This document shows, one piece after another, positions 1 to 64,000 of a DNA stretch of 64,000 nt. Positions within the stretch are counted from its first letter, which is position 1. Every line of letters begins with the position of its first letter. Position numbers and translations under genes: made by a program. The notes beneath the pieces are model-generated. The model was not told where the DNA came from. It saw nothing but the letters and a program-made list of their open reading frames with translations, and did no database searches. The stretch comes from Bryobacteraceae bacterium (GTDB lineage Bacteria; Acidobacteriota; Terriglobia; Bryobacterales; Bryobacteraceae), in contig JASHNT010000090.1 of NCBI GenBank assembly GCA_030041495.1, positions 28,119-92,118 on the forward strand, given 5' to 3'.

Positions 1-1069
1 ATGGAACCAGCAGAACGGCCTTTAACGCCTGAACCGGATCTTTGAATCTGACCAACAGAGCTCCTCCGCCTGGCGTGAAGGCGATTTCGATGGGCGGAGC
101 CGCCAGCCCAGGTGAGACAGTGAGGGCGGGATTTCTCAGCAGGTCGGCGCCGCCGAATAAGGCGGATTTAAAGTAGGCCCCGAAACAGGAAAGTTCTGCA
201 TTGTAGTCACCGGGCAATACGTCCTCTAGACTGAACTGACCGTCCCCCTTCCATGCGGGTACATAGACCACGTCAGGGTGCCCACGTTGGCGCAGGCTAA
301 TATTGCAGGGGTCGAGGAGACGTATCACATCCGCGCGGCCGCCGACGGAGCGCATGACTCCCTGAATCGTCGGGGCCAGCACCATGTCGATCCAGACGCC
401 GCTAACATCGGCGTTCTGAACGCTCACCCTCGCCTCGCCCCGCCTGTTGTCCTGTTTCGCCAGAAGCCTGTACTCGCCCGGAGGCACATCGGGGACCGCG
501 AACTCCCCGGTGGCGACATCGAACTCGGAGCGGATCGGGTTATCAGGGCCTGTTCCCCGCACCAATTCGAAAATCACGCTGCCGGGAGGAAGATCGCTCT
601 TTATCCTGCCTGAGATTTCGAAACTCACGACGCCGGGAGCCAGATCGCCCTGCACCTTGCCTGAGATTTTGTACACAGGAGGCGCTGGGGGTTTCGTTGC
701 AGGCATAAGGCTGACGTGAAAGACGGCGTCCGGCGACGCCACGCTCAGTGTAAAGCTCTGGCTGTAGGGCGTAAATCCGGCTTTCTCGACATCGAAGAGG
801 TAAGGCCCCGCGATCAGCCCCTTGAAACGGAACTCGCCCCCCGGCCCGGATAACGCTTGTTGGACGTATGCGTCCAGTGGCGCCCCAGAAATGGCGACGT
901 TTGCCGCCTCACTAGGCGTTGACGCTCTGATTATGGACACGACTGCCTGCTCGGGCTTTCCCGTGACCCCATTCGTCACAGTGCCGTAGGCGGAATACTG
1001 TTCCTGGGCGAGGCCGAACCCGGACAAGGCAGGCAATACCGCAAGAGCGACTATAGAGATATGCAGAAT
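1..1069 (-). CDS. Secreted carboxypeptidase-regulatory-like domain protein (partial, runs off left edge)
   Basis: This open frame is absent from the supplied track because it leaves the window and has no ATG. Reading the minus strand gives a signal-peptide-like start (HISIVALAVLPALSG, then GLAQ) followed by a segment (YSAYGTVTNGVTGKPEQAVV ... GGEFRFKGLIAGPYLFDVEK) with the look of a CarboxypepD_reg/transthyretin-like beta-sandwich. Further beta-rich repeats of the type SGKVQGDLAPGVVSFE follow. Such modules are common in secreted acidobacterial proteins, but the role here is unknown. A strong Shine-Dalgarno-like GGGGAGG precedes the codons ATT (1069) and CTG (1066), so initiation may be non-canonical. 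The only in-frame ordinary start nearby is GTG at 1129, without an SD. The frame is open to position 1; the C-terminus is missing. Confidence 0.7.
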   Translation of the reverse strand, partial: MLHISIVALAVLPALSGFGLAQEQYSAYGTVTNGVTGKPEQAVVSIIRASTPSEAANVAISGAPLDAYVQQALSGPGGEFRFKGLIAGPYLFDVEKAGFTPYSQSFTLSVASPDAVFHVSLMPATKPPAPPVYKISGKVQGDLAPGVVSFEISGRIKSDLPPGSVIFELVRGTGPDNPIRSEFDVATGEFAVPDVPPGEYRLLAKQDNRRGEARVSVQNADVSGVWIDMVLAPTIQGVMRSVGGRADVIRLLDPCNISLRQRGHPDVVYVPAWKGDGQFSLEDVLPGDYNAELSCFGAYFKSALFGGADLLRNPALTVSPGLAAPPIEIAFTPGGGALLVRFKDPVQALKAVLLVP

Positions 1070-1139
1070 CGTACCTCCCCAGTCAGGCCTATCGTCCTTG
1101 GAGAGATTTGACTTTATGGAGCGATTCACGATGGCGTCC

Positions 1140-1180
1140 GCACTCATCGTGCACGACGCCGGCGTTCTCCAAACCTGACC
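1140..1180 (-). repeat. Degenerate second copy of the lysC 3' end
   Basis: On the minus strand this encodes SGLENAGVVHDECG, which matches the aspartokinase C-terminus SGLEKAVRAVHDECG encoded at 1681-1724. At DNA level the first 15 bases match 14/15 and a later block 12/14, with a 3-base length difference between them. The two copies are direct repeats flanking the hicB/hicA pair, about 540 bp apart. Confidence 0.7.
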
Positions 1181-1204
1181 ACGGGGCCTCCGAGACGCGT
1201 TTGT

Positions 1205-1411
1205 TCACAGGTGCTCGGGGCGGAGTCCCGTTGTTTAAAATTTGCGCGAGCAGGCCAGAACCGATCTCCTCGCCATCGTGAAAAGCGAACGTACAGTTCG
1301 GCCGGCAGGGCGGGCCAGCCTGCGGTGTGAACCTCTCTGCCAGACCACGTCCCAATCCTGAGCAGAGCCGCTAAAACTTTGCTGGGCCTTGGCCGACGGC
1401 CAGCGGCTCAT
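1205..1411 (-). pseudogene. hicA: hicA-type toxin, frameshifted remnant
   Basis: HicA is a small double-stranded-RNA-binding-fold mRNA interferase normally paired with HicB. Reading from the ATG at 1411, one base after the hicB stop, gives MSRWPSAKAQQ, then in another frame VLAALLRIG, then back in the first frame DVVWQRGSHRRLARPAGRTV. A third frame gives FAFHDGEEIGSGLLAQIL and a further shift gives TTGLRPEHL followed by a stop at 1205. Together these reproduce a complete HicA order, including the GSH catalytic-histidine motif, but with at least four indels. The track ORF 1089-1355 contains only the third piece. The toxin should therefore be inactive unless there is sequencing error. It is read as a decayed partner of hicB. 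Confidence 0.8.
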
Positions 1412-1412
1412 G

Positions 1413-1631
1413 TCACGGAGAAGACCCTTGCAAACGTTTCACGAACTTCTCCCCGTGATCGATGCAGTCGACGGCAACGCGCTGCGCGAGCGCTCTGACG
1501 GCTGCAGTCGCGGCTTCGCGGGTTGCACCGTAAGCCATTACGCCGGGCATGGCCTCAATATCGGCCCACCACCTGCCGTCTTCTTCGCGCCCGACCAGGA
1601 TGGGAATCGACTCCACAACGATCGTATCCAT
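1413..1631 (-). CDS. hicB: HicB-family antitoxin, probably orphaned
   Basis: The 72-residue product carries the compact HicB fold: strands IPILVGREEDGRWWADIEAM, then the conserved PGVMAYGATREAATAAVRAL turn-helix segment. In the family this fold binds and neutralises HicA; longer members add a ribbon-helix-helix or HTH domain for autoregulation, which is missing here. A GAGAGGA Shine-Dalgarno element sits 5 bases before the ATG. The gene starts 34 bases after the lysC stop and ends one base before the hicA remnant, so it probably rides on the cmk-lysC transcript. The reading frame is intact although its toxin is broken, so it is either a retained anti-toxin or simply not yet decayed. Confidence 0.8.
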   Translation of the reverse strand: MDTIVVESIPILVGREEDGRWWADIEAMPGVMAYGATREAATAAVRALAQRVAVDCIDHGEKFVKRLQGSSP

Positions 1632-1665
1632 TCGATCCTCTCGTTTTCGATTGTAGCCTTCGCGC

Positions 1666-3072
1666 TCACTTCCCTAATCCGCACTCGTCGTGCACCGCGC
1701 GCACCGCTTTCTCCAGGCCTGACCGGTTCACTACGATCGCGATGGTCAATTCACTCGAACCCTGGGCAATCGCGATGATGTTGATGCTGTGCTTAGAGAT
1801 CGCGGTAAAGATGCGGCCGGCCAGGCCCGGCGTTCCGCGCATGCCTTCGCCCACCACGGCGATCAGGCCTACGTGCGGGTCCACTTGCAGAGGTCTCAGA
1901 TATCCATGGGCGAATTCGAGCGCCAGATCTTCCTCTAAAAACTCTTTGGCACGTTCCAGCTCGGATTGCCGGACCAGGAAGCAGAAGCTTTGCTGGTAGC
2001 TCGAGCTGGTGATCGCCAGCAGCTCCACGTTCGCGCGAGCGAGAGCGTCGAGCGACCGCGCCATCACTTTGGTCCCGCTCAGCGCGGCGCTGGCCGGCTC
2101 GATCGAAACCAAGGCCACGTCGGCCATCGAGGTCACCGCATGCACTCCCTGCGGAGATTCCACCTTGGGCACGATCCGCGTGCCGGGCTTCTCCGGAGCG
2201 AAACTGTTTTTGCTCCACACCGGAATGCCCCGCTCGGCCAAAGGCGCGAGGGTACGAGGATGCAGCACCTTGGCTCCGTTATAGGCGAGCTCGGCGGCTT
2301 CGGCGTAGGTGATCGCGTCCAGCACTTGCGCGTTCGGGGCAAGACGCGGGTCGGCGGTCATGATGCCGTCGACGTCGGTCCAGATCCACAACTCGCGCGC
2401 ATCCAGGGCCGCTGCCAGAATCGACGCCGAAAAATCCGAGCCCCCGCGGCCCAGGGTCGTCGGACGGCCGTCGAGAGTCGAGCCATTGAACCCGGTCACC
2501 ACCGGCAAAACCCGTTTTTCCAGCAATGGGCGCAGGACCTTGACGACGCGTTGCCGGGTCGGCTCCATCAGCGGGGAGGCGTTGCCGAACAAAGCGTCGG
2601 TGGCGACGATCTCCGCCGCGTTGACGGCTGCGGCGGGAATGCCGCGAGCTTCCAAGTACTCGGCCATCAGGAGGGCCGACAAGCGCTCGCCCACCGCCAC
2701 GGCTTCGTCTACGGAGCGCGGCGGACGCTCCCCCAGCATGAGAATGCCTTTGGCGATGCGGCTGAAATCCTCGATCAAGGCGCGAATGCCTGCCACGGCA
2801 GCGGGTTGGCGCTCCGGCGGAAGCAGAAGGCTGCAACACTCCATGTGACGGGCGGAGAGCTGGTGCAGGTTCGCTTCGAGATCGGTTTGGTCGCCGGCCT
2901 CGGCCTTGCGCAGAGTGTCGAGCAGAAGGTCGGTGATCTTGGACATGGCCGACACCACCACTACCATGGGCCCGTGCGCATGCTGTTCCGCGGCCAAGCC
3001 GGCGGCGACGCGGATGCGGTCGGCCGAGCCCATGCTCGTGCCGCCGAATTTCATTACCAGTAAGTTGTCCAT
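1666..3072 (-). CDS. lysC: Aspartate kinase (monofunctional, two ACT domains)
   Basis: Aspartokinase phosphorylates aspartate, the first step to lysine, threonine, methionine and diaminopimelate, in the cytoplasm. The 468-residue length fits the monofunctional LysC type. The N-terminus has the kinase signature MKFGGTSMGSADRI, and the aspartate/ATP site is represented by GRGGSDFSASILAAAL and WTDVDGIMTADPR. The C-terminal third holds two ACT-like segments (VALVSIEPASAALSGTKVM and GLIAVVGEGMRGTPGLAGR), typical of feedback control by end-product amino acids. It follows cmk by 18 bases, so the two are likely cotranscribed. The end of the gene (SGLEKAVRAVHDECG) is repeated in degenerate form beyond hicBA. 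An alternative start is Met7. Confidence 0.95.
   Translation of the reverse strand: MDNLLVMKFGGTSMGSADRIRVAAGLAAEQHAHGPMVVVVSAMSKITDLLLDTLRKAEAGDQTDLEANLHQLSARHMECCSLLLPPERQPAAVAGIRALIEDFSRIAKGILMLGERPPRSVDEAVAVGERLSALLMAEYLEARGIPAAAVNAAEIVATDALFGNASPLMEPTRQRVVKVLRPLLEKRVLPVVTGFNGSTLDGRPTTLGRGGSDFSASILAAALDARELWIWTDVDGIMTADPRLAPNAQVLDAITYAEAAELAYNGAKVLHPRTLAPLAERGIPVWSKNSFAPEKPGTRIVPKVESPQGVHAVTSMADVALVSIEPASAALSGTKVMARSLDALARANVELLAITSSSYQQSFCFLVRQSELERAKEFLEEDLALEFAHGYLRPLQVDPHVGLIAVVGEGMRGTPGLAGRIFTAISKHSINIIAIAQGSSELTIAIVVNRSGLEKAVRAVHDECGLGK
1681..1724 (-). repeat. lysC 3'-terminal copy of the direct repeat flanking hicBA
   Basis: This is the intact copy, inside the aspartokinase C-terminal codons, of the sequence found again at 1140-1180. 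The flanking arrangement (lysC end, hicB, hicA remnant, lysC-end relic, all in one orientation) is that expected if hicBA was inserted at, or duplicated with, the 3' end of lysC. Confidence 0.65.
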
Positions 3073-3090
3073 TCGTGAATGAGGAGTCCG

Positions 3091-3741
3091 TTAGTTGGAG
3101 GTGCGCTTTCGCACCAATTTGAGTATCGCTTCTTCCACTTGCTGCGGCGTGAGACCGCTGGTGTCCAAGTATTCCGCATCCGGCGCCTGCGCCAGCGGAG
3201 CTTCCGCGCGGGTGCGGTCGCGGTGGTCGCGTTCGGAGATCTGCCGGGCGACGTGTTCGGGGGAGAGTCCGGTTTCGGCCGCGCGGCGGCGCGCCCGTTC
3301 CGCCGGGTCCGCATCCAGGTAGATTTTGACCTGGGCGTCCGGAAACACTACTGTGCCGATGTCGCGGCCCTCCATCACCGCGGACTGGGAGGCCGCGATG
3401 CGGCGCTGCTCCTCGCGCATGGCCCGGCGCACCCCGCCGCAGGCGGCGACTTTGGAGGCTGCCTCTCCGATTTCCGCCTCGCGGATGGCGGCGGTCACGT
3501 CGGCGCCGTTCAATAGAACGCGGCCGTCGGGAAACTCGATGTGGGCCTGCCGGGCGAGCTGTTCCAGGCGGTGCAGGTCGTCCAGGGGCACCTGGTTCTG
3601 GATTGCCCACAGCGCCACCGCGCGGTACATGGCCCCAGAATCGATATATAGGTAGCCCAATCGATTGGCGACGGATCGGGCCACCGTGCTTTTGCCGGCG
3701 CCGGCCGGCCCGTCGATAGCCACAATGACGCTCTTAGCCAT
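3091..3741 (-). CDS. cmk: Cytidylate kinase
   Basis: Cmk transfers phosphate from ATP to CMP and dCMP in pyrimidine nucleotide metabolism. The track ORF begins at 3804, but the family start is MAKSVIVAIDGPAGAGKST, placing the ATG at 3741 and giving 216 residues, close to the usual length. The P-loop GPAGAGKST lies at about residues 10-18, followed by LGYLYIDSGAMYRAVALWA, the conserved NMP-binding region. VMEGRDIGTVVFPDAQVKIY is the conserved central motif and ERARRRAAE the lid-type arginine segment. It heads a likely cmk-lysC-hicB transcription unit and is divergent from the RND operon, with about 200 bp between them. Confidence 0.95.
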   Translation of the reverse strand: MAKSVIVAIDGPAGAGKSTVARSVANRLGYLYIDSGAMYRAVALWAIQNQVPLDDLHRLEQLARQAHIEFPDGRVLLNGADVTAAIREAEIGEAASKVAACGGVRRAMREEQRRIAASQSAVMEGRDIGTVVFPDAQVKIYLDADPAERARRRAAETGLSPEHVARQISERDHRDRTRAEAPLAQAPDAEYLDTSGLTPQQVEEAILKLVRKRTSN

Positions 3742-3947
3742 TCGCCAAATACACGCCCTCTGTTGCCAGTATGGCGTACCGGAAGGAAGGGCCGCAAAAT
3801 CCAACGCGCAAGCGGCCCAGGTTGAGTGGGAAGATGGTGGGGTGGCGTAACCTACGGCGTAAAGGTTACGCCTTTAAATCGAACGATTACCCTGCCATTG
3901 TGCGAATGCGCAGGCGCTTGCGGCGAAGTATACTTAACCTGATACCT

Positions 3948-5252
3948 GTGAAAGTTTTTACTCAACCTCGAAATCTGGTGCTCCTGGCCCTGGCGGCCTT
4001 GATGATCCTGGCAGGCTGTAGTTCGTCGCCGAGCGACGCGGAAGGAGGCGGCGGCAAGAAGGGCAAAGGCAAAGGCTTCGGCGGAGCCGGGGCCGCTGTG
4101 CCGGTGCTGGTGGCGACCGCGGTTCAGCGGGATGTTCCGGTCCAGGTCGCGGCCGTGGGCACCGTGGAAGCCTACACGCCGATCAGCGTGAAATCGCTGG
4201 TCACCGGTGAAATCACCAACGTGTACTTCAAAGAGGGCGATTACGTCCACGCCGGCGACAAGCTGTTCACGGTGGACGACCGGGCCTATCAGCAGCAGTT
4301 GAAGCAGGCGGAAGCCAATCTGAAGAAGGATCAGTTTATCGCCACGCAAGCCGAGGCGAATCTGAAGCGCGATGAATCCAGCCTGAAATACGCCCAAAGC
4401 ACCGCGGAGCGCTATCAGGGCCTGCTCAAGGACGGTATTGTTCCGCGGGATCAGGTGGAGCAGTTAACCTCCAGCGCGAACGCCTCCGCGAATACCGTGG
4501 CCGCCGATCAGGCCGCGATCGAGAGCGCGCAGGCGCAAATTTCCGCCGACCAGGCCGCCATCAGCAACATCAACGTTCAAATCGGATGGTGCACCCAGTA
4601 CGCCACCATCGACGGCCGCACGGGAAACGTGTCGGTGAAGAAAGGCAACGTGGTCACGGCGAATTCGCAGGAAGTGCTCACCATTAACCAGGTGACGCCG
4701 ATCTACGTCACCTTCGCGATTCCGGAAGCCAGGCTTTCCGACGTCCGCAAGTACATGGCGCTGGGCAAACTGCCGGTATTCGCCAAACCCCAGGACGATA
4801 ACGGGTCGGGCGAGGAGGGCGAGATTACGTTCATCGATAACGCCGTCGATACCACCACCGGTACGATCAAGCTGAAGGGCACCTTCCAGAACAAGGACTT
4901 GAAACTCTGGCCGGGGCAGTTCCTTAACGTGACTCTGCGCCTGACCACTATGCCCAATGCGATTACGGTCCCCAATGAGGCGGTGCAAAACGGCCAGGAC
5001 GGGCAGTTCGTGTATGTGGTCGGCAGCGACAACAAGGTCGAGGACCGGCCGGTGACCGTCGGCGAGAGGGTGGACCAGGACCTGGTAATCATGAAGGGTC
5101 TGGAGGCGGGAGAAACGGTCGTCACCCAAGGCCAGTTGCGCTTGCAGCCCGGCTCGCTGGTGAGCGTCGGGGAGGGCCCGGGTGGAGGGCGCGGTAGGGG
5201 TCGCGGCAAGCAGAAATCCACTGCGGATAGCGCCCCGAGCGGCAAGGGCTAG
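3948..5252 (+). CDS. RND efflux periplasmic adaptor lipoprotein (MdtA-like)
   Basis: Membrane fusion protein linking an RND pump to an outer-membrane channel. I take the GTG at 3948 because it gives MKVFTQPRNLVLLALAALMI ending in the lipobox LAGC, a compact lipoprotein signal; ATG 3906 or the track start at 3771 are alternatives and no clear SD decides. The lipoyl-like half-motif TPISVKSLVTGEITNVYFKE is followed by a long coiled-coil hairpin (LKQAEANLKKD ... AIESAQAQISADQAAI), then the second lipoyl half and beta-barrel (VTPIYVTFAIPEARLSDVR). The C-terminus is an RG-rich tail (GGGRGRGRGK). It is followed by two permeases at 5277 and 8378, the MdtABC arrangement. Confidence 0.9.
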   Translation: MKVFTQPRNLVLLALAALMILAGCSSSPSDAEGGGGKKGKGKGFGGAGAAVPVLVATAVQRDVPVQVAAVGTVEAYTPISVKSLVTGEITNVYFKEGDYVHAGDKLFTVDDRAYQQQLKQAEANLKKDQFIATQAEANLKRDESSLKYAQSTAERYQGLLKDGIVPRDQVEQLTSSANASANTVAADQAAIESAQAQISADQAAISNINVQIGWCTQYATIDGRTGNVSVKKGNVVTANSQEVLTINQVTPIYVTFAIPEARLSDVRKYMALGKLPVFAKPQDDNGSGEEGEITFIDNAVDTTTGTIKLKGTFQNKDLKLWPGQFLNVTLRLTTMPNAITVPNEAVQNGQDGQFVYVVGSDNKVEDRPVTVGERVDQDLVIMKGLEAGETVVTQGQLRLQPGSLVSVGEGPGGGRGRGRGKQKSTADSAPSGKG

Positions 5253-5276
5253 CGGTAGCATAGATCGGGAGCGAGC

Positions 5277-8200
5277 GTGAACCTCTCCGAAATCTTCATC
5301 AGGCGACCCATCGCCACCAGCCTGCTGATGGCGGCAATCGCGCTGTTCGGAGTGGTGGCCTACCGCACGCTGCCAGTCAGCGATTTGCCGAGCGTCGATT
5401 ACCCGACTCTCGACGTGCAAGCCAATCTCCCGGGAGCCGACCCGGCCACCATGGCTTCTTCCGTGGCCACCGTGTTGGAGCGGCAATTTACCACCATCGC
5501 CGGCCTGGACTCGATGACGTCGTCGAGCGGCACCGGCCAGACCCGGATCACGCTGCAATTCAGCCTGGACCGCGACATCGACAGCGCGGCGGTAGACGTG
5601 CAAACCGCCATCGCCGAGGTGACCCCTCTGCTGCCGCCGGGCATGCCCGCGCCGCCGTCGTTCCGCAAGAATAACCCCGCCGACCAGCCGATCATGCAAT
5701 TGACCGTCACCTCGCCCACGATGGAGATGAGCGCCCTGGATGATGTGGCCGAGAACATCGTTATGCCGCGCATTTCGTTGGTCGACGGAGTCTCGCAGGT
5801 GCAGGTGCAGGGACAGCAAAAGTACGCGGTGCGGGTGCAGGTGGATCCGGACAAGCTGGTGTCCAAGCGCATCGGATTGAATGAGGTGGACCAGGCGATC
5901 GCCAACTGGAACCCCAATCTGCCCACCGGCACCTTGTACGGCCCGCAGCAAACCTACACCATCACCACTAACGCCGAGTTGCAGAACGCGGCTCAATTCG
6001 CCAACATCGTGGTGGCCTACCGCGACGGCGCTCCGATCCGGCTGGGCGAAGTGGCCGACGTGGTGGACAGCGTGCAAGACACGCGCCAGGCCGCCTGGAT
6101 GTACGACGCCGAGGGGCAGGAGCGCTCCATCCAGTTGCAGGTGATGCGCCAGCCCGGCGCGAACACCATCCAAGTGACCGACGCGATCCGCGCGATTCTT
6201 CCCACGCTATCGGCGCAGATTCCGCCCGCGGCCAACGTGCGTGTGCGCTTCGACCGCTCGAAGAACATCCGCAAGTCCTTCACCGATATTCAAGTGACAA
6301 TGTTGATCACGCTGGTGCTGGTGATCGGCGTGATTTTCGCGTTCCTGCGAAATCCCTCGGCCACCATCATCCCCAGCATGGCCCTGCCGTTCGCGCTGCT
6401 GGGCACCTTTGCCATCATGGCGGTGCTCAATTACAGCCTGGATGAGCTTTCGCTGATGGCGCTGATTCTTTCGATCGGGTTCGTGGTGGACGATGCCATC
6501 GTGATGTTGGAAAACATCATGCGCCATATCGAATCGGGCGAGACGCCTTACGAAGCCGCGCTGCGTGGGTCGAAGGAGATCGGCTTCACCATCATCTCCA
6601 TGACTGTCTCCCTGGCGGCGGTGTTCATTCCGGTGCTGTTCATGGGCGGCATTCTGGGACGGCTGTTCCGCGAGTTCGCTGTGACCATCACCACCGCGAT
6701 TCTGGTTTCCGGCTTGGTCTCCATCACGCTGACGCCAATGCTGTGCAGCCGCTTCCTCCGGCCGCACGCACCCGGCTCGCAGCCGGCTTGGTCGCGCGCG
6801 GCGGAGTGGATGTTTCAGAAGACGCTGCACTTTTACGAATGGAGCTTGCGTGGGGTGCTTCGCTGGCGCCCCCTCATGCTGGCGGTGTTCTTCGCAGTGC
6901 TGGGCGTGACGGGATACCTGTTCGACAAAGTCCCCAAAGGGTTCATCCCGGATACCGACGAAGACCAGTTGCGCGTGAACATGCAGGCCGCGCAGGGGAC
7001 CGCGTTCGACCGCATGGTGACCTACCAGAAACGTCTGGCTGACATCATCCGCAAGGATCCCAACGTCGACAACTTTCTGGCCAACGTCAGCAACGGCAAT
7101 TACAACCAGATGCAAATTACGCTGAAGCCGCGCGATCAACGTCCGCTTTCCGCGCAGCAACTGGTCGACAAACTGCGGCCGCAGTTGTCCAACTTCGCGG
7201 GCTTCAAGGTGTTCATCAACCTGCCCCCGGCGATCCGCGTGGGCGGCCGGCAGAGCAACAGCAACTACCAATACACCTTGCAGGGCGTCGACACGGATGA
7301 GCTGTTCAAGTGGGGCCAGATCATGGAGGACGAGATCGGCAAGTTACCCGAGGTCAATGACGTCTCCACCGACCTCCAAATCAAGAACCCGCTGATGACG
7401 GTGAAAATCGACCGCGAGCGCGCGGCGCTTTATGGCCTGGACGCCAGGCAGATTGAAAACGCTCTCTACAGCGCCTACGGACCGGAGCTGACCAGCAATA
7501 TCTACACCCCCCTCAATCAGTACGAAGTGCTGGAGGAGATGAAGCCGAAATACCAGGAGTGGACCGACTACCTGTCCAAGATCTACTTCAAGGCCGGCAA
7601 CGGACAACTGGTGCCGCTGGATTCGCTCGCGACGGTGAAGCCGGACGTGGGGCCGCAGAGCATCGCCCATTCGGGCGAGTTGCCCTCCGTGACGGTTTCC
7701 TTCGGACTGAAAACCGGCGTCAGCCTGGGCACGGCGGTCGACAAGGTTACTGATCTCGCCAACCGCATCCTTCCCAAGGACATCACCGGCGGTTTCTCGG
7801 GCAACGCGCAAATGTTCGAGGAGTCGCTGGCCAATTTAACGCTGCTGCTGATCGTGGCGATCGGCGTGGTGTACATCGTGCTCGGCGTGCTGTATGAGAG
7901 CTACATCCACCCCATCACCATTCTTTCGGGACTGCCCTCGGCCGGCGTGGGCGCGCTGCTCACGCTGATCCTGTTCCACAACGAGCTCAACATTTATTCG
8001 TTTGTCGGACTGGTGATGCTGGTGGGCATCGTCAAGAAAAATGCCATCATGCAAATCGACTTCGCGCTGGAAGCCGAGCGCAAGCACGGCAAAAATCCGG
8101 CTGATGCGATCTATGAAGGCTGTCTGATCCGTTTCCGCCCCATCATGATGACCACCATGGCGGCGATGCTGGGCGCGGTGCCGCTGGCGCTGGGATACGG

Positions 8201-8378
8201 CTCCGGCGGCGAAGCGCGCCGTCCGCTGGGTCTGGTGGTCGTGGGAGGGCTGTTGTTCTCGCAGCTAATGACTCTTTATCTGACGCCGGTGGTGTACACC
8301 TATATGGCGGGTATCGTGGGCTGGTTCCGGACGCGCAAGAGCGGCGCGTTTGAGCCTGCCGCGGAGTTTGGGGACTGA
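5277..8378 (+). CDS. RND efflux permease 1 (MdtB/C-like)
   Basis: Proton-driven inner-membrane pump subunit of 1033 residues, the usual RND length. It starts at a GTG after a GGGAGCGA element. MNLSEIFIRRPIATSLLMAA is the family's first transmembrane segment. The TM4 proton-relay pair is present in GFVVDDAIVMLEN and the TM10 lysine in VGIVKKNAIMQIDFAL. GFIPDTDEDQLRVNMQ is a porter-domain motif. The stop overlaps the start of the next permease by one base (TGATG), so the two are translationally coupled and probably form a mixed trimer as in MdtBC. Substrate cannot be told from sequence. No outer-membrane factor gene is adjacent, so a TolC-type partner encoded elsewhere is inferred. Confidence 0.93.
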   Translation: MNLSEIFIRRPIATSLLMAAIALFGVVAYRTLPVSDLPSVDYPTLDVQANLPGADPATMASSVATVLERQFTTIAGLDSMTSSSGTGQTRITLQFSLDRDIDSAAVDVQTAIAEVTPLLPPGMPAPPSFRKNNPADQPIMQLTVTSPTMEMSALDDVAENIVMPRISLVDGVSQVQVQGQQKYAVRVQVDPDKLVSKRIGLNEVDQAIANWNPNLPTGTLYGPQQTYTITTNAELQNAAQFANIVVAYRDGAPIRLGEVADVVDSVQDTRQAAWMYDAEGQERSIQLQVMRQPGANTIQVTDAIRAILPTLSAQIPPAANVRVRFDRSKNIRKSFTDIQVTMLITLVLVIGVIFAFLRNPSATIIPSMALPFALLGTFAIMAVLNYSLDELSLMALILSIGFVVDDAIVMLENIMRHIESGETPYEAALRGSKEIGFTIISMTVSLAAVFIPVLFMGGILGRLFREFAVTITTAILVSGLVSITLTPMLCSRFLRPHAPGSQPAWSRAAEWMFQKTLHFYEWSLRGVLRWRPLMLAVFFAVLGVTGYLFDKVPKGFIPDTDEDQLRVNMQAAQGTAFDRMVTYQKRLADIIRKDPNVDNFLANVSNGNYNQMQITLKPRDQRPLSAQQLVDKLRPQLSNFAGFKVFINLPPAIRVGGRQSNSNYQYTLQGVDTDELFKWGQIMEDEIGKLPEVNDVSTDLQIKNPLMTVKIDRERAALYGLDARQIENALYSAYGPELTSNIYTPLNQYEVLEEMKPKYQEWTDYLSKIYFKAGNGQLVPLDSLATVKPDVGPQSIAHSGELPSVTVSFGLKTGVSLGTAVDKVTDLANRILPKDITGGFSGNAQMFEESLANLTLLLIVAIGVVYIVLGVLYESYIHPITILSGLPSAGVGALLTLILFHNELNIYSFVGLVMLVGIVKKNAIMQIDFALEAERKHGKNPADAIYEGCLIRFRPIMMTTMAAMLGAVPLALGYGSGGEARRPLGLVVVGGLLFSQLMTLYLTPVVYTYMAGIVGWFRTRKSGAFEPAAEFGD

Positions 8379-11300
8379 TGAATCTTTCCGAGCCGTTTAT
8401 TCAGCGCCCCATCGCCACCAGTCTGTTGATGGCCGCCATTGCCCTGTTCGGCACGGTCGCCTACCGCGCCCTGCCGGTGAGCGACCTGCCCAACGTGGAT
8501 TTCCCGACCCTCCAGGTCACCGCCAGCTTGCCCGGCGCCAGCCCCGACACCATGGCCTCGGCCGTGGCCACGCCGCTGGAAAATCAGTTCTCGACGATCG
8601 CCGGCTTGATCGCGATGACTTCGGTCAACTCGCTGGGCTCGACGGAGATTACGCTGGAGTTCGATTTGAGCCGCAGCTTGGACGGCGCCGCCGTCGATAC
8701 CCAGGCCGCCATCACCCAAGCCTCCAAGCTCCTACCCAACAACATGCCCACGCCGCCCACCTTCACCAAGGTGAACCCGGCCGACCAGCCCATCATTTAC
8801 CTTGCGCTGCGATCCAAGCTGGTGCCGCTGTACACGCTGGACGAATGGGCCGAAACGCGCTTGGCGCAGCGCATCTCCACCATCAGCGGCGTCGCGCAGG
8901 TGCAGGTAATGGGGCAGCAGAAATACGCCGTGCACGTGCAGCTCGATCCCGAGGCCCTGGCCTCGCACCAGGTCGGCATTAATGAGGTCGAGACGGCGCT
9001 GCAATCCTGGAACGTGAACCTACCCACCGGCCAGATCACCGGACCGCAGCGATCTTTCACCCTCCAGGCCAGCGGCCAGTTGATGAGCGCCGACGAATAC
9101 AAGACGCTGATCGTGGCCTACAAAAACGGCAACCCGGTGCGTCTGAACGAGCTGGGCGTCCTCAAGGACAGCGTCGAGGACGACAAGACCGCCTCCTGGT
9201 ATTACGAAGGCGACAGGCCGGCCGAGCGGGCCATCGTGCTCGCCATCCAGCGCCAGCCCGGCACCAACACCATCCAGGTCACCAACGACATTAAGAAGCT
9301 GCTGCCGGCGTTCAAAGATGAGCTGCCGCCGTCGCTGGACATGTCGATCCTGTACGACCGGTCCGACACCATCCGCGAGTCCTACAACGACGTCGAGTTC
9401 ACCATGCTGCTCACGCTGGTGCTGGTCATCACCGTGATCTTCCTGTTCCTGCGCAACGTCTCAGCCACGGTGATTCCCAGCCTGGCGCTGCCGTTCTCCA
9501 TCATCGGAACGTTTTCCGTGATGTACCTGCTGCATTACAGCCTGGACAACCTGTCCATGATGGCGCTGATTCTGTCGGTCGGCTTCGTGGTCGACGACGC
9601 CATCGTGATGCTGGAGAATATCTTCCGCCACATGGAGATGGGAAAGAAGCCACTGGTGGCCTCGCTGGTCGGTTCGCGCGAGATCGGCTTCACCATCGTG
9701 TCCATGACCCTGTCGCTGGCGGCGGTGTTCATTCCGGTGCTGTTCATGGCCGGTATTCTGGGGCGCTTGTTCCGCGAGTTCTCGGTGACCATCTGCGTGG
9801 CGATTCTGATTTCCGGCCTGGTGTCGGTGACTCTGACGCCGATGCTGTGCAGCCGTTTCCTGCGTTCGCCGGAGCATCAGCAGCGCTCCCGGTTCTATCG
9901 CGTGACGGAGGGGTTCTTCGAAGGCATGCTGCGCGCCTACGACGTCACGCTCCAGATGGTGCTGCGCCATCGGGTGCTGACGATGTTCGCCGGCGCTGCG
10001 GTGCTGGGCGCCACGGTGTACATGTTCCTGATCATCCCCAAGGGCTTCATCCCCGATCAGGACACCGATCAATTGTCGGTGATCACGGAAGCCGCGCAGG
10101 GCACCTCGTTCCAGGAAATGAGCCAGCTTCAGGGCGTGGTGGCCGACATCGTGCGCGAGAATCCGAATGTGGCGGCGCTGATGTCCACGGTGGGCGGTAC
10201 GGGCGCCTCGACCCTGGGCGGACCCAACTATGGCGAGATGGTGGTGCGCTTGAGACCGCGCAACCAGCGCAAGGAGCTGGTCAATCAGATCATCGACGAC
10301 TTGCGGCCCAAAGTCTCCAACATTCCGGGCATGAAGGTGTACCTGGAGAATCCGCCGACCATCCAGATCGGCGGGCAGGTGACCAAGAGCCTGTACCAGC
10401 TCTCGCTGGTTTCGCCCAACAAACAGGAGCTGTACTACGGCTCCGAGAGACTGCTCAAGGCCCTGGCGCCGGTCCCCGGAATTCAGGATCTGACCAGCGA
10501 CCTCGCCATCACCAGCCCGGAAGTGAAGGTGGACATCGACCGCGATAAAGCCGCCGCGCTGAACGTGAACGCCAATACGGTCGAAAGCGCCTTCTACGAC
10601 GCGTTCGGGCCGAAGTGGGTCTCTACCATTTACGCCTCCATCAACGAATACAAGGTCCTGCTGGAACTCGAACCGAAATATCAGGCCGACCCGCACGCGC
10701 TCTCGCTGTTGTATTTCAAATCGTCCAGCGGGCAGTTGATTCCCCTGGAAACTCTGGCGAACATCAAGCAGGAAGCTGGACCGCAGTCCATCAACCATTT
10801 CGGCATGCTGCCGGCGGTTACGATTTCTTTCAACATCAAGCCGGGCTATGCTTTGGGCGACGTGGTCGGCAAGGTCCAGCAGATTGCCACGGAGACTCTG
10901 CCGCAAACCATCAGCGTCACGCCGCAAGGCGCGGCCAAAGAGTTCGAAGCCTCGCTCGGCAATCTGGCGCTTCTGCTGATTGTGGCCATTCTGGTGGTGT
11001 ACATCGTGCTGGGCATCCTGTACGAAAGCTACATTCACCCGCTCACCATTCTCTCCGGGCTCCCCTCGGCCGGATTCGGCGCGCTGATCACTTTGCTGCT
11101 CTTCAAGATGGACCTGAACATCTACGCCTTTGTCGGCCTGATCATGTTGATCGGCATCGTGGAAAAGAACGCGATCATGCAGATCGATTTCGCTCTCGAC
11201 GCCGAGCGCAACCAGGGATTACCGCCGCTCAAGGCCATCTATGAAGGCTGCCTGATCCGTTTCCGTCCCATCATGATGACCACCATGGCCGCTCTGCTGG

Positions 11301-11512
11301 GCGCGGTGCCCATCGCGCTGGGCTATGGAGCCGGCGGTGAGGCGCGCCAGCCGCTGGGCCTGGTGGTGGTCGGCGGGCTGATCTTCTCGCAGTTGGTCAC
11401 GCTGTACCTGACGCCCGTGTTCTACACCTACATGGCGAGTCTGCAGTCGAAGCTCGGGCACAAGCAGGGTCGTCCCGCGCCGCAACCGGCCCCGGAACAC
11501 GCGCCGGCTTAG
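8378..11512 (+). CDS. RND efflux permease 2 (MdtB/C-like)
   Basis: Second 1044-residue RND permease, clearly paralogous to its upstream neighbour (MNLSEPFIQRPIATSLLMAA against MNLSEIFIRRPIATSLLMAA). It keeps the TM4 aspartate pair in GFVVDDAIVMLENIF and the TM10 lysine in GIVEKNAIMQIDFAL, where the preceding residue is Glu instead of Lys. GFIPDQDTDQLSVITE matches the porter motif. Start and upstream stop share one base. Two different permeases in tandem with one adaptor point to a heterotrimeric MdtABC-type pump. The tail (GRPAPQPAPEHAPA) is Pro/Ala-rich and probably cytoplasmic. Confidence 0.93.
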   Translation: MNLSEPFIQRPIATSLLMAAIALFGTVAYRALPVSDLPNVDFPTLQVTASLPGASPDTMASAVATPLENQFSTIAGLIAMTSVNSLGSTEITLEFDLSRSLDGAAVDTQAAITQASKLLPNNMPTPPTFTKVNPADQPIIYLALRSKLVPLYTLDEWAETRLAQRISTISGVAQVQVMGQQKYAVHVQLDPEALASHQVGINEVETALQSWNVNLPTGQITGPQRSFTLQASGQLMSADEYKTLIVAYKNGNPVRLNELGVLKDSVEDDKTASWYYEGDRPAERAIVLAIQRQPGTNTIQVTNDIKKLLPAFKDELPPSLDMSILYDRSDTIRESYNDVEFTMLLTLVLVITVIFLFLRNVSATVIPSLALPFSIIGTFSVMYLLHYSLDNLSMMALILSVGFVVDDAIVMLENIFRHMEMGKKPLVASLVGSREIGFTIVSMTLSLAAVFIPVLFMAGILGRLFREFSVTICVAILISGLVSVTLTPMLCSRFLRSPEHQQRSRFYRVTEGFFEGMLRAYDVTLQMVLRHRVLTMFAGAAVLGATVYMFLIIPKGFIPDQDTDQLSVITEAAQGTSFQEMSQLQGVVADIVRENPNVAALMSTVGGTGASTLGGPNYGEMVVRLRPRNQRKELVNQIIDDLRPKVSNIPGMKVYLENPPTIQIGGQVTKSLYQLSLVSPNKQELYYGSERLLKALAPVPGIQDLTSDLAITSPEVKVDIDRDKAAALNVNANTVESAFYDAFGPKWVSTIYASINEYKVLLELEPKYQADPHALSLLYFKSSSGQLIPLETLANIKQEAGPQSINHFGMLPAVTISFNIKPGYALGDVVGKVQQIATETLPQTISVTPQGAAKEFEASLGNLALLLIVAILVVYIVLGILYESYIHPLTILSGLPSAGFGALITLLLFKMDLNIYAFVGLIMLIGIVEKNAIMQIDFALDAERNQGLPPLKAIYEGCLIRFRPIMMTTMAALLGAVPIALGYGAGGEARQPLGLVVVGGLIFSQLVTLYLTPVFYTYMASLQSKLGHKQGRPAPQPAPEHAPA

Positions 11513-11523
11513 AAGAGCTCTCG

Positions 11524-11585
11524 GCCGCGAACCGACGCGAATAAAAGACCTTTCGATTATGTGTTAATTCGCGGCTTAAAGTTTT
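11524..11585. terminator. Possible bidirectional terminator between convergent genes
   Basis: Perfect 8-base inverted repeat GCCGCGAA (11524-11531) and TTCGCGGC (11568-11575), followed by TTAAAGTTTTT. It lies between the convergent ends of the RND operon and the 11585-12202 gene. The 36-base loop is long for an intrinsic terminator, so this is tentative. Confidence 0.4.
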
Positions 11586-12202
11586 TATTGGATCGTCAGA
11601 GGGCGATCGAAGATCACATCCAGCGTTGTACCCTGCCGCAGGTCGATCTCTTTACCGCGTGTTAGGAGTGTCGTTGCGGCGCCGACTGCTCCGCCGATCC
11701 CCGCTCCAATGCCTGCGCCCGTCCAACCCCGGTCCGTAAATCCGCCGATAGCCGCGCCGCTCCCCGCCAGGATCGCAATCCGTCCGGCGTCTTGCATCTT
11801 GGTCCCGGCTTGCTTCACCGTCCCCTCGTTGTCCACGACCTTCTGCCCGATCTGATCGGAGGCCACCGAATCGACGTGCGGCTCGATTTTATACACCTTG
11901 CCGCTTGCAAAAGTCAGCGTATCCAGGTGCAGAGCGATTTGCGCGCGCCCCTTCACCCGTCCGCTGCGCTTGGATTCAAGCACCGTGCCCTGCACATAGG
12001 TGCCGACCGGCACCAGAATCTGTCCGCTGCCCGCGACGGGGCTCGCGGTCTGGAGATAGACTTGGTCGCCAGCCTGCGCCGTGCGGGTGCTGACCGAGCT
12101 CACCATACGCAGGAGTACGTGCGTACCCGCGGGAATATCCGCGCCCAGCGCGCCGTAGGCCAAAAATCCGGAAAGAAAAAGGAGTGCCGCCGGTAACTTC
12201 AT
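11585..12202 (-). CDS. Secreted protein with TrbI-like beta segment and glycine-zipper-like tail, function unknown
   Basis: The 205-residue product starts with a signal peptide (MKLPAALLFLSGFLAYGALG). The segment IPAGTHVLLRMVSSVSTRTA followed by AGDQVYLQTASPV and PVGTYVQGTVLESKRSG resembles the beta-rich C-terminal part of TrbI/VirB10-like proteins, which also occurs in stand-alone acidobacterial proteins. From about residue 145 there is a glycine-spaced hydrophobic stretch (GAAIGGFTDRGWTGAGIGAG, then IGGAVGAATTLL) with GxxxG spacing like a glycine zipper, suggesting membrane or envelope association. No other conjugation gene is nearby, so a role in DNA transfer is unlikely. I do not recognise a defined function. 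Confidence 0.7.
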   Translation of the reverse strand: MKLPAALLFLSGFLAYGALGADIPAGTHVLLRMVSSVSTRTAQAGDQVYLQTASPVAGSGQILVPVGTYVQGTVLESKRSGRVKGRAQIALHLDTLTFASGKVYKIEPHVDSVASDQIGQKVVDNEGTVKQAGTKMQDAGRIAILAGSGAAIGGFTDRGWTGAGIGAGIGGAVGAATTLLTRGKEIDLRQGTTLDVIFDRPLTIQ

Positions 12203-12239
12203 AACACCATGTTAGCTCCGATTTTTGCTGTGAGAGAAC

Positions 12240-12773
12240 TTATTCCGGGGCGCTGGTTGGCGGCGTCACGCCGTTGAGCCGCAGGTACACGGCCATGTAG
12301 CCGTACATCTCGTTGGAATGCCGGATCAAATTGTACATAGTGGCGAGACGCGACCGCGTTGGCTCCGGCGGAAACGAACCGCCCAAGCGGGAACTCACCA
12401 GCTCGACCGCTTTGGCATCGGTCAGCGCGCCGAAGACCCGGTCGCAATAGGCAAAGGATTCCTTCAGCGCGGCCACCAACTCCGGCTTCGAGGCCTTAGA
12501 TGCGGCTCCGAGGCGCTTCTGTTCGCCATTGAGGCCGGAGCAAACGAACATGTTCGCGTCGGCGATGTGGGCGATGCGTTGGGCGAACGTTTGCACCTCG
12601 GCAACCGGGCGGAAACTGTACTTATCGGCCGGCATCTTGTCCGCCAGCTTGAGGAGATTGTTCTTAATACTGTTGTAGGACCACCTTGCCTCCGCGCTGA
12701 GCGGATTCGCGGACTGCGCTTCGAGCGTCGCGGCACCGGCCAGCGCGAGCAAAGGCAAAAGCAAACGGCTCAT
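12240..12773 (-). CDS. Exported DinB-like four-helix protein
   Basis: The track start at 12986 adds a non-conserved extension. The ATG at 12773 has a well-placed GGGAGG and gives 177 residues beginning with a signal peptide (MSRLLLPLLALAGAATLEAQ). The mature part is helical and carries the DinB-type metal-ligand context: RIAHIADANMFVC in the middle and LIRHSNEMYGYMAVYLRLNG near the end. DinB-like proteins are four-helix bundles, often metal-binding and thiol-transferase-like; many acidobacterial members are exported. The exact reaction is not predictable. It is divergent from the NUDIX gene at 13004. Confidence 0.8.
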   Translation of the reverse strand: MSRLLLPLLALAGAATLEAQSANPLSAEARWSYNSIKNNLLKLADKMPADKYSFRPVAEVQTFAQRIAHIADANMFVCSGLNGEQKRLGAASKASKPELVAALKESFAYCDRVFGALTDAKAVELVSSRLGGSFPPEPTRSRLATMYNLIRHSNEMYGYMAVYLRLNGVTPPTSAPE

Positions 12774-13003
12774 GAAATGCCTCCCTTCGAAAAGGTTAGC
12801 CGAAACCGGCGTCTTCTGCCGTATTGCCAAGCAGCGAATGAAGAAAAAGAGAATGATTCTGAAGCCAGGAAGGACCACTGCACATCCAAGAAGCGGGGAC
12901 GGGTCTCTTCCTCCGAGGGCTCGTGGCCGGATGGCCGGCGAAGGTTGTCTCACCCTGGACGCACCTCCGCTCCCTTTTTCATCCAACTTGCCAGGCGCGG
13001 ACG

Positions 13004-13471
13004 ATGCCGAAACTTAGCGCGGGGATCCTCCTGTTCCGCCGGCGCAAAGCCGCCCCGGAAGTATTCCTGGTTCACCCCGGAGGACCTTTATGGGCAAAGA
13101 AGGACGAGGGCGCGTGGTCGATCCCCAAGGGCGAATGCGCCGAGGGCGAGGACGCGCTGGCGGCCGCGCGGCGTGAGTTCGCCGAGGAAACAGGATTCCC
13201 TCCCGCCGGCGAGCCGATCCCGCTCGCGGACATCAAGCAGGCCAGCCAAAAGACCGTCAAAGTCTGGGCTCTAGAGGGCGACTGCGACGCCTCACAAATT
13301 CGCAGCAACCTGTTTTCGATGGAATGGCCGCCGCGATCAGGGAAGCAGCAGGAATTCCCTGAAGTCGACCGCGCCGGCTGGTTTCCGATCGAGGTCGCGC
13401 GGACAAAGCTCCTAAAGGGTCAGCTTGGGTTTCTGGACCAGTTGGCCGCGTATCTTTCCAAATTGCACTGA
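13004..13471 (+). CDS. NUDIX hydrolase
   Basis: Predicted nucleoside-diphosphate-linked hydrolase of 155 residues. The ATG at 13004 gives the family start MPKLSAGILLFRRR; the longer track start at 12923 adds unconserved residues. The Nudix box is complete: G-ECAEG-E, seven residues, then REFAEETGF, fitting GX5EX7REUXEEXGU, with the metal-binding glutamates present. The preceding segment VHPGGPLWAKKDEGAWSIPK is characteristic of the COG4119-type group. Substrate is unknown. It stands alone between the divergent DinB-like gene and the LVIVD gene. Confidence 0.9.
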   Translation: MPKLSAGILLFRRRKAAPEVFLVHPGGPLWAKKDEGAWSIPKGECAEGEDALAAARREFAEETGFPPAGEPIPLADIKQASQKTVKVWALEGDCDASQIRSNLFSMEWPPRSGKQQEFPEVDRAGWFPIEVARTKLLKGQLGFLDQLAAYLSKLH

Positions 13472-13592
13472 CAAAATCGCCTTGACCAAACAGGGCTGAA
13501 TTGGCGTGACCGTTGCATGTGCACGCCAAGCTCCAATCTCAGGAGCCTCGCCGCGGCCCGCGAGGTGTACGCTTAGGAAGAGGTCGCAGAAC

Positions 13593-14912
13593 ATGGCCAA
13601 GATCAGCCGGCGTGATTATGGAAAGGGCCTGCTGGGCGCAGCGGCATTGGGTCGCGGATCCGCGCTCTTGGCCGCGCAGGAAGGGGCGATTCCTCCCGAG
13701 GGAATCGGGCAGCACTTCCGTCATCTCGGCTACAGCGACATGGCGGGAAGGCCGGACAGCGTACAGGTCATGCTCAACCGGCAGCATCTTTACGTCGGCC
13801 ACATGTTCAGCAATGGAGTCACGATTCTGGACGCCGCGGACCCGCGCAAATTGAAGCCGGTCGGATTTTTCACCGGCGGCGACTACACGCGCACGCATCA
13901 TCTGCAAACCTCGGGCGACCTGCTCCTGCTCGCCAACGGCGCGAACATCGTCGCCATGCAGTCCTACGACAGCATCCGCGGCTATTTCGAAAACACGCTG
14001 GCCGACAGCATCACCAACCGTAAAAAATTCCGCTCCGGCTTGAGCATTCACGATATTTCCCGTCCAGCGGAGATGCGGGAGATTGCGTTTCTCGAAATGC
14101 CAGGACTGGGCGTCAACCGGCTGTTCTGGACCGGTGGACGCTATGCCGCGGTCGCCGCGCACTTTGATGGGTTCACCGACCATTTTCTGTGCATGGTGGA
14201 CTTGCAAAATATCAGCAAGCCCGAAATCGTCGGGCGCTGGTGGATGCCGGGGATGAATCGCGCGGCGGGCGAGCCGTCCACTCTGCCTCCGGGCCGGCGC
14301 GTCGCGCTGCATCACATGATCACGTCCGGTAATCGCGGCTACGGAGCTTGGCGCGATGGCGGATTCACGGTCCACGATTTGAGCGATCCTACCAAGCCGA
14401 AACTGATTTCGCACATCAACTGGTGCCCGCCTTTTCCGGGCGGCACGCACACTCCCCTGCCCTTGCCGGGACGCAAGCTCGCGGTGGTCGCCGATGAAGC
14501 GAACGCGGAGAAATGCGCTAAAGGCATGTTCTGTACCTTTGTCGTGGATCTGCGCGCCGAGGAAAATCCGGTGACAATCTCCACCTTGCCGAGCCCCAGG
14601 GAGCGCGACTTCTGTACATCCGGAGTTTTCGGCCCCCACAACCTGCACGAGAACCGTCCCGGCACATTTCAAAGCGAGGAGACCATCTTTGCCACCTACA
14701 ACGTCGCCGGCGTCCGCGTCTTCGATATCAAAGACGCCTTCGCACCCAGGCAGCTCGCTTACTGGGTGCCTCCGCCGCCGAAGAAGTTGATCGACCCACG
14801 GCCCAACGCCGGGCTGGCAGCGAAATCCGCCGACATTCTGGTCACCAAGGACGGACTGGTGTACGTCACGGACTGGAACGCGGGGTTGAACGTGCTGCAA
14901 TACGAGGGCTGA
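13593..14912 (+). CDS. Tat-exported LVIVD-repeat beta-propeller protein
   Basis: The ATG at 13593 follows an AGGAAGAGG element and gives 439 residues starting MAKISRRDYGKGLLGAAALG, a twin-arginine-type signal ending near LLAAQEG. The rest shows repeated blade motifs of the LVIVD type: SNGVTILDAADPRKLKPVGF, GLSIHDISRPAEMREIAF, GGFTVHDLSDPTKPKLISH and AGVRVFDIKDAFAPRQLAYW. Such propellers act outside the cytoplasm, usually as binding scaffolds; no catalytic residues can be named. Export by Tat suggests folding or cofactor loading before transport. No operon partner is evident. Confidence 0.8.
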   Translation: MAKISRRDYGKGLLGAAALGRGSALLAAQEGAIPPEGIGQHFRHLGYSDMAGRPDSVQVMLNRQHLYVGHMFSNGVTILDAADPRKLKPVGFFTGGDYTRTHHLQTSGDLLLLANGANIVAMQSYDSIRGYFENTLADSITNRKKFRSGLSIHDISRPAEMREIAFLEMPGLGVNRLFWTGGRYAAVAAHFDGFTDHFLCMVDLQNISKPEIVGRWWMPGMNRAAGEPSTLPPGRRVALHHMITSGNRGYGAWRDGGFTVHDLSDPTKPKLISHINWCPPFPGGTHTPLPLPGRKLAVVADEANAEKCAKGMFCTFVVDLRAEENPVTISTLPSPRERDFCTSGVFGPHNLHENRPGTFQSEETIFATYNVAGVRVFDIKDAFAPRQLAYWVPPPPKKLIDPRPNAGLAAKSADILVTKDGLVYVTDWNAGLNVLQYEG

Positions 14913-15605
14913 GGCGTGAGCAGATTGCGCCTGCGCTGCACGCTTTCGCGCACCTGACTGGTGAGGGCACAGCCTCCGAAATCCATCTGTTCGAAAGCAC
15001 GCCGCCCGGCGTGTGAAGATTTAGCGGCTACCACAGGTTAACGCGGCTTCTCAAAGCCCGCCTGCCTTTCACCAAATTGGGGCGACGCTGGTGCAAGCGA
15101 GGGCGTGGCGGAGATTTGCGCGCAAAGGGCCGGGGCCGGACCCGAGCCAACCCTGATCGCCTACGGGGCATTCGTCCTCCGCGTATCCGCAATGACGTGG
15201 GTGTGTTGCCTCTTGCGCAGCCGCGCGCCGGATTCGGCTGGAAAGAAGGTGTGGTAGGAAACACGACGGTGAGCGCGGGACCGGAGAAGCAAGCAGGATT
15301 CGCGCTGCTTTCGAAGGAGCCGTCGATTCTCGAAGACCTGCGCACGGAAAAGCGCTTTCAGAGCGTCCCTAGGTTCAGATCGACAACACGGAGCTTTCCT
15401 GGCTGCAGTACACCGAAACGAAGTCATCGGGAAATTGAGGTTTGTGTGGACCGTGCAGCGGCGCAACAACTCACCGGTTTCGCCCAATCGCGTGCCTAGG
15501 TCTCCCGAGGGCTCCTTTACTGCCACGGTGCGCCCGTACAGACGAATGAGTCATCGGCAGAAGGGCCAGGGAGGTCCCTGCCTGATCGGGCAGGTGCCGA
15601 CGTTC
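14913..15605. other. Gene-free stretch with coding debris
   Basis: About 690 bases without an intact gene. Track ORFs here (15028-15345 minus, 15077-15499 plus, 15161-15526 minus) look like chance frames. The only recognisable protein signal is a GAF-domain fragment on the plus strand (15223-15372, separate entry). A short plus-strand run just after the LVIVD gene reads like protein (ALHAFAHLTGEGTASEIHLF, then a stop at about 15016) but I cannot assign it. Likely the eroded remains of one or more genes. Confidence 0.5.
15223..15372 (+). pseudogene. GAF-domain fragment of a former sensor protein
   Basis: The plus-strand frame reads RAGFGWKEGVVGNTTVSAGP, EKQAGFALLSKEPSILEDLR, TEKRF. This is the pattern of the C-terminal half of a GAF domain as found in multi-domain sensor kinases and cyclases. 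No start, kinase or output domain continues in any frame after it, so it is a fragment of a deleted gene. The surrounding ORF 15077-15499 is otherwise Arg-rich out-of-frame sequence. Confidence 0.6.
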
Positions 15606-16784
15606 CTATTCGATCGGAAATCCTACATAGTTTTCGGCCAGGCTGGTCATGGCCGCGCGCGACTCCATCAGATACTCCAATTCGGCGACCTGCCGCCTTT
15701 GGTCAAACGCGTTTTTGGAAACGGGCTTGTGCAGCAGAGTCGTCATCCGCCAGGAGAAGCGCTGCGCACGCCAGACGCGCCTCAAACACTCATCCGAGTA
15801 AGAGTCGAGCAGTTCCTCACGCCCGGACTTGTAGAACTCCGTAAGCGCATGCGATAGCCTCCACACATCCGCGATGGCGAGGTTCAGGCCCTTGGCCCCC
15901 GTCGGCGGCACTATGTGCGCCGAATCACCGGCCAGAAACAGGCGGCCGTAGCGCATCGGCTCCGCGACAAAACTGCGCATTCCGGTCACGCCTTTTCGCG
16001 TAATCGGCCCGGTTTCCGGCTTCCAGCCGTCGTCGCTCTGAAGCCGGATAAGGAGTTCCTTCCAAATTCGATCATCGGGCCAGCGTGTCAAGTCTTCGTC
16101 CGGAGCACACTGCAGATACAGCCGGGTCACCTTATTCGAGCGCATGCTAAACAGCGCGAAGCCGCGCTGGTGCCGGCTATAGACCAGCTCCGGCGAGGAG
16201 GGCGCAGCATCGGCAAGGATGCCCAGCCATCCGAACGGATACGCGCGCTCGTAAATTCGCAGATGGCTTTCCGGGATCGATGGCCGGCAAATGCCGTGAA
16301 ACCCGTCGCAACCGGCGATAAAATCGCACCGAATCTCGGACGGCTTGCCGCGCTTGGTGAAGCGGATCTTCGGCCGCTTCGAACCCAGCTCGTCTACGCT
16401 CACCTTGGCTACTTCAAAGTGCAGCGGCCTCCGTGCCCGCACGCGCGCCGCAATAAGATCCTTCACGACTTCGTTTTGGCCATAGACGGTGATGCCGCGG
16501 CCGGTCAGAGCTGTCATGTCGATGTGGTGGCGCTGCCCGAAAACATTGATGTAGATGCCGTCGTGGCACAGACCTTGGCTCTGCAGGCGCTCCCCCATGC
16601 CGCTCTCGATCATGAGATCGACGGTTGACTGCTCCAGGACGCCGGCGCGAACGCGCTCGATGACATAATTTTTGGAGCGGTTTTCGACAATGACGGAGTC
16701 GATCCCACTCAGGTGGAGCAAATGCCCCAGCATCAAACCCGCGGGTCCCGCTCCAACGATTCCGACCTGAGTCCGGATGGTTAT
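15606..16784 (-). CDS. pobA: 4-hydroxybenzoate 3-monooxygenase with a non-canonical start codon
   Basis: PobA is an FAD/NADPH enzyme converting 4-hydroxybenzoate to protocatechuate. The track ORF begins at TTG 16736, but the same frame continues upstream as ITIRTQVGIVGAGPAGL, the FAD-binding GxGxxG region, up to a TAA. The only plausible initiator is ATA at 16784, four bases after GGAGGG, giving 392 residues, the normal PobA length; no ATG, GTG or CTG exists in that interval. Further family motifs are ERVRAGVLEQSTVDLMIESG and LAGDSAHIVPPTGAKGLNLA. It is last in a minus-strand run after tannase and esterase genes, starting 30 bases beyond the esterase stop. Either initiation is unusual or the start codon has been lost. 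Confidence 0.85.
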   Translation of the reverse strand: MTIRTQVGIVGAGPAGLMLGHLLHLSGIDSVIVENRSKNYVIERVRAGVLEQSTVDLMIESGMGERLQSQGLCHDGIYINVFGQRHHIDMTALTGRGITVYGQNEVVKDLIAARVRARRPLHFEVAKVSVDELGSKRPKIRFTKRGKPSEIRCDFIAGCDGFHGICRPSIPESHLRIYERAYPFGWLGILADAAPSSPELVYSRHQRGFALFSMRSNKVTRLYLQCAPDEDLTRWPDDRIWKELLIRLQSDDGWKPETGPITRKGVTGMRSFVAEPMRYGRLFLAGDSAHIVPPTGAKGLNLAIADVWRLSHALTEFYKSGREELLDSYSDECLRRVWRAQRFSWRMTTLLHKPVSKNAFDQRRQVAELEYLMESRAAMTSLAENYVGFPIE

Positions 16785-16814
16785 GGGACCCTCCGGTTTC
16801 GCGATTTCAGCAAA

Positions 16815-17702
16815 TTAGTTCTTCGAGTGCTCGGCAAAGAACCTGAAGATTTCGGGCATGCCCTTGGGGATAATGCTACCGTGATCCTCCGGCCCCATTT
16901 CGACGTACTTGTAATTCATCTTCAGTTCAGTCATGGTTGCGACCCACTGACGGGTGCGATCGACGGGGACGGCGGTGTCGGAGCCTCCCTGAACGACGAT
17001 CACGGGCAGCGTGTCCTTGACCGGCGTCAGCATTTCCTTGGCGTTGGCCTGCATGGTGAATGCTGCGGGAGCCAGTGCGCCAATGGCGGCCCAATTAGAC
17101 GCGTACTTGACGCCCAGGTAGAGGGCTCCCGCGCCACCCATCGAATGACCCATCAAGTAGGTGCGATGTGGATCCACGTTGAATTCTTTGCGGACGAGAT
17201 CGAGAACGTTCATGACGTCTTTCTCGCTGAGCTCACGCAGATTGGGCGGATCGTTGTTCGGAGCCGGGGCCTTGCCCTTATTCCCGCCCGCTCGCGGCCG
17301 ACCTGTGGGTGTGCCGTACCAGCCGCGCGGATTGTAGCCCATGGGTCCGACGATAATGTAGCCGCCCTCTTCCGCGAGATCCACAGCAGGGCTGCGCAGC
17401 AGATTATTGTGATCGCCGCCGAGGCCATGCAGCATGACGATCAACGGAGCCGGCCTGTCCTTGGTGACCTTGGAGGAGACATACAGCGCGTAAGGAAGAT
17501 CTTCGTTGGTGTCCTCAAAATGATACTTGAGCTGCTGAACGCGAGGGTCGGGCGGACGGTTGATGCCCTTCCCCTTTGCGGCCTGTTTCTGCTGCTCCGC
17601 TTGGGCATGCGCGCTGGGCGGCTGGATTAGGGCGAACTGGAAGACCAATCCCAATCCAGCGCCGCATCCAATGGCGGCCAATGTGGCGCGGGTGAGTTTC
17701 AT
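16815..17702 (-). CDS. Secreted alpha/beta-hydrolase esterase (feruloyl esterase/LpqC-like)
   Basis: Product of 295 residues with an N-terminal signal (MKLTRATLAAIGCGAGLGLV ... SAHAQA). The hydrolase core has LIVMLHGLGGD as the oxyanion region, nucleophile Ser187 in MGHSMGGAGAL, the acid in VVQGGSDTAVP and the histidine in MGPEDHGSI. This is the CE1/LpqC/PHB-depolymerase-like group, which includes esterases releasing hydroxycinnamates from plant polymers. Its place between a tannase-family gene (12 bases upstream) and pobA supports action on aromatic esters; that is inference. The product is expected in the periplasm or outside the cell. Confidence 0.85.
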   Translation of the reverse strand: MKLTRATLAAIGCGAGLGLVFQFALIQPPSAHAQAEQQKQAAKGKGINRPPDPRVQQLKYHFEDTNEDLPYALYVSSKVTKDRPAPLIVMLHGLGGDHNNLLRSPAVDLAEEGGYIIVGPMGYNPRGWYGTPTGRPRAGGNKGKAPAPNNDPPNLRELSEKDVMNVLDLVRKEFNVDPHRTYLMGHSMGGAGALYLGVKYASNWAAIGALAPAAFTMQANAKEMLTPVKDTLPVIVVQGGSDTAVPVDRTRQWVATMTELKMNYKYVEMGPEDHGSIIPKGMPEIFRFFAEHSKN

Positions 17703-17714
17703 GCAAGGTTCCTC

Positions 17715-19340
17715 CTAAAATCCATTGCTGCAAGTGAAATTGGCTGCGTCGTCGGTGCTCCCGGCACCCTTGTATTTGGCGACCTGCGGGTATTGGCACA
17801 GCGGGCGCGTGCGGGTCGCGCCGGACTGTTCGCGGCGGGTGGCCGAAAGGGTCGCGGGGGCCTTGCCGTCTTCCACCCAGGACAGAACTGCATCGAGTTG
17901 GCCGGAGGGGGTGGGTCCAGCGCCGCCACCGCAATGGCCGACGCCCGGAGCGAGGAAAAAGCGCAGGAACTGCGCGGTCTTCTGCGCGCCGCCCATTTGC
18001 GCCACAACGCGTTTGTAGAAATCGATGGAGCCCTCCGGAGTAATCAACTGATCCGCGCCGCCGTGCCACCACAGCACCTTGCCGCCGTGGTCGCGGAAGG
18101 CGCTCAGGTCGGGATTGTCGGTTCCGATCACGGTGTCGAATTCCTCGACCGATTGGTCCCAGTAGTGTTGATACGCCTCCGGCGTCAGAGTATTGGCGTC
18201 GAACTTGGGATCTTCGGCGATCCAATATTTCAGCCAGTCATTGGTGAAGGTGAACATCTGCTCCTTGGGCGGATTGCCGCGGCTGGAGACCAGAGCATTG
18301 AGATCCGAACCGCGAGTCTGCCCGTACCACAGGAAGCTGCCATCCAGACGGCGCGGACCATCCCAGATTTTGCGGATGATGTCGGCATCGGCTTGCGTGA
18401 ACATGCCGCATTCACCAGCGGAGGTGCCGATGAGCTCCTTGGGATCGTAGTGGCAGCGGCCGGGATCTTCGATCACCCCATCCTTGACGCCGTCGATCCC
18501 GTCGCAAGCGGCGATGGCGGCCTGGGTCGCGGCGGCCAGCTTGCATGGCGGCACGGCGTCTTGGGCGGCAAGCTCCTGGACGGTGCCCCAGATCGACTGC
18601 ATCATGAGCTTGGGCCAATTGATGGCCGGGGCTCCGGCGACAATGCCGTTGTAATCGTCCGGATAGCGCTCGGCTTCCATCAATCCCTGGCGCCCGCCCG
18701 TGGAGCAGCCGTACCAATACGAATACTTCGGAGCCTGGCCGTACATCGCTTGCGTGAGAGCCTTGCCGGTGACGGTCATGTCGTGGATTCCCACATGCGC
18801 GTTGTCGCGAATGGACTGCCAGTTCAGATGACCGTTCGCGTCCAAGCCGAAGCTACCGCTGCCGCCCATGTGCCCGGTGTCGGTCGAGCCGGAGGCGTAG
18901 CCGAGAGCCACCCCTTGGTTCACGCCTGCCGCGCTACCGCCTGAGAATCCGCCTCCGCCATTGCCCAGAAAACGGCCGTTCCAGTTCGAGCTGGGGATCG
19001 CGACCCAGATGGTGACTTTGTCGCCGGCGGGCGGATGAGTGGTGGCCGCGGTCACACGGCAGATGCCGGCATTGTTGGGATCGACCGCGGCGGACTCAAT
19101 TGTCGTATTCGGCAGAGCGACCATCGCGAGGCTCTCGCAGGAACGCACCGGCTTCGCGTTGGGAATCGCCGGTTTGGGAGTCGTGCCGATGGGAGGTGGT
19201 GCGCCAAATGCGCCCCGGCCTCGCGCTGGACCGCCTTGCGGCGCGTTACCACCACGCCCGCGTCCTTGGCCCGGACCCTGATCTTGACCAAAAGCCATCG
19301 AGGCTGCCATCAACAAGCCGATAAAGATTGTTCGCTTCAT
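17715..19340 (-). CDS. Secreted tannase/feruloyl esterase family protein
   Basis: Serine esterase family hydrolysing gallate, ferulate or similar aromatic esters. Starting at MKRTIFIGLLMAASMAFGQ (19340; an ATG two codons earlier is possible) gives 541 residues with a signal peptide and then an RG-rich linker (GPGQGRGRGG ... GPARGRG). The family's CS-D-HC arrangement is complete: YGCSTGGRQG with Cys212-Ser213, the acid in WWHGGADQLITPEGS, and the histidine in APGVGHCGGG. Family members use the paired cysteines as a disulfide that braces the active site. It heads the run tannase, esterase (12-base gap), pobA (30-base gap). Which ester it prefers cannot be told from sequence. Confidence 0.9.
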   Translation of the reverse strand: MKRTIFIGLLMAASMAFGQDQGPGQGRGRGGNAPQGGPARGRGAFGAPPPIGTTPKPAIPNAKPVRSCESLAMVALPNTTIESAAVDPNNAGICRVTAATTHPPAGDKVTIWVAIPSSNWNGRFLGNGGGGFSGGSAAGVNQGVALGYASGSTDTGHMGGSGSFGLDANGHLNWQSIRDNAHVGIHDMTVTGKALTQAMYGQAPKYSYWYGCSTGGRQGLMEAERYPDDYNGIVAGAPAINWPKLMMQSIWGTVQELAAQDAVPPCKLAAATQAAIAACDGIDGVKDGVIEDPGRCHYDPKELIGTSAGECGMFTQADADIIRKIWDGPRRLDGSFLWYGQTRGSDLNALVSSRGNPPKEQMFTFTNDWLKYWIAEDPKFDANTLTPEAYQHYWDQSVEEFDTVIGTDNPDLSAFRDHGGKVLWWHGGADQLITPEGSIDFYKRVVAQMGGAQKTAQFLRFFLAPGVGHCGGGAGPTPSGQLDAVLSWVEDGKAPATLSATRREQSGATRTRPLCQYPQVAKYKGAGSTDDAANFTCSNGF

Positions 19341-19478
19341 AGTCATGCAGTTTATTACACGCCCACACAACTGGCCAGGCAGTCGCCCACTTCGAGAAAT
19401 CGTGTGAAGTATGGCAAGGATGCAAGCGAACGGCAATGACTATTGTTGGTCATGACAGTCGAATCCGCCTCGCGGGCC

Positions 19479-19484
19479 TATAAT
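19479..19484 (+). promoter_or_regulatory. Consensus -10 box (TATAAT) just upstream of the kinase start
   Basis: TATAAT ends 10 bases before the GTG start codon at 19495. Transcription starting at the usual distance would leave a leader of only a few bases, and no Shine-Dalgarno is visible, so the mRNA may be leaderless. No good -35 is present at 17 bases. Confidence 0.4.
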
Positions 19485-19494
19485 ATGGCGTACG

Positions 19495-22416
19495 GTGCGT
19501 TCAAGATCGCTATTCCTGCTTGTGATGGGTCTTTGCGGCCGTGCGCCTGCATCCCCGTTGCACAAGTCTCTGACGCAATACTCGCGCGCTGTCTGGACCC
19601 AGCAGCAGGGGTTGCCGCAAGACACGGTCCATGCGATTGTACAGACCACCGACGGCTACCTGTGGCTGGGCACCGACGAAGGCTTGGCGCGCTTTGACGG
19701 CTATGAATTCGTCACATTCACCAAGGAACATGACGAGCTTCCGGGAGACTCGATCACCAGCCTTGCCGCGGGCCACGATGGCTCACTTTGGATTGGTACT
19801 CCGGACGGATTGGCCCGCTACGACGGGAAGCATTTCCGCAAGTACAACCCAAAGGACGGCCTGCCGGACGGCGATATCGAATCTCTGCTCGCCGACCGCG
19901 CCGGAAATCTCTGGATGGTGGTGGGTGGCAGCGTGAGCCGGTTCGACGGATCCCGGTTCACAGACTATCGCGCCGGACGGGAAATTCCATTGAACCGCGT
20001 ACGCGCTCTCTCCGAAGACCGCGGCGGAACGGTGTATGCGGCCGGCTACAGCGGGGTGGTCCGGTTCGTGGGCTCCAGGTTCGAAACGGTGGTCGGCGCG
20101 GATGTGTTGAGCGCGGACTTCCCGCTGGGCGTCCGCGTGGACGATGCGGGAACGATCTGGGTGCTGGGCACGCGAGGCGTCGTCGCGTACGACCGCCAGG
20201 GCCGCATCCGCCGCTACGGCCAGGCGGAGGGACTGCCGAATTCGTTCGGCCTGACCGGCGCGCTGGAAGTCGACCGCGAGGGCAACGTGTGGGTGGGCAC
20301 GGCCGCGGGGGTCGCGCGCTTGGAGCGCGAGCAGTTTCAAACGCGCACCGACGTGATTGGCGAAAACGGACGCGTCGCGGTGCGATGCATTTTTGAGGAT
20401 CGCGAAGGGAATATCTGGCTGGGCACCAACAACGGCCTGGTCCGGCTTCGCGACGACCTGTTCACGGTCTACGGAAAAGCCGAGGGTCTTCCCAGCGACG
20501 AGCCTACCTCAGAACACCAGGATCGCTCCGGCAGGATTTGGGCGGGTTTCCTAGACGGCGGTCTGAGGGTGCTTTCCGGCGGAGCAGCACCGCCTTCGCT
20601 ACCCATGGAAGGCGTCTTCTCGATTCAAGAGACACGCGACGGCGAGTTGCTGGTGGCCGGACGCAACGGGCTGACGCGGCTCTCCAAAAGCGGCTGGCGA
20701 ACCTTCGCGCCGCCCGACCCGGTGGGACGCAAATCGGTCTACAACGCGCTGGGCGATTCTTCCGGCCGCATTTGGCTCGCGCTTCCCAGCGGCCTCGGCG
20801 TGCTGAATGGTGGCCGGTTCCAGTCCGTGATCGCGGGCGGAGTGCAGCCGGACGCTTCCTTGTATTCGCTGGCCGAGGGGTCCGACGGCTCCCTGTGGGC
20901 CGGCAGTTATCGCAAAGGATTGTGGCGCATTCAGGGCGACCAGAAGCGGCTGTACACAGTTGCCGACGGCTTGGGCAGCAATCAGATTCACGCTCTGTAC
21001 GCAGACGCGGATGGCGCCCTTTGGGTGGGTACGTTCGGAGGCGGATTGAGCGTCCTGCGAAACGGACGGTTCGTCACCTACACGGCGAAGGACGGCTTGC
21101 TCAGCGATAACATTTCCAACATCCTGGACGACGGCGCATCGCTGTGGCTGATGACCACGCGCGGAATCTGCCGCGTCGCCAAACAAGAACTGCGGGATTT
21201 TGCGAACCACCGGGTCAGCGCGCTGCATCCGTCGAACTACGGGATCGAGGACGGGTTGCGAAGCGCGCATGGCCCGGCAGCGATCAGCGGCGGAGGCGAC
21301 CGGCACGCGGATGGGAGCCTGTGGTTCGTAACCAGCGGCGGGCTTGCCGTCTACGAACCCGGCAGATCCAGCCGCGTGTCTGCGATGCCTCCGGTTCATG
21401 TGGTGGAGTTAGCGGCCGAAGGCCGTCCTCTCGATGCCAGCAAGAGCCCGCGCATTCCCCCGGGGAGCGGACGGCTGCAATTGCGCTTCGCAGCGATTCA
21501 TTTGAGCGCGCCCGAAGCAGTCGCTTACTTCTACAAGCTGGATGGCCTGGATTCGGAATGGATCTCCGCGGGGTCTCGCCGCGAAGTCAACTATAACAAT
21601 CTGAGACACGGCCATTACCGGTTCGAGGTTAAGGCGGAGTTGCCCGGCACCCCACCCAGTGAGAGCTGGTTTGAATTCGATGTGCTCCCGCATGTATATG
21701 AGACGGGATGGTTCCGCGCGCTGGCAGCGCTGATGGCGATGGGACTCGGCTGGATCGCGTACCGCGTTCGCGTAGGACAAATTCGCAGCCGGTTTAGCGC
21801 GGTGGTCAAGGAACGCGCCCGCCTCGCACGCGAAATTCACGACACGCTTGCGCAAGCCTTCGTCGGAATCGCTTCGCAGCTCGATGTGGTGGAGATGAAG
21901 CTGCCGGACGGCGCGGTGGAGGCAAAGGGATCGCTGGACCTGGCTCGCCGCATGGCCCAACATAGCTTGACCGAGGCCCGGCGCTCCGTTCTGGATCTTC
22001 GCACGGCGGCTTTGGACGATCAGGACTTGAGCACCGCGCTCAAATCCGGCGCGGCAATGTGGGCGGCTGGTTCAGGCCTCGATGTCCGCGTGGAGGTCGA
22101 GGGCGATGCTATTACCGTTCCTCCAGATGTCTCGCATCAGGTTCTTCGCATCGCGCAGGAGGCGTTCAACAATGTTCTGAAGCACTCCGGCGCCAGCAGC
22201 GTGGCGGTGAACCTGGGAATCCACGCACGCCGACTCGATCTGCAGGTGGTCGATAACGGCTGCGGGTTCGAGCCCGCCAACGCCTTCACGTCCGCCAACG
22301 GCCATTTCGGGTTGATGGGCATGCGCGAGCGCGCCGAGCGCGTGAACGGCGAGTTGCATCTGGAAAGCCACCCGGGACGAGGAACCGAAGTGCATATCGT
22401 GGTGCCCCTGCCCTGA
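19495..22416 (+). CDS. Propeller-type two-component sensor histidine kinase
   Basis: A 973-residue membrane sensor. After a signal (MRSRSLFLLVMGLCG) come many two-component-regulator propeller repeats, e.g. GYLWLGTDEGLARFDGYEF, GSLWIGTPDGLARYDGKHF and GNIWLGTNNGLVRLRDDLF, forming a periplasmic double propeller. A Y_Y_Y domain follows (YFYKLDGLDSEWISAG ... NNLRHGHYRFEVKA). One transmembrane helix (WFRALAALMAMGLGWIAYRV) leads to a HisKA_3 dimerisation helix with phospho-acceptor His782 (LAREIHDTLAQAF). A HATPase domain ends the protein (QVVDNGCGFEP, HFGLMGMRERAERVNGEL). The response regulator starts 10 bases after its stop. The ligand is unknown; the divergent tannase operon is a candidate target by position only. 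Confidence 0.93.
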   Translation: MRSRSLFLLVMGLCGRAPASPLHKSLTQYSRAVWTQQQGLPQDTVHAIVQTTDGYLWLGTDEGLARFDGYEFVTFTKEHDELPGDSITSLAAGHDGSLWIGTPDGLARYDGKHFRKYNPKDGLPDGDIESLLADRAGNLWMVVGGSVSRFDGSRFTDYRAGREIPLNRVRALSEDRGGTVYAAGYSGVVRFVGSRFETVVGADVLSADFPLGVRVDDAGTIWVLGTRGVVAYDRQGRIRRYGQAEGLPNSFGLTGALEVDREGNVWVGTAAGVARLEREQFQTRTDVIGENGRVAVRCIFEDREGNIWLGTNNGLVRLRDDLFTVYGKAEGLPSDEPTSEHQDRSGRIWAGFLDGGLRVLSGGAAPPSLPMEGVFSIQETRDGELLVAGRNGLTRLSKSGWRTFAPPDPVGRKSVYNALGDSSGRIWLALPSGLGVLNGGRFQSVIAGGVQPDASLYSLAEGSDGSLWAGSYRKGLWRIQGDQKRLYTVADGLGSNQIHALYADADGALWVGTFGGGLSVLRNGRFVTYTAKDGLLSDNISNILDDGASLWLMTTRGICRVAKQELRDFANHRVSALHPSNYGIEDGLRSAHGPAAISGGGDRHADGSLWFVTSGGLAVYEPGRSSRVSAMPPVHVVELAAEGRPLDASKSPRIPPGSGRLQLRFAAIHLSAPEAVAYFYKLDGLDSEWISAGSRREVNYNNLRHGHYRFEVKAELPGTPPSESWFEFDVLPHVYETGWFRALAALMAMGLGWIAYRVRVGQIRSRFSAVVKERARLAREIHDTLAQAFVGIASQLDVVEMKLPDGAVEAKGSLDLARRMAQHSLTEARRSVLDLRTAALDDQDLSTALKSGAAMWAAGSGLDVRVEVEGDAITVPPDVSHQVLRIAQEAFNNVLKHSGASSVAVNLGIHARRLDLQVVDNGCGFEPANAFTSANGHFGLMGMRERAERVNGELHLESHPGRGTEVHIVVPLP

Positions 22417-22426
22417 GTTCAAAGCG

Positions 22427-23050
22427 ATGACTCAGAAGATCCGCATCCTGATCGCCGAGGACCATTTGATCGCGCGCGTCGGCGTCACCGGCATCATCAA
22501 CATGCAGTCCGATATGACAGTGGTCGCGGAAGCGGTCAACGGCCGGCAGGCGCTGGAACTGTTTCGCCAGCACTTGCCCGATGTGACCCTGCTCGACGTC
22601 AGAATGCCCAAGATGTCCGGCATTGAAGCGGCTGCGGCGATTCGAGCAGAGTTTCCCGAGGCTCGGCTGATCGTGCTCACGTCATATGACGGAGAGGAGG
22701 ATATCCGCAGAGCCGTGGACGCCGGCGTCCATGGCTTCCTCACCAAGGACGTGCTGCACAATGAACTGATCAAGACCATCCGCGCGGTGCACGCCGGCCG
22801 CAGCCACATCTCCCAAAAATTGGCCGCGAAACTCGCGGCGCAACTGGAGCGTCCACAGTTGAGCCCGCGTGAGGCACAAGTGCTGGAGCTGATCGTGCGC
22901 GGGTTGAGCAACAAACAGATCGCCTACGACCTGAGCATCTCGGAAGAAACCGCCAAGAACCACGTGAAGCACATCTTCGGCAAGCTGGGAGTGCAGGACC
23001 GCACACAGGCGGCGACCATCGCCATCCAGAGGGGGATCGTTCATTTGTGA
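22427..23050 (+). CDS. NarL/FixJ-type response regulator
   Basis: Product of 207 residues with an N-terminal receiver domain (acidic pocket in ILIAEDH, phospho-acceptor Asp57 in VTLLDVRMPKMSG, Lys in FLTKDVLHNEL). A C-terminal LuxR-type HTH follows (LSPREAQVLELIVRGLSNKQ, then ISEETAKNHVKHIFGKL). It is cotranscribed with the upstream propeller kinase, the standard partner for HisKA_3 kinases. Phosphorylation would drive DNA binding and transcription control; targets are not visible. Confidence 0.95.
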   Translation: MTQKIRILIAEDHLIARVGVTGIINMQSDMTVVAEAVNGRQALELFRQHLPDVTLLDVRMPKMSGIEAAAAIRAEFPEARLIVLTSYDGEEDIRRAVDAGVHGFLTKDVLHNELIKTIRAVHAGRSHISQKLAAKLAAQLERPQLSPREAQVLELIVRGLSNKQIAYDLSISEETAKNHVKHIFGKLGVQDRTQAATIAIQRGIVHL

Positions 23051-23110
23051 CCCGGCACACGGCGCAGCCGTCGCACGCCGGTGATGCATTGAAAGTACGG
23101 AGGCGGCGCG

Positions 23111-23302
23111 TTGGTAAAGTAAGCGCGGAAACAGTCTTGCGTTGGTGGTCGACCGCCCGATTCTCGATCTCCTGAAAATCGACCCAGAACGCCGCTTGAG
23201 GTTAGTACCGACGGCAGGCAACTCATTGTTACTCCCGCGCGACCCTCCGCTCGGCAGGAATGGGCGCACAGGCGCTATGGAAGGGCGCTCCGGAAGCTGG
23301 CC
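23111..23302 (+). pseudogene. AbrB/MazE-type antitoxin remnant
   Basis: After GGAGG and a possible TTG start, the three frames together read KRGNSLALVVDRPILDLLKI, DPERRL, then (after a one-base slip near 23200) EVSTDGRQLIVTPARPSARQ and WAHRRYGRALRKLAEK. This is the order of the AbrB-fold antitoxins that accompany Doc toxins. There are at least two frame disruptions, one before GNS and one after RRL. No intact ORF remains, so the track shows only meaningless pieces. Confidence 0.7.
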
Positions 23303-23593
23303 GAGAAAACCATACCCCTCAGGCGACATTCGGCGGCAAGTTTCTGCACACCTCCATTCCAGCCATGGCAGCGGCGTACCTCTATCACCTCTGCCAGAAT
23401 CGTTCGTTCATTGACCGCAAGAAAGGGTCAGCGCCAACGCCGCCATTACGTTCTTGCTAATGAATGATTGGGGCCAACATTTGGAGAGGACGAGTTGGTG
23501 GAGCTGGTTCGGACGGTTGCCTCGGAACGGGTGGTCAAATCGGACTTAATCGCCATCTTCGAAGCCAAGTGCCGGGCCCTGCATGGCGAATAG
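23303..23593 (+). pseudogene. doc: Doc-type (Fic fold) toxin remnant
   Basis: Immediately after the antitoxin relic, frames read QATFGGKFLHTSIPAMAAAY, LYHLCQNRSFID, then SANAAITFLLMNDWG, then GEDELVELVRTVASERVVKS and a stop at 23593. This is the centre and C-terminus of a Doc toxin, which phosphorylates EF-Tu in characterised cases. The N-terminal third is missing, there are at least two frameshifts, and the catalytic HPFxDGNKR motif is degraded to RSFID-RKKG, with the essential histidine changed to arginine. It is therefore dead. Confidence 0.7.
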
Positions 23594-23626
23594 CCACGGA
23601 GCAACAGGAGGCCCTCGGGCCCAACG

Positions 23627-25324
23627 TTACTTTTGACTCTTCGCTGAGTCCCCCAGGCCGCCGGTGATGCCGTCCACCTGATAGCCGGTCTGAATCTTGC
23701 GGATTTTCGCGATTTCCGCCGGGGTCGCCGTCTTGGGGTCCACGTTTGCTTCGGCGCAAGTGAAGCCACGCAGGGTGCATTCGGAGGTGGTGTGCTTGAC
23801 GCCTCGCTTGGCCATCTCCTCGGTCATCAGCTTCACCACGTCGGTGTGCATGATCACGGCGTTGTTGGGCACGAAAGTTCCCACGCCGATGGCGTAGTCG
23901 ATCGGCATCAGCGGCTCCACGCTGGATCCAAAAGCGCCGTCATTTTTCTTGCCCAGGTCATGCGCGCCCAGGTCCGCGCCTTGCGCGATCAGGTACTTGA
24001 CGATTTCGATATCCCCGAGATTCGCGGCCACCATCAGAGGAGTGATCCCATAGCTGTCCGCCGCGTTGACATCCTCGCCGAGGCCCACCAGTAACTTCAC
24101 GACCTCCAACCGTTCAGCCGGAGGACGGAGGCGGTGATAGCCGTTGATGAAACCCGTGCCGCAGGCAGCCATCAGCGTGGTCTCGCGGTCGCTCGATGAG
24201 ATGCGAGGATCTGCGCCGTGCTCGATCAGCAACTTCACCAGCTCGATATCGCCCGAGAATGCCGCTCGCATGAGCGCCGTCGCGAACACAATGCGGGGCG
24301 AGCCTTCCCGCATGCGCGCCCGCGGCGTGGAGTTCACGATAGCGTTCGGATTCGCGCCCGCCTCCAGCAGTTTCTTGATCACGGGCATCGGGTCGGTGGT
24401 GACCATCCAGGGGAAATTGGGAGCGGTCTCCATGTTGCGGCGGTCCACGGCCCAGAACAAGGGCGTGAAGCGCTGCGCGTCGGCGTGGTTGACGTCGGCG
24501 TGGCTGTCGATCAGCAGGCCGGCGACTTCGTAGCTGCCGTTGAACAGCGCGAGACTCAGGGCGTCTTTGCCGTCGCCGCCGGCAGCGTTAACGTCCGCTC
24601 CAGCTTTGACGAGAATCCTGGCCGACTCGAGATCGTTCTCTCGCGCAGCGAACATCAGAGGAGTCAGCAAGCCGCTGGCGAACTCCTCGACCGGCTGATC
24701 CGGCTTGGCGGCCACTGGGCTGGTGCCTTCAAAACCTCTCCCGGACGCCGAAGGAACGAAATCGGACTTCGCATTGACGTCCGCGCCCCGCTGCACCAGA
24801 AGTTGAACGACATCGGGATGGTGTTCGGAGACCGCCCACATCAGGGCCGTGGTTCCGCCCCAGGTTTCTTTCGCGTTGATGTTGCTAGCTCCGTGGTCCA
24901 GCAACGCTTTCACCGCGGCGGCGTTGCCCGTGCGCGAAGCCATCATCAGCGCGGTGTCGCCGGCCGAGCTCAAGGGCGCGTTCGGATCGGCGCCGCCCTG
25001 GATCAAGCGCTCGATCATGGCGGCGTTACCGTTCTGGGCGGCCAGAAACATGGGCGTCGCGCCCTCTTCATTAGCGGCTGAGATGTGCGCTCCGGCGCGA
25101 AGCAGCATGTCGGCCATTTCGAGATCGTTTTCGCGGACCGCCCAATGCAGCGCAGTCGCGCCGTCGGCTTGAGGAGCGTTGACGTCCGCCTTCTGCTGGA
25201 TCAGAGTCCGCACCGCGGCCTTGTTACCCTGCATCGCGGCGTCGGCGAGCGGGCTTTTTCCGGCGGCGAGCAAGGCTGCGGCCGATAGGAAAGCAATTGA
25301 AAAGCCTGTGAATAAGCGTGTCAT
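23627..25324 (-). CDS. Exported ankyrin-repeat protein
   Basis: The ATG at 25324 overlaps the upstream stop (ATGA), giving 565 residues; the track start at 25528 is an upstream extension. A signal peptide (MTRLFTGFSIAFLSAAALLA) precedes a long array of ankyrin repeats, for example DGATALHWAVRENDLEMADM, EGATPMFLAAQNGNAAMIER, AGDTALMMASRTGNAAAVKA and YGITPLMVAANLGDIEIVKY. Repeats bearing inserts with non-repeat text lie in the middle and near the end (around CTLRGFTCAEANVDP). Ankyrin repeats bind proteins; export is unusual and places it in the periplasm or outside. It is the last of five coupled genes with haem-binding surface proteins, so a scaffold role there is inferred. Confidence 0.9.
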   Translation of the reverse strand: MTRLFTGFSIAFLSAAALLAAGKSPLADAAMQGNKAAVRTLIQQKADVNAPQADGATALHWAVRENDLEMADMLLRAGAHISAANEEGATPMFLAAQNGNAAMIERLIQGGADPNAPLSSAGDTALMMASRTGNAAAVKALLDHGASNINAKETWGGTTALMWAVSEHHPDVVQLLVQRGADVNAKSDFVPSASGRGFEGTSPVAAKPDQPVEEFASGLLTPLMFAARENDLESARILVKAGADVNAAGGDGKDALSLALFNGSYEVAGLLIDSHADVNHADAQRFTPLFWAVDRRNMETAPNFPWMVTTDPMPVIKKLLEAGANPNAIVNSTPRARMREGSPRIVFATALMRAAFSGDIELVKLLIEHGADPRISSSDRETTLMAACGTGFINGYHRLRPPAERLEVVKLLVGLGEDVNAADSYGITPLMVAANLGDIEIVKYLIAQGADLGAHDLGKKNDGAFGSSVEPLMPIDYAIGVGTFVPNNAVIMHTDVVKLMTEEMAKRGVKHTTSECTLRGFTCAEANVDPKTATPAEIAKIRKIQTGYQVDGITGGLGDSAKSQK

Positions 25325-26040
25325 GGTTTTGTCTGCTTCACTTTCGTAAAGACCACCGGAAGAGAATCGTAATCTGGCAGAGCCACGATGCCGGCAGCGG
25401 CATCCGGCGCTACTTTCTCTCCCAGCGAGAGCTTGCCCTCGCCCGTTCCCTTCGTGTTCACGCGAAGTTCGATAATCGAAAAATTGTAGGACGAAGGCGC
25501 AGCCGGAGCCTGGTTGGGAGCTCTCCACAGCGCGTTTGACTCGCCCAGCCGCCGGTCCGTGATAAGGATGACGCGATCGCCTCCATCGGGCAGGGTGAAC
25601 TTGCCCGCATAGCGCACGGCGTAGCCGGCCGCTTCAGACGACCAGAGATAGCCGATGGTCGAAGCCTCCTGCAATGCCAAAGTCAACTGGCCCTCGGGTG
25701 TGGGTTTTGAAGGCGGAGCTTCGCTGCGTGAGGCCCCTCCGCGTCCGCCTCTGGCGGCGGCTGTGCCCCGTCCTCCGCGCCCGCCGCGTCCAGTGCCGCG
25801 GCCGTTTGCGCCGGCGTTGACCGCTCCGGGTTTCAGGTCCCACGCATCCATCAATTTTTCCCGCTCCGCATCCGCCGACCAGCGGAACAGATCGATGCGG
25901 ATCAAGTCCGGCGCGCCGGTTACGTTTGCAGTAGTCGCAGTGAACCGCAGCATCGGCCCCGAGTCCGTGGGCGGCGCTTCGGCCACCAGGATTCCGCCCA
26001 GCAACGCCGCACCCAGAAGCATCAGCCCCGTGCGTATCAT
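25321..26040 (-). CDS. Exported RG-rich protein of unknown function
   Basis: The ATG at 26040 overlaps the preceding stop by ATGA and gives 239 residues; the longer track start lies inside the upstream gene. A hydrophobic start (MIRTGLMLLGAALLGGILVA) suggests export. The mature part has a beta-type segment (MLRFTATTANVTGAPDLIRI), then an RG-rich low-complexity run (NGRGTGRGGRGGRGTAAARG), then a second beta-type half (GGDRVILITDRRLGESNALW). No family recognised. It is translationally coupled on both sides (ATGA overlaps), so its stoichiometric link to the cytochrome and ankyrin proteins looks real. Confidence 0.8.
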   Translation of the reverse strand: MIRTGLMLLGAALLGGILVAEAPPTDSGPMLRFTATTANVTGAPDLIRIDLFRWSADAEREKLMDAWDLKPGAVNAGANGRGTGRGGRGGRGTAAARGGRGGASRSEAPPSKPTPEGQLTLALQEASTIGYLWSSEAAGYAVRYAGKFTLPDGGDRVILITDRRLGESNALWRAPNQAPAAPSSYNFSIIELRVNTKGTGEGKLSLGEKVAPDAAAGIVALPDYDSLPVVFTKVKQTKP

Positions 26041-26600
26041 TTGTCCTGGTTGGTTCCCCATACCCGCGCCAGCCATTCCACTAATTGTTCCAGCTCTTGA
26101 TCCGATAACACCGCACCTCTTTCGCGCATATCCACCAGCGTCACGCGCCAGCCATCCGCCGAGTTGCGGACATTACCCACCCGATCCAAGCCGTGGCATG
26201 CAGTGCAGGCGCGATTCATCAGGCGTTGGGCTTCGGGGTCGGAGAAGAACGTGGTGATCTCCGGAGGAATGTAGGTTCGCGGAAACGGCTTGGTATCCGG
26301 TCCAAATTTCGATACCAGCCAGTCCAGCAGCAGAGCGCGATCAGCCTCCGTCAACCCGTCGCCATCCGGCTTGTGTTTGTCCGCGAGAAGCTTTTGCCAA
26401 CCGTCCCGGTCTAGCGAGTAGAAGGCGTAATCGTCGATGCCGTGGCAGGCGGTGCAGTTCTTGCGTATGATCTCCCACACCGGACCGTCCGGGCGCTGGA
26501 CTTTTGGACGCGCGGCACGGCCGCCCACCTGCGCGAAAAGCGGGGCGGCAGCTAGCGCCATAGCCGCCCACGCCCATGACCTGCGCGACTTACTCTGCAT
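26037..26600 (-). CDS. Exported dihaem cytochrome c
   Basis: Product of 187 residues with a signal ending MALAAAPLFAQ. Two haem c attachment motifs are present, CTACHGIDDYAFYS and CTACHGLDRVGN, each in its own small domain of about 75 residues, so this is a tandem cytochrome. Such proteins pass electrons in the periplasm. It starts at a TAATG junction with the DUF1552 gene and ends in an ATGA overlap with the RG-rich gene. Partners are inferred from this coupling: the haem-bearing DUF1592 protein at the head of the operon is the likely redox partner. Confidence 0.9.
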   Translation of the reverse strand: MQSKSRRSWAWAAMALAAAPLFAQVGGRAARPKVQRPDGPVWEIIRKNCTACHGIDDYAFYSLDRDGWQKLLADKHKPDGDGLTEADRALLLDWLVSKFGPDTKPFPRTYIPPEITTFFSDPEAQRLMNRACTACHGLDRVGNVRNSADGWRVTLVDMRERGAVLSDQELEQLVEWLARVWGTNQDK

Positions 26601-27976
26601 TACAGCGAAAGCGGCGTCGTGCTGGAACCGAAGTTTTGCTGCATCCCGGTCTCTTTACCGGCCACGTCGTATCTGGGTACCTCAGTGATGTCGTACTTGT
26701 GCAGCAGGGCCAGCAGCATGTTGGAGGTGCGCTCCGTGTTATCCGGGAACACGATGTGGCGGTTCCCCTTGAAATTGCCGTCCAGGCCACCCAGCAGGAT
26801 CACCGGCACCTTCACATGCGCGTGGCGATGCGAGTTCCCCATGTTGCTTCCCTTGTAGATCAGGATGTGATCCAGAAGCGTGCCGTCGCCGTCCGGCGTC
26901 TTGCTCAGCTTGTCGGCGAAGTACGCCAGGTTCTGCACATGATAGCGATTCATCTTGGCGTAGTTGGCCACGTTCTCCGGTTTATCGCCGTGGTGCGAGG
27001 AACCGTGCCAGCCCCCGTTGAAGCCGGATTCCGGGAAACTCGCACCCGAGAGATCCTTGCCAAGCATGTACGTCGCGGAGCGGGTCAGATCGCCCTGAAA
27101 CGCTAGCGCCAGCAGATCGTACATCAAGAGGTAGTGAACGTGTTTGTTCTCCGGAAGCCCAAAGGGAATCTCTTCGGATGGCTCCTGGATCGATCTCTCC
27201 ATCGCGATCTTGATCCGGCGCTCGATCTCGCGCACGTTTTCAAGGTAGGTGTCGAGCCGGGCCTTGTCGCCCGCGCCCAGCGGCTGCTTGAATACGTTGA
27301 TCTCCTGCGCCACCGAATCCAGGATGCTGGCGTTCTCCTTGCGCCCCAGCTTGCGCTCCTCCGGACTGGTGCCGTCGCCGAACAGGCGCTCGAAGGCGAC
27401 TCGCGGATTCACCTCGGTCGGAAGAGGCTGAATCGGCGAGGTCCAGGAGATCGAATTGGTGTAGGCGCAGCTATAGCCCCAATTGCAGTTGCCGAAGTTG
27501 CCGTCCTGCTCGACGCCGAGCTGAATCGATTCGAGAATGGTGTCGCGGCCGTACTTCCGGGCGATGAGTTGATCGAGTGTAATGCCCAGATACGGGCTGA
27601 CGCTGTTGCGCCGGGGCCGCGCGCCGGAAAGCAGAACCGCGCCGCGCGCGTGATCGCCGCCCGGCTCTTCGGTGGTTGCCATCGCTTCCGGCATGTCCAT
27701 TCCGCTGATCAAGGTCACGCGCTTGCGGAAGGGCTCCAGCGGTTTGGTGATGAAGGAGAAGTCGAAGTTGGGGCCCTCCTGCAAAGGACTCCAGTATCCG
27801 GGCGCAGCGCCGTGCGGGTGCCAGACTCCCAGGAACCGCCGGACCGGAACCGCCGCGGTCTGGTTCTGCGGAGTCTGCGCCGGAATCATGGAATCGAGCA
27901 GCGGCAAGCCGATGGTGACGCCGGCTCCGCGCAGGAATGTACGCCTCGGGATGAATTTCTTGGTGATAAAGCTCAT
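26600..27976 (-). CDS. Tat-exported DUF1552 protein
   Basis: Product of 458 residues starting with a twin-arginine signal (MSFITKKFIPRRTFLRGAGV). The rest matches the DUF1552 family of Planctomycetes, Acidobacteria and relatives: LGVWHPHGAAPGYWSP, LISGMDMPEA, GGDHARGAVLLSGARP and YKGSNMGNSHRHAHVKVPVI. DUF1552 proteins look related to the alkaline-phosphatase-like/DUF1501 superfamily and are almost always encoded next to DUF1592 proteins; their reaction is not established. Here it overlaps the upstream DUF1592 stop by four bases. Confidence 0.92.
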   Translation of the reverse strand: MSFITKKFIPRRTFLRGAGVTIGLPLLDSMIPAQTPQNQTAAVPVRRFLGVWHPHGAAPGYWSPLQEGPNFDFSFITKPLEPFRKRVTLISGMDMPEAMATTEEPGGDHARGAVLLSGARPRRNSVSPYLGITLDQLIARKYGRDTILESIQLGVEQDGNFGNCNWGYSCAYTNSISWTSPIQPLPTEVNPRVAFERLFGDGTSPEERKLGRKENASILDSVAQEINVFKQPLGAGDKARLDTYLENVREIERRIKIAMERSIQEPSEEIPFGLPENKHVHYLLMYDLLALAFQGDLTRSATYMLGKDLSGASFPESGFNGGWHGSSHHGDKPENVANYAKMNRYHVQNLAYFADKLSKTPDGDGTLLDHILIYKGSNMGNSHRHAHVKVPVILLGGLDGNFKGNRHIVFPDNTERTSNMLLALLHKYDITEVPRYDVAGKETGMQQNFGSSTTPLSL

Positions 27977-30408
27977 TTACCTTCCTCAACTTCCTTGGTC
28001 CTCATCTGAACCTCAGAGGTCCTCATTTGAAAAGGTGCGCTCTTGACGATGCCCATCAAGATCGAATCAAACCGGTCGTTGTCCTTGTCCGCGTCCCGCA
28101 CGATCGACCGGATCACCGGCATGTCCTGATACTCGACCCCGCGTCCGAGAGCGAACGTCATCAGTTTTTCGGTGATCATGCGGACGAATTGCGGCGAGTA
28201 TTTGAGCAGAGCCTGGCGCAGCTCGATTGGCCCGTTCACCTTGGTCCCGTCCCACAGCGTCGCCGAGGCGTCAATCGGAACTCCGCCATTGCCGCCCTGC
28301 TTCAACCGGTATTTGCCGTCTGCGTCGAAATTCTCCAGCGCGAACCCGATTGGGTCCATCAGCTTGTGGCAGCTCGCGCACGGTTCCATGGAGCGGTGCA
28401 GGGTCATCTGCTCGCGCAGGGTAAGCACCTTACCGTCGCCCTTGGTGTCTTCAAGCGGGGGAACGTTGGGCGGAGGCTCCGGCGGCGGCGTGCCCAGAAT
28501 ATTTTCCAAGACCCATACGCCGCGCTTCACCGGCGAGGTGCGGAAGTTCTGCACCCAGGTGAGGGAAAGGAAACTCCCTTGCCCCAGCAAGCCGCGCCGG
28601 TACGCCAGATCCGGCCCTAACGTGACGCGGCGGAACTCCGAGCCATAGATTCCGGGAATGCCGTAATGCTTGGCTAGGCGTTCGTTCAAGAACGTGTAAT
28701 CCGCGGTCAGCAGGTCTACCACGTTGCGATTCTCTCTGATGATGCTCTGGAACAGCAGCTCGGTCTCGCGGCGGTAGCTCTTGCGAAGCTCGTCATCCCA
28801 GTCCGGATAAAAGACGCCGTCCGGTGACGTCGCGGGAAGGTTTCGAAGGTAGAGAAGTTGATCGCCGAAATTTTCCACCAGCGCGTCGGCTTTGGGATCG
28901 GCCAGCATGCGGTGTACCTGCTGCTCCAGCACAGCCGGCTGATGCAGCTTGTTCTGGCTGGCGATTTCAATCAGCTCGTCGTCGGGGATACTGCTCCATA
29001 TAAGGAAGGACAGCCGCGAGGCCAATTCCAGATCGGTGATGCGATGCGGAACGCCGGGCGCGGCGTTTTCCGGCTCTCGCTCGGCGCGAATCAGGAACTG
29101 CGGGCTGGTCAGGATGCGGCGCAGACCCAACTCGACCCCGTCTTCAAACGTACCACCTTCCTTACGGCCTTCCTGATAGAAGGTCTGCACCCACTCCCAA
29201 TCCTGAGCGGTGGCCGGACGGCGGTACGCCCGGCGCATCAACGTGGTCAGGATCTCCTTGGCGCACGGCGCTTCCTGGCTTTCCGTCACGGGACGGCAGG
29301 TGAAAACCTTGCGGATGGAAGCCGAATCGAGCGGACGCGCCGGCGTGAACGGGCCCTGGATGCGCAGAATCCCGATCGCCGGATAATACTCGATCTGCGG
29401 AATGCCGTTGTCCTCGAGCGACTTCCGTTCATACTGCCGGATCATGTCCAGCGAAGGGCGGTAATTGTCCGCCACGAACGTCACGCCCACCATGTGCGAA
29501 CCAGCCTTGATGGGCAGCGCCACGTCGATCGAACCGTCGTTATCCGAAGAGTTGTTCGCGCTGAGGCCAACACCGGCGTACTCGCGCTTGGCCACCACTT
29601 CGTTGTCGATGAGGAACTCCAGCTTCTCTTTCGGAATGAATTTGCCGATGCCCAGGTTCTGGACGGAAAACTTGTATTCTCCGTCGGAGGGGAAGCTGTG
29701 GCGCACAGCCATTCCGCCGCGCGTGCCGAAAGGCAAGCCCTCGATGTGCTGGTTCTGGGATGCGTCCGCAGGCGAGATGTAGACCGCCGCGGTCGGGCTC
29801 TTCCAGAAACCGACGGCCGTGCGCGCAATGCGGGTCGCCGCGGTCGTGTAGGCTTCGAGCAACGTCGGCGATAGCGTCAGCGACCCGGCTACGTTATCGA
29901 AGCCTCGGGCTGAATCGTCGGCGGGCAGCAGCGTGGTCACGTCCAGTTTGAGATCCAGGAGGTCGCGAATCGCGTTGGCGTACTCCGTGCGATTCAAACG
30001 GTGCAGCACAACCGAGCCCGGATCCGGGTGCGCCGCGGCTTTCGAGTCAATCTGGCTCTCCAGCCAATCCCGGAGCTGATTGTATTGCGCCAGCGGAGGA
30101 CGCGGGTTGCCGGGCGGAGGCATCATGCCTGCGCGCAGCTTGCGGATCACCATCTCCCAGATTTCCGGATGATCGCCGACCGTATTAATGTCCGCCGCTT
30201 CGAGCGATAAGTTGGCGGTCTTGATCTGGTTGTCGTGGCAGACGATGCAATACTCTTCGAGCACGGCGCGCTCGGCCGCCGGCGTGGGAGCGGCCAGCCG
30301 CGCCCGGGCAGGAGCCTGCGCCAGAAGTGGCAGACCTAGCGGCGCAGTCACTGTAATCAGGGCGGCTGCCAGAAATCGATTCCGAGGGCTCGGCGTGGAT
30401 CCGTTCAT
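27973..30408 (-). CDS. DUF1587/1595/1592/1588/1585 haem-binding surface protein
   Basis: The ATG at 30408 gives 811 residues with a signal (RFLAAALITVTAPLGLPLLA); the track extension to 30573 runs into the tetR control region. Domain order is clear: a haem site CIVCH (from residue 54), DUF1587 (VLHRLNRTEYANAIRDLLDL), a carbohydrate-binding-like DUF1595 middle part, DUF1592 (LASRLSFLIWSSIPDDELIE), DUF1588 (RRGLLGQGSFLSLTWVQNFR) with a second haem site CASCH, and DUF1585 at the end (LMTFALGRGVEYQDMPVIRS). These proteins are widespread in polymer-degrading planctomycetes and acidobacteria, and their reaction is unknown. It is the first gene of the coupled five-gene unit. Confidence 0.92.
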   Translation of the reverse strand: MNGSTPSPRNRFLAAALITVTAPLGLPLLAQAPARARLAAPTPAAERAVLEEYCIVCHDNQIKTANLSLEAADINTVGDHPEIWEMVIRKLRAGMMPPPGNPRPPLAQYNQLRDWLESQIDSKAAAHPDPGSVVLHRLNRTEYANAIRDLLDLKLDVTTLLPADDSARGFDNVAGSLTLSPTLLEAYTTAATRIARTAVGFWKSPTAAVYISPADASQNQHIEGLPFGTRGGMAVRHSFPSDGEYKFSVQNLGIGKFIPKEKLEFLIDNEVVAKREYAGVGLSANNSSDNDGSIDVALPIKAGSHMVGVTFVADNYRPSLDMIRQYERKSLEDNGIPQIEYYPAIGILRIQGPFTPARPLDSASIRKVFTCRPVTESQEAPCAKEILTTLMRRAYRRPATAQDWEWVQTFYQEGRKEGGTFEDGVELGLRRILTSPQFLIRAEREPENAAPGVPHRITDLELASRLSFLIWSSIPDDELIEIASQNKLHQPAVLEQQVHRMLADPKADALVENFGDQLLYLRNLPATSPDGVFYPDWDDELRKSYRRETELLFQSIIRENRNVVDLLTADYTFLNERLAKHYGIPGIYGSEFRRVTLGPDLAYRRGLLGQGSFLSLTWVQNFRTSPVKRGVWVLENILGTPPPEPPPNVPPLEDTKGDGKVLTLREQMTLHRSMEPCASCHKLMDPIGFALENFDADGKYRLKQGGNGGVPIDASATLWDGTKVNGPIELRQALLKYSPQFVRMITEKLMTFALGRGVEYQDMPVIRSIVRDADKDNDRFDSILMGIVKSAPFQMRTSEVQMRTKEVEEGK

Positions 30409-30550
30409 GCTCGCAAACGGGTGTGCCCGCAGCACTTTCCCGTCCTTGCCTGCAAATTCTGTCACAGCGAAACATCGAGCGCAATGACCATATTGAGGGA
30501 GGCCGGACCAGGCCCGCCGACCTAGGCCCTTGCCCCGCCACACTTTAAGA

Positions 30551-30590
30551 GCGAGCCTCGGCTCATGTATCATAGAAATATGAGTCTCGC
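30551..30590 (+). promoter_or_regulatory. Probable tetR promoter with overlapping operator
   Basis: An imperfect palindrome centred at 30573 (CTCAT at 30562-30566 opposite ATGAG at 30580-30584, with outer GCGAG/CTCGC) covers a TATCAT -10-like box (30568-30573) and the ATG at 30580. This is the size and position of a TetR-family autoregulatory operator. The -10 is so close to the ATG that the mRNA may be leaderless. Confidence 0.5.
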
Positions 30591-31218
30591 CTCACATTCT
30601 TCGTCGCGGCGGAAGATCCCGCGCCAGCAGCGCGGAGAACGGCGCGTGGAGGAACTATTGGATGCGGCAGAGGCGGTGATCGCGGACATGGGATATGAGG
30701 CCGCCACCATGAGCTCCATTGCCCAGCGCGCAGGCGCAGCGATCGGCTCGCTCTACCAATTCTTCCCTAACAAGGCCTGTATTACGCAGATGTTGCGGGC
30801 CGAGTATGCCAGGCGCTTCGATCAAACCTATGCGCCGCTCGAATCTCAGGCCAACTCCCTGAATCCGGAAGCCCTGGCCGGCCATCTTATCGACTTGACC
30901 GTCCATTTCGTGGAAACCCATCCTGCCCTTCCCGCCTTGCTCGACGCTCCCGGAACCACCAGAGCGCCGGCCGCCATGCGCCGCGTGTTGCGGGAGCGCT
31001 TCGCCAGCATCCTGCGCGCGCAGAATCCGCGCATCTCCCGGCACAAGGCTCTGCTGCTCGGCACCGTGACGCTTCAGATTCTCAAGACTTTAAACCAGCT
31101 CTATACCGAACTACCCGGAGCCGAACGGCAGCGCGTGGCGGAGGAGTTCAAAATGGTTCTGCTCTCGTACTTCTGCGCGCGGCTTAAGCCTCGCGTGAAG
31201 GGGGGCGTCCGCAAGTGA
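30580..31218 (+). CDS. TetR/AcrR-family repressor of the downstream efflux operon
   Basis: Product of 212 residues from the ATG at 30580 (track start 30565 adds five codons). The N-terminal TetR HTH is typical: RRVEELLDAAEAVIADMGYE, ATMSSIAQRAGAAIGSLYQF, FPNKACITQML. The C-terminal helical half would bind an effector. Its stop overlaps the GTG of the efflux adaptor by four bases, so regulator and pump are one transcription unit, and the palindrome at its own start suggests autorepression relieved by a pump substrate. The divergent DUF1592 operon begins about 170 bases away and might share this control. Confidence 0.93.
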   Translation: MSLASHSSSRRKIPRQQRGERRVEELLDAAEAVIADMGYEAATMSSIAQRAGAAIGSLYQFFPNKACITQMLRAEYARRFDQTYAPLESQANSLNPEALAGHLIDLTVHFVETHPALPALLDAPGTTRAPAAMRRVLRERFASILRAQNPRISRHKALLLGTVTLQILKTLNQLYTELPGAERQRVAEEFKMVLLSYFCARLKPRVKGGVRK

Positions 31219-32450
31219 TCCGGTATTTCCTCCTAATCCCCGGCGCCTTGGGCGCCGTACTGATGCTAGGCGGTTGCGGGAAGTCTACGCCGACGGCAAG
31301 CGCGCAGAGTTCGCCGCCTCCGCCGGAGGTCGGCGTGAGTACCGTGATCCAGAAGGACGTGCCGATCTACGGCGACTGGGTTGCAACCTTGGACGGCTAT
31401 GTGAACGCCAATATCCAACCCCAGGTGACCGGCTACCTAGTGCGGCAGGAGTACAAAGAAGGATCGCTGGTCCATAAAGACGACGTTCTGTTCGATATCG
31501 ATCCGCGCCCGTTCCAGGCCGCTCTCGACCAGGCCAAGGGGCAACTGGCGCAGGCGCAAGGTCAGCTTTCGCAGGCTGAGGGACAACTGGCGCAAGCGCA
31601 GGCGCAGTTGGTTCTGGCGGAAATCAACGTAAAACGTGATACGCCGCTGGCGCAGGCGCACGCCATCGCGCAAAGCCAGCTCGACAACGACACGCAGGTC
31701 CAGGCCCAGAATGAAGCGCTGATCAAGACCGACCAAGGCGCGATCCAGGCGGATAAGGCCTCGATTCAAGCCGCGCAAGCCGCGGTCGAACAGGCGCAAT
31801 TGAACCTCGGCTTTACCAAGGTCCGCTCCCTGATTGACGGCATTGCCGGCATTGCGAGCATCCAGATCGGAAATCTGGTTGGTCCCACGACTGTGCTGAC
31901 TACGGTTTCCTCGGTCGATCCTATCAAGGCGAGTTTCTCCATCAGTGAGCAGGAATACCTGGATCTCGCGGCTAAGATCCACGCCGGCGCTCCCGCGGAC
32001 CTGCTGAACCAGGCCAACAGCATTCCTCTGGAAATGACCTTATCGAATGGAAACGTCTATAAGCATCCCGGACACATCATCTTCGCGGACCGCCAGGTGG
32101 ATCCGCAAACTGGAACCATCCGTATTATGGGCGCCTTCGCGAATCCTGGAAATCTGCTGCGGCCCGGCCAGTTCGGCCGCATTCGCGCGCTCACCGGCAT
32201 TCGCAAGGGCGCTCTACTAGTGCCGCAGCGCGCCGTCAGTGAGTTGCAAGGGCGCAGAGAAGTGGCCGTGGTCGGCCCGGATAATAAAGTTACGATCCGC
32301 GAAGTCCAGACCGGAGAACGTTCCGGTGAGTTGTGGATCATCGCCAGCGGCCTCAAAGCCGGCGACCGGGTGGTCTCCGAAGGAACCTCCAAAGTGGCTG
32401 AGGGCGCGATGGTAAATCCCAAGCCGGATTCGGGAACGGAAAACCAATAG
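31215..32450 (+). CDS. RND efflux periplasmic adaptor lipoprotein (AcrA-like)
   Basis: Product of 411 residues starting at a GTG inside the tetR stop. The signal ends in a lipobox (MLGGCGKS). The lipoyl half-motif LDGYVNANIQPQVTGYLVRQ is followed by a long Gln/Ala-rich hairpin (QAKGQLAQAQGQLSQAEGQL ... AAQAAVEQAQLN), the second half (VRSLIDGIAGIASIQIGNLV) and the beta-barrel/proximal domains. This is the AcrA/MexA type. The permease starts 7 bases after its stop and the channel follows, giving a full tripartite pump. Confidence 0.93.
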   Translation: MIRYFLLIPGALGAVLMLGGCGKSTPTASAQSSPPPPEVGVSTVIQKDVPIYGDWVATLDGYVNANIQPQVTGYLVRQEYKEGSLVHKDDVLFDIDPRPFQAALDQAKGQLAQAQGQLSQAEGQLAQAQAQLVLAEINVKRDTPLAQAHAIAQSQLDNDTQVQAQNEALIKTDQGAIQADKASIQAAQAAVEQAQLNLGFTKVRSLIDGIAGIASIQIGNLVGPTTVLTTVSSVDPIKASFSISEQEYLDLAAKIHAGAPADLLNQANSIPLEMTLSNGNVYKHPGHIIFADRQVDPQTGTIRIMGAFANPGNLLRPGQFGRIRALTGIRKGALLVPQRAVSELQGRREVAVVGPDNKVTIREVQTGERSGELWIIASGLKAGDRVVSEGTSKVAEGAMVNPKPDSGTENQ

Positions 32451-32456
32451 ACTGCC

Positions 32457-35400
32457 GTGTCGAGATTCTTCATCAGACGCCCGATTGTCGCGATGGTGAT
32501 CGCCATCCTGATGGTGGTGGTCGGATTGGTCTCCGCACTCGCCTTACCGGTGGCGCAGTTTCCAAACATCGTTCCGCCCGAAATTCAGGTGAACGCGACC
32601 TACCCCGGCGCGGACGCGCAAACTCTGGAACAGTCCGTGGCCACGCCGCTCGAAGAACAGATCAGCGGCGTCGACAACATGAACTACATGTATTCGGTCA
32701 ACTCCGGCAGCGGATCGACGCAGATCACCGTCGATTTCGACGTCGCCACCGACCCGAATATCGATCAGGTGCTGACCCAGCTCCGCACCTCCCAGGCGCA
32801 GCCGCAGTTGCCCGCCCAGGTCAACACGGCCGGCTTGATCGTCCAGAAATCGCTTTCCGCGCCGATGATGCTGATCTCGTTGAACTCTCCCAACGGCTCC
32901 TACGACAGCACCTTTCTGGCCAACTACGCCTACATCAACCTGGTCGACGAACTGACGCGTGTCCCCGGAATCGCCAAGATTCAGGTGTTCGGTGCGGGGC
33001 AGTACGCCATGCGCTGCTGGGTGAAGCCGGATCAACTTGCCAAGCTGCACGTCACCGTGCCTCAAATCATCCAGGCGCTGCAGACGCAGAACAACGTGAA
33101 TCCTGCGGGTCAGATCGGAGGCGAGCCGGTTCCTCCGGGTCAGCAGTTCACCTACACTGTGCGTGCGCAAGGCCGTCTCACCACCCCTGAGGAGTTCGGC
33201 GATATCATTCTGCGCGCCAATCCCGATGGATCGATTCTGCGGCTCAAGGACGTGGCTCGCCTGGAACTCGGCGCGCAGACCTACAATCTGGCGGGCCGTT
33301 ATAACGGCAAGCCATCGGCGATTCTGGCCTGCTACCAACTCCCCGGATCGAATGCAGTGGACGCGGCCAAGCGCCTGCGCGCCCGCATCCAGGAGCTGAG
33401 CCAGCGCTTCCCGCCGGATCTGGGTTACACCGTCAGCCTGGACACCACCGCCGCCGTGACCGCCGGGATGCGGGACATCATCTACACGCTGTTGGAAGCT
33501 CTGGCGCTGGTGGTGATTGTCGTTTACATTTTCCTTCAAGGCTGGCGCGCTACTCTGATTCCACTGCTGGCTGTGCCGGTTTCCCTCATCGGAACGTTCA
33601 TCGTTTTTCCGATGCTCGGTTTTTCGATCAACACCCTTTCGCTATTCGGATTGGTTCTGGCAATCGGCCTGGTGGTGGACGACGCCATTGTGGTGGTCGA
33701 GGCAGTGCAGCGCCACATCGAAGAGGGCCTCTCGCCGCGAGAGGCAGCTCTCCAAGCAATGGACGAGGTTTCCGGACCGGTGATCGCCATCGCCCTGATC
33801 CTGAGCGCGGTGTTCATTCCCACGGTCTTCATTCCCGGAATCACCGGCCGGCTGTATCAGCAGTTCGCGGTGACCATCGCGATCTCGGTTATCTTTTCTG
33901 CGTTTAACGCGCTCTCGCTGAGTCCAGCGCTTTCGGCTTTGCTGCTGAAGCCAGCTCGCGCCGGCTCGCGCGGGCCTCTCGGCTTCTTTTTCCGCTGGTT
34001 CAACCGCGCCTTCAGACGCGGAACCCAGGCCTACGTCGGCTTGTGCGGAATGTTGATTCGCAAAGCGGCTCTCAGCTTCGTCGCGTTAGCCGCGGTCACC
34101 GCCGGAGCGCTATTCATCGGCGGAAAACTGCCCTCCTCGTTCCTGCCGGAAGAGGATTACGGCTACGTTTACGTGAGTCTTCAATTGCCCAACGCCTCTT
34201 CCATGGAGCGCACCACGGAGGTGGCCAAGCAGGTCGAAAGAGTAATTTTGAACACGCCGGGCGTTCAGGGCTGCACCTCAGTGATCGGCTTCAGCCTGCT
34301 CAGCCGCGTGCAGGATACTTACAACGCGTTCTTCTTCGTCACCGAAAAGCCCTGGGATGAGCGGAAGAAGCCGGAGGAACAATACACCGAGATCCGCAAT
34401 CACATCACGCGCGAGTTGAGCAAGATTCGCGACGGAATCGCGTTCTCCTTTGCGCCGCCCGCGATTCCCGGCGTGGGCACCAGCGGCGGCGTTACGTTCA
34501 TGCTCGAAGACCGCTCCGGAGGCGATCTCCAATTCCTGGGCCAAAACGTCGATAAATTCGTCGCCGCCGCGCGCAAGCGTCCGGAGCTCACCGGCGTCAC
34601 CTCCACCTTCCTGCCCGGAGTGCCACAGCAGTTTGTGGATGTGGACCGCCCCAAAGTCGAGCGTCAAGGCGTGGACATCGGCCAGGTGTATCAAACGTTG
34701 CAGGCCTTCATGGGCGGATACCTGGTGAACTACTTCAACCGCTTCGGCCGTCAATGGCAGGTTTACGTCGAGGCCGAAGGCGATTACCGCACCCGCGCGG
34801 AAAATATCGGCCAATTCTACGTCTCCAACGGCGGCGGAGCCATGGTTCCCTTGAGCGCCGTAACGGCCATCCGCAACATCAGCGGGCCGGAGTTCACCAT
34901 GCGCTACAACGAGTATCATGCTGCGCAGATTAACGCTTCCGCCGCGCCCGGCTACAGCTCCGGGCAAGCCACCAAGGCGCTGGAGGAGACCTTCGCCCAG
35001 ACCATGCCGCGCGAAATGGGCTTCGATTATAGCGGCATGTCGTTCCAGGAGCAGAAAGCGGCGCAAGGAGTTCCTCCCTCCGCCATTTTCGGTTTGTCCC
35101 TGTTGTTCGTGTTCCTGATTCTGGCTGCGCTGTACGAAAGCTGGTCGCTTCCATTCAGCGTCCTTTTGGGAACGCCCGTCGCAGTTTTCGGCGCTTACCT
35201 CACCTTGTGGCTGCGGGCGTTCGAAAACAACGTCTACGCGCAGATCGGGCTGGTGATGCTGATCGGGCTCGCGGCGAAGAATGCGATTCTGATCGTGGAG
35301 TTCGCCAAAGCCGAATACGAGAAGAAAGGCCGGAGTCTGGACGATGCCGCGCTAACCGGAGCCCGCATCCGTCTGCGGCCCATTCTGATGACCGCGTTCG

Positions 35401-35615
35401 CGTTCATCCTCGGCTGTGTTCCGCTGTGGATCGCCACCGGCTCTGGAGCGGTTTCGCGCCAGGTGCTGGGCACCGCGGTGATCGGAGGAATGCTGGCAGC
35501 GTCGTTAATCGCGATTTTCTTCGTTCCGGTAACCTTCGACGTGATTGAACGGCTGGCGCTGCGTTTTTCCAAGAAGGCGCATGCGGCTCAAGAAGAAGTG
35601 GAGCACGTCCGATGA
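32457..35615 (+). CDS. RND multidrug-type efflux permease (AcrB/HAE1-like)
   Basis: Product of 1052 residues, GTG start. It opens with [20 protein letters not shown], as in HAE1 pumps. The proton-relay aspartates are in [17 protein letters not shown] and the TM10 lysine in [39 protein letters not shown] is the porter-domain motif. It is closer to AcrB than the two MdtBC-like permeases at 5-11 kb. Being under a TetR regulator with its own adaptor and channel, it is probably an inducible exporter of amphipathic compounds. Its stop overlaps the outer-membrane gene by four bases. Confidence 0.95.
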
Positions 35616-36967
35616 GGTTTCCGGCGCTGATACTGGCCGCCGCGATGCTGGCCGGATGTACCGTGGGGCCGAACTATCAGCGCCCCGCGATCGACGTTCC
35701 GGCGACCTACCGCAACGCTGACCAAACCTCCGCCGCGCCCTCGCTGGGCTCCCAGAAGTGGTGGACCGTCTTTCAAGACACGCAGCTTCAGAAACTGATC
35801 CGCGCCGCGCTCGCCCAGAATTACGATGTCCGCATTGCGGCATCCCGTATTTTGCAGGCACAGCAGCAGGTGACTCTCACCCGCAGCCAGGAGTTTCCGC
35901 AGATTGACGGCGTGGCCGGCGGCATCGGTCAAAAAATTCCCGCTTTCGGTTTCGCCGCCTTCGAGCTCCAGGGAGCCTTCTCCTGGAATATCGACTTCTG
36001 GGGGCAGTACCGCCGCGCGACCGAAGCCGCGCGGGCGAGTCTGCTCGCTGCGGATTGGAATCGGGACTTGGTCCTGAGCACGGTGGTACAAGGTGTCGCT
36101 ACTGCCTATTTCCAACTTCGGGAGCTGGATCTGGAACTGGATATCGCCAAGAGCACGCTGGCTTCGCGCAAGGAGTCGCTGCAGCTCACCGATACGCTGG
36201 AGCGTGGCGGCGCAACCAGCCTGTTGGATGTCCGCCAGGCCGAACAGTTGGTGGAGACCGCGGCCGAGACCATTCCGGACACGGAGCGGCAGATCGCCAC
36301 GCAGGAAGACTTGCTGAGCACCCTGATGGGCGAGAACCCGCATGACATCCCGCGAGGCCTTACGTTGACGGAAGAGCCAGTGCCTGAATCCGTTCCGCCC
36401 GGATTGCCGTCAGAGTTGATCGAGCGCCGTCCTGACATCCGCCAGGCCGAGCAGCAGCTCATCGCCGCCAACGCACAAATCGGCGTGGCCCGCGCGCAGT
36501 TCTTTCCCAGCCTTCCCTTGACCGGCGGGGCCGGCGCGGAGAGCACCAGCCTGGCCAGTCTGTTTCTCGGCTCGGCATGGAACTTCACCGCTCCCATCAC
36601 CCAGCCCATTTTCACCGCGGGAAAACTCAAGGCGAATTTGAAGCTGGCGCAGGCTCAGCAGCAGCAGGCGCTGCTCACCTATCAGGAGACGATTCAACAA
36701 GCCTTCCGCCAGATCTCCGACGCGCTGATCTCCTTCACCAAGTCGCGCGAATTCCGCGAACACCAGGACGCGCTTACCACCGCCGCCCAAGGCGCGGCGA
36801 ATCTTTCGGAAGTCCGTTACCGCGGTGGAGCGGCAAGCTACCTGGAAGTGCTCACCAATGAGACCAACTATTTCGCCGCTCAACTGAATCTCGCCCGTGC
36901 GCGCTTGAATGAGCGGCTCGCGCTGGTGCAGGTCTATAATGCGCTGGGCGGGGGTTGGCAGCAGTAA
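35612..36967 (+). CDS. Outer-membrane efflux channel lipoprotein (NodT/OprM-like)
   Basis: Product of 451 residues beginning [20 protein letters not shown], a lipoprotein signal with LAGC lipobox and the NodT-family [10 protein letters not shown]. Two structurally repeated halves are visible, each with the helical motif of TolC-type channels ([20 protein letters not shown] and [20 protein letters not shown]). It completes the tripartite pump with the adaptor and permease upstream and may also serve the adaptor-permease set at 4-11 kb, which lacks its own channel. Confidence 0.95.
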
Positions 36968-37020
36968 AGCTGGAAGCAGTAGCCGCGAGCCGGCTCCCGG
37001 GTACGTAACCGATAGCAAAG

Positions 37021-37110
37021 TGGCGGTGAGGGTGGGATTCGAACCCACGGAACCCGTAAAGGTTCAACGGTTTTCGAGACCGCCCGATTCAACCGCTCTC
37101 GCACCTCACC
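37021..37110 (-). tRNA. tRNA-Ser (anticodon CGA)
   Basis: The minus strand folds as a class II tRNA of 90 bases. The acceptor stem GGTGAGG pairs with CCTCACC, followed by G and an encoded CCA. The anticodon arm GCGGT-CTCGAAA-ACCGT gives anticodon CGA, reading UCG. The extra arm is long, as in serine tRNAs, and the T arm carries GTTCGAATC. It sits alone between the efflux operon and hpnO. Confidence 0.95.
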
Positions 37111-37238
37111 GTTGGCTCCATTTTAACATTCCGGCGGCCGGGGGCACGGGTTCCGAGAATCTTCCGAAACGAGGAAAGCGGCGGCGGCGTCATCCATCTT
37201 AAACAATCGGTGATAATTATCTCCGTCGGGAAGGGCTT

Positions 37239-38726
37239 GTGAACAGGTACTACCGGTTGCACGAAAGTCAGGGTTCCAGAGGGAGCAGGGACCGGGGGAA
37301 TCCGCCCGCGACCGGGAATCGAGGCACTGAATTCCTGGCCTGGCTGGAGCAGCAGCAGGGCCGCCAATATGAGCTGCATGCACGCTACCTGAATCCGGCC
37401 TTTCCCAAGATGCTGCAGACCATCGGCTTCGACAAGGGTTTTGTCCGCGGCGAGGGCTGCTACCTGTACGACGCCAAAGACAACCGCTATCTGGATCTGC
37501 TGACGGGCTGGGGCGTGTTCGCGCTGGGCCGGAACCATCCGAGAGTGCGCTCGATTCTGGAAGCGGTGCTGTCGGCGAGGCTGCCGAACCTGGTCCGCAT
37601 GGATTGCTCCTTGCTCGCGGGCCTGGTGGCGGAAAAGCTGACGCAGCACACGGCACCGGACAAGTCGCAGCGTCTCACGCGCGTCTTTTTCTGCAACTCG
37701 GGAACCGAGAGCGTGGAGGCGGCCATTAAATTCGCGCGCTGCTTCACCGGAAAGCAGAAGATCATTTATTGCGACCACGCCTTTCACGGACTCACCACCG
37801 GATCTCTCTCGCTCAACGGCGGGGAGTTTTTCCGGGAGCGCTTTGGCGAGCTGATGCCCGGAACCGAATCAGTGCCGTTCAATGATCTGGCCGCGCTGGA
37901 GCGGGCACTTGCCGGGAAGGACGCCGCCGCGTTCTTCATCGAGCCAGTGCAAGGCAAGACCTGCGAAGCGGCCGCGGACGGGTATCTGGAGGGTGCGCAG
38001 AACCTGTGCCGCAAGGCCGGCGCGCTGCTGGTGACCGATGAAGTCCAGTGCGGCTTGGGCCGCGCCGGGCAATGGTTCGCCTACCAGCACTGGCCCGAAG
38101 TCGAACCCGATATCGTTTGCGTGGCGAAGGCGCTCTCCGGCGGCTACGTTCCGGTCGGCGCAGTGATCACGACGCCCAAGATCATGGACGCCGTGTTCAA
38201 CACGCTGGAGCGCTGCGTCGTTCATTCCAACACGTTCGGGCAGAACGATCTCGCGATGGCCGCGGCGCTGGCCACGCTCACGGTGCTCGAGGAGGACGGC
38301 CTGATCGAGAACGCCGCAAGGCTTGGCGCATATGCTATCTCAGAGCTGGACAAGATCGGCCACGAGTGTCCCTTCGTCGCCGAGGTGCGCGGCAAAGGAT
38401 TAATGTTCGGCATCGACTTCCGCCGGCCGGAAGCTTCACCCAAGCTGAAGGCCGCTTGGGATGCGCTGCATGCGCTGAATTTCGGCGTCTTCGGGCAGAT
38501 GGTGATTGTTCCGCTACTACGGGAGCACCGCATACTGACGCAAGTGGCCGGCTATCACACCGAGGTGATCAAGTTCCTGCCGCCGCTGACGGTGACCAAA
38601 GAAGACCTGGACTGGTTCCTTTCGGCGATGCGGCAGGTGCTCGAGGACACATTGCGAGTTCCCGGCGCGGCCTGGGATACGGTGACCACGCTGGCTAAAG
38701 GCGCGATGCGTGCTTATGTCCGCTGA
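37239..38726 (+). CDS. hpnO: Hopanoid-associated class III aminotransferase (HpnO-like)
   Basis: HpnO is a PLP enzyme that forms aminobacteriohopanetriol from the ribosyl-derived hopanoid side chain. The product has 495 residues with a GTG start after GGGAAGGG. The first 30 residues are low-complexity and unconserved. The HpnO-like core begins RYLNPAFPKMLQTIGFDKGF, followed by RYLDLLTGWGVFALGRNHPR. PLP-site features are FFCNSGTESVEAAIKFARC, DEVQCGLGRAG and the Schiff-base Lys297 in VAKALSGGYVPVGAV. The general class is acetylornithine/ornithine aminotransferase-like; the HpnO assignment rests on recalled similarity and on hpnR lying 75 bases downstream. A GATAAT box at 37212 could be its -10. 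Confidence 0.8.
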   Translation: MNRYYRLHESQGSRGSRDRGNPPATGNRGTEFLAWLEQQQGRQYELHARYLNPAFPKMLQTIGFDKGFVRGEGCYLYDAKDNRYLDLLTGWGVFALGRNHPRVRSILEAVLSARLPNLVRMDCSLLAGLVAEKLTQHTAPDKSQRLTRVFFCNSGTESVEAAIKFARCFTGKQKIIYCDHAFHGLTTGSLSLNGGEFFRERFGELMPGTESVPFNDLAALERALAGKDAAAFFIEPVQGKTCEAAADGYLEGAQNLCRKAGALLVTDEVQCGLGRAGQWFAYQHWPEVEPDIVCVAKALSGGYVPVGAVITTPKIMDAVFNTLERCVVHSNTFGQNDLAMAAALATLTVLEEDGLIENAARLGAYAISELDKIGHECPFVAEVRGKGLMFGIDFRRPEASPKLKAAWDALHALNFGVFGQMVIVPLLREHRILTQVAGYHTEVIKFLPPLTVTKEDLDWFLSAMRQVLEDTLRVPGAAWDTVTTLAKGAMRAYVR

Positions 38727-38801
38727 AGGCCGAAAAATTTCGCTGAACGGCACACGCCCCCGGCGCATCTCACCGTTTACACTCATCGTTAGGTGACTTG
38801 C

Positions 38802-40319
38802 ATGAAGACCTTGTTTGTCCATCCCAGCTCACTGATGTATTCCGAGATTTATCTGCGGCTGGAGCCTCTGGGGTTGGAACTGGTGGCGGCGTCGGCCCGC
38901 CAAGCCGGGCATCCGGTGCGCTTGTTGGATCTGCAAGCCTTCCGGCATCCCGATTTTTTCCGGCTTTTAGACGAATGGAAGCCGGAAGCCATAGGCTTCT
39001 CCCTGAATTACTTGGCTAATATTCCGGAAGTATTGGACCTGGCTAAGGCCGCCCGGCAGCGGCTACCGGAGTGCTTCGTTTTTGCCGGCGGGCACAGCGC
39101 TTCTTTCACTGCGAAGGAAATCCTGTCGCACGCAGCCGGCGCGATTGACTGCGTGGTGCGAGGCGAGGGCGAAGGAATCACGCCGCAAGTGCTGGAAGCA
39201 GCCGGCGATCCCGGCAAACTGCGCACTTTGCCCGGCATCACTACGCTGGCCGGCGACGGCCCGCCTCCGCGGCTGGTAGAGAATCTGGACGCGCTGAATC
39301 CGGCGCGTGATCTTCTGGCCCGGCGCAGGAAATATTTCATCGGCGTGCTGGACCCGTGCGCTTCGATCGAGTTTACGCGCGGCTGCCCCTGGGATTGCAC
39401 CTTCTGCAGCGCCTGGACGTTCTACGGCCGCAATTACCGCAAGCTGAGCCCGGAAGCCGCGGGCGAGGATCTGGCGCGCATCGCTGAGCCGGGAGTTTTT
39501 GTGGTGGACGATGTCGCCTTCATTCATCCCGAGCACGGCGAGGCATTGGCGCGGGAAGTGGAAAAGCGCGGCATCGAGAAGCAGTATTATCTGGAAACAC
39601 GCGGCGACGTGCTGCTGCGCAACAAAGAGATTTTCCGGTTCTGGAAGAAGCTCGGCCTCAAGTACATGTTCTTGGGGATTGAGGCCATCGACGACGAGGG
39701 GCTAAAAGCCCACCGCAAGCGCATCACCATAAAGAAGAATATCGAAGCTCTGGAGTGCGCTCGATCGCTCAACATTCACGCCGCGGTCAACATTATTGCC
39801 GACCCAAACTGGGATGAACGCCACTTCGCCGCGGTGCGCGATTGGGCTTTGTCGGTGCCGGAGATCGTGCATATCACCGTGAACACTCCTTACCCTGGGA
39901 CCGAGACCTGGGTCACGGAGTCGCGCAACTTCACCACTCGTGACTACCGCTTGTTCGACGTGCAGCACGCCGTGCTGCCCACCAAACTGCCTCTGGATCA
40001 GTTTTACAAGGAGCTGGTGAAGACCCAGCAAATCCTGAATCAAAAGCACCTCGGTTTTGCGGCTTTGAAGGATACGTTCGTCATGGCGGCGAAATTCCTG
40101 GCCGCCGGACAGACCAATTTCGTCAATATGCTGTGGAAATTCTCGAAAGTCTATAATGCGGAGCGTCAGAATGCCGATCACCGCCGCGAGGTTCACTACT
40201 CCATCGGACTGCCTCCGGTAACGGCGCAGACCAAGGTCGACCCCGGGCTGCTCTACATCCACAAACCCGCGGCACCTTACATGCACAAACCCGCCGCCGC
40301 GGGCCGGAATGTGAGCTAA
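38802..40319 (+). CDS. hpnR: Hopanoid C-3 methylase (B12-type radical SAM)
   Basis: HpnR methylates the A ring of hopanoids at C-3. The ATG at 38802 has AGGTGA at good spacing (the track uses a GTG three codons earlier), giving 505 residues. The N-terminal B12-binding-like domain reads MKTLFVHPSSLMYSEIYLRL and continues through VFAGGHSASFTAKEILS. The radical SAM cluster is at about residue 195 in RGCPWDCTFCSAWTFYGRNY, a CX3CX2C motif, followed by FLGIEAIDDEGLKAHRKRIT and VNTPYPGTETWVTESRNFTT. The match to recalled HpnR proteins extends over nearly the whole length. 3-methylhopanoid production by acidobacteria fits this. Confidence 0.9.
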   Translation: MKTLFVHPSSLMYSEIYLRLEPLGLELVAASARQAGHPVRLLDLQAFRHPDFFRLLDEWKPEAIGFSLNYLANIPEVLDLAKAARQRLPECFVFAGGHSASFTAKEILSHAAGAIDCVVRGEGEGITPQVLEAAGDPGKLRTLPGITTLAGDGPPPRLVENLDALNPARDLLARRRKYFIGVLDPCASIEFTRGCPWDCTFCSAWTFYGRNYRKLSPEAAGEDLARIAEPGVFVVDDVAFIHPEHGEALAREVEKRGIEKQYYLETRGDVLLRNKEIFRFWKKLGLKYMFLGIEAIDDEGLKAHRKRITIKKNIEALECARSLNIHAAVNIIADPNWDERHFAAVRDWALSVPEIVHITVNTPYPGTETWVTESRNFTTRDYRLFDVQHAVLPTKLPLDQFYKELVKTQQILNQKHLGFAALKDTFVMAAKFLAAGQTNFVNMLWKFSKVYNAERQNADHRREVHYSIGLPPVTAQTKVDPGLLYIHKPAAPYMHKPAAAGRNVS

Positions 40320-40368
40320 GCGGGTATCATAATTGCAGCCCCTCCCGCGCCGGGCTTAGAGAGGTTCT

Positions 40369-42546
40369 ATGCTCTTTCGCGCGGTTCTGTTGCTGGCGAT
40401 GCTCGCGCCAATGCCTCTTTTTTCGGCGCCCCCGTCGTCTTTGGTTTTCGAAAACACGTTCGGCTCGGGCTTCCTCACTCAACCGACCGCGAGCGCGCCC
40501 GACTCCCAGGGCAACGTCTACGGGGCGGGCTTTCAACAGGTGTCCGCTCAACCGCCCACGCAAGTGGCGTTCGTCGGAAAATGGGATGCCAATGGAAACC
40601 AGCTTTACTTTGTCACCTTCGGCGGAAGTGGTTCTACCGAAGCCACTGGCATCGCTGTCGACGGCTCCGGTAACGCCTATGTAACCGGGTTCACCACTTC
40701 CTCGAATTTTCCGGTTTCGGCCGCTGCCTCTCAAAAGACGCTGCAAGCCGCGGTGAACACTTTTATAACGAAGTTCAGCCCGGACGGGTCCCAGATGCTT
40801 TACTCGACGTTGCTGGGTGGAACGGCGCTGGCCGAAGCGAGCGGGATCGCGGTCGATAGCAGCGGCGACGCCGTCGTTGTGGGACAAACTCCTGGCTACG
40901 CCGATCTCCCCGAACAGACCCCAGCCGGCAACTTTCCCGTGACTTCGAATGCGTTCCAAAGCGCGCCGGTCTCCGGATGCTCCCGCAGTTTTCCCTATAT
41001 CGACGTCAACACCTCCGGAAGCGGGTTCGTGACTAAGATCGCACCCGATGGCGGATCGCTGCTCTACTCAACTCTGCTGGGAGGGAGCTGCGCGACCGGG
41101 GCGCAGGCGGTCGCTCTAGACTCGGCGGGCAATATCTGGGTTACGGGACATACGCAGTCGCTGGACTTCCCTGTCACCTCCGATGCAATCCAATCGCAGC
41201 TCAACTCCGGAGACTCCTACGCAGGGTTCCTCGCTCAATTCACACCAGCGGGGGCTCTTGCCTACGCCTCCTATATCGGCGGAAGCAGCTATGAGGCGAT
41301 TACGGGAATCGGCGTCGATAGCGCGAACAACATCTATCTGGCCGGAATCGGAACCGGTCCGTCCCAACCCATCGCCACAGCGTTTCAACCGAACGTCGGC
41401 ACCGGCTGCATTGTGTTCGGTCTCGGTCTGCCGACGCTCACGGAGGCCGGTCCGGTTTTCGTCGCGAAGCTGGCTCCCGGCGCAACGGCCGTGTCCGCAC
41501 AAAGCTACTACGGCGGCGGGTGCGTCAGCAGTGTTGCACTGGCTGTCGACTCTTCCGGCGCGCCATGGATCGCGGGCTCCCTCCTCGATGGACCCAACAC
41601 TCCGCTCCCCACCGCGAGCCCGATCGAGATCGGCATCGGCGAAGGTTTCGTTGCGAAGCTCAGCGCCGATTTCACGCAGCTTCTCTATGGCACCTACTTC
41701 GACTCCACCGGGGGCCTGGCGCTTAACGGGAGTGGCCTTGCTTATGTCGCAGGTGTAGGCCCGCCCAACTCGAGCGGAGCTCAATCGGCATTTCTCGCCG
41801 AGATCGATCCTACTCCGCCGGCGGTTTCGCTCGATCAAGTCCTCAGCACCGGCGTCGTACCTCTGAGCCCGCCGACAAGTCTATCCATCGCTCCCGGAGA
41901 AGTGCTTCGCCTGATCGGCAAGAATTTGGGCCCGGCGGCGATGACGCAGGGGATCGTGAACAATTCCGGCTTTGTCGACACCAGCGTGGCGGGAGTTCAG
42001 GTGACGATCGGCGGCACGCCCGCACCGCTCCTTTCCGTGAGCGCTGGAGAAATCGATTGTGTCGCGCCGTTCGAGCTCACAGGCAAGGGAACAACCACGA
42101 TTCAGGTAACCTACAACGGAACCCCATCGAACTCGGTGTTGATCGGGCAGGCTGCGCAGTCGATCGAAGTGCTCGGGATCTACAACGACCCGGACTTCAG
42201 CGCGAACTCCGCTTCTAGTCCAGCGCCACCCGGATCAACGATCACTCTATACATCGCGGGAGTCGGGCAGACCAACCCGGCGATGCAGGACGGGCAAGTG
42301 GTCGAGCCGCCTTACGCCTCGCCGGGAGTCCCGATTCAAGTTGAGTACCCAAATGGCCCGGGTGGAGTGCTCGCGAACGCTCAGATCACGTACGCAGGAG
42401 CAGCGCCAGGCCTGATCGCCGGCATTTTGCAGGTCAACTTTGTGGCCCCCCTGCAGGCGCCGAGCACCACGTTGTTTCTGCAGGTGGAGAACAGCTCAAT
42501 CAACTTTCCCGTCTACGGCCTCCTTGTAAATCCGGCTGAACCGTAG
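40369..42546 (+). CDS. Secreted SBBP-repeat protein with Solibacter-type C-terminal domain
   Basis: Product of 725 residues with GAGAGG upstream of the ATG and a signal (MLFRAVLLLAMLAPMPLFSA). The N-terminal 460 residues hold SBBP (beta-propeller) repeats such as ATGIAVDGSGNAYVTGFTTS, ASGIAVDSSGDAVVVGQTPG and ITGIGVDSANNIYLAGIGTG. The C-terminal 250 residues carry two IPT-like lobes (LSIAPGEVLRLIGKNLGPAA and PGSTITLYIAGVGQTNPAMQ) ending APSTTLFLQVENSSINFPVY, the domain greatly expanded in Solibacter-type genomes. It is probably a cell-surface or secreted adhesion/scaffold protein; there is no catalytic signature. Confidence 0.88.
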   Translation: MLFRAVLLLAMLAPMPLFSAPPSSLVFENTFGSGFLTQPTASAPDSQGNVYGAGFQQVSAQPPTQVAFVGKWDANGNQLYFVTFGGSGSTEATGIAVDGSGNAYVTGFTTSSNFPVSAAASQKTLQAAVNTFITKFSPDGSQMLYSTLLGGTALAEASGIAVDSSGDAVVVGQTPGYADLPEQTPAGNFPVTSNAFQSAPVSGCSRSFPYIDVNTSGSGFVTKIAPDGGSLLYSTLLGGSCATGAQAVALDSAGNIWVTGHTQSLDFPVTSDAIQSQLNSGDSYAGFLAQFTPAGALAYASYIGGSSYEAITGIGVDSANNIYLAGIGTGPSQPIATAFQPNVGTGCIVFGLGLPTLTEAGPVFVAKLAPGATAVSAQSYYGGGCVSSVALAVDSSGAPWIAGSLLDGPNTPLPTASPIEIGIGEGFVAKLSADFTQLLYGTYFDSTGGLALNGSGLAYVAGVGPPNSSGAQSAFLAEIDPTPPAVSLDQVLSTGVVPLSPPTSLSIAPGEVLRLIGKNLGPAAMTQGIVNNSGFVDTSVAGVQVTIGGTPAPLLSVSAGEIDCVAPFELTGKGTTTIQVTYNGTPSNSVLIGQAAQSIEVLGIYNDPDFSANSASSPAPPGSTITLYIAGVGQTNPAMQDGQVVEPPYASPGVPIQVEYPNGPGGVLANAQITYAGAAPGLIAGILQVNFVAPLQAPSTTLFLQVENSSINFPVYGLLVNPAEP

Positions 42547-42592
42547 GTCCGGATCGGCTCAGGCCGCGTAATACTCTTAGGGAGCGGAGGCG

Positions 42593-45070
42593 ATGAGCGA
42601 CTTTCTTAGGGACCTGAAGCAATCCATCCGGATGTTCTTGAAAAGCCCCGGATTCACATTCACCGCCGTCACCGCGCTGGCCCTGGGGATCGCGGCCACC
42701 ACCGCGATCTATTCGATTGTCGATGCAGTCGTATTACGACCCCTGCCCATCCGTGATGCGGACCGGCTCGTCATTCTGTTGACCAATAGCGTGGATCAGA
42801 AGGGACAGCCGACGTCCGGACCGGCGGCATCGCCGGTGAAATTCGCCTTTTGGCGAACGCTCACCAATGTGCTGGAAGACGTCTCGGCCTCCAATTCCAT
42901 CGCGCTGAACTACACCGGAAGCGACAAGCCGCAGCACCTTTCGGGCCTAGAAGCATCCCTCGATACCTTCAAGACCTGGGGGATCCCCATTCTGCGTGGA
43001 CGCGCATTTTCCGCAGCCGAGGATTTCCCGCACGGACCTCATGTCGCGATACTCAGCGAGAAGTTCTGGAAGACGGACTTCGCCTCCGACCCGCAGATTG
43101 TCGGCAAAAACATCGAGTTGAACGGCGATGCCTACACGGTTATTGGAGTCTCCGCGGACAATCCCGCATGGGTGCAATTTGGTCCGCAGGCAGATGTTAT
43201 CGTCCCCATGCAGCTCGACCCCAACAGCACCGACGTCGGCAATTATTTCGGAGCCTACGCACGGCTGAAGCCGGGCGTCACGCTGGAGCAGGCGCAAGCC
43301 GCTCTGGCGGCATCCACGCAACGGCTGCGCGACAGATTTCCGCTGGCCATTCGGCCCAAGGACACGTTCACGGTCAAAACCTACAAAGAGTTCCTGACCG
43401 GCAACACCCGCCCGCTGCTGTGGGTGATGCTGGGCGCGGTCGGGCTGGTTCTGTTGATCGCCTGCGCGAACGTCGCCAACCTGCTGCTGGTGCGGGCCAC
43501 CGGCCGGCGGAGGGAGATCGCCATTCGCGCGGCCATTGGAGCAGGACGCGGCAGAGTGGTGCGCCAGTTATTGACCGAAAGCTTGCTGCTTTCGCTCGCA
43601 GGAGGCGTGATCGGAGTGGCGCTCGGCTACGCCGCGATTCGCGCTCTGCTGGCGATCAACACCGCCGGACTGCCGCGACTGGGTGAGAACGGAGCCGCGG
43701 TGTGGATCGATTGGCGGCTGGCCGCCTTCGCCGTCGGAATTTCGTTTGCGACCGGGATCATCTTCAGCCTGTTCCCCGCTCTGCAAGGCTCGCGGGCGGA
43801 TCTAAACGCGGTGCTGAAAGATAGCAGCGGGCGATCCGGCACGGGACTGAGGCAGAACAAAGCCCGCTCGGCACTGGTGGTGAGCGAAGTCGGACTCGCC
43901 GTGGTGCTGCTGGTGGGCGCGGCGCTGCTGATCCGGACCTTCGTCGCGCTATATGCCGTGGACCCTGGGTTCGACCCCCACAACGTGCTGACCATGCGCA
44001 TGCTGCTGACCGGAGGAAAGTATCAAAAGACCGCGGGTGTGCAAGATGCAGCTCGCGATGCAGTGGAACGGATACGCGCCATCCCCGGCGTTATCGATGC
44101 GGCGGCCACGGACTTTATCCCACTGCAGGTCGGCGCGGGTTTGCCGTTCAACATCGTCGGCCGGGCGCCGGTGCAAGGGCCATTCAGCGGAGCCGGAGCA
44201 TGGTCGCCGGTCGGAGCGGGATTCTTCGAGACCTTCAAGATCGCACTGAAGCGCGGCCGTTTCTTCACGGACCGCGATGACGCGAAAGCTCCTGCGGTGG
44301 TAATCATCAACGAAGCGATGGCCAAGCAATTTTGGAAGGACGGCGACCCGCTTCAGGACCGCCTTGCGATCGGCCGCGGCGTCCAGGGCGAATTCGCGGA
44401 TGAGCCGGTGCGGCAGATTATCGGCGTCGTGGCCGACGTTCACAACGGCGCGCTGAATGTGGACACCGGGCCGACGATGTACGTTCCGATCACCCAAACT
44501 CCGGACCGCCTGAACGCCTTTCTGGTGCGCCTTCTCCCGATTTCCTGGGCGGTGCGCACACAGGGCGATCCTTACCGGGTCTCCGCAGCGGCTCAAGAGC
44601 AGCTTCGTCAAGCAACCGGACTGCCCGTCACCAACGTCCGCTCCATGGACCAGGTAGTGGAGCTCTCCACCGCCCGCCAGCGCTTCAACATGCTGCTGAT
44701 GACCGTGTTCGGGGCGATGGCTCTTCTGCTGGCTGCGATCGGAATCTACGGACTGATGGCGTACACGGTGGAGCAAAGGACGCAGGAGATCGGCATCCGG
44801 TTGGCGCTGGGCGCAGAAACCGGGCAGGTTCGCGGTATGGTGATGCGCCAGGGAATGACGCTGGCGCTCATCGGGGTGGGGGCGGGGCTGGTGGCCGCGT
44901 GGGCTCTGGCGAAGCTGATCGAGAGCCTGCTGTTCGGCGTCAAGGCTCGCGATCCGCTGGTGTTCGTCGCGGTTCCGCTTACGCTGGCGATCGTTGCTTC
45001 GGTGGCCGTTTGGTTCCCCGCAGTACGGGCCAGCCGGGTCAGCCCGATGGACTCCCTCCGTTATGAATGA
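42593..45070 (+). CDS. ADOP-type duplicated ABC permease (MacB/FtsX family)
   Basis: Product of 825 residues with GGAGG before the ATG. It contains two MacB_PCD-FtsX units. The first begins FLKSPGFTFTAVTALALGIA with a large periplasmic part, and its TM block includes LWVMLGAVGLVLLIACANVA. The second repeats the pattern, ending in MTVFGAMALLLAAIGIYGLM and AVRASRVSPMDSLRYE. This fits the acidobacterial duplicated orphan permease family. No ATPase gene is adjacent, as usual for these orphans. In the family the partner ATPase and substrate are unknown. Confidence 0.93.
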   Translation: MSDFLRDLKQSIRMFLKSPGFTFTAVTALALGIAATTAIYSIVDAVVLRPLPIRDADRLVILLTNSVDQKGQPTSGPAASPVKFAFWRTLTNVLEDVSASNSIALNYTGSDKPQHLSGLEASLDTFKTWGIPILRGRAFSAAEDFPHGPHVAILSEKFWKTDFASDPQIVGKNIELNGDAYTVIGVSADNPAWVQFGPQADVIVPMQLDPNSTDVGNYFGAYARLKPGVTLEQAQAALAASTQRLRDRFPLAIRPKDTFTVKTYKEFLTGNTRPLLWVMLGAVGLVLLIACANVANLLLVRATGRRREIAIRAAIGAGRGRVVRQLLTESLLLSLAGGVIGVALGYAAIRALLAINTAGLPRLGENGAAVWIDWRLAAFAVGISFATGIIFSLFPALQGSRADLNAVLKDSSGRSGTGLRQNKARSALVVSEVGLAVVLLVGAALLIRTFVALYAVDPGFDPHNVLTMRMLLTGGKYQKTAGVQDAARDAVERIRAIPGVIDAAATDFIPLQVGAGLPFNIVGRAPVQGPFSGAGAWSPVGAGFFETFKIALKRGRFFTDRDDAKAPAVVIINEAMAKQFWKDGDPLQDRLAIGRGVQGEFADEPVRQIIGVVADVHNGALNVDTGPTMYVPITQTPDRLNAFLVRLLPISWAVRTQGDPYRVSAAAQEQLRQATGLPVTNVRSMDQVVELSTARQRFNMLLMTVFGAMALLLAAIGIYGLMAYTVEQRTQEIGIRLALGAETGQVRGMVMRQGMTLALIGVGAGLVAAWALAKLIESLLFGVKARDPLVFVAVPLTLAIVASVAVWFPAVRASRVSPMDSLRYE

Positions 45071-45177
45071 AGGCGCGTAAGCGCCGGCCCATCCCGTCGT
45101 GACTGTATAGCGTGTCCGTCACCCGAAAACATTGATATCATGTTTCCGTTCGGCGGGAAGCCCCAAGGAGACGGATC

Positions 45178-47157
45178 ATGGCGAAATCGAAGAACACGGT
45201 TGCTGGTAACGGCGGATTTGGCAGGCGCGGATTCTTGAAGAATGCGGCAGCGAGCGCGGCCGGCGCGGCGTTGGCCACCACGGCGCCGCTGGTCGAAGCC
45301 CAGCAGCAGAGCAACGGCAGGGCGCGAACCAATGGGGCGGCTCCGGCTCCGACCGAGGCGCAGCTTGAGCGCGACGCCGGCAACGTCCGGCCGCCGGCGG
45401 TGACGCGGACCATCACTCGTCCGGGCTCGGACCTGATGGTGCAGGTCATCAAGGATCTGGGCATCGAATATGCGGTGGCGAATCCGGGGTCGAGCTTCGA
45501 GGGCTTGCAGGAATCGTTCATCAACTACGGCAATCCCCGCAACAAGGACCCCGAGTGGATCACGGCGCTGCACGAAGAATCGGCTGTGACCATGGCTCAC
45601 GGCTACGCCAAGGCCGAAGGCAAGCCGATGTGCGCGCTGCTGCATGGCACCATCGGAATCCAGCACGCGTCCATGTCGATTTACCAGGCCTACTACGATC
45701 GCGTGCCGGTGCTGATGCTGGCGGGCAACGATCCGGATTTCATCGCCGCGCATACGGCGCAGGACATGGCGGGGATGGTGCGCAGCTTCACCAAGTGGGA
45801 CGCGCAGCCCAAGACCGTGGAAGACGCGCTGCGCGCGATCCAGCAAGCCTACAACGAAGCCATCACGCCTCCCATGGGACCCACTCTGGTGGTGCTGGAC
45901 ACCGAGATTCAGAAGGAGAACGTCCCGACGCTGCAGATTCCTGCGTATAAGCCGCCGACGTTCATGACCATCGACTCTTCGCATGCCCGCGAAATCGCGT
46001 CGGGGTTGTTGGCCGCGCAGAACCCGCGAATCGAGGTCGGCCGTTTGCGCACTCCTGGTGGCGTGAAGCAGGCAGTAGAGCTTGCCGAGCTGGTCGGCGC
46101 ATCCACCAGCACCGCGGCGACGCAAGGTCCCATGAGTTTCCCGCAAAGGCACGCCCTGTGCGGACCGGGCGCGGACACCAATTACGATTACACGCTCGGG
46201 CTGGAAGTTGCCGCGCCTCAGGTGGGCATCGTCGGTCCCGGGACATCCACCATCGTTGCCGAGCGAGATAAGGACCATATCGATTTCGGCGGCATCACTC
46301 CGGGCGTGGGCGGGCGCGGAGCGGGGGGAGGCAGAGGCGGGCGCGGCGGACGGGGAGGCCGCGGAGGCAACGCGGTGCCCAATGCCACTCCAATCGAAGC
46401 CGATGCCGAAGCCAGCCTGCCGTTGATCATCGAACAGGTGAAGAGCCAGATGACTTCGGACCAGAAGTCGCGCATCCAGGCGCGCATCGCCAAGCACACG
46501 ACTGCGAATCACGAGGCTCGCGTGACCGCGATCAAAGCCGCGGTCGAAAGCAAGATGGCGGGATGGAACGGCAGCCCCATCAGCACGGCTCGCATTTACG
46601 CCGAGCTGTGGCCGCTGATCATGAACGAAGACTGGTGCCTTTCCTCGCCCAGCAATTTCTCGGGCGGGCACAACGCGCAGTTGTGGGATCACGACAAACC
46701 CTACAGCTACCTGGGCGGTCAAGGCGCGGGCGGCATGGGCTACGGCGCTCCGGCTTCGGTGGGCGCGGCCCTTGCGGCGAAGCATCGCGGCCGCATCGTG
46801 ATCAACGTGCAGACCGACGGCGATTTGAACTACGCTCCCGGCGTGCTGTGGACCGCGGTGCATCACAAGCTGCCGATGCTGACCGTCATGCACAACAATC
46901 GCGCCTGGCATCAGGAATACATGTTCGTCGAATACATGGCGGGCGTCCGCGGCCGCGGCGCGCTGAACGCGGACATCGGCAGCACTCTGCGCGATCCGTT
47001 CATCGACTACACCAAGATGGCGGCCGGTTACGGCATGGCGCATGAGCTGGAGCCGATCTCGGACCCGGCCAAACTGCAGGCGGCGCTGCGGCGCGGCGTG
47101 GCGTCAGTGAAGCGCGGCGAGCCGTATATGATCGACGTGATCACGCAGCCTCGATAA
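45178..47157 (+). CDS. Tat-exported thiamine-pyrophosphate-dependent enzyme
   Basis: Product of 659 residues with AAGGAGA upstream and a twin-arginine signal (FGRRGFLKNAAASAAGAALA). It has the fold order of acetolactate synthase/benzoylformate decarboxylase-like enzymes: an N-terminal PYR domain with the activating glutamate near residue 133 (ALHEESAVTMAHGYAKAEGK) and a C-terminal PP domain with the magnesium-TPP motif (TDGDLNYAPG, then VMHNN). The centre carries an insertion rich in RGG (GRGGRGGRGGRGGN), where classical members have an FAD or regulatory domain. TPP enzymes are normally cytoplasmic, so export is unusual; Tat would allow cofactor loading first. A cytochrome c gene follows 21 bases later, suggesting oxidative use of a 2-oxo acid with electrons passed to haem. 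That is inference. Confidence 0.85.
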   Translation: MAKSKNTVAGNGGFGRRGFLKNAAASAAGAALATTAPLVEAQQQSNGRARTNGAAPAPTEAQLERDAGNVRPPAVTRTITRPGSDLMVQVIKDLGIEYAVANPGSSFEGLQESFINYGNPRNKDPEWITALHEESAVTMAHGYAKAEGKPMCALLHGTIGIQHASMSIYQAYYDRVPVLMLAGNDPDFIAAHTAQDMAGMVRSFTKWDAQPKTVEDALRAIQQAYNEAITPPMGPTLVVLDTEIQKENVPTLQIPAYKPPTFMTIDSSHAREIASGLLAAQNPRIEVGRLRTPGGVKQAVELAELVGASTSTAATQGPMSFPQRHALCGPGADTNYDYTLGLEVAAPQVGIVGPGTSTIVAERDKDHIDFGGITPGVGGRGAGGGRGGRGGRGGRGGNAVPNATPIEADAEASLPLIIEQVKSQMTSDQKSRIQARIAKHTTANHEARVTAIKAAVESKMAGWNGSPISTARIYAELWPLIMNEDWCLSSPSNFSGGHNAQLWDHDKPYSYLGGQGAGGMGYGAPASVGAALAAKHRGRIVINVQTDGDLNYAPGVLWTAVHHKLPMLTVMHNNRAWHQEYMFVEYMAGVRGRGALNADIGSTLRDPFIDYTKMAAGYGMAHELEPISDPAKLQAALRRGVASVKRGEPYMIDVITQPR

Positions 47158-47178
47158 AGGATGCCAAGGACGATTTTC

Positions 47179-47643
47179 ATGAAGAAGATTTTGATTTTTG
47201 CGGTCGCGCTAGCGGCGTCGGCCGTAATTCTGAGTGCGCAAGGGCGAGGACGCGGAGCCGCCGCGGCGCCCGCCAAGCCTGTCCCGGCGCCGACCAGTCC
47301 GGTCACCGGCAATGCGGTTACCGGCAAGACCCTGTACTACAACTTCGGCTGCTACGCTTGCCATGGCTATAATGGCGAAACCGGAGCTCGGCCGTTTGTC
47401 GGGCGCTGGGGCAATCTGTCGACTGAACAGAGTTTCCTCACGTTTTTGCGCGGACGCGCAAACGTGGCTCCGCTGACTCCCGCGACCAACATGCCGAACT
47501 TCAGCACGAATTCGATGTCCGACAAGCAGGCCAAGGACATCTACGCTTACATTCGCACCTTCCACAGCACCGCTCCTCCGGATGTGAAGGACGCACCCGC
47601 CCTGAACGAAATCGTGCAGGCGGCCGAGGCGGGGAAGAAGTAG
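47179..47643 (+). CDS. Exported monohaem cytochrome c
   Basis: The ATG at 47179 follows AAGGA and gives 154 residues (ATG 47161 also possible). The signal MKKILIFAVALAASAVILSA is followed by a short RG/Ala/Pro-rich linker. There is one haem motif, GCYACHGYNGETG, and distal methionine candidates in ATNMPNFSTNSMSD. It is a small class I-like periplasmic electron carrier. Tight coupling to the exported TPP enzyme upstream and the PQQ dehydrogenase about 0.7 kb downstream make it a candidate electron acceptor for either. Confidence 0.88.
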   Translation: MKKILIFAVALAASAVILSAQGRGRGAAAAPAKPVPAPTSPVTGNAVTGKTLYYNFGCYACHGYNGETGARPFVGRWGNLSTEQSFLTFLRGRANVAPLTPATNMPNFSTNSMSDKQAKDIYAYIRTFHSTAPPDVKDAPALNEIVQAAEAGKK

Positions 47644-47694
47644 GGCTGCTCACCCGAGGACGAGCCCTTGTCGCGCGAAAACCTGCCGGCTAGA

Positions 47695-48240
47695 ATGGAC
47701 ACTCCCAGTATGGCTCACCAGATTGTGCTCGCAGGCTTGCTGAGTATTACGTGGATCGGTGTGCCTGCTCTGGCTCAAACGGCTGGCTGCATCGTCGGGA
47801 CCGCCAAAAATGGAGACGTGGTGAAGATTCATAGCGAGTTATTCCACGGAGCCCACGATGCGCTCATCCGGCCGGCAGCATGTCCGGATGGTGACATTGT
47901 TCTGGTCTATGGCGACGATGCGTCTCTAGGAGAGGCGAGGCTGCCCGTGAAGCGGGACGAGTCCTTCCGGCAGCTCGAAAGGTACTCCAAGGAGCAACTG
48001 CCGTCGAGGCTGAACGAAATCTGCAGCCAGTGTTTCCGGTATCGTGTGACCGCTGACTTCGAGGGGCGACTGGACCTGGCGCCCTCGGCAGGCTGGAAGA
48101 GGGATCCCAGGACCGGGAAGGTGATCGGCATTGAGGGCTTCGGCCACCCACTTCCGTTCAGTCGATATCGGCTGGTGCTGACCGCTGTCTCGAACGTCCA
48201 AGCTGTGGAGCGGACACCGCCGGCCACGGAGAGGCACTGA
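47695..48240 (+). CDS. Small secreted protein, function unknown
   Basis: Product of about 181 residues from ATG 47695 (ATG 47710 possible; the track TTG at 47668 is less likely). A signal (IVLAGLLSITWIGVPALAQT) precedes a Cys-containing mature part: CIVGTAKNGDVVKIHSELFH, then a CSQCFRYRVTADFEGRLDL segment, and it ends GFGHPLPFSRYRLVLTAVSN. The spacing SQC/FGH and the beta pattern recur, as I recall, in acidobacterial proteins without a known role. CxxC does not fit a haem site because no histidine follows. Confidence 0.65.
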   Translation: MDTPSMAHQIVLAGLLSITWIGVPALAQTAGCIVGTAKNGDVVKIHSELFHGAHDALIRPAACPDGDIVLVYGDDASLGEARLPVKRDESFRQLERYSKEQLPSRLNEICSQCFRYRVTADFEGRLDLAPSAGWKRDPRTGKVIGIEGFGHPLPFSRYRLVLTAVSNVQAVERTPPATERH

Positions 48241-48366
48241 GGACGGCCAGGACACACCCCGGGGATGGAGCGTGCTGCTACCTGGGCGGCTTGCCGCGTT
48301 GCGGTGGCGCGCGCGCAGCGATAAGATAGCCCTTCGGTTGTTCGATTTAACAATTAGGTGAAATCC

Positions 48367-50025
48367 ATGAAGATTCGACCACTCCTGTTGGTGTGTCTGC
48401 CGGCGTTGATGTGGGCCCAGGGCCGCGGCGGACCGCAAAATCGCGAAGCCGACGTCAACCCGGTCTCTTTCGACCGCATCCTGAACGCGAACAAGGAGCC
48501 GCAGAACTGGCTGAGCTACTCTGGCGGCACGATGAGCGACCGTTACAGCGAGCTCAAGCAGATCACTCCGGAGAACGCCAAGGATCTCACGCTTAAGTGG
48601 GTATTCCAGGCGCGGACCCTCGATAAAGAAGAGGTGACGCCGCTGGTGGTGGATGGCGTGATGTACACGGTGCAGAGTCCCAACGATGTGGTTGCGCTCG
48701 ATGCGGCTACCGGCAAACAAATCTGGATCTACCAGCACACTCCAGCCAAGGGCACCACCAATCCGTGTTGCGGCAATCTCACTCGCGGCGTCGCCATTCT
48801 GGGAGACAAAATTTTCCTCGCGACATTGGATGCCCAGGTGATCGCCATTAACGCCCGCACCGGCAAAGAAGTATGGAAGACTCAGGCCGGCGATTATACA
48901 CAGCAATATTCCATGACGCACGCACCGCTGGTGGTCAAGGATAAAGTGATCGCCGGCGTGGCGGGCGGGGAGCACGGCATCCGCGGCTATATCTGCGCCT
49001 TCGACGCCAACACCGGCAAAGAAGTTTGGCGCTTCGACACGGTCCCCGGACCGGGAGAGCCCGGCAATGAGACCTGGCTCGGCCCGGATGGAAAGCCCAA
49101 CGATTCCTGGATGCACGGCGGCGCGCCCGTCTGGGTGACCGGATCGTATGATCCTGATACGAACCTGACCTACTGGGGTACCGGCAATGCCGGACCCGAT
49201 TGGGATGGCGACGCACGCTTGGGCGACAACCTCTATAGCTCCTCCGTGGTCGCGCTCGAGGTGGACACGGGCAAGCTTAAGTGGTACTACCAATTTTCGC
49301 CGCACAATGAGTTCGATTGGGACGCAACGCAGGTTCCGGTGCTGGCTGACATCAATTTCAAGGGAAACCCGCGCAAAGTGATGCTGTGGGCCAATCGCAA
49401 TGGTATGTTCTACGTGCTGGACCGCACCACGGGCCAGTTCCTGTTGGGCAAGCCGTTTACGAAGGTCAATTGGGCAACCGGTTTCGATGAGCGCGGCCGG
49501 CCGATGCTGGATCCCAAGGTGAAGCCGACCAAGGAAGGCACTTTGGTGTATCCCGGCAATCAGGGCGGGACCAACTGGTACAACCCGTCCTTCAGCCCGT
49601 CCACGGGGCTGTTCTACATCCCGACATGGGAAAATTCTTCCAGCGTGTATGTGAAGGGCGACGCTCCGCCGGAGTTTCACGCCGGGCAGAGCTTCTCCGG
49701 TCCCTTCCCGAGAAATCAGAAGACCGATGATGACCTGTTCAGCTCCGTGATCGCGGTCGATCCCAACACGGGCGAGCGTAAGTGGACGCACCGGTTGAGC
49801 GCACCCAACACGGAGGCCGGCATCCTGACCACGGCGTCGAATGTCCTGTTCAGTGGCGGCCGCGATGGAGCCTTCTACGCTCTTGACGCTCGCACGGGAG
49901 ATCTGCTGTGGGATACCAACCTTGGGCCTTCGGTCTCTGCCGGACCGATGACGTACGAGGTCAGCGGCAAGCAATACGTCAGCATCCAGTGCGGCAGCGG
50001 GTTGTACACGTTCGCGCTACGCTAA
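48367..50025 (+). CDS. PQQ-dependent alcohol dehydrogenase (quinoprotein, no cytochrome domain)
   Basis: The ATG at 48367 with AGGTGA five bases upstream gives 552 residues (the track uses GTG 48358). A signal (LLLVCLPALMWAQ) is followed by RG-containing text and an eight-blade propeller with tryptophan-docking motifs such as VVALDAATGKQIWIYQ, VIAINARTGKEVWKTQ, ICAFDANTGKEVWRF and FYALDARTGDLLWDTN. The adjacent cysteines in PCCGNLTRGVAI are the vicinal disulfide typical of methanol/ethanol dehydrogenases. No C-terminal haem domain is present, so electrons must go to a separate cytochrome; the cytochrome c at 47179 is a candidate. The substrate is unknown. Confidence 0.92.
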   Translation: MKIRPLLLVCLPALMWAQGRGGPQNREADVNPVSFDRILNANKEPQNWLSYSGGTMSDRYSELKQITPENAKDLTLKWVFQARTLDKEEVTPLVVDGVMYTVQSPNDVVALDAATGKQIWIYQHTPAKGTTNPCCGNLTRGVAILGDKIFLATLDAQVIAINARTGKEVWKTQAGDYTQQYSMTHAPLVVKDKVIAGVAGGEHGIRGYICAFDANTGKEVWRFDTVPGPGEPGNETWLGPDGKPNDSWMHGGAPVWVTGSYDPDTNLTYWGTGNAGPDWDGDARLGDNLYSSSVVALEVDTGKLKWYYQFSPHNEFDWDATQVPVLADINFKGNPRKVMLWANRNGMFYVLDRTTGQFLLGKPFTKVNWATGFDERGRPMLDPKVKPTKEGTLVYPGNQGGTNWYNPSFSPSTGLFYIPTWENSSSVYVKGDAPPEFHAGQSFSGPFPRNQKTDDDLFSSVIAVDPNTGERKWTHRLSAPNTEAGILTTASNVLFSGGRDGAFYALDARTGDLLWDTNLGPSVSAGPMTYEVSGKQYVSIQCGSGLYTFALR

Positions 50026-50067
50026 GGCGGCCATGCCGCCATGCCCCACAAACGGTATCGTTAGTAC

Positions 50068-50892
50068 ATGATCGTTGAGATCGAAGGCGTGCCGCTGCAT
50101 CTGGCCCATCCGGATGAGCTGACAGTCAACTGGGTAGGACAGGAAGAGGTCATGCGGCAATTATTGGCCGCGTGGCTCGTGATCGACGCGCAGGACCTGC
50201 CCATGAACCCGCGCTTGCTGGGCAAACCCGGAGTGGGCAAGACCACGCTCGCTTACGCCGCGGCCAAGCGCCTGGGCCGCGAAGTCTACATCATGCAAGC
50301 CACAGTAGACACCCGTCCGGAAGATCTCCTGGTGACGCCGGTGATCGAGGGCGACTCCAGGCTGCGCTACGTGGCATCCCCGCTAGTCACGGCGATGCTG
50401 CGCGGCGGCATCGTGATTCTGGACGAAGGCAATCGAATGAGCGAGAAGAGCTGGGCCAGCCTGGCTCCGCTGCTCGACAACCGGCGGTACGTCGAGTCGA
50501 TCGTCGCCGGGATCAAGATCAAGGCGCACCCTCTGTTCCGGCTGGTGGCGACCATGAATGACGACGCCAGCACCTTCGATCTTCCCGAATACATCCACTC
50601 CCGCCTGCAGCCGCAAATTCTGATCGATTTTCCGGAAAGGCACGAGGAAATCGCAATTTTGCGCGAAAATCTGCCGTTCGGCGACGATCATATTCTGAGC
50701 TATGTCACCGATTTTCTCCAGAACGCCCATGCCGCCGATGAGCGTTATACCGCGCGCGACGGCATCAACATCGCCCGGTTCGCCATGAAGCTGGCGAGCG
50801 AAGAGGCGCGCGGCGTGAGCTCGGAGATTCTGCGCCTGGCCGTGACGCAAACGCTCGGCGACGAGGCCTTGCGGTATGTCCCTCGAAACTGA
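50068..50892 (+). CDS. MoxR-type AAA+ ATPase
   Basis: Product of 274 residues. Walker A is RLLGKPGVGKTTLAYAAAKR (Lys58), Walker B GIVILDEGNRM, sensor 1 LVATMNDD, and an arginine-finger-like segment follows in YIHSRLQPQILIDFPER. MoxR proteins act as chaperone-like ATPases, usually with a VWA-domain partner. Here no VWA gene follows; instead the next ORF overlaps by 17 bases and encodes an unrecognised 612-residue protein, which is therefore the likely client or partner. Confidence 0.9.
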   Translation: MIVEIEGVPLHLAHPDELTVNWVGQEEVMRQLLAAWLVIDAQDLPMNPRLLGKPGVGKTTLAYAAAKRLGREVYIMQATVDTRPEDLLVTPVIEGDSRLRYVASPLVTAMLRGGIVILDEGNRMSEKSWASLAPLLDNRRYVESIVAGIKIKAHPLFRLVATMNDDASTFDLPEYIHSRLQPQILIDFPERHEEIAILRENLPFGDDHILSYVTDFLQNAHAADERYTARDGINIARFAMKLASEEARGVSSEILRLAVTQTLGDEALRYVPRN

Positions 50893-52714
50893 GATCAAGC
50901 GCGGAGGCCTGGAGCGGGGGCGGACACTATATTTTCCCGTGGCTCCGGGACGCGTCGAATTCACCATCGCTCTGCGGCGGCTGCTGTTAGAGCGGCGCCC
51001 GAAGATCGTGGCCGTGGAGCTGCCCGGGTTTCTGGAATCGGCGTACCGCCGCGCGGTCGACCGGCTGCCGGAGATTTCAGTGATCCTGTACATGGAGGAA
51101 AACGGCCCCAGCTCAGAAGACGGCGACCGCGCCGTCTATGTTCCGGTTGAGCCCGCCGATCCTTTCACCGAAGCTGTACGAACGGCCGAAGAAATCGGTG
51201 CGCAGGTGATGTTCCTGGAGCCGGATTCCAATGAGCGCCCCCACCTCCCCGACCAATACCCCGATAGCTACGCAATTGCGCGCATCGGCCTGGAGAAATA
51301 CATCGAGTCTTACCGGCTGTGGCCGCAGACACGCACTGAAGAGGTCAGCGCGCACGCGGGCGGAATGGCTTGGAAGCTGCAAGGCGCGAATCCGGAGGCA
51401 AGCATTGTCGCGGTCGTATCGTTGAACCTGCTGGACCCTCTGCTCGACGCCATGGAGGCTCCGCAGGAAGCGCCCGCGCCGCGACGAAAGAATCCGGCAG
51501 TGCGCCTGCTCAATCCGCACCCTGACTGCCTGGCGGAGATCACGGTCGAATATCCGTATTTGCAAGAGCGCTACGAGTTCTTCCGGCTGGATCTTCGCGA
51601 CCAGGAGACGCTCGACCGTCCGCGTGTCCAATGGGATCTTCTGCGCGAGGCCGAGACAAAATATACGCAATCGACTGGAGACAAACTGGAGCATTGGCAG
51701 CGGCGGCTGATCGCACGGTACACGCGCAGCCTGGCACAGACCAGTGGCGACCTAATGGCCGGCGTTTACGACCTGGCCGTCGCCGCGCGTTCCATTGTGG
51801 ACGACAACTACGGCTGGGAAGTATGGCAGATGGCGAATCGTTATCTGGCGCAGCATGAAACCTCGCCGCTTGAAACCGTGCGGCTCTCTGCCGGCGAAAT
51901 CTGGATCAACACCAAGCGGCTGCGCATCCGCCGCAGGCTTCCCCGCCCCAAGCAGATGCTTCGTCCCGCGGGCCTGAAGCCTCGCAAACGCGAGAAGGAG
52001 CCCGGCGAATGGGCCCGGCAGACCACTGGTAACGCCATCTGCTCCTATCCGCCCGAAGATCTGGTCATCGAAGACTACGGCCGCTTTTTGAAGAAAAAGG
52101 CCAAGGCGATCCTTTCGGAAGAACGCGTGCGCGTGGAGCCGTTCACCACCTCTATTCTGGACGGAATCGACATTCGTGAGACCATCCGCAACTGGCACCA
52201 GCAGAAAATCTACGTGCGGCAGGCGGACCGTTTGGCCGGCGAAGTTGGCGCGGTGGTGGTGATCTTCGACGAGGACCGCGAGGACCGGTATCAATATCTG
52301 ACCACCTGGCTGGGCGAGCATCAGAATGAATCCGACATGGCATTTTATTCCACGTTCCCGTTCGACAATCTGGTGGGGCCAGGAATTGGGCGCGCTGAAT
52401 ACGGCGGGTTTCTGATGACGCTGCCTCCGCGGCGGATGTTCGACGTTTGGTCGGATACCGAGTACGATTTCGCCGAGTCGAAAGCCGAGCGGCTATTGAT
52501 GGCCGGCCTCGATTATTCGGTCGAGCGTTTCGTCGTATACGTGGCCGCGAAGCCGCCGCGCTCGATTTTCCGTTCCATCGCCGCGCACGTGGGGCGTAAG
52601 ATCTTGTACGTCCCCATAGGCGCGCTGTCGCCCACGAAGCTCAAGAAGCTGCGCGTGGTCCACGTGCTCGACAGCTACGAGCGCCGGGCCGAAGCGAAAG
52701 AGTACATCTGGTAA
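50876..52714 (+). CDS. Unrecognised MoxR-coupled protein, 612 residues
   Basis: It overlaps moxR by 17 bases, so it is translationally coupled. Three regions can be seen. Residues 1-150 (LYFPVAPGRVEFTIALRRLL, RPKIVAVELPGFLESAYRRA) faintly recall the EreA/ChaN/TraB-like fold, including an acidic residue after a hydrophobic strand; this is a guess. The middle (about 180-400) is helical and charged with Arg-rich stretches (RLRIRRRLPRPKQMLRPAGL). The C-terminal 200 residues have alternating strands and helices (EVGAVVVIFDEDREDRYQYL, RFVVYVAAKPPRSIFRSIAA). No signal or membrane segments are visible, so it should be cytoplasmic. I do not recognise a named family and propose no function. Confidence 0.75.
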   Translation: MSLETEIKRGGLERGRTLYFPVAPGRVEFTIALRRLLLERRPKIVAVELPGFLESAYRRAVDRLPEISVILYMEENGPSSEDGDRAVYVPVEPADPFTEAVRTAEEIGAQVMFLEPDSNERPHLPDQYPDSYAIARIGLEKYIESYRLWPQTRTEEVSAHAGGMAWKLQGANPEASIVAVVSLNLLDPLLDAMEAPQEAPAPRRKNPAVRLLNPHPDCLAEITVEYPYLQERYEFFRLDLRDQETLDRPRVQWDLLREAETKYTQSTGDKLEHWQRRLIARYTRSLAQTSGDLMAGVYDLAVAARSIVDDNYGWEVWQMANRYLAQHETSPLETVRLSAGEIWINTKRLRIRRRLPRPKQMLRPAGLKPRKREKEPGEWARQTTGNAICSYPPEDLVIEDYGRFLKKKAKAILSEERVRVEPFTTSILDGIDIRETIRNWHQQKIYVRQADRLAGEVGAVVVIFDEDREDRYQYLTTWLGEHQNESDMAFYSTFPFDNLVGPGIGRAEYGGFLMTLPPRRMFDVWSDTEYDFAESKAERLLMAGLDYSVERFVVYVAAKPPRSIFRSIAAHVGRKILYVPIGALSPTKLKKLRVVHVLDSYERRAEAKEYIW

Positions 52715-52719
52715 CACCT

Positions 52720-52745
52720 TTGTGACGCTTCAAAAAGTGTCACAA
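52720..52745. promoter_or_regulatory. Inverted repeat TTGTGAC / GTCACAA
   Basis: Perfect 7-base arms (52720-52726 and 52739-52745) separated by 12 bases, just after the 612-residue gene and 44 bases before the next start. There is no T run, so an operator or mRNA hairpin is more likely than an intrinsic terminator. The outer arm segments also pair imperfectly (CCTTtGTGAC against GTGTCACAAGG). Confidence 0.4.
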
Positions 52746-52789
52746 GGCGCGATTGCTTCTTGAGCAGTCCCGTTTAGTCTGGGGTTGCT

Positions 52790-53251
52790 ATGAGAACAAC
52801 CCTTACCCACATCTTTTTTCTGTTGATCGCGTCCCTTCCGGCATTCGCCGACGGTCCTACCGAGGTCCCCTGGAAGGATTTCTGCCGGATCGCGGGCGAC
52901 CGCCAATTGGAAATCGTCACGAGTTCCGGGGAAAACATCTCGGGTTACTGCGAGGTGATCACAGTCGACGAAGTGAGCGTGAGAACCCCCAACGGAATCG
53001 TCAAGATCGGCCGCGCGGCTCTAGCGCACATCCAAATGGAGCGTTCGCAGGGCCGTCAACTCAGCACCCTTGGCCACGGCATCCGCGGTGGTCTGAAGCA
53101 GGGTACGGACTGGCTGCTGTCTCCCTCGGCTCCTCTGGGCATCGTTACCATCCCAGGTACCCTCGTCTGGGGCGCAATATCCGCGCCATTCTGTCTGCTC
53201 GGCGATTTGAAACATCACCTGATGGGTAGCGAGGAAATCGCCCTGAAGTAG
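52790..53251 (+). CDS. Small secreted protein, function unknown
   Basis: Product of 153 residues starting MRTTLTHIFFLLIASLPAFA, a signal peptide. The mature part has a beta-type segment (RQLEIVTSSGENISGYCEVI, TVDEVSVRTPNGIVKIGRAA), an LSm-like alternation in which a rule about a modified surface would be speculative, then a hydrophobic end (LGIVTIPGTLVWGAISAPFC, LLGDLKHHLMGSEEIALK). The latter could be a membrane-associated hairpin. No family recognised. It follows the MoxR pair in the same direction after an inverted repeat, so it may have its own control. Confidence 0.65.
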   Translation: MRTTLTHIFFLLIASLPAFADGPTEVPWKDFCRIAGDRQLEIVTSSGENISGYCEVITVDEVSVRTPNGIVKIGRAALAHIQMERSQGRQLSTLGHGIRGGLKQGTDWLLSPSAPLGIVTIPGTLVWGAISAPFCLLGDLKHHLMGSEEIALK

Positions 53252-53332
53252 CGCCCAAGCCGGGCACAATCAGTTCCAGGCGATTCACAATCAATATTGG
53301 AGTTCCAAAGTTCCAAAAATCAAGGTAACGCC

Positions 53333-54055
53333 ATGGAGAAGCAACAACGCAATCACGTCAAGCCCGAGCAAAGTGAGTCCGACGGAGCGCCCGTGAAGCC
53401 CACCGGCGCAGTCCCGGGGGAGTTTGTCACGGAGGTGTTCGAATATGACGGTGGAAGGCAGGTCACTGTGTACGTTCCACCGGACCCGCCCGAAGCAATC
53501 GTCTTCGCCGGTGACGGTCAGGGAATTTCGAAGTGGGGCCGGTTGCTTGAAAACGCCGGCGTGCCGTCCACGATGATCGTCGGTGTGCACAGGCTGACCG
53601 ATGAGACGCTGCGGCTGCATGAGTACTCACCCGGCTTCGAGCCGGAGCGGTTCGCGGCGCACGAGAAGTTCTTCGTCGAGGATGTTCGCCATTGGACGAA
53701 GTCCCGGTTTGGCGTCACGCTGCCCGCGGAACGTACTGCAGTATCGGGCGTCTCGGCGGGTGGAGAGCTGGCCCTGGCTCTTGGGCTTCGGCATCCACAT
53801 ATCTACGGTGCAGTCTTCTGCGCCTCGCCTGGCGGCGGTTACAAGCTGCCTGACGTTATGCCGAGTCCGCTTCCGCGTACATACCTTGTCGCCGGCACAC
53901 AGGAACCGTTCTTCCTCGAGAACGCAAAGAGGTGGGCGGACGCGCTGCGGGATGCATCTGCGGATGTCGTCATGAAAGAGCGCGCCGGGTCGCACGGCGG
54001 CGCATTCTGGCGAGAAGAGTTCCCGCTAATGGTGGCGTGGGCGTTCGGACGATGA
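53333..54055 (+). CDS. Cytoplasmic alpha/beta-hydrolase (esterase D/enterochelin-esterase-like)
   Basis: The ATG at 53333 after AGGTAA gives 240 residues. The N-terminus has no signal. The catalytic features are the nucleophile elbow AVSGVSAGGELALALG, an acid candidate in YLVAGTQEPFFLENAKRW and the histidine in AGSHGGAFWREEFP. The pattern VTVYVPPDPPEAIVFAGDGQ is like the Fes/putative esterase family. Its substrate is unknown. The stop lies 35 bases from the convergent smc stop. Confidence 0.85.
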   Translation: MEKQQRNHVKPEQSESDGAPVKPTGAVPGEFVTEVFEYDGGRQVTVYVPPDPPEAIVFAGDGQGISKWGRLLENAGVPSTMIVGVHRLTDETLRLHEYSPGFEPERFAAHEKFFVEDVRHWTKSRFGVTLPAERTAVSGVSAGGELALALGLRHPHIYGAVFCASPGGGYKLPDVMPSPLPRTYLVAGTQEPFFLENAKRWADALRDASADVVMKERAGSHGGAFWREEFPLMVAWAFGR

Positions 54056-54090
54056 TGACTGGAGGGCGGCACAGCCCAACGCGAGGCGCC

Positions 54091-57000
54091 TTACAGCGCC
54101 CCCACCGCCACCGGAGCCTCCGGGACTTCGTGCGGCACCGGATCGAAGCGGACGCTGACCAGCTTCGACAAACCCGGCTCCTGCATGGTGACGCCGTAAA
54201 GAGCTTGCGCGGCCTCCATGGTGCGCTTAGCGTGGGTGATGACGATGAACTGTGTCTCGCGCGACATTTCCTTGATCAGGCGCGTGAGACGCTGGATGTT
54301 CGGCTCGTCGAGCGGCGCGTCGACCTCGTCCAGGATGCAGAAGGGGCTTGGAACGTAGCGGAAAATCGCCATCAGCAGAGCCATCGCGGTCAGCGATTTT
54401 TCGCCGCCGGATAGCAGCGCGATATTCTGCAGTTTCTTTCCCGGAGGCGAGGCCAGAATGTCGATGCCGCTCTCGGCCAGGTTGGCTTCGTCGGTCAGGC
54501 GCATCTCGCCCTGGCCGCCGCCGAACAGCACTCGGAACATTGCGCGGAAGTGCTCGTTGATCGCGTCGAAGGCTTCCTTGAACCGGCGCCGGGATTCAGT
54601 GTCGAGCTCCTGGATCGCGCTCTCGGTATCGCGGATGGAATCGAGCAGGTCCTGGCGCTGCGCGTTTAAAAAGTCGTAGCGCTGCTGGGCTTCCTGGAAT
54701 TCTTCCAATGCTTGCGGATTGACGGGTCCCAGAGCCTCGATCTTCGCGCGGACCTCTTCGTAGCGCACCTCGGCTTCGGAGACGGCTGCTTCATCCAGCG
54801 TCTCTTCGACCGACGCGGCGATTTCCTGCGCACCGGAGGTTAGCTCCTTGCGGCTGGTTTCGTCGAGATACTTGAGATCGCCTTGTTTCTTGACCAGCTC
54901 CAGCTCGATCTCCGCGCGATGCTCCTGCGCGGCTTGCGCCTCGATGCGCAGGACCTTGAGCGATTCTTCGATAGCGGCCAGCGCGGCGCGGCCATCGGAT
55001 GCCGCCGTAGCGAGTTGCTCCACTTGCGCAGCCGCCGCCGCAGTCTCCTCCGCCAGCTTCGCGGCCTTTTGATCGAGCTCGATGTTGTCGGCCAGCAGGC
55101 GCGCGCGCTCCACGCCGAGACGCTCCAATTCCCGCGCCAACTCCTGGCGGCGAGCCGCCAATTGCTGGATTTGGGTTTCCAGACGCTGCGCCGCGGCGCG
55201 CTCGGAGCGTACGCGTTCTTCACGCGCGGCTAAACCCGCTCGAAGAGCCGCATGCTCCTCACCGATGGCGTGGGCGTGGGCCTGCAGGCGCAGGAATTCC
55301 GCGCGAGTTTCTTCGAGTGCCTTTTCCTGATCGAAGCGAGCCTGCTCTTTTTCGCCGACCACCCGCTGGCTCTCTTCGCGCTGCGTGCGAGCCCGCTGGT
55401 CCTCGCGACTCAATCGCTCCAGTTCCAGCCGCGCGGTGGAAAGGCGCGAGCCGGCGCGCGCGAACTCCTCGGCCAGCTTGCGCTGCTCGTGATCCAATGC
55501 CAGTGCGTCTTTCTCTTGCGTCTGCTGTTGCTGGCGCAGGCGCTCGAGCTCCTCGGCCAGAGCCGCCGCGCTGCGCTCCAACTCCTCGATCTCGGCGGTA
55601 AGCGCGTCGGTCTCACGCTGGCGTTCTTCGACGGTAACGTTCAGCTCGCGCAGCTCGCGTTTCAACGCCAGTGGACCGCCTCCGGTCTTGCGTCCGCCGC
55701 TGACCGCGTAGCCGTGATAGCTGACGCCGTCGGGCAACAGGAAGTAGCACTCGGGGTGCCGCGGCGCAAGCCTCTGCGCCTCCGCGCGCTCGGAAACCAG
55801 GAAGCAATGCGCGAGCCGCGGCAGCAGACCCTCCGGCGCAGCAGCCAGGCCATTGGTCAGCCGCAGAGTGTCACGCAGGCGGCCGGAGATGGCCGAGTCC
55901 ACCACTGGATGCTCAGGCGCAGCGGCATTGCCATCCGGATGGATCAGGAACGTCGCGCGGCCGTCGGCGTCGGTCCGCATCAGCTCAACGCCGCGCTCGG
56001 CGTCGTTCCAGCCGTCCACCACTACGTATTCCAGCTCATCGTGCAGGAACGTTTCGCAGGCTTTTTCCCAGGCTGGATCGGTGACCTCGACGAAATCCGC
56101 CAGCACGCCTGAAGGCTTGAATCCGCTCACCTGACCCTGCTCGATCGACGTGAACAGGCGCTTGACGCTCTCGGTGGTGTAGGCGCGATGCGAAAGGATC
56201 TCCTCGAGCGAATCCTTGCGAGCCCTTTGCCGCGACAGCACCGCACGAGCCTCTTCCAGCTTGGCCCGCGCAGCCACCGTGCGCTCCCGCCGCTGCTTCA
56301 ATTCTTCTTCCACGCGTTGGCGCTGGCCGGCCAGCGACTCCAGTTCCAGTTGGCGCGCGCCCAGCTTCACCGAGAGCTCGGCCTTCACCTGTTCCAGCCG
56401 CGCCAAATCCGCCGAGGCTGATTCCTCTTCCTTGCGCGACCTTGCCGAATCGCGCTCGATCGCCGCCAGGTACTCATCGATCTGCGCCAGTTGATTGCGC
56501 AAATTCGAGGCTTCGCCCATTAGCCGCAAAACTTGTTGACGGGCGGTTTCGATCGACCGCTCACGCTCACGCAGATCGTTGGCGAGCCCATCGCGCTCCG
56601 CCGTTTTCGTTTGCAACTGCTCGCGAGCGACGACGCTATCGGCCTCCAGTTGCGCCACGGTTTGCGCGTGCGCTTCCAGCTCGGCTTGTTCACGCTGCTG
56701 CCGCGATTCCAACTCCTGCGTCTCGACTTCGCCCTTCGCCAGGCGATCGTCAATGGAGCCGATTTGCTTGGCTTGCAGCTCCAGCCGGCCGCGGGTGCGC
56801 TCGGCTTCCACGTTCAACTCGGCCACCCGCCCGCGTGCGGCGGTCAACTCGGCCTCGGTGCGATAGCAGGCTTCCTGCGTGGAAGTGTGCTCGCGCTCCT
56901 GCTCCTCGACGCGGCTGGAAAGCTCCAGGAAGTTGCCCTGCGCCCGATTCAGATCCAGGGCCAGCTTGGCGGCCTCGCGCTCCAGCATCTGGAAGCGGCC

Positions 57001-57837
57001 CGCGACGGCCTTTCGCAGATGCGCGACCATCTCCGTGCGCAGCTCTTCGTAACGCCGGGCCTTGGAAGCCTGGCGCTTGAGCGAATTCACCTGGCGGCTG
57101 ACCTCCTCCAGAATGTCGAATACACGCGAGAGATTCTGCCGCGCGCTTTCCAGTTTCGCCTCGGCCAGCCGCTTCTTGGTCTTGTACTTTCCGATGCCCG
57201 CGGCCTCTTCGATGATGGCGCGGCGGTCGGCCGGCTTGTTGGAGAGAATCTGGCCGATGCGGCCCTGCTCAATGATGGCGTAGCTTTCCGGACCAAGCCC
57301 AGTGCCGCTGAATAATTCCTGGATATCGCGCAGACGGGCGGAGTGGCCGTTGATCAAGTAGTCGCTTTCCCCGGAGCGGTACAAGCGGCGCGTGATGGTG
57401 ATCTCTTCCGGATGATGGTGTAGCTGCCCGGCGCCGTTAGCGTGACCGTTGGCATGCCCGTTGGCGTGAACGTGTCCATTGCTGTTGCCGTTCTCATGGA
57501 CCACTCCGTTTTCGCCGGCGGGCTTGGCCGCCTCGGCTTTGGCGGTGGCGTTCGGATCCACCCCGGCTTTCGGATCGACCATGGTCAAGGTCACCTGCGC
57601 CAGGCCCAGCGGCTTGCGTTCGCGAGTGCCGGCGAAGATCACGTCTTCCATGCGCGTGCCGCGGAGGGTCTTGGCGCTCTGCTCGCCCAAAACCCAACTG
57701 ATCGCGTCGCTGATATTGGACTTGCCGCACCCGTTCGGCCCCACGATGGCCGTGACGCCCGAGCCTTGGAAACGCATCTCGGTCCGGTCGTAGAATGACT
57801 TAAAGCCTTGGATATCGACGCGGCGTAGTTTCAGCAA
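54091..57837 (-). CDS. smc: Chromosome segregation SMC ATPase with a His/Gly/Asn-rich insert
   Basis: SMC dimers organise and segregate the chromosome with ScpA/ScpB. The 1248-residue product starts at TTG 57837 behind AGGAAGGGG. Walker A is [20 protein letters not shown], a hinge lies near residues 560-690 ([20 protein letters not shown]), long coiled coils flank it, and the C-terminal ABC signature/Walker B read [19 protein letters not shown] and [20 protein letters not shown]. Unusual for SMC is an insert around residues 85-135 in the N-terminal head, rich in N, G and H with tandem HANG units ([20 protein letters not shown]). The adjoining conserved [20 protein letters not shown] is intact. 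No scp genes are adjacent. Confidence 0.95.
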
Positions 57838-57982
57838 GAGAAACCCCTTCCTATACAGACGTTCCTAAGGGGGAGTGTTTATCATCGTAAACCCAACTTC
57901 GGCGAAAGTAAAGCTCCTTCACCACTCTCTATTGTGGTACTTTGGGCTAGCCCCCTACATGTGGTGGACCAATGCTCACTTG

Positions 57983-58016
57983 AACCCTTTGGTAACCTGA
58001 AACGTACCAAGGGGTT
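57983..58016 (+). promoter_or_regulatory. Inverted repeat before the ABC operon start
   Basis: AACCCTTTGGTA (57983-57994) and TACCAAGGGGTT (58005-58016) match as a 12-base palindrome with one mismatch and a 10-base spacer. It ends 10 bases before the GTG at 58027. It could be an operator or an mRNA hairpin covering the ribosome-binding region. No T run follows. Confidence 0.5.
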
Positions 58017-58026
58017 AGGCGAACTC

Positions 58027-58956
58027 GTGGAACCGCAGGCGAAGAAACCAATGCTGGAACTCGACGGCTTGAGTGTCCGCTTCGGCCAGCGCGAGATCTT
58101 GAAAGACCTGCACGTCTCGCTTTCTGGCCGGACCATCGGCCTGTTGGGGCCGAACGGCGCGGGCAAGTCGACGCTGATCCAGACTCTGGTCGGCTTCGTG
58201 CGCCCCAGTGCGGGAACAGCTCGCGTCTTCGGACACGACATCCGGCGCGGGCGCGGCGCCATTCGCCCCTTGCTCGGCTACATGCCGGAGAACGACTCCT
58301 TCGTCGCCAATATGACCGCCGTGGCATTCGTGCGCATGATGGGCGAGCTTTCGGGGCTGCCCCATGATGCCGCCCTGGAACGGGCGCATGAGGCTCTGTT
58401 TTACGTCGGGCTGGGCGAGGCTCGCTACCGCCTGCTGGGAACCTATTCGCTGGGCATGAAGCAACTGGCCAAGCTGGCGCAGGCGATCGTGCATGGTCCG
58501 CGGCTGCTGATCCTGGATGAGCCCACCAACGGCCTGGACCCTCCCGCGCGCAAGCGCATGATCCGGCTGATTCAGGAAATGCGCGATTCGGGCGAGCTGA
58601 ACCTGTTGATCTGCTCCCACCTGCTGCGCGACGTGGAAGAGACCTGCGAAGAGGTGCTGATCCTGAAGCAGGGGCGCATCGTGCACAGCTCCAATCTGGA
58701 AGCCGAGCGCGCGGCCAACAAGCGCTTCGTGGAACTGGAAACCTTCGGGCCGCAGGACGGATTCGCTGAGGCGCTGGCCGGCTTGGGATGCGAGTGTGAA
58801 TCGGCGGGTCTGGGACGCATCAAGGCGACCTTGCCGGAGGGTCTCGAAGTGCGCGAGATCTATCGCCTGGCCGCGTCGCGCGATCTGCAACTGCGGCGCT
58901 TGAATTATCGGCGCGATACGCTCGAAGAAATTTTTCTGAAGGCGATGGAGGGCTAG
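58027..58956 (+). CDS. ABC transporter ATP-binding protein 1
   Basis: Product of about 309 residues; I take GTG 58027 because the track extension upstream runs through the palindrome. Walker A is [17 protein letters not shown], the ABC signature [13 protein letters not shown], Walker [16 protein letters not shown] and the H-loop LICSHLL. This is the ABC-2 export type. Its stop shares one base with the start of the permease. It is the first gene of a coupled unit ATPase-permease-ATPase-permease. Confidence 0.93.
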
Positions 58957-59816
58957 TGGCCGTTTACAAACGCACCTATAAAGCCTATGACGGCGCCCTG
59001 ACGCCGGCCTGGTCGCGCTTCCTGATTCTGCCGCGCTCGGCCTACGGCTACGTTATGCAGTCGAAATTTTTGGTGGCGTTCCGCATGGCCTGCTTCTTCT
59101 ATCCGCTGGGCTGCGCATTGTTCATTTACCTCGCGCACAACCTCTCCATCCTGAAAGCCATGAATTTTCAGGGTGCGCAATTCCTGCAGGTCAACGCCAA
59201 CTTTTTCCGCTATTTTTGTGCCTTCCAAGGCAGCCTGGCGGTGCTGCTGACCGCCTTCGTCGGTCCGAGCCTGGTTGCTCCCGATGTGGCCAATAACGCC
59301 CTGCCGCTCTATTTCTACCGTCCCTTTTCGCGCGCCGAGTACGTGCTCGGCAAAATGAGCCTGCTGCTAGGAATGCTCTCCATCATCACCTGGATTCCGG
59401 GCCTGCTGCTGTTTCTGATTCAATGGAGCTTGGCCGGCTCAGCCTGGATGCAGGAGAACTCCTTCATCGCGTGGGGCATCTTCATTGGACTGCTGGTGTG
59501 GGACGTGATCCTGTGCCTGATCGCCTTGGCTTTATCGGCGTGGATTAAGTGGCGCATCGCGGCCGGCGGAGCGATTCTCGCGGTGTTCTTCGCCGGAGCC
59601 GGCTTCGGCGCCGCGCTCAACTCCATTGTGCGCACCCAATACGGATCCCTGCTGGACCTGCGCCAGGTGATCGGACTCATCTTTTCCCAACTCTTTCGCG
59701 ACGATACTGCTCCGCCCGTTCCCGTCGCCAACGCCTGGACCGCTCTGGCAGTTTGCGCGGCCGTCTGTCTGTGGCTGCTTGCCAAGCGCGTCCGGCCGTT
59801 TGAGGTGGTGAAGTGA
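58956..59816 (+). CDS. ABC-2 type permease 1
   Basis: Product of 286 residues, GTG start overlapping the ATPase stop. About six membrane segments are visible, e.g. VAFRMACFFYPLGCALFIYL, LGMLSIITWIPGLLLFLIQW, VWDVILCLIALALSAWIKWR and AVFFAGAGFGAALNSIV. There is a cytoplasmic N-terminus (KRTYKAYDGALTPAWSRFLI) of the kind that couples to the ATPase. The export substrate is unknown. The next ATPase overlaps by four bases. Confidence 0.85.
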   Translation: MAVYKRTYKAYDGALTPAWSRFLILPRSAYGYVMQSKFLVAFRMACFFYPLGCALFIYLAHNLSILKAMNFQGAQFLQVNANFFRYFCAFQGSLAVLLTAFVGPSLVAPDVANNALPLYFYRPFSRAEYVLGKMSLLLGMLSIITWIPGLLLFLIQWSLAGSAWMQENSFIAWGIFIGLLVWDVILCLIALALSAWIKWRIAAGGAILAVFFAGAGFGAALNSIVRTQYGSLLDLRQVIGLIFSQLFRDDTAPPVPVANAWTALAVCAAVCLWLLAKRVRPFEVVK

Positions 59817-60766
59817 GCGGCGTCTCTATCGGCGAAGGCCGCGTCACCTTCGACAACGTCTCGCGCTTCTATGGCGAGGTGCTGGGCGTCAATCGCGTCA
59901 CGCTTGCGATTCCACCCGGCATCACCAGCCTGGTGGGTCCCAACGGCTCCGGCAAGACCACGCTGATGAATCTGATGACCGGGCTGGTGCGCCCGACCCG
60001 CGGCGAGATTCGCGTTCTGGGCATTCCCCCTGACGATTCCGAGCCCCTGGGCCGCACCGTCGGCTACTCCACCCAGTTTGACGCCTTTCCGCGCGGGCTT
60101 ACTGGATTTCAAGTGGTCGCATCGTTTCTGCGATTGTTCGGCTACGATCAGACCACCTGCGGCCGCTTGGCCGGTGCGGCTATTGAACGGCTGCGCATGA
60201 CCGACGCCGCGGATCGCAAAGTCGCCGCCTACAGCAAGGGCATGCGCCAGAGGATCAAACTGGCGCTGGCCATCGCTCATGACCCGCAGGTTCTGGTTCT
60301 GGATGAGCCGCTGAACGGCCTTGATCCGCTGGTGCGCGCTGAAACCATTGCCCTCTTCCGCGAGCTCGCCGCGCAAGGCAAGCACGTCATCGTCTCCAGC
60401 CACGTGCTGCACGAAGTGGATCAAATCTCCGACCAGGTGATCCTATTAAGCAACGGATACGTCGTCGCGGAGGGCCAGATTCAGGGAGTGCGCGGCGAAA
60501 TCCAGGAACAGCCGATGCAGGTGCTGATCCGCACCAATCGCTCCTCGGCGCTGGCTTCGCGCCTGTTTGAATTCGATCATGTGGTCGAAGCGCGCCTGGA
60601 AGAAGGCGGCGCAGCGGTGCTGATCAAGACGCGCGATTCCGGCCGCTTCTACCGCGCGTTGAATCAACTGGCGCTGGATGGGATCGATATCGAAGGCGTC
60701 ATGCCGGTGGACGACAACGTCAACTCGGTGTACGAATATTTGATCGGAGGGGAGGGGTCGCGGTGA
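59813..60766 (+). CDS. ABC transporter ATP-binding protein 2
   Basis: Product of 317 residues with a GTG in the preceding stop. Walker A is SLVGPNGSGKTTLMNLM, the signature YSKGMRQRIKLALAI and Walker B VLVLDEPLNGLDPLVRAE, with H-loop IVSSHVLHEVDQIS. The C-terminal 100 residues (QVLIRTNRSSALASRLFEFD) form the usual ABC-2 accessory domain. It differs clearly from ATPase 1, so the two were not a recent duplication. The GTG of the next permease lies inside its stop. Confidence 0.93.
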   Translation: MSGVSIGEGRVTFDNVSRFYGEVLGVNRVTLAIPPGITSLVGPNGSGKTTLMNLMTGLVRPTRGEIRVLGIPPDDSEPLGRTVGYSTQFDAFPRGLTGFQVVASFLRLFGYDQTTCGRLAGAAIERLRMTDAADRKVAAYSKGMRQRIKLALAIAHDPQVLVLDEPLNGLDPLVRAETIALFRELAAQGKHVIVSSHVLHEVDQISDQVILLSNGYVVAEGQIQGVRGEIQEQPMQVLIRTNRSSALASRLFEFDHVVEARLEEGGAAVLIKTRDSGRFYRALNQLALDGIDIEGVMPVDDNVNSVYEYLIGGEGSR

Positions 60767-61836
60767 CGAAGCTGTGGCTCGCGCAAGTCGCCAGCGTGAT
60801 GCGCCTGGAGCTGAAGAAATCCTTCTTCGCGCGGCGCGGACTCTGGATCTATCTCCTGGCATTTGGCCCGGCGCTGCTGTATTTGATCCACGCCATCGAC
60901 GTCACGCGCGATCATGAGCACCGCCAGGCCTTGCTCAAGTCGCATCCGGTCGAGACTTCGACGCTGCAACTGATCGAACCGAGGATGCCCGAAGAAAAGG
61001 TCCTGGCACTGGTGGGCGAGCCTTACCAGCGCGACACCTTCCGCTTCGGCCGCAGGCAGTTGGCCACCTTCACCAGGCTGCATTACACCGACGGCGACAG
61101 CGATTATTCGATCGGCATCGTGAATGGCGTGGTGGCCCGCATCGACCGCCAGGACCGCTGCAATGTGGAGAAAGACTCCGCCATCTTCGCCACCGTGTTC
61201 CAGTTTTTCTATCTGCGTCTGGCCGTGTTCTTCGGCTGCGTGGGGATTTTCATGAATCTGTTCCGCGGCGAGATGCTGGACAAGAGCCTGCACTTCTATT
61301 TGCTGGCTCCGATGCGGCGGGAAGTGCTGCTGGCCGGAAAATATTTTGCGGGCTTGTTCGCCGCGGTGGTGATCTTCACCCTGGGCACGGCCTTGCAGAT
61401 CGCCGCGCTGAGCTGGCATTTTGAACCGGGCCAAGTCGCGGCCTACATGCATGCGACCGGCTGGAGCGATATCGCGTCGTATCTAGGAGTCACCGCGCTG
61501 GCTTGCGCCGGCTACGGGAGCATCTTCCTCGCCGCTGGCCTGGTGTTCAAGAATCCGATTATTCCCGCGACCGCCGTGATGCTGTGGGAAGGCATCAATC
61601 TGTTCCTGCCGGCCGCGCTCAAGAAGATCAGCGTGATTTATTATCTTCAGGCTCTCTGCCCGACGGTGGCAGCTCCGGAAAGCGATATCAATCCGCTGTT
61701 GCGCCTGCTGATTTCTTCGGCAGAGCCTCCCGCGGCATGGCTCGCGCTCACCGGATTGGCGGTTGTAACGCTGATTGTGCTTGCCGTCGCGGGCTTGCGC
61801 GCGCGCCAGCTCGAGATCAACTATGGAACGGAGTAG
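60763..61836 (+). CDS. ABC-2 type permease 2 with a BamE-like periplasmic loop
   Basis: Product of 357 residues. After the first membrane segment (GLWIYLLAFGPALLYLIHAI) comes an extracytoplasmic loop, about residues 66-130, that reads like an SmpA/OmlA (BamE) domain: PRMPEEKVLALVGEPYQRDT, FRFGRRQLATFTRLHY, then YSIGIVNGVVARID. Five further membrane segments follow (FFGCVGIFMNLFRGEML, AAVVIFTLGTALQIAALSW, VTALACAGYGSIFLAAGLVF and others). The loop could sense or contact envelope lipids or lipoproteins; this is inference. It is the last gene of the coupled ABC unit. Confidence 0.85.
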   Translation: MTKLWLAQVASVMRLELKKSFFARRGLWIYLLAFGPALLYLIHAIDVTRDHEHRQALLKSHPVETSTLQLIEPRMPEEKVLALVGEPYQRDTFRFGRRQLATFTRLHYTDGDSDYSIGIVNGVVARIDRQDRCNVEKDSAIFATVFQFFYLRLAVFFGCVGIFMNLFRGEMLDKSLHFYLLAPMRREVLLAGKYFAGLFAAVVIFTLGTALQIAALSWHFEPGQVAAYMHATGWSDIASYLGVTALACAGYGSIFLAAGLVFKNPIIPATAVMLWEGINLFLPAALKKISVIYYLQALCPTVAAPESDINPLLRLLISSAEPPAAWLALTGLAVVTLIVLAVAGLRARQLEINYGTE

Positions 61837-61844
61837 TTACAACC

Positions 61845-63275
61845 CTACTGCTTTGGAGCGGCCTTGCCCGTGCCCCTCCCAGCCCCTCGTCCGCGGCCCG
61901 TTGGATTCTTTCCGGTCCAGGTGTCATTCATGTCCTTTTTGTAATCGTCCAGCTTGAACGTGATCATGAATGGATCCTTGGTAAGCGAATCCGCGACGCC
62001 TTTGAATTGGACCTTCTCGCCGGGCTCCATCTTTCCGGGAAGGGCGTTCTCGAAGACCAGCTTGGCGTCGGCAACGTCCGGCTTTTCGATTCCGACCAGG
62101 ATCTCCTTCGGCCGGTTTTCAGGGGTCATCGAAATAATGGTCGCGTTGAAAAAGCGTTGAGGCGAGTCCGGGTCGTTCGGATCGGTGGGTCCGGGCAGCC
62201 CGGCTCCCATCACTGCGCCCCAAGCGGAGTCGTCCTTGAGCAAGGGCTCCTTAACCTGGTGGACCCACAGATACAGAACAGGATCCTTCTCCTGCTCCGC
62301 TTTATCCGCGGCCGCCTGAGCTGTAGCGATATCGACAATGCTCTTTATGTTCCACCCGGCCGGCGGGAACGGGCTGCTCTTGGCTTGGGTCAATAGATCC
62401 TGAAGACCATCCGTGTTGCCGTGGAATGCCTTGTAGGCGTCGGTCAGATACTTAGTCGCGCCGGTCTTAATATTCGCAGGCAACGCATTGGGGCCCGTAA
62501 CCGTGCTATCGATGGCGCGGGCGAACTGCCAGAACATCGGCGCCTCATCCTGCGGGCGGTTCTCGGCTTTGAGGATGCGCTGGATCGCCTCACCCAGTGC
62601 GTAATTGGCGTTGGGCATGTTCGGATCGCGATTAATGAGCTTCGTGAGCTCGTCCGAAAGGCGCTTATCGTCTTTGTTGGCATCGCGTGCAAGATAGATC
62701 GCCAGCAGAACCCTCTTCGCGAAGTCCTTGAGCTGCGTCTGGGTTGCCGCAAACTGCTGTGCGTTCTGTCCCAAAGCGGTCTGGTTCGCGGACGAAAAGA
62801 CCGCCGCGTTATCCAATATGGTGATGGCATCTTTTTCACCGGTATCAAGATCGGCCGGCGTAGGAGCGGGCTTGATTGCCGTCACCATCTGAAGCACGTT
62901 ATACAGCGGGATCAGCGCAGTGGGGTTGCTCTTGAGAATCTGTTGCGCCATGTCGAAGGCCTCCCGCGCCATCCTCAATTGCATGTATGCGGTTAGGTAA
63001 AAGCCGTCGCGGGTGTCGATCAACTCAGTGGTCGGATAATCCTTCTTCCACTGGTCCAGAAGCTGCAGCTTCTTGGTGGGGTCCTTCTCGTCCAGCACCG
63101 CTTTCGCTTCGTTGTACTCTTTCTGGTCCTTGGCCTGCGGTCCGGAGGGTGCGGCTTGTTTATCCTGCGCCCAGCTAGGCCCTGCCGACCCGACGAACAG
63201 TCCCAACCCCAGCGCTCCCGCGGTGATCAGAACCCCCCAGCCTGGTTTGAATGCGTCTCTTTTTTTAGGCAGCAC
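61845..63275 (-). CDS. Exported TPR-like protein with RG-rich tail, function unknown
   Basis: A GTG at 63275 with an ideal AGGAGG seven bases upstream gives 476 residues (the track start adds 13 codons). A signal-type stretch (GVLITAGALGLGLFVGSAGP) precedes a mostly helical protein with TPR-like units (YLTAYMQLRMAREAFDMAQQ, PNMPNANYALGEAIQRILKA). A beta-type end follows (KPDVADAKLVFENALPGKME, FKGVADSLTKDPFMITFKLD). It terminates in GRGRGAGRGTGKAAPKQ. No family recognised. It is convergent with the ABC operon and divergent from the symporter. Confidence 0.75.
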   Translation of the reverse strand: MLPKKRDAFKPGWGVLITAGALGLGLFVGSAGPSWAQDKQAAPSGPQAKDQKEYNEAKAVLDEKDPTKKLQLLDQWKKDYPTTELIDTRDGFYLTAYMQLRMAREAFDMAQQILKSNPTALIPLYNVLQMVTAIKPAPTPADLDTGEKDAITILDNAAVFSSANQTALGQNAQQFAATQTQLKDFAKRVLLAIYLARDANKDDKRLSDELTKLINRDPNMPNANYALGEAIQRILKAENRPQDEAPMFWQFARAIDSTVTGPNALPANIKTGATKYLTDAYKAFHGNTDGLQDLLTQAKSSPFPPAGWNIKSIVDIATAQAAADKAEQEKDPVLYLWVHQVKEPLLKDDSAWGAVMGAGLPGPTDPNDPDSPQRFFNATIISMTPENRPKEILVGIEKPDVADAKLVFENALPGKMEPGEKVQFKGVADSLTKDPFMITFKLDDYKKDMNDTWTGKNPTGRGRGAGRGTGKAAPKQ

Positions 63276-63493
63276 GGGCAAACCTCCTGTCGTTAATCTT
63301 TCGGCCCGATCCATATGGAATCTAAAGGAGTATACACAAACGCGCGATACACTCGCAAGCCTGTTCAGACCTTACCAGAGTGTTCGCGGGAGTGACACTA
63401 CCTAGCCGATGGTTAGATGCCGGGGAATCCGAATTAGTTCCTTTGCCTCCCGGATCGAGTATGCTGACTCGCGTATGCTGTTGAGTTACGCGC

Positions 63494-64000
63494 ATGCATC
63501 GGGCTGACTTGGCGGTTATCGCCGCATACCTGGCCGGGGTCACCTGGCTGGGAGCTCACTTCCGGGAGTCGCAGAAATCGCTGCGGGACTACTTTCTCGG
63601 CGGAAGGACCGCTCCCTGGTGGGCCATCGCTTTGTCGATCGTCGCGGCTGAAACCAGTACTCTGACGGTGATCGGCACGCCCTCGCTTTCCTTCCAAGGC
63701 GATTTCGGCTTTCTGCAAGTTGTACTGGGTTACCTCCTGGCGCGCATCGTCATCTCGATCCTGTTCCTGCCGGCCTACTTCCGCGGCGACCTGTTCACCG
63801 CATATCAGTTGATCGAGCGGCGCTTCGGCCATCGCGTACGCCGCCTCACCTCGGGACTGTTTCTGGTGCTGCGCGCGCTGGCCGAAGGCGTCCGCGTGTT
63901 CGCGATCTCGATCGTCATCTCCATCGTTCTCGGCACCGGCGAGATCGCCTCCATCGCCGCGATCCTGTGCCTGACGCTGTTCTATACATACGAAGGCGGC
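63494..64000 (+). CDS. Sodium:solute symporter (partial, runs off right edge)
   Basis: The frame from the ATG at 63494 stays open to the window end (169 codons). It reads as an SSS-family transporter: LAVIAAYLAGVTWLGAHF as TM1, SLRDYFLGGRTAPWWAIALS, the family motif region AAETSTLTVIGTPSLSFQGD, then VVLGYLLARIVISILFLPAY and YQLIERRFGHRVRRLTSGLF. The first residues match the family N-terminus, so the start is sound. Substrate cannot be told. It is absent from the track because it is truncated. Confidence 0.9.
   Translation, partial: MHRADLAVIAAYLAGVTWLGAHFRESQKSLRDYFLGGRTAPWWAIALSIVAAETSTLTVIGTPSLSFQGDFGFLQVVLGYLLARIVISILFLPAYFRGDLFTAYQLIERRFGHRVRRLTSGLFLVLRALAEGVRVFAISIVISIVLGTGEIASIAAILCLTLFYTYEGG

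Follow-up and report, generated by a model that had tools for sequence, protein, structure and literature searches.

In a Bryobacteraceae bacterium we identified a pair of adjacent genes encoding a thiamine pyrophosphate (TPP) enzyme with a twin-arginine (Tat) export signal and a c-type cytochrome, and we propose that the two proteins probably work together as a periplasmic 2-oxo acid (or aldehyde):cytochrome c oxidoreductase. The partnership of enzyme and cytochrome is itself well supported by the comparison of homologous sequences. The genes lie in a stretch of 64,000 nucleotides of contig JASHNT010000090.1, which is here called the window. The source genome has 6.1 Mb, and the nearest loci returned by protein search belonged to Bryobacteraceae, Acidobacteriota. 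Positions of the features discussed are collected in Table 1.

Table 1. Features of the TPP enzyme and cytochrome c genes, in coordinates of the window.
Feature	Position	Strand	Basis
Ribosome-binding site AAGGAG of TPP enzyme	45165..45170	+	sequence; 7 bases before start
TPP enzyme, putative Tat export, 659 aa	45178..47157	+	ORF, Pfam, fold
Tat signal peptide of TPP enzyme (GRRGFLK, hydrophobic stretch, VEA cleavage-like site)	45178..45300	+	sequence, homologues, Pfam
Codon of E133, TPP-activating glutamate, in LHEESA	45574..45576	+	invariant
Codon of H156, LH..G histidine place of benzoylformate decarboxylase	45643..45645	+	invariant; alignment to 4q9d, 6qsi
RGG-rich insert, residues 378-397, low-complexity loop in degenerate middle domain	46309..46368	+	alignment, pLDDT
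TPP/Mg motif DGD (547-549)...NN (573-574), then HQE (578-580)	46816..46917	+	alignment
Ribosome-binding site AAGGA of cytochrome c	47166..47170	+	sequence
Periplasmic (predicted) class-I mono-haem cytochrome c, Sec-type signal MKKILIFAVALAASAVILSAQ	47179..47643	+	Pfam, sequence
Haem attachment site CYACH	47350..47364	+	invariant CxxCH, 59/59 paired cytochromes
Axial methionine (TNMPNF)	47491..47493	+	invariant Met-Pro, 59/59 paired cytochromes

The TPP enzyme gene runs from an ATG at 45178 to a TAA stop at 47155-47157. The longest open reading frame for the cytochrome begins at 47161, 3 bases past this stop, but the ATG at 47179 is the better start because it is preceded by a ribosome-binding site. 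With this start, the gap of 21 bases between the two genes given in the initial annotation is exact. A 660-aa open frame runs antisense to the TPP gene (45061-47043, minus strand); high-GC coding DNA probably gives rise to it as a shadow frame.

Domain searches with Pfam placed both ends of the enzyme clearly within the TPP-dependent proteins, with TPP_enzyme_N at 76.7 bits against a cut-off of 26.8 (1.6e-21) and TPP_enzyme_C at 74 bits against 21.9 (1.5e-20). Together with the activating glutamate and the Mg-binding DG...N motif, these two domains assign the protein to the DC superfamily. TPP_enzyme_M gave no Pfam match in the window protein and matched in 13 of 37 homologues. The protein fell below the cut-off of all 25 NCBIfam models listed, including the benzoylformate decarboxylase model NF005485 (162 bits, cut-off 493) and TIGR00118, which tests for the pyruvate oxidase / acetolactate synthase type (118 of 538 bits). 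Among 37 aligned exported homologues, E133, H156, DGD 547-549, NN 573-574 and E580 were invariant, with only slight variation at H578 and Q579. The HQE triplet is a signature of the export family, which reads NNRAWHQE where non-exported relatives have a motif of the NNRSFYNDE type. Its acidic residue presumably sits close to the position that the catalytic Glu occupies in pyruvate decarboxylase, a correspondence mentioned as a lead only. Past about residue 330 the middle domain, which in benzoylformate decarboxylase holds the second active-site histidine (His281 type), is too diverged to be aligned.

To view docking, we obtained an AlphaFold model of a read-through chain in which the two genes were joined in frame (pTM 0.79; enzyme part good, cytochrome part moderate). 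A fold search with this model matched benzoylformate decarboxylase (4q9d first), benzaldehyde lyase and acetohydroxyacid synthase; folds free of FAD ranked first, and FAD-binding folds matched too. As modelled, the enzyme has the benzoylformate decarboxylase fold. Confidence was very low around the central RGG-rich insert pointed out in the initial annotation, where pLDDT fell below 50 for model residues 336-358, corresponding to protein residues 377-399. The insert is real but is no functional hallmark: it is confined to copies close to that of the window, while Gammaproteobacterial and paralogous copies carry other filler or none. A role as a functional element, for example in binding nucleic acids, was rejected since the insert belongs to one lineage and unrelated filler takes its place elsewhere.

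The N-terminus of the enzyme, MAKSKNTVAGNGGFGRRGFLKNAAASAAGAALATTAPLVEAQQ, is a textbook Tat signal. Its RRxF motif was invariant in all 37 aligned homologues, and Pfam TAT_signal matched in 20 of the 37, a set that does not include the window copy. The genome encodes TatC, so that a conserved twin-arginine signal and the matching translocase occur together, and the enzyme is accordingly classed as a Tat substrate whose export is predicted from sequence. The initial annotation had named the Tat signal, the activating glutamate and the Mg/TPP motif as the marks of this protein and had called for a check of the signal; in silico, all three proved invariant across the homologues. The cytochrome scored 37.1 bits against Cytochrom_C in Pfam (cut-off 21.3) and has the features of a class-I cytochrome c. 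It is of the plain class-I type, with weak matches to general carriers only.

We assembled homologues from 28 loci of named genomes found by protein search, and whole genomes belonging to this phylum and this family contributed many further loci. Linkage was counted over 74 TPP proteins, with duplicates removed and at least 400 bases of downstream sequence available, of which 68 carried the Tat motif. A cytochrome c gene lay directly downstream in 58 of the 68 Tat-bearing homologues, while of 312 other genes in these loci only 6 were followed by any CxxCH frame, even under a looser rule. Two further linked copies had their N-terminus cut by contig ends. The other ten Tat-bearing copies had no cytochrome directly downstream, and four of these, in L038, L041, L086 and L087, lie in clusters with one nearby. 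Because the loci are related by descent, the 58 linked cases are not independent events. On the maximum-likelihood tree the linked state required 8 changes compared with 13.9 for shuffled labels, with linkage spread widely over the tree and several apparent losses. In the subfamily of the window, linkage was complete (28/28), including a Gammaproteobacterial group nested among Acidobacteriota.

Enzyme and cytochrome also appear to have diverged together. Their distance matrices correlated with r = 0.71 over 59 pairs, where the maximum of 1000 shuffles was 0.17, and within the subfamily of the window the corresponding values were 0.69 and 0.38. The initial annotation had made its idea depend on whether the two genes are co-conserved, and the linkage counts and the agreement of the trees answer in its favour. 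The surroundings of the pair vary between loci and the pair itself is kept, so that it behaves as a self-contained module. That it has outlasted at least one move between phyla as well as many duplications speaks strongly for a functional pair. Read from sequence, the family, the export signal, the intact catalytic residues, the conserved linked cytochrome and the co-evolution are thus all in place.

Several clusters contain tandem TPP paralogues, arranged as TPP-cyt-cyt-TPP (L038, L041) or TPP-TPP-cyt (L086, L087), and these paralogues possibly form mixed oligomers or share one cytochrome. No natural fusion of enzyme and cytochrome genes was found among the loci examined; a 984-aa frame in L085 that had been considered as a fusion was rejected as an upstream frame extension. 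In another locus, a TPP-cytochrome pair lies next to the gene for a different kind of Tat-bearing TPP enzyme, whose middle domain is recognisable as TPP_enzyme_M (L104:1233-3206, minus strand; pair at L104:3641-5891). In the Gammaproteobacterial loci L042, L051, L053 and L054, proteins with an HHS motif recur near the pair, and the one scanned, in L054, contains DUF6152.

The pair was found in several Acidobacteriota families, in Gammaproteobacteria, and in Caballeronia and Novosphingobium. Plasmids of Caballeronia zhejiangensis (p3, L057:8809-11372) and Novosphingobium sp. KACC 22771 also carry divergent pairs with Tat signal and cytochrome, and in the Novosphingobium locus two cytochrome genes stand in tandem. 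The earlier remark that exported TPP enzymes are rare agrees with the counts: the enzyme was present in 12 of 297 Acidobacteriota genomes and, in a sample of 369 genomes from the class to which one Gammaproteobacterial carrier belongs, in 2, the seed being one of them. Within the family it occurred in 16 of 150 genomes, yet some Bryobacteraceae genomes hold about six copies.

We envisage the following sequence of steps. The TPP enzyme would fold and bind TPP and Mg in the cytoplasm and then leave through the Tat system, as its invariant signal implies, while the cytochrome would leave through Sec and have its haem attached outside. Judging from the family and the catalytic residues, a TPP-bound enamine (Breslow) intermediate would be formed, most likely by decarboxylation of a 2-oxo acid of the benzoylformate type, or possibly by direct binding of an aldehyde. 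Instead of only being protonated to the aldehyde, the enamine would give up two electrons, singly, to the dedicated cytochrome c, a step that linkage and co-evolution suggest, and hydrolysis would then free the carboxylic acid. The reduced cytochrome would pass its electrons to a terminal (haem-copper) oxidase. The genome contains three haem-copper oxidase subunit genes (COX1) as well as cytochrome c assembly genes. Ferricyanide and other artificial one-electron acceptors serve in assays of TPP enzymes, which makes one-electron transfer chemically plausible. We infer that electrons are transferred and in which direction they move, as well as the class of substrate and the absence of a flavin; the neighbourhoods of the exported branch hold no consistent hint of the substrate.

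The closest TPP relatives that are not exported provided a useful comparison, for which eight plasmids were examined. They form the nearest branch without an export signal, have the same catalytic residues as the window enzyme and show about 29-40% identity over the matched part. They differ from it in the motif after the Mg-binding residues and in their partners. The Tat motif was absent in all eight, none had a CxxCH gene within the stretch read, and in six of the eight (Salipiger, Acidovorax, Thioclava, Terrarubrum, Phaeobacter, Pacificitalea) an aldehyde dehydrogenase gene was adjacent or close by. An aldehyde dehydrogenase of the same kind occurred in only two exported loci (L102, L053), adjacent to the pair in neither. 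This exchange of an aldehyde dehydrogenase for a cytochrome suggests that the cytochrome replaces a partner of the NAD type upon export, and that the chemistry is the same in the exported branch, with the electron acceptor swapped. In the simplest reading, the cytoplasmic branch decarboxylates its 2-oxo acid and the resulting aldehyde is oxidised with NAD, and the exported branch would use cytochrome c as acceptor since there is no NAD outside the membrane. The occurrence of an aldehyde dehydrogenase in place of the cytochrome thereby lends indirect support to a passage of electrons to haem.

If the enzyme were instead a non-oxidative periplasmic decarboxylase or carboligase that released an aldehyde or acyloin, this product would be oxidised by a separate periplasmic dehydrogenase, such as a quinoprotein, and the cytochrome would serve that dehydrogenase. 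We regard this as unlikely, though it is the best placed of the alternatives. The nearest solved relatives, benzoylformate decarboxylase and benzaldehyde lyase, are non-oxidative, and ten copies have no cytochrome directly behind them, but it is the cytochrome that is conserved beside the enzyme and no dehydrogenase is, and the agreement of the trees is that of enzyme with cytochrome. A PQQ-type dehydrogenase does neighbour the pair in the window, and a few related loci also have one nearby. The window protein (48358-50025) belongs to the PQQ-type alcohol dehydrogenase family, scoring over the cut-off of TIGR03075 and having a Cys-Cys pair; it also comes near the 'acido-empty-quinoprotein' model, under its cut-off. 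Such a neighbour is unremarkable in a genome with about 49 quinoprotein genes (distinct places counted), a striking load of periplasmic oxidation, and the dehydrogenase was rejected as a third partner because of this abundance and because it is not conserved beside the pair. Elsewhere in the window we noted a hopanoid C-3 methylase HpnR (38793-40319; TIGR04367, 854 bits, cut-off 650) and, at 50068-52714, an AAA ATPase gene and, after it and overlapping it, a gene whose 612-aa product has no Pfam or NCBIfam match.

We consider it less probable again that the substrate is an aldehyde and not a 2-oxo acid, such that TPP adds to a periplasmic aldehyde, for example one produced by PQQ alcohol dehydrogenases, and the cytochrome oxidises the enamine to the acid. 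The same enamine arises from aldehydes in benzaldehyde lyase, a close fold match, and the host is rich in periplasmic quinoproteins able to make aldehydes; on the other hand, His156 and the acidic residue 580 resemble those of a decarboxylase, and the aldehyde dehydrogenases beside the non-exported relatives indicate that the TPP step there yields an aldehyde from a 2-oxo acid. That the cytochrome is a general carrier, co-transcribed by chance and having no direct dealings with the TPP enzyme, fits its plain character but is very improbable, as the pair persists across phyla and is duplicated repeatedly within genomes, the trees co-evolve, and the cytochrome is missing from the non-exported relatives.

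We assign an even chance to the most far-reaching reading: that these proteins represent a class of periplasmic TPP enzymes that use no flavin, iron-sulfur or NAD in oxidising 2-oxo acids or aldehydes, but pass single electrons from the enamine directly to a dedicated haem c. If this is true, electrons would have a new way into the respiratory chain, located outside the inner membrane, and bacteria could use 2-oxo acids or aldehydes for respiration with no need to import them. It would extend TPP redox chemistry to a haem c acceptor, offer a reason for the several copies in some soil Acidobacteriota, and supply a function for genes that at present are annotated just as 'thiamine pyrophosphate-binding protein' or 'c-type cytochrome'. 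Our search of open papers brought up no account of an exported TPP enzyme partnered by a cytochrome.

Among known systems, benzoylformate decarboxylase (4q9d, 6qsi) is the best match of the window enzyme in sequence (1.5e-34 to 4q9d) as well as in fold. The likeness includes the activating Glu, the active-site His in LH..G (His70 type, H156 in the window enzyme) and the DG..N motif. The window enzyme differs in its Tat signal and linked cytochrome c, in being about 130 aa longer, in its degenerate middle domain with an inserted helix and loop, and in the HQE signature. PoxB, or pyruvate:quinone oxidoreductase, is a TPP enzyme of the same superfamily that delivers electrons from decarboxylation to the respiratory chain; it is cytoplasmic, uses FAD and passes the electrons to quinone, whereas the proposed acceptor of the window enzyme is a periplasmic haem protein. 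In pyruvate:ferredoxin oxidoreductase a metal centre directly takes single electrons from the TPP intermediate, but that enzyme is cytoplasmic, relies on iron-sulfur clusters and CoA, and has a different architecture. Flavin, lipoamide and iron-sulfur acceptors are known for TPP enzymes that oxidise the enamine inside the cell. Set beside these systems, the TPP fold of the window enzyme is familiar, and its predicted compartment, its partner and its proposed acceptor are unfamiliar.
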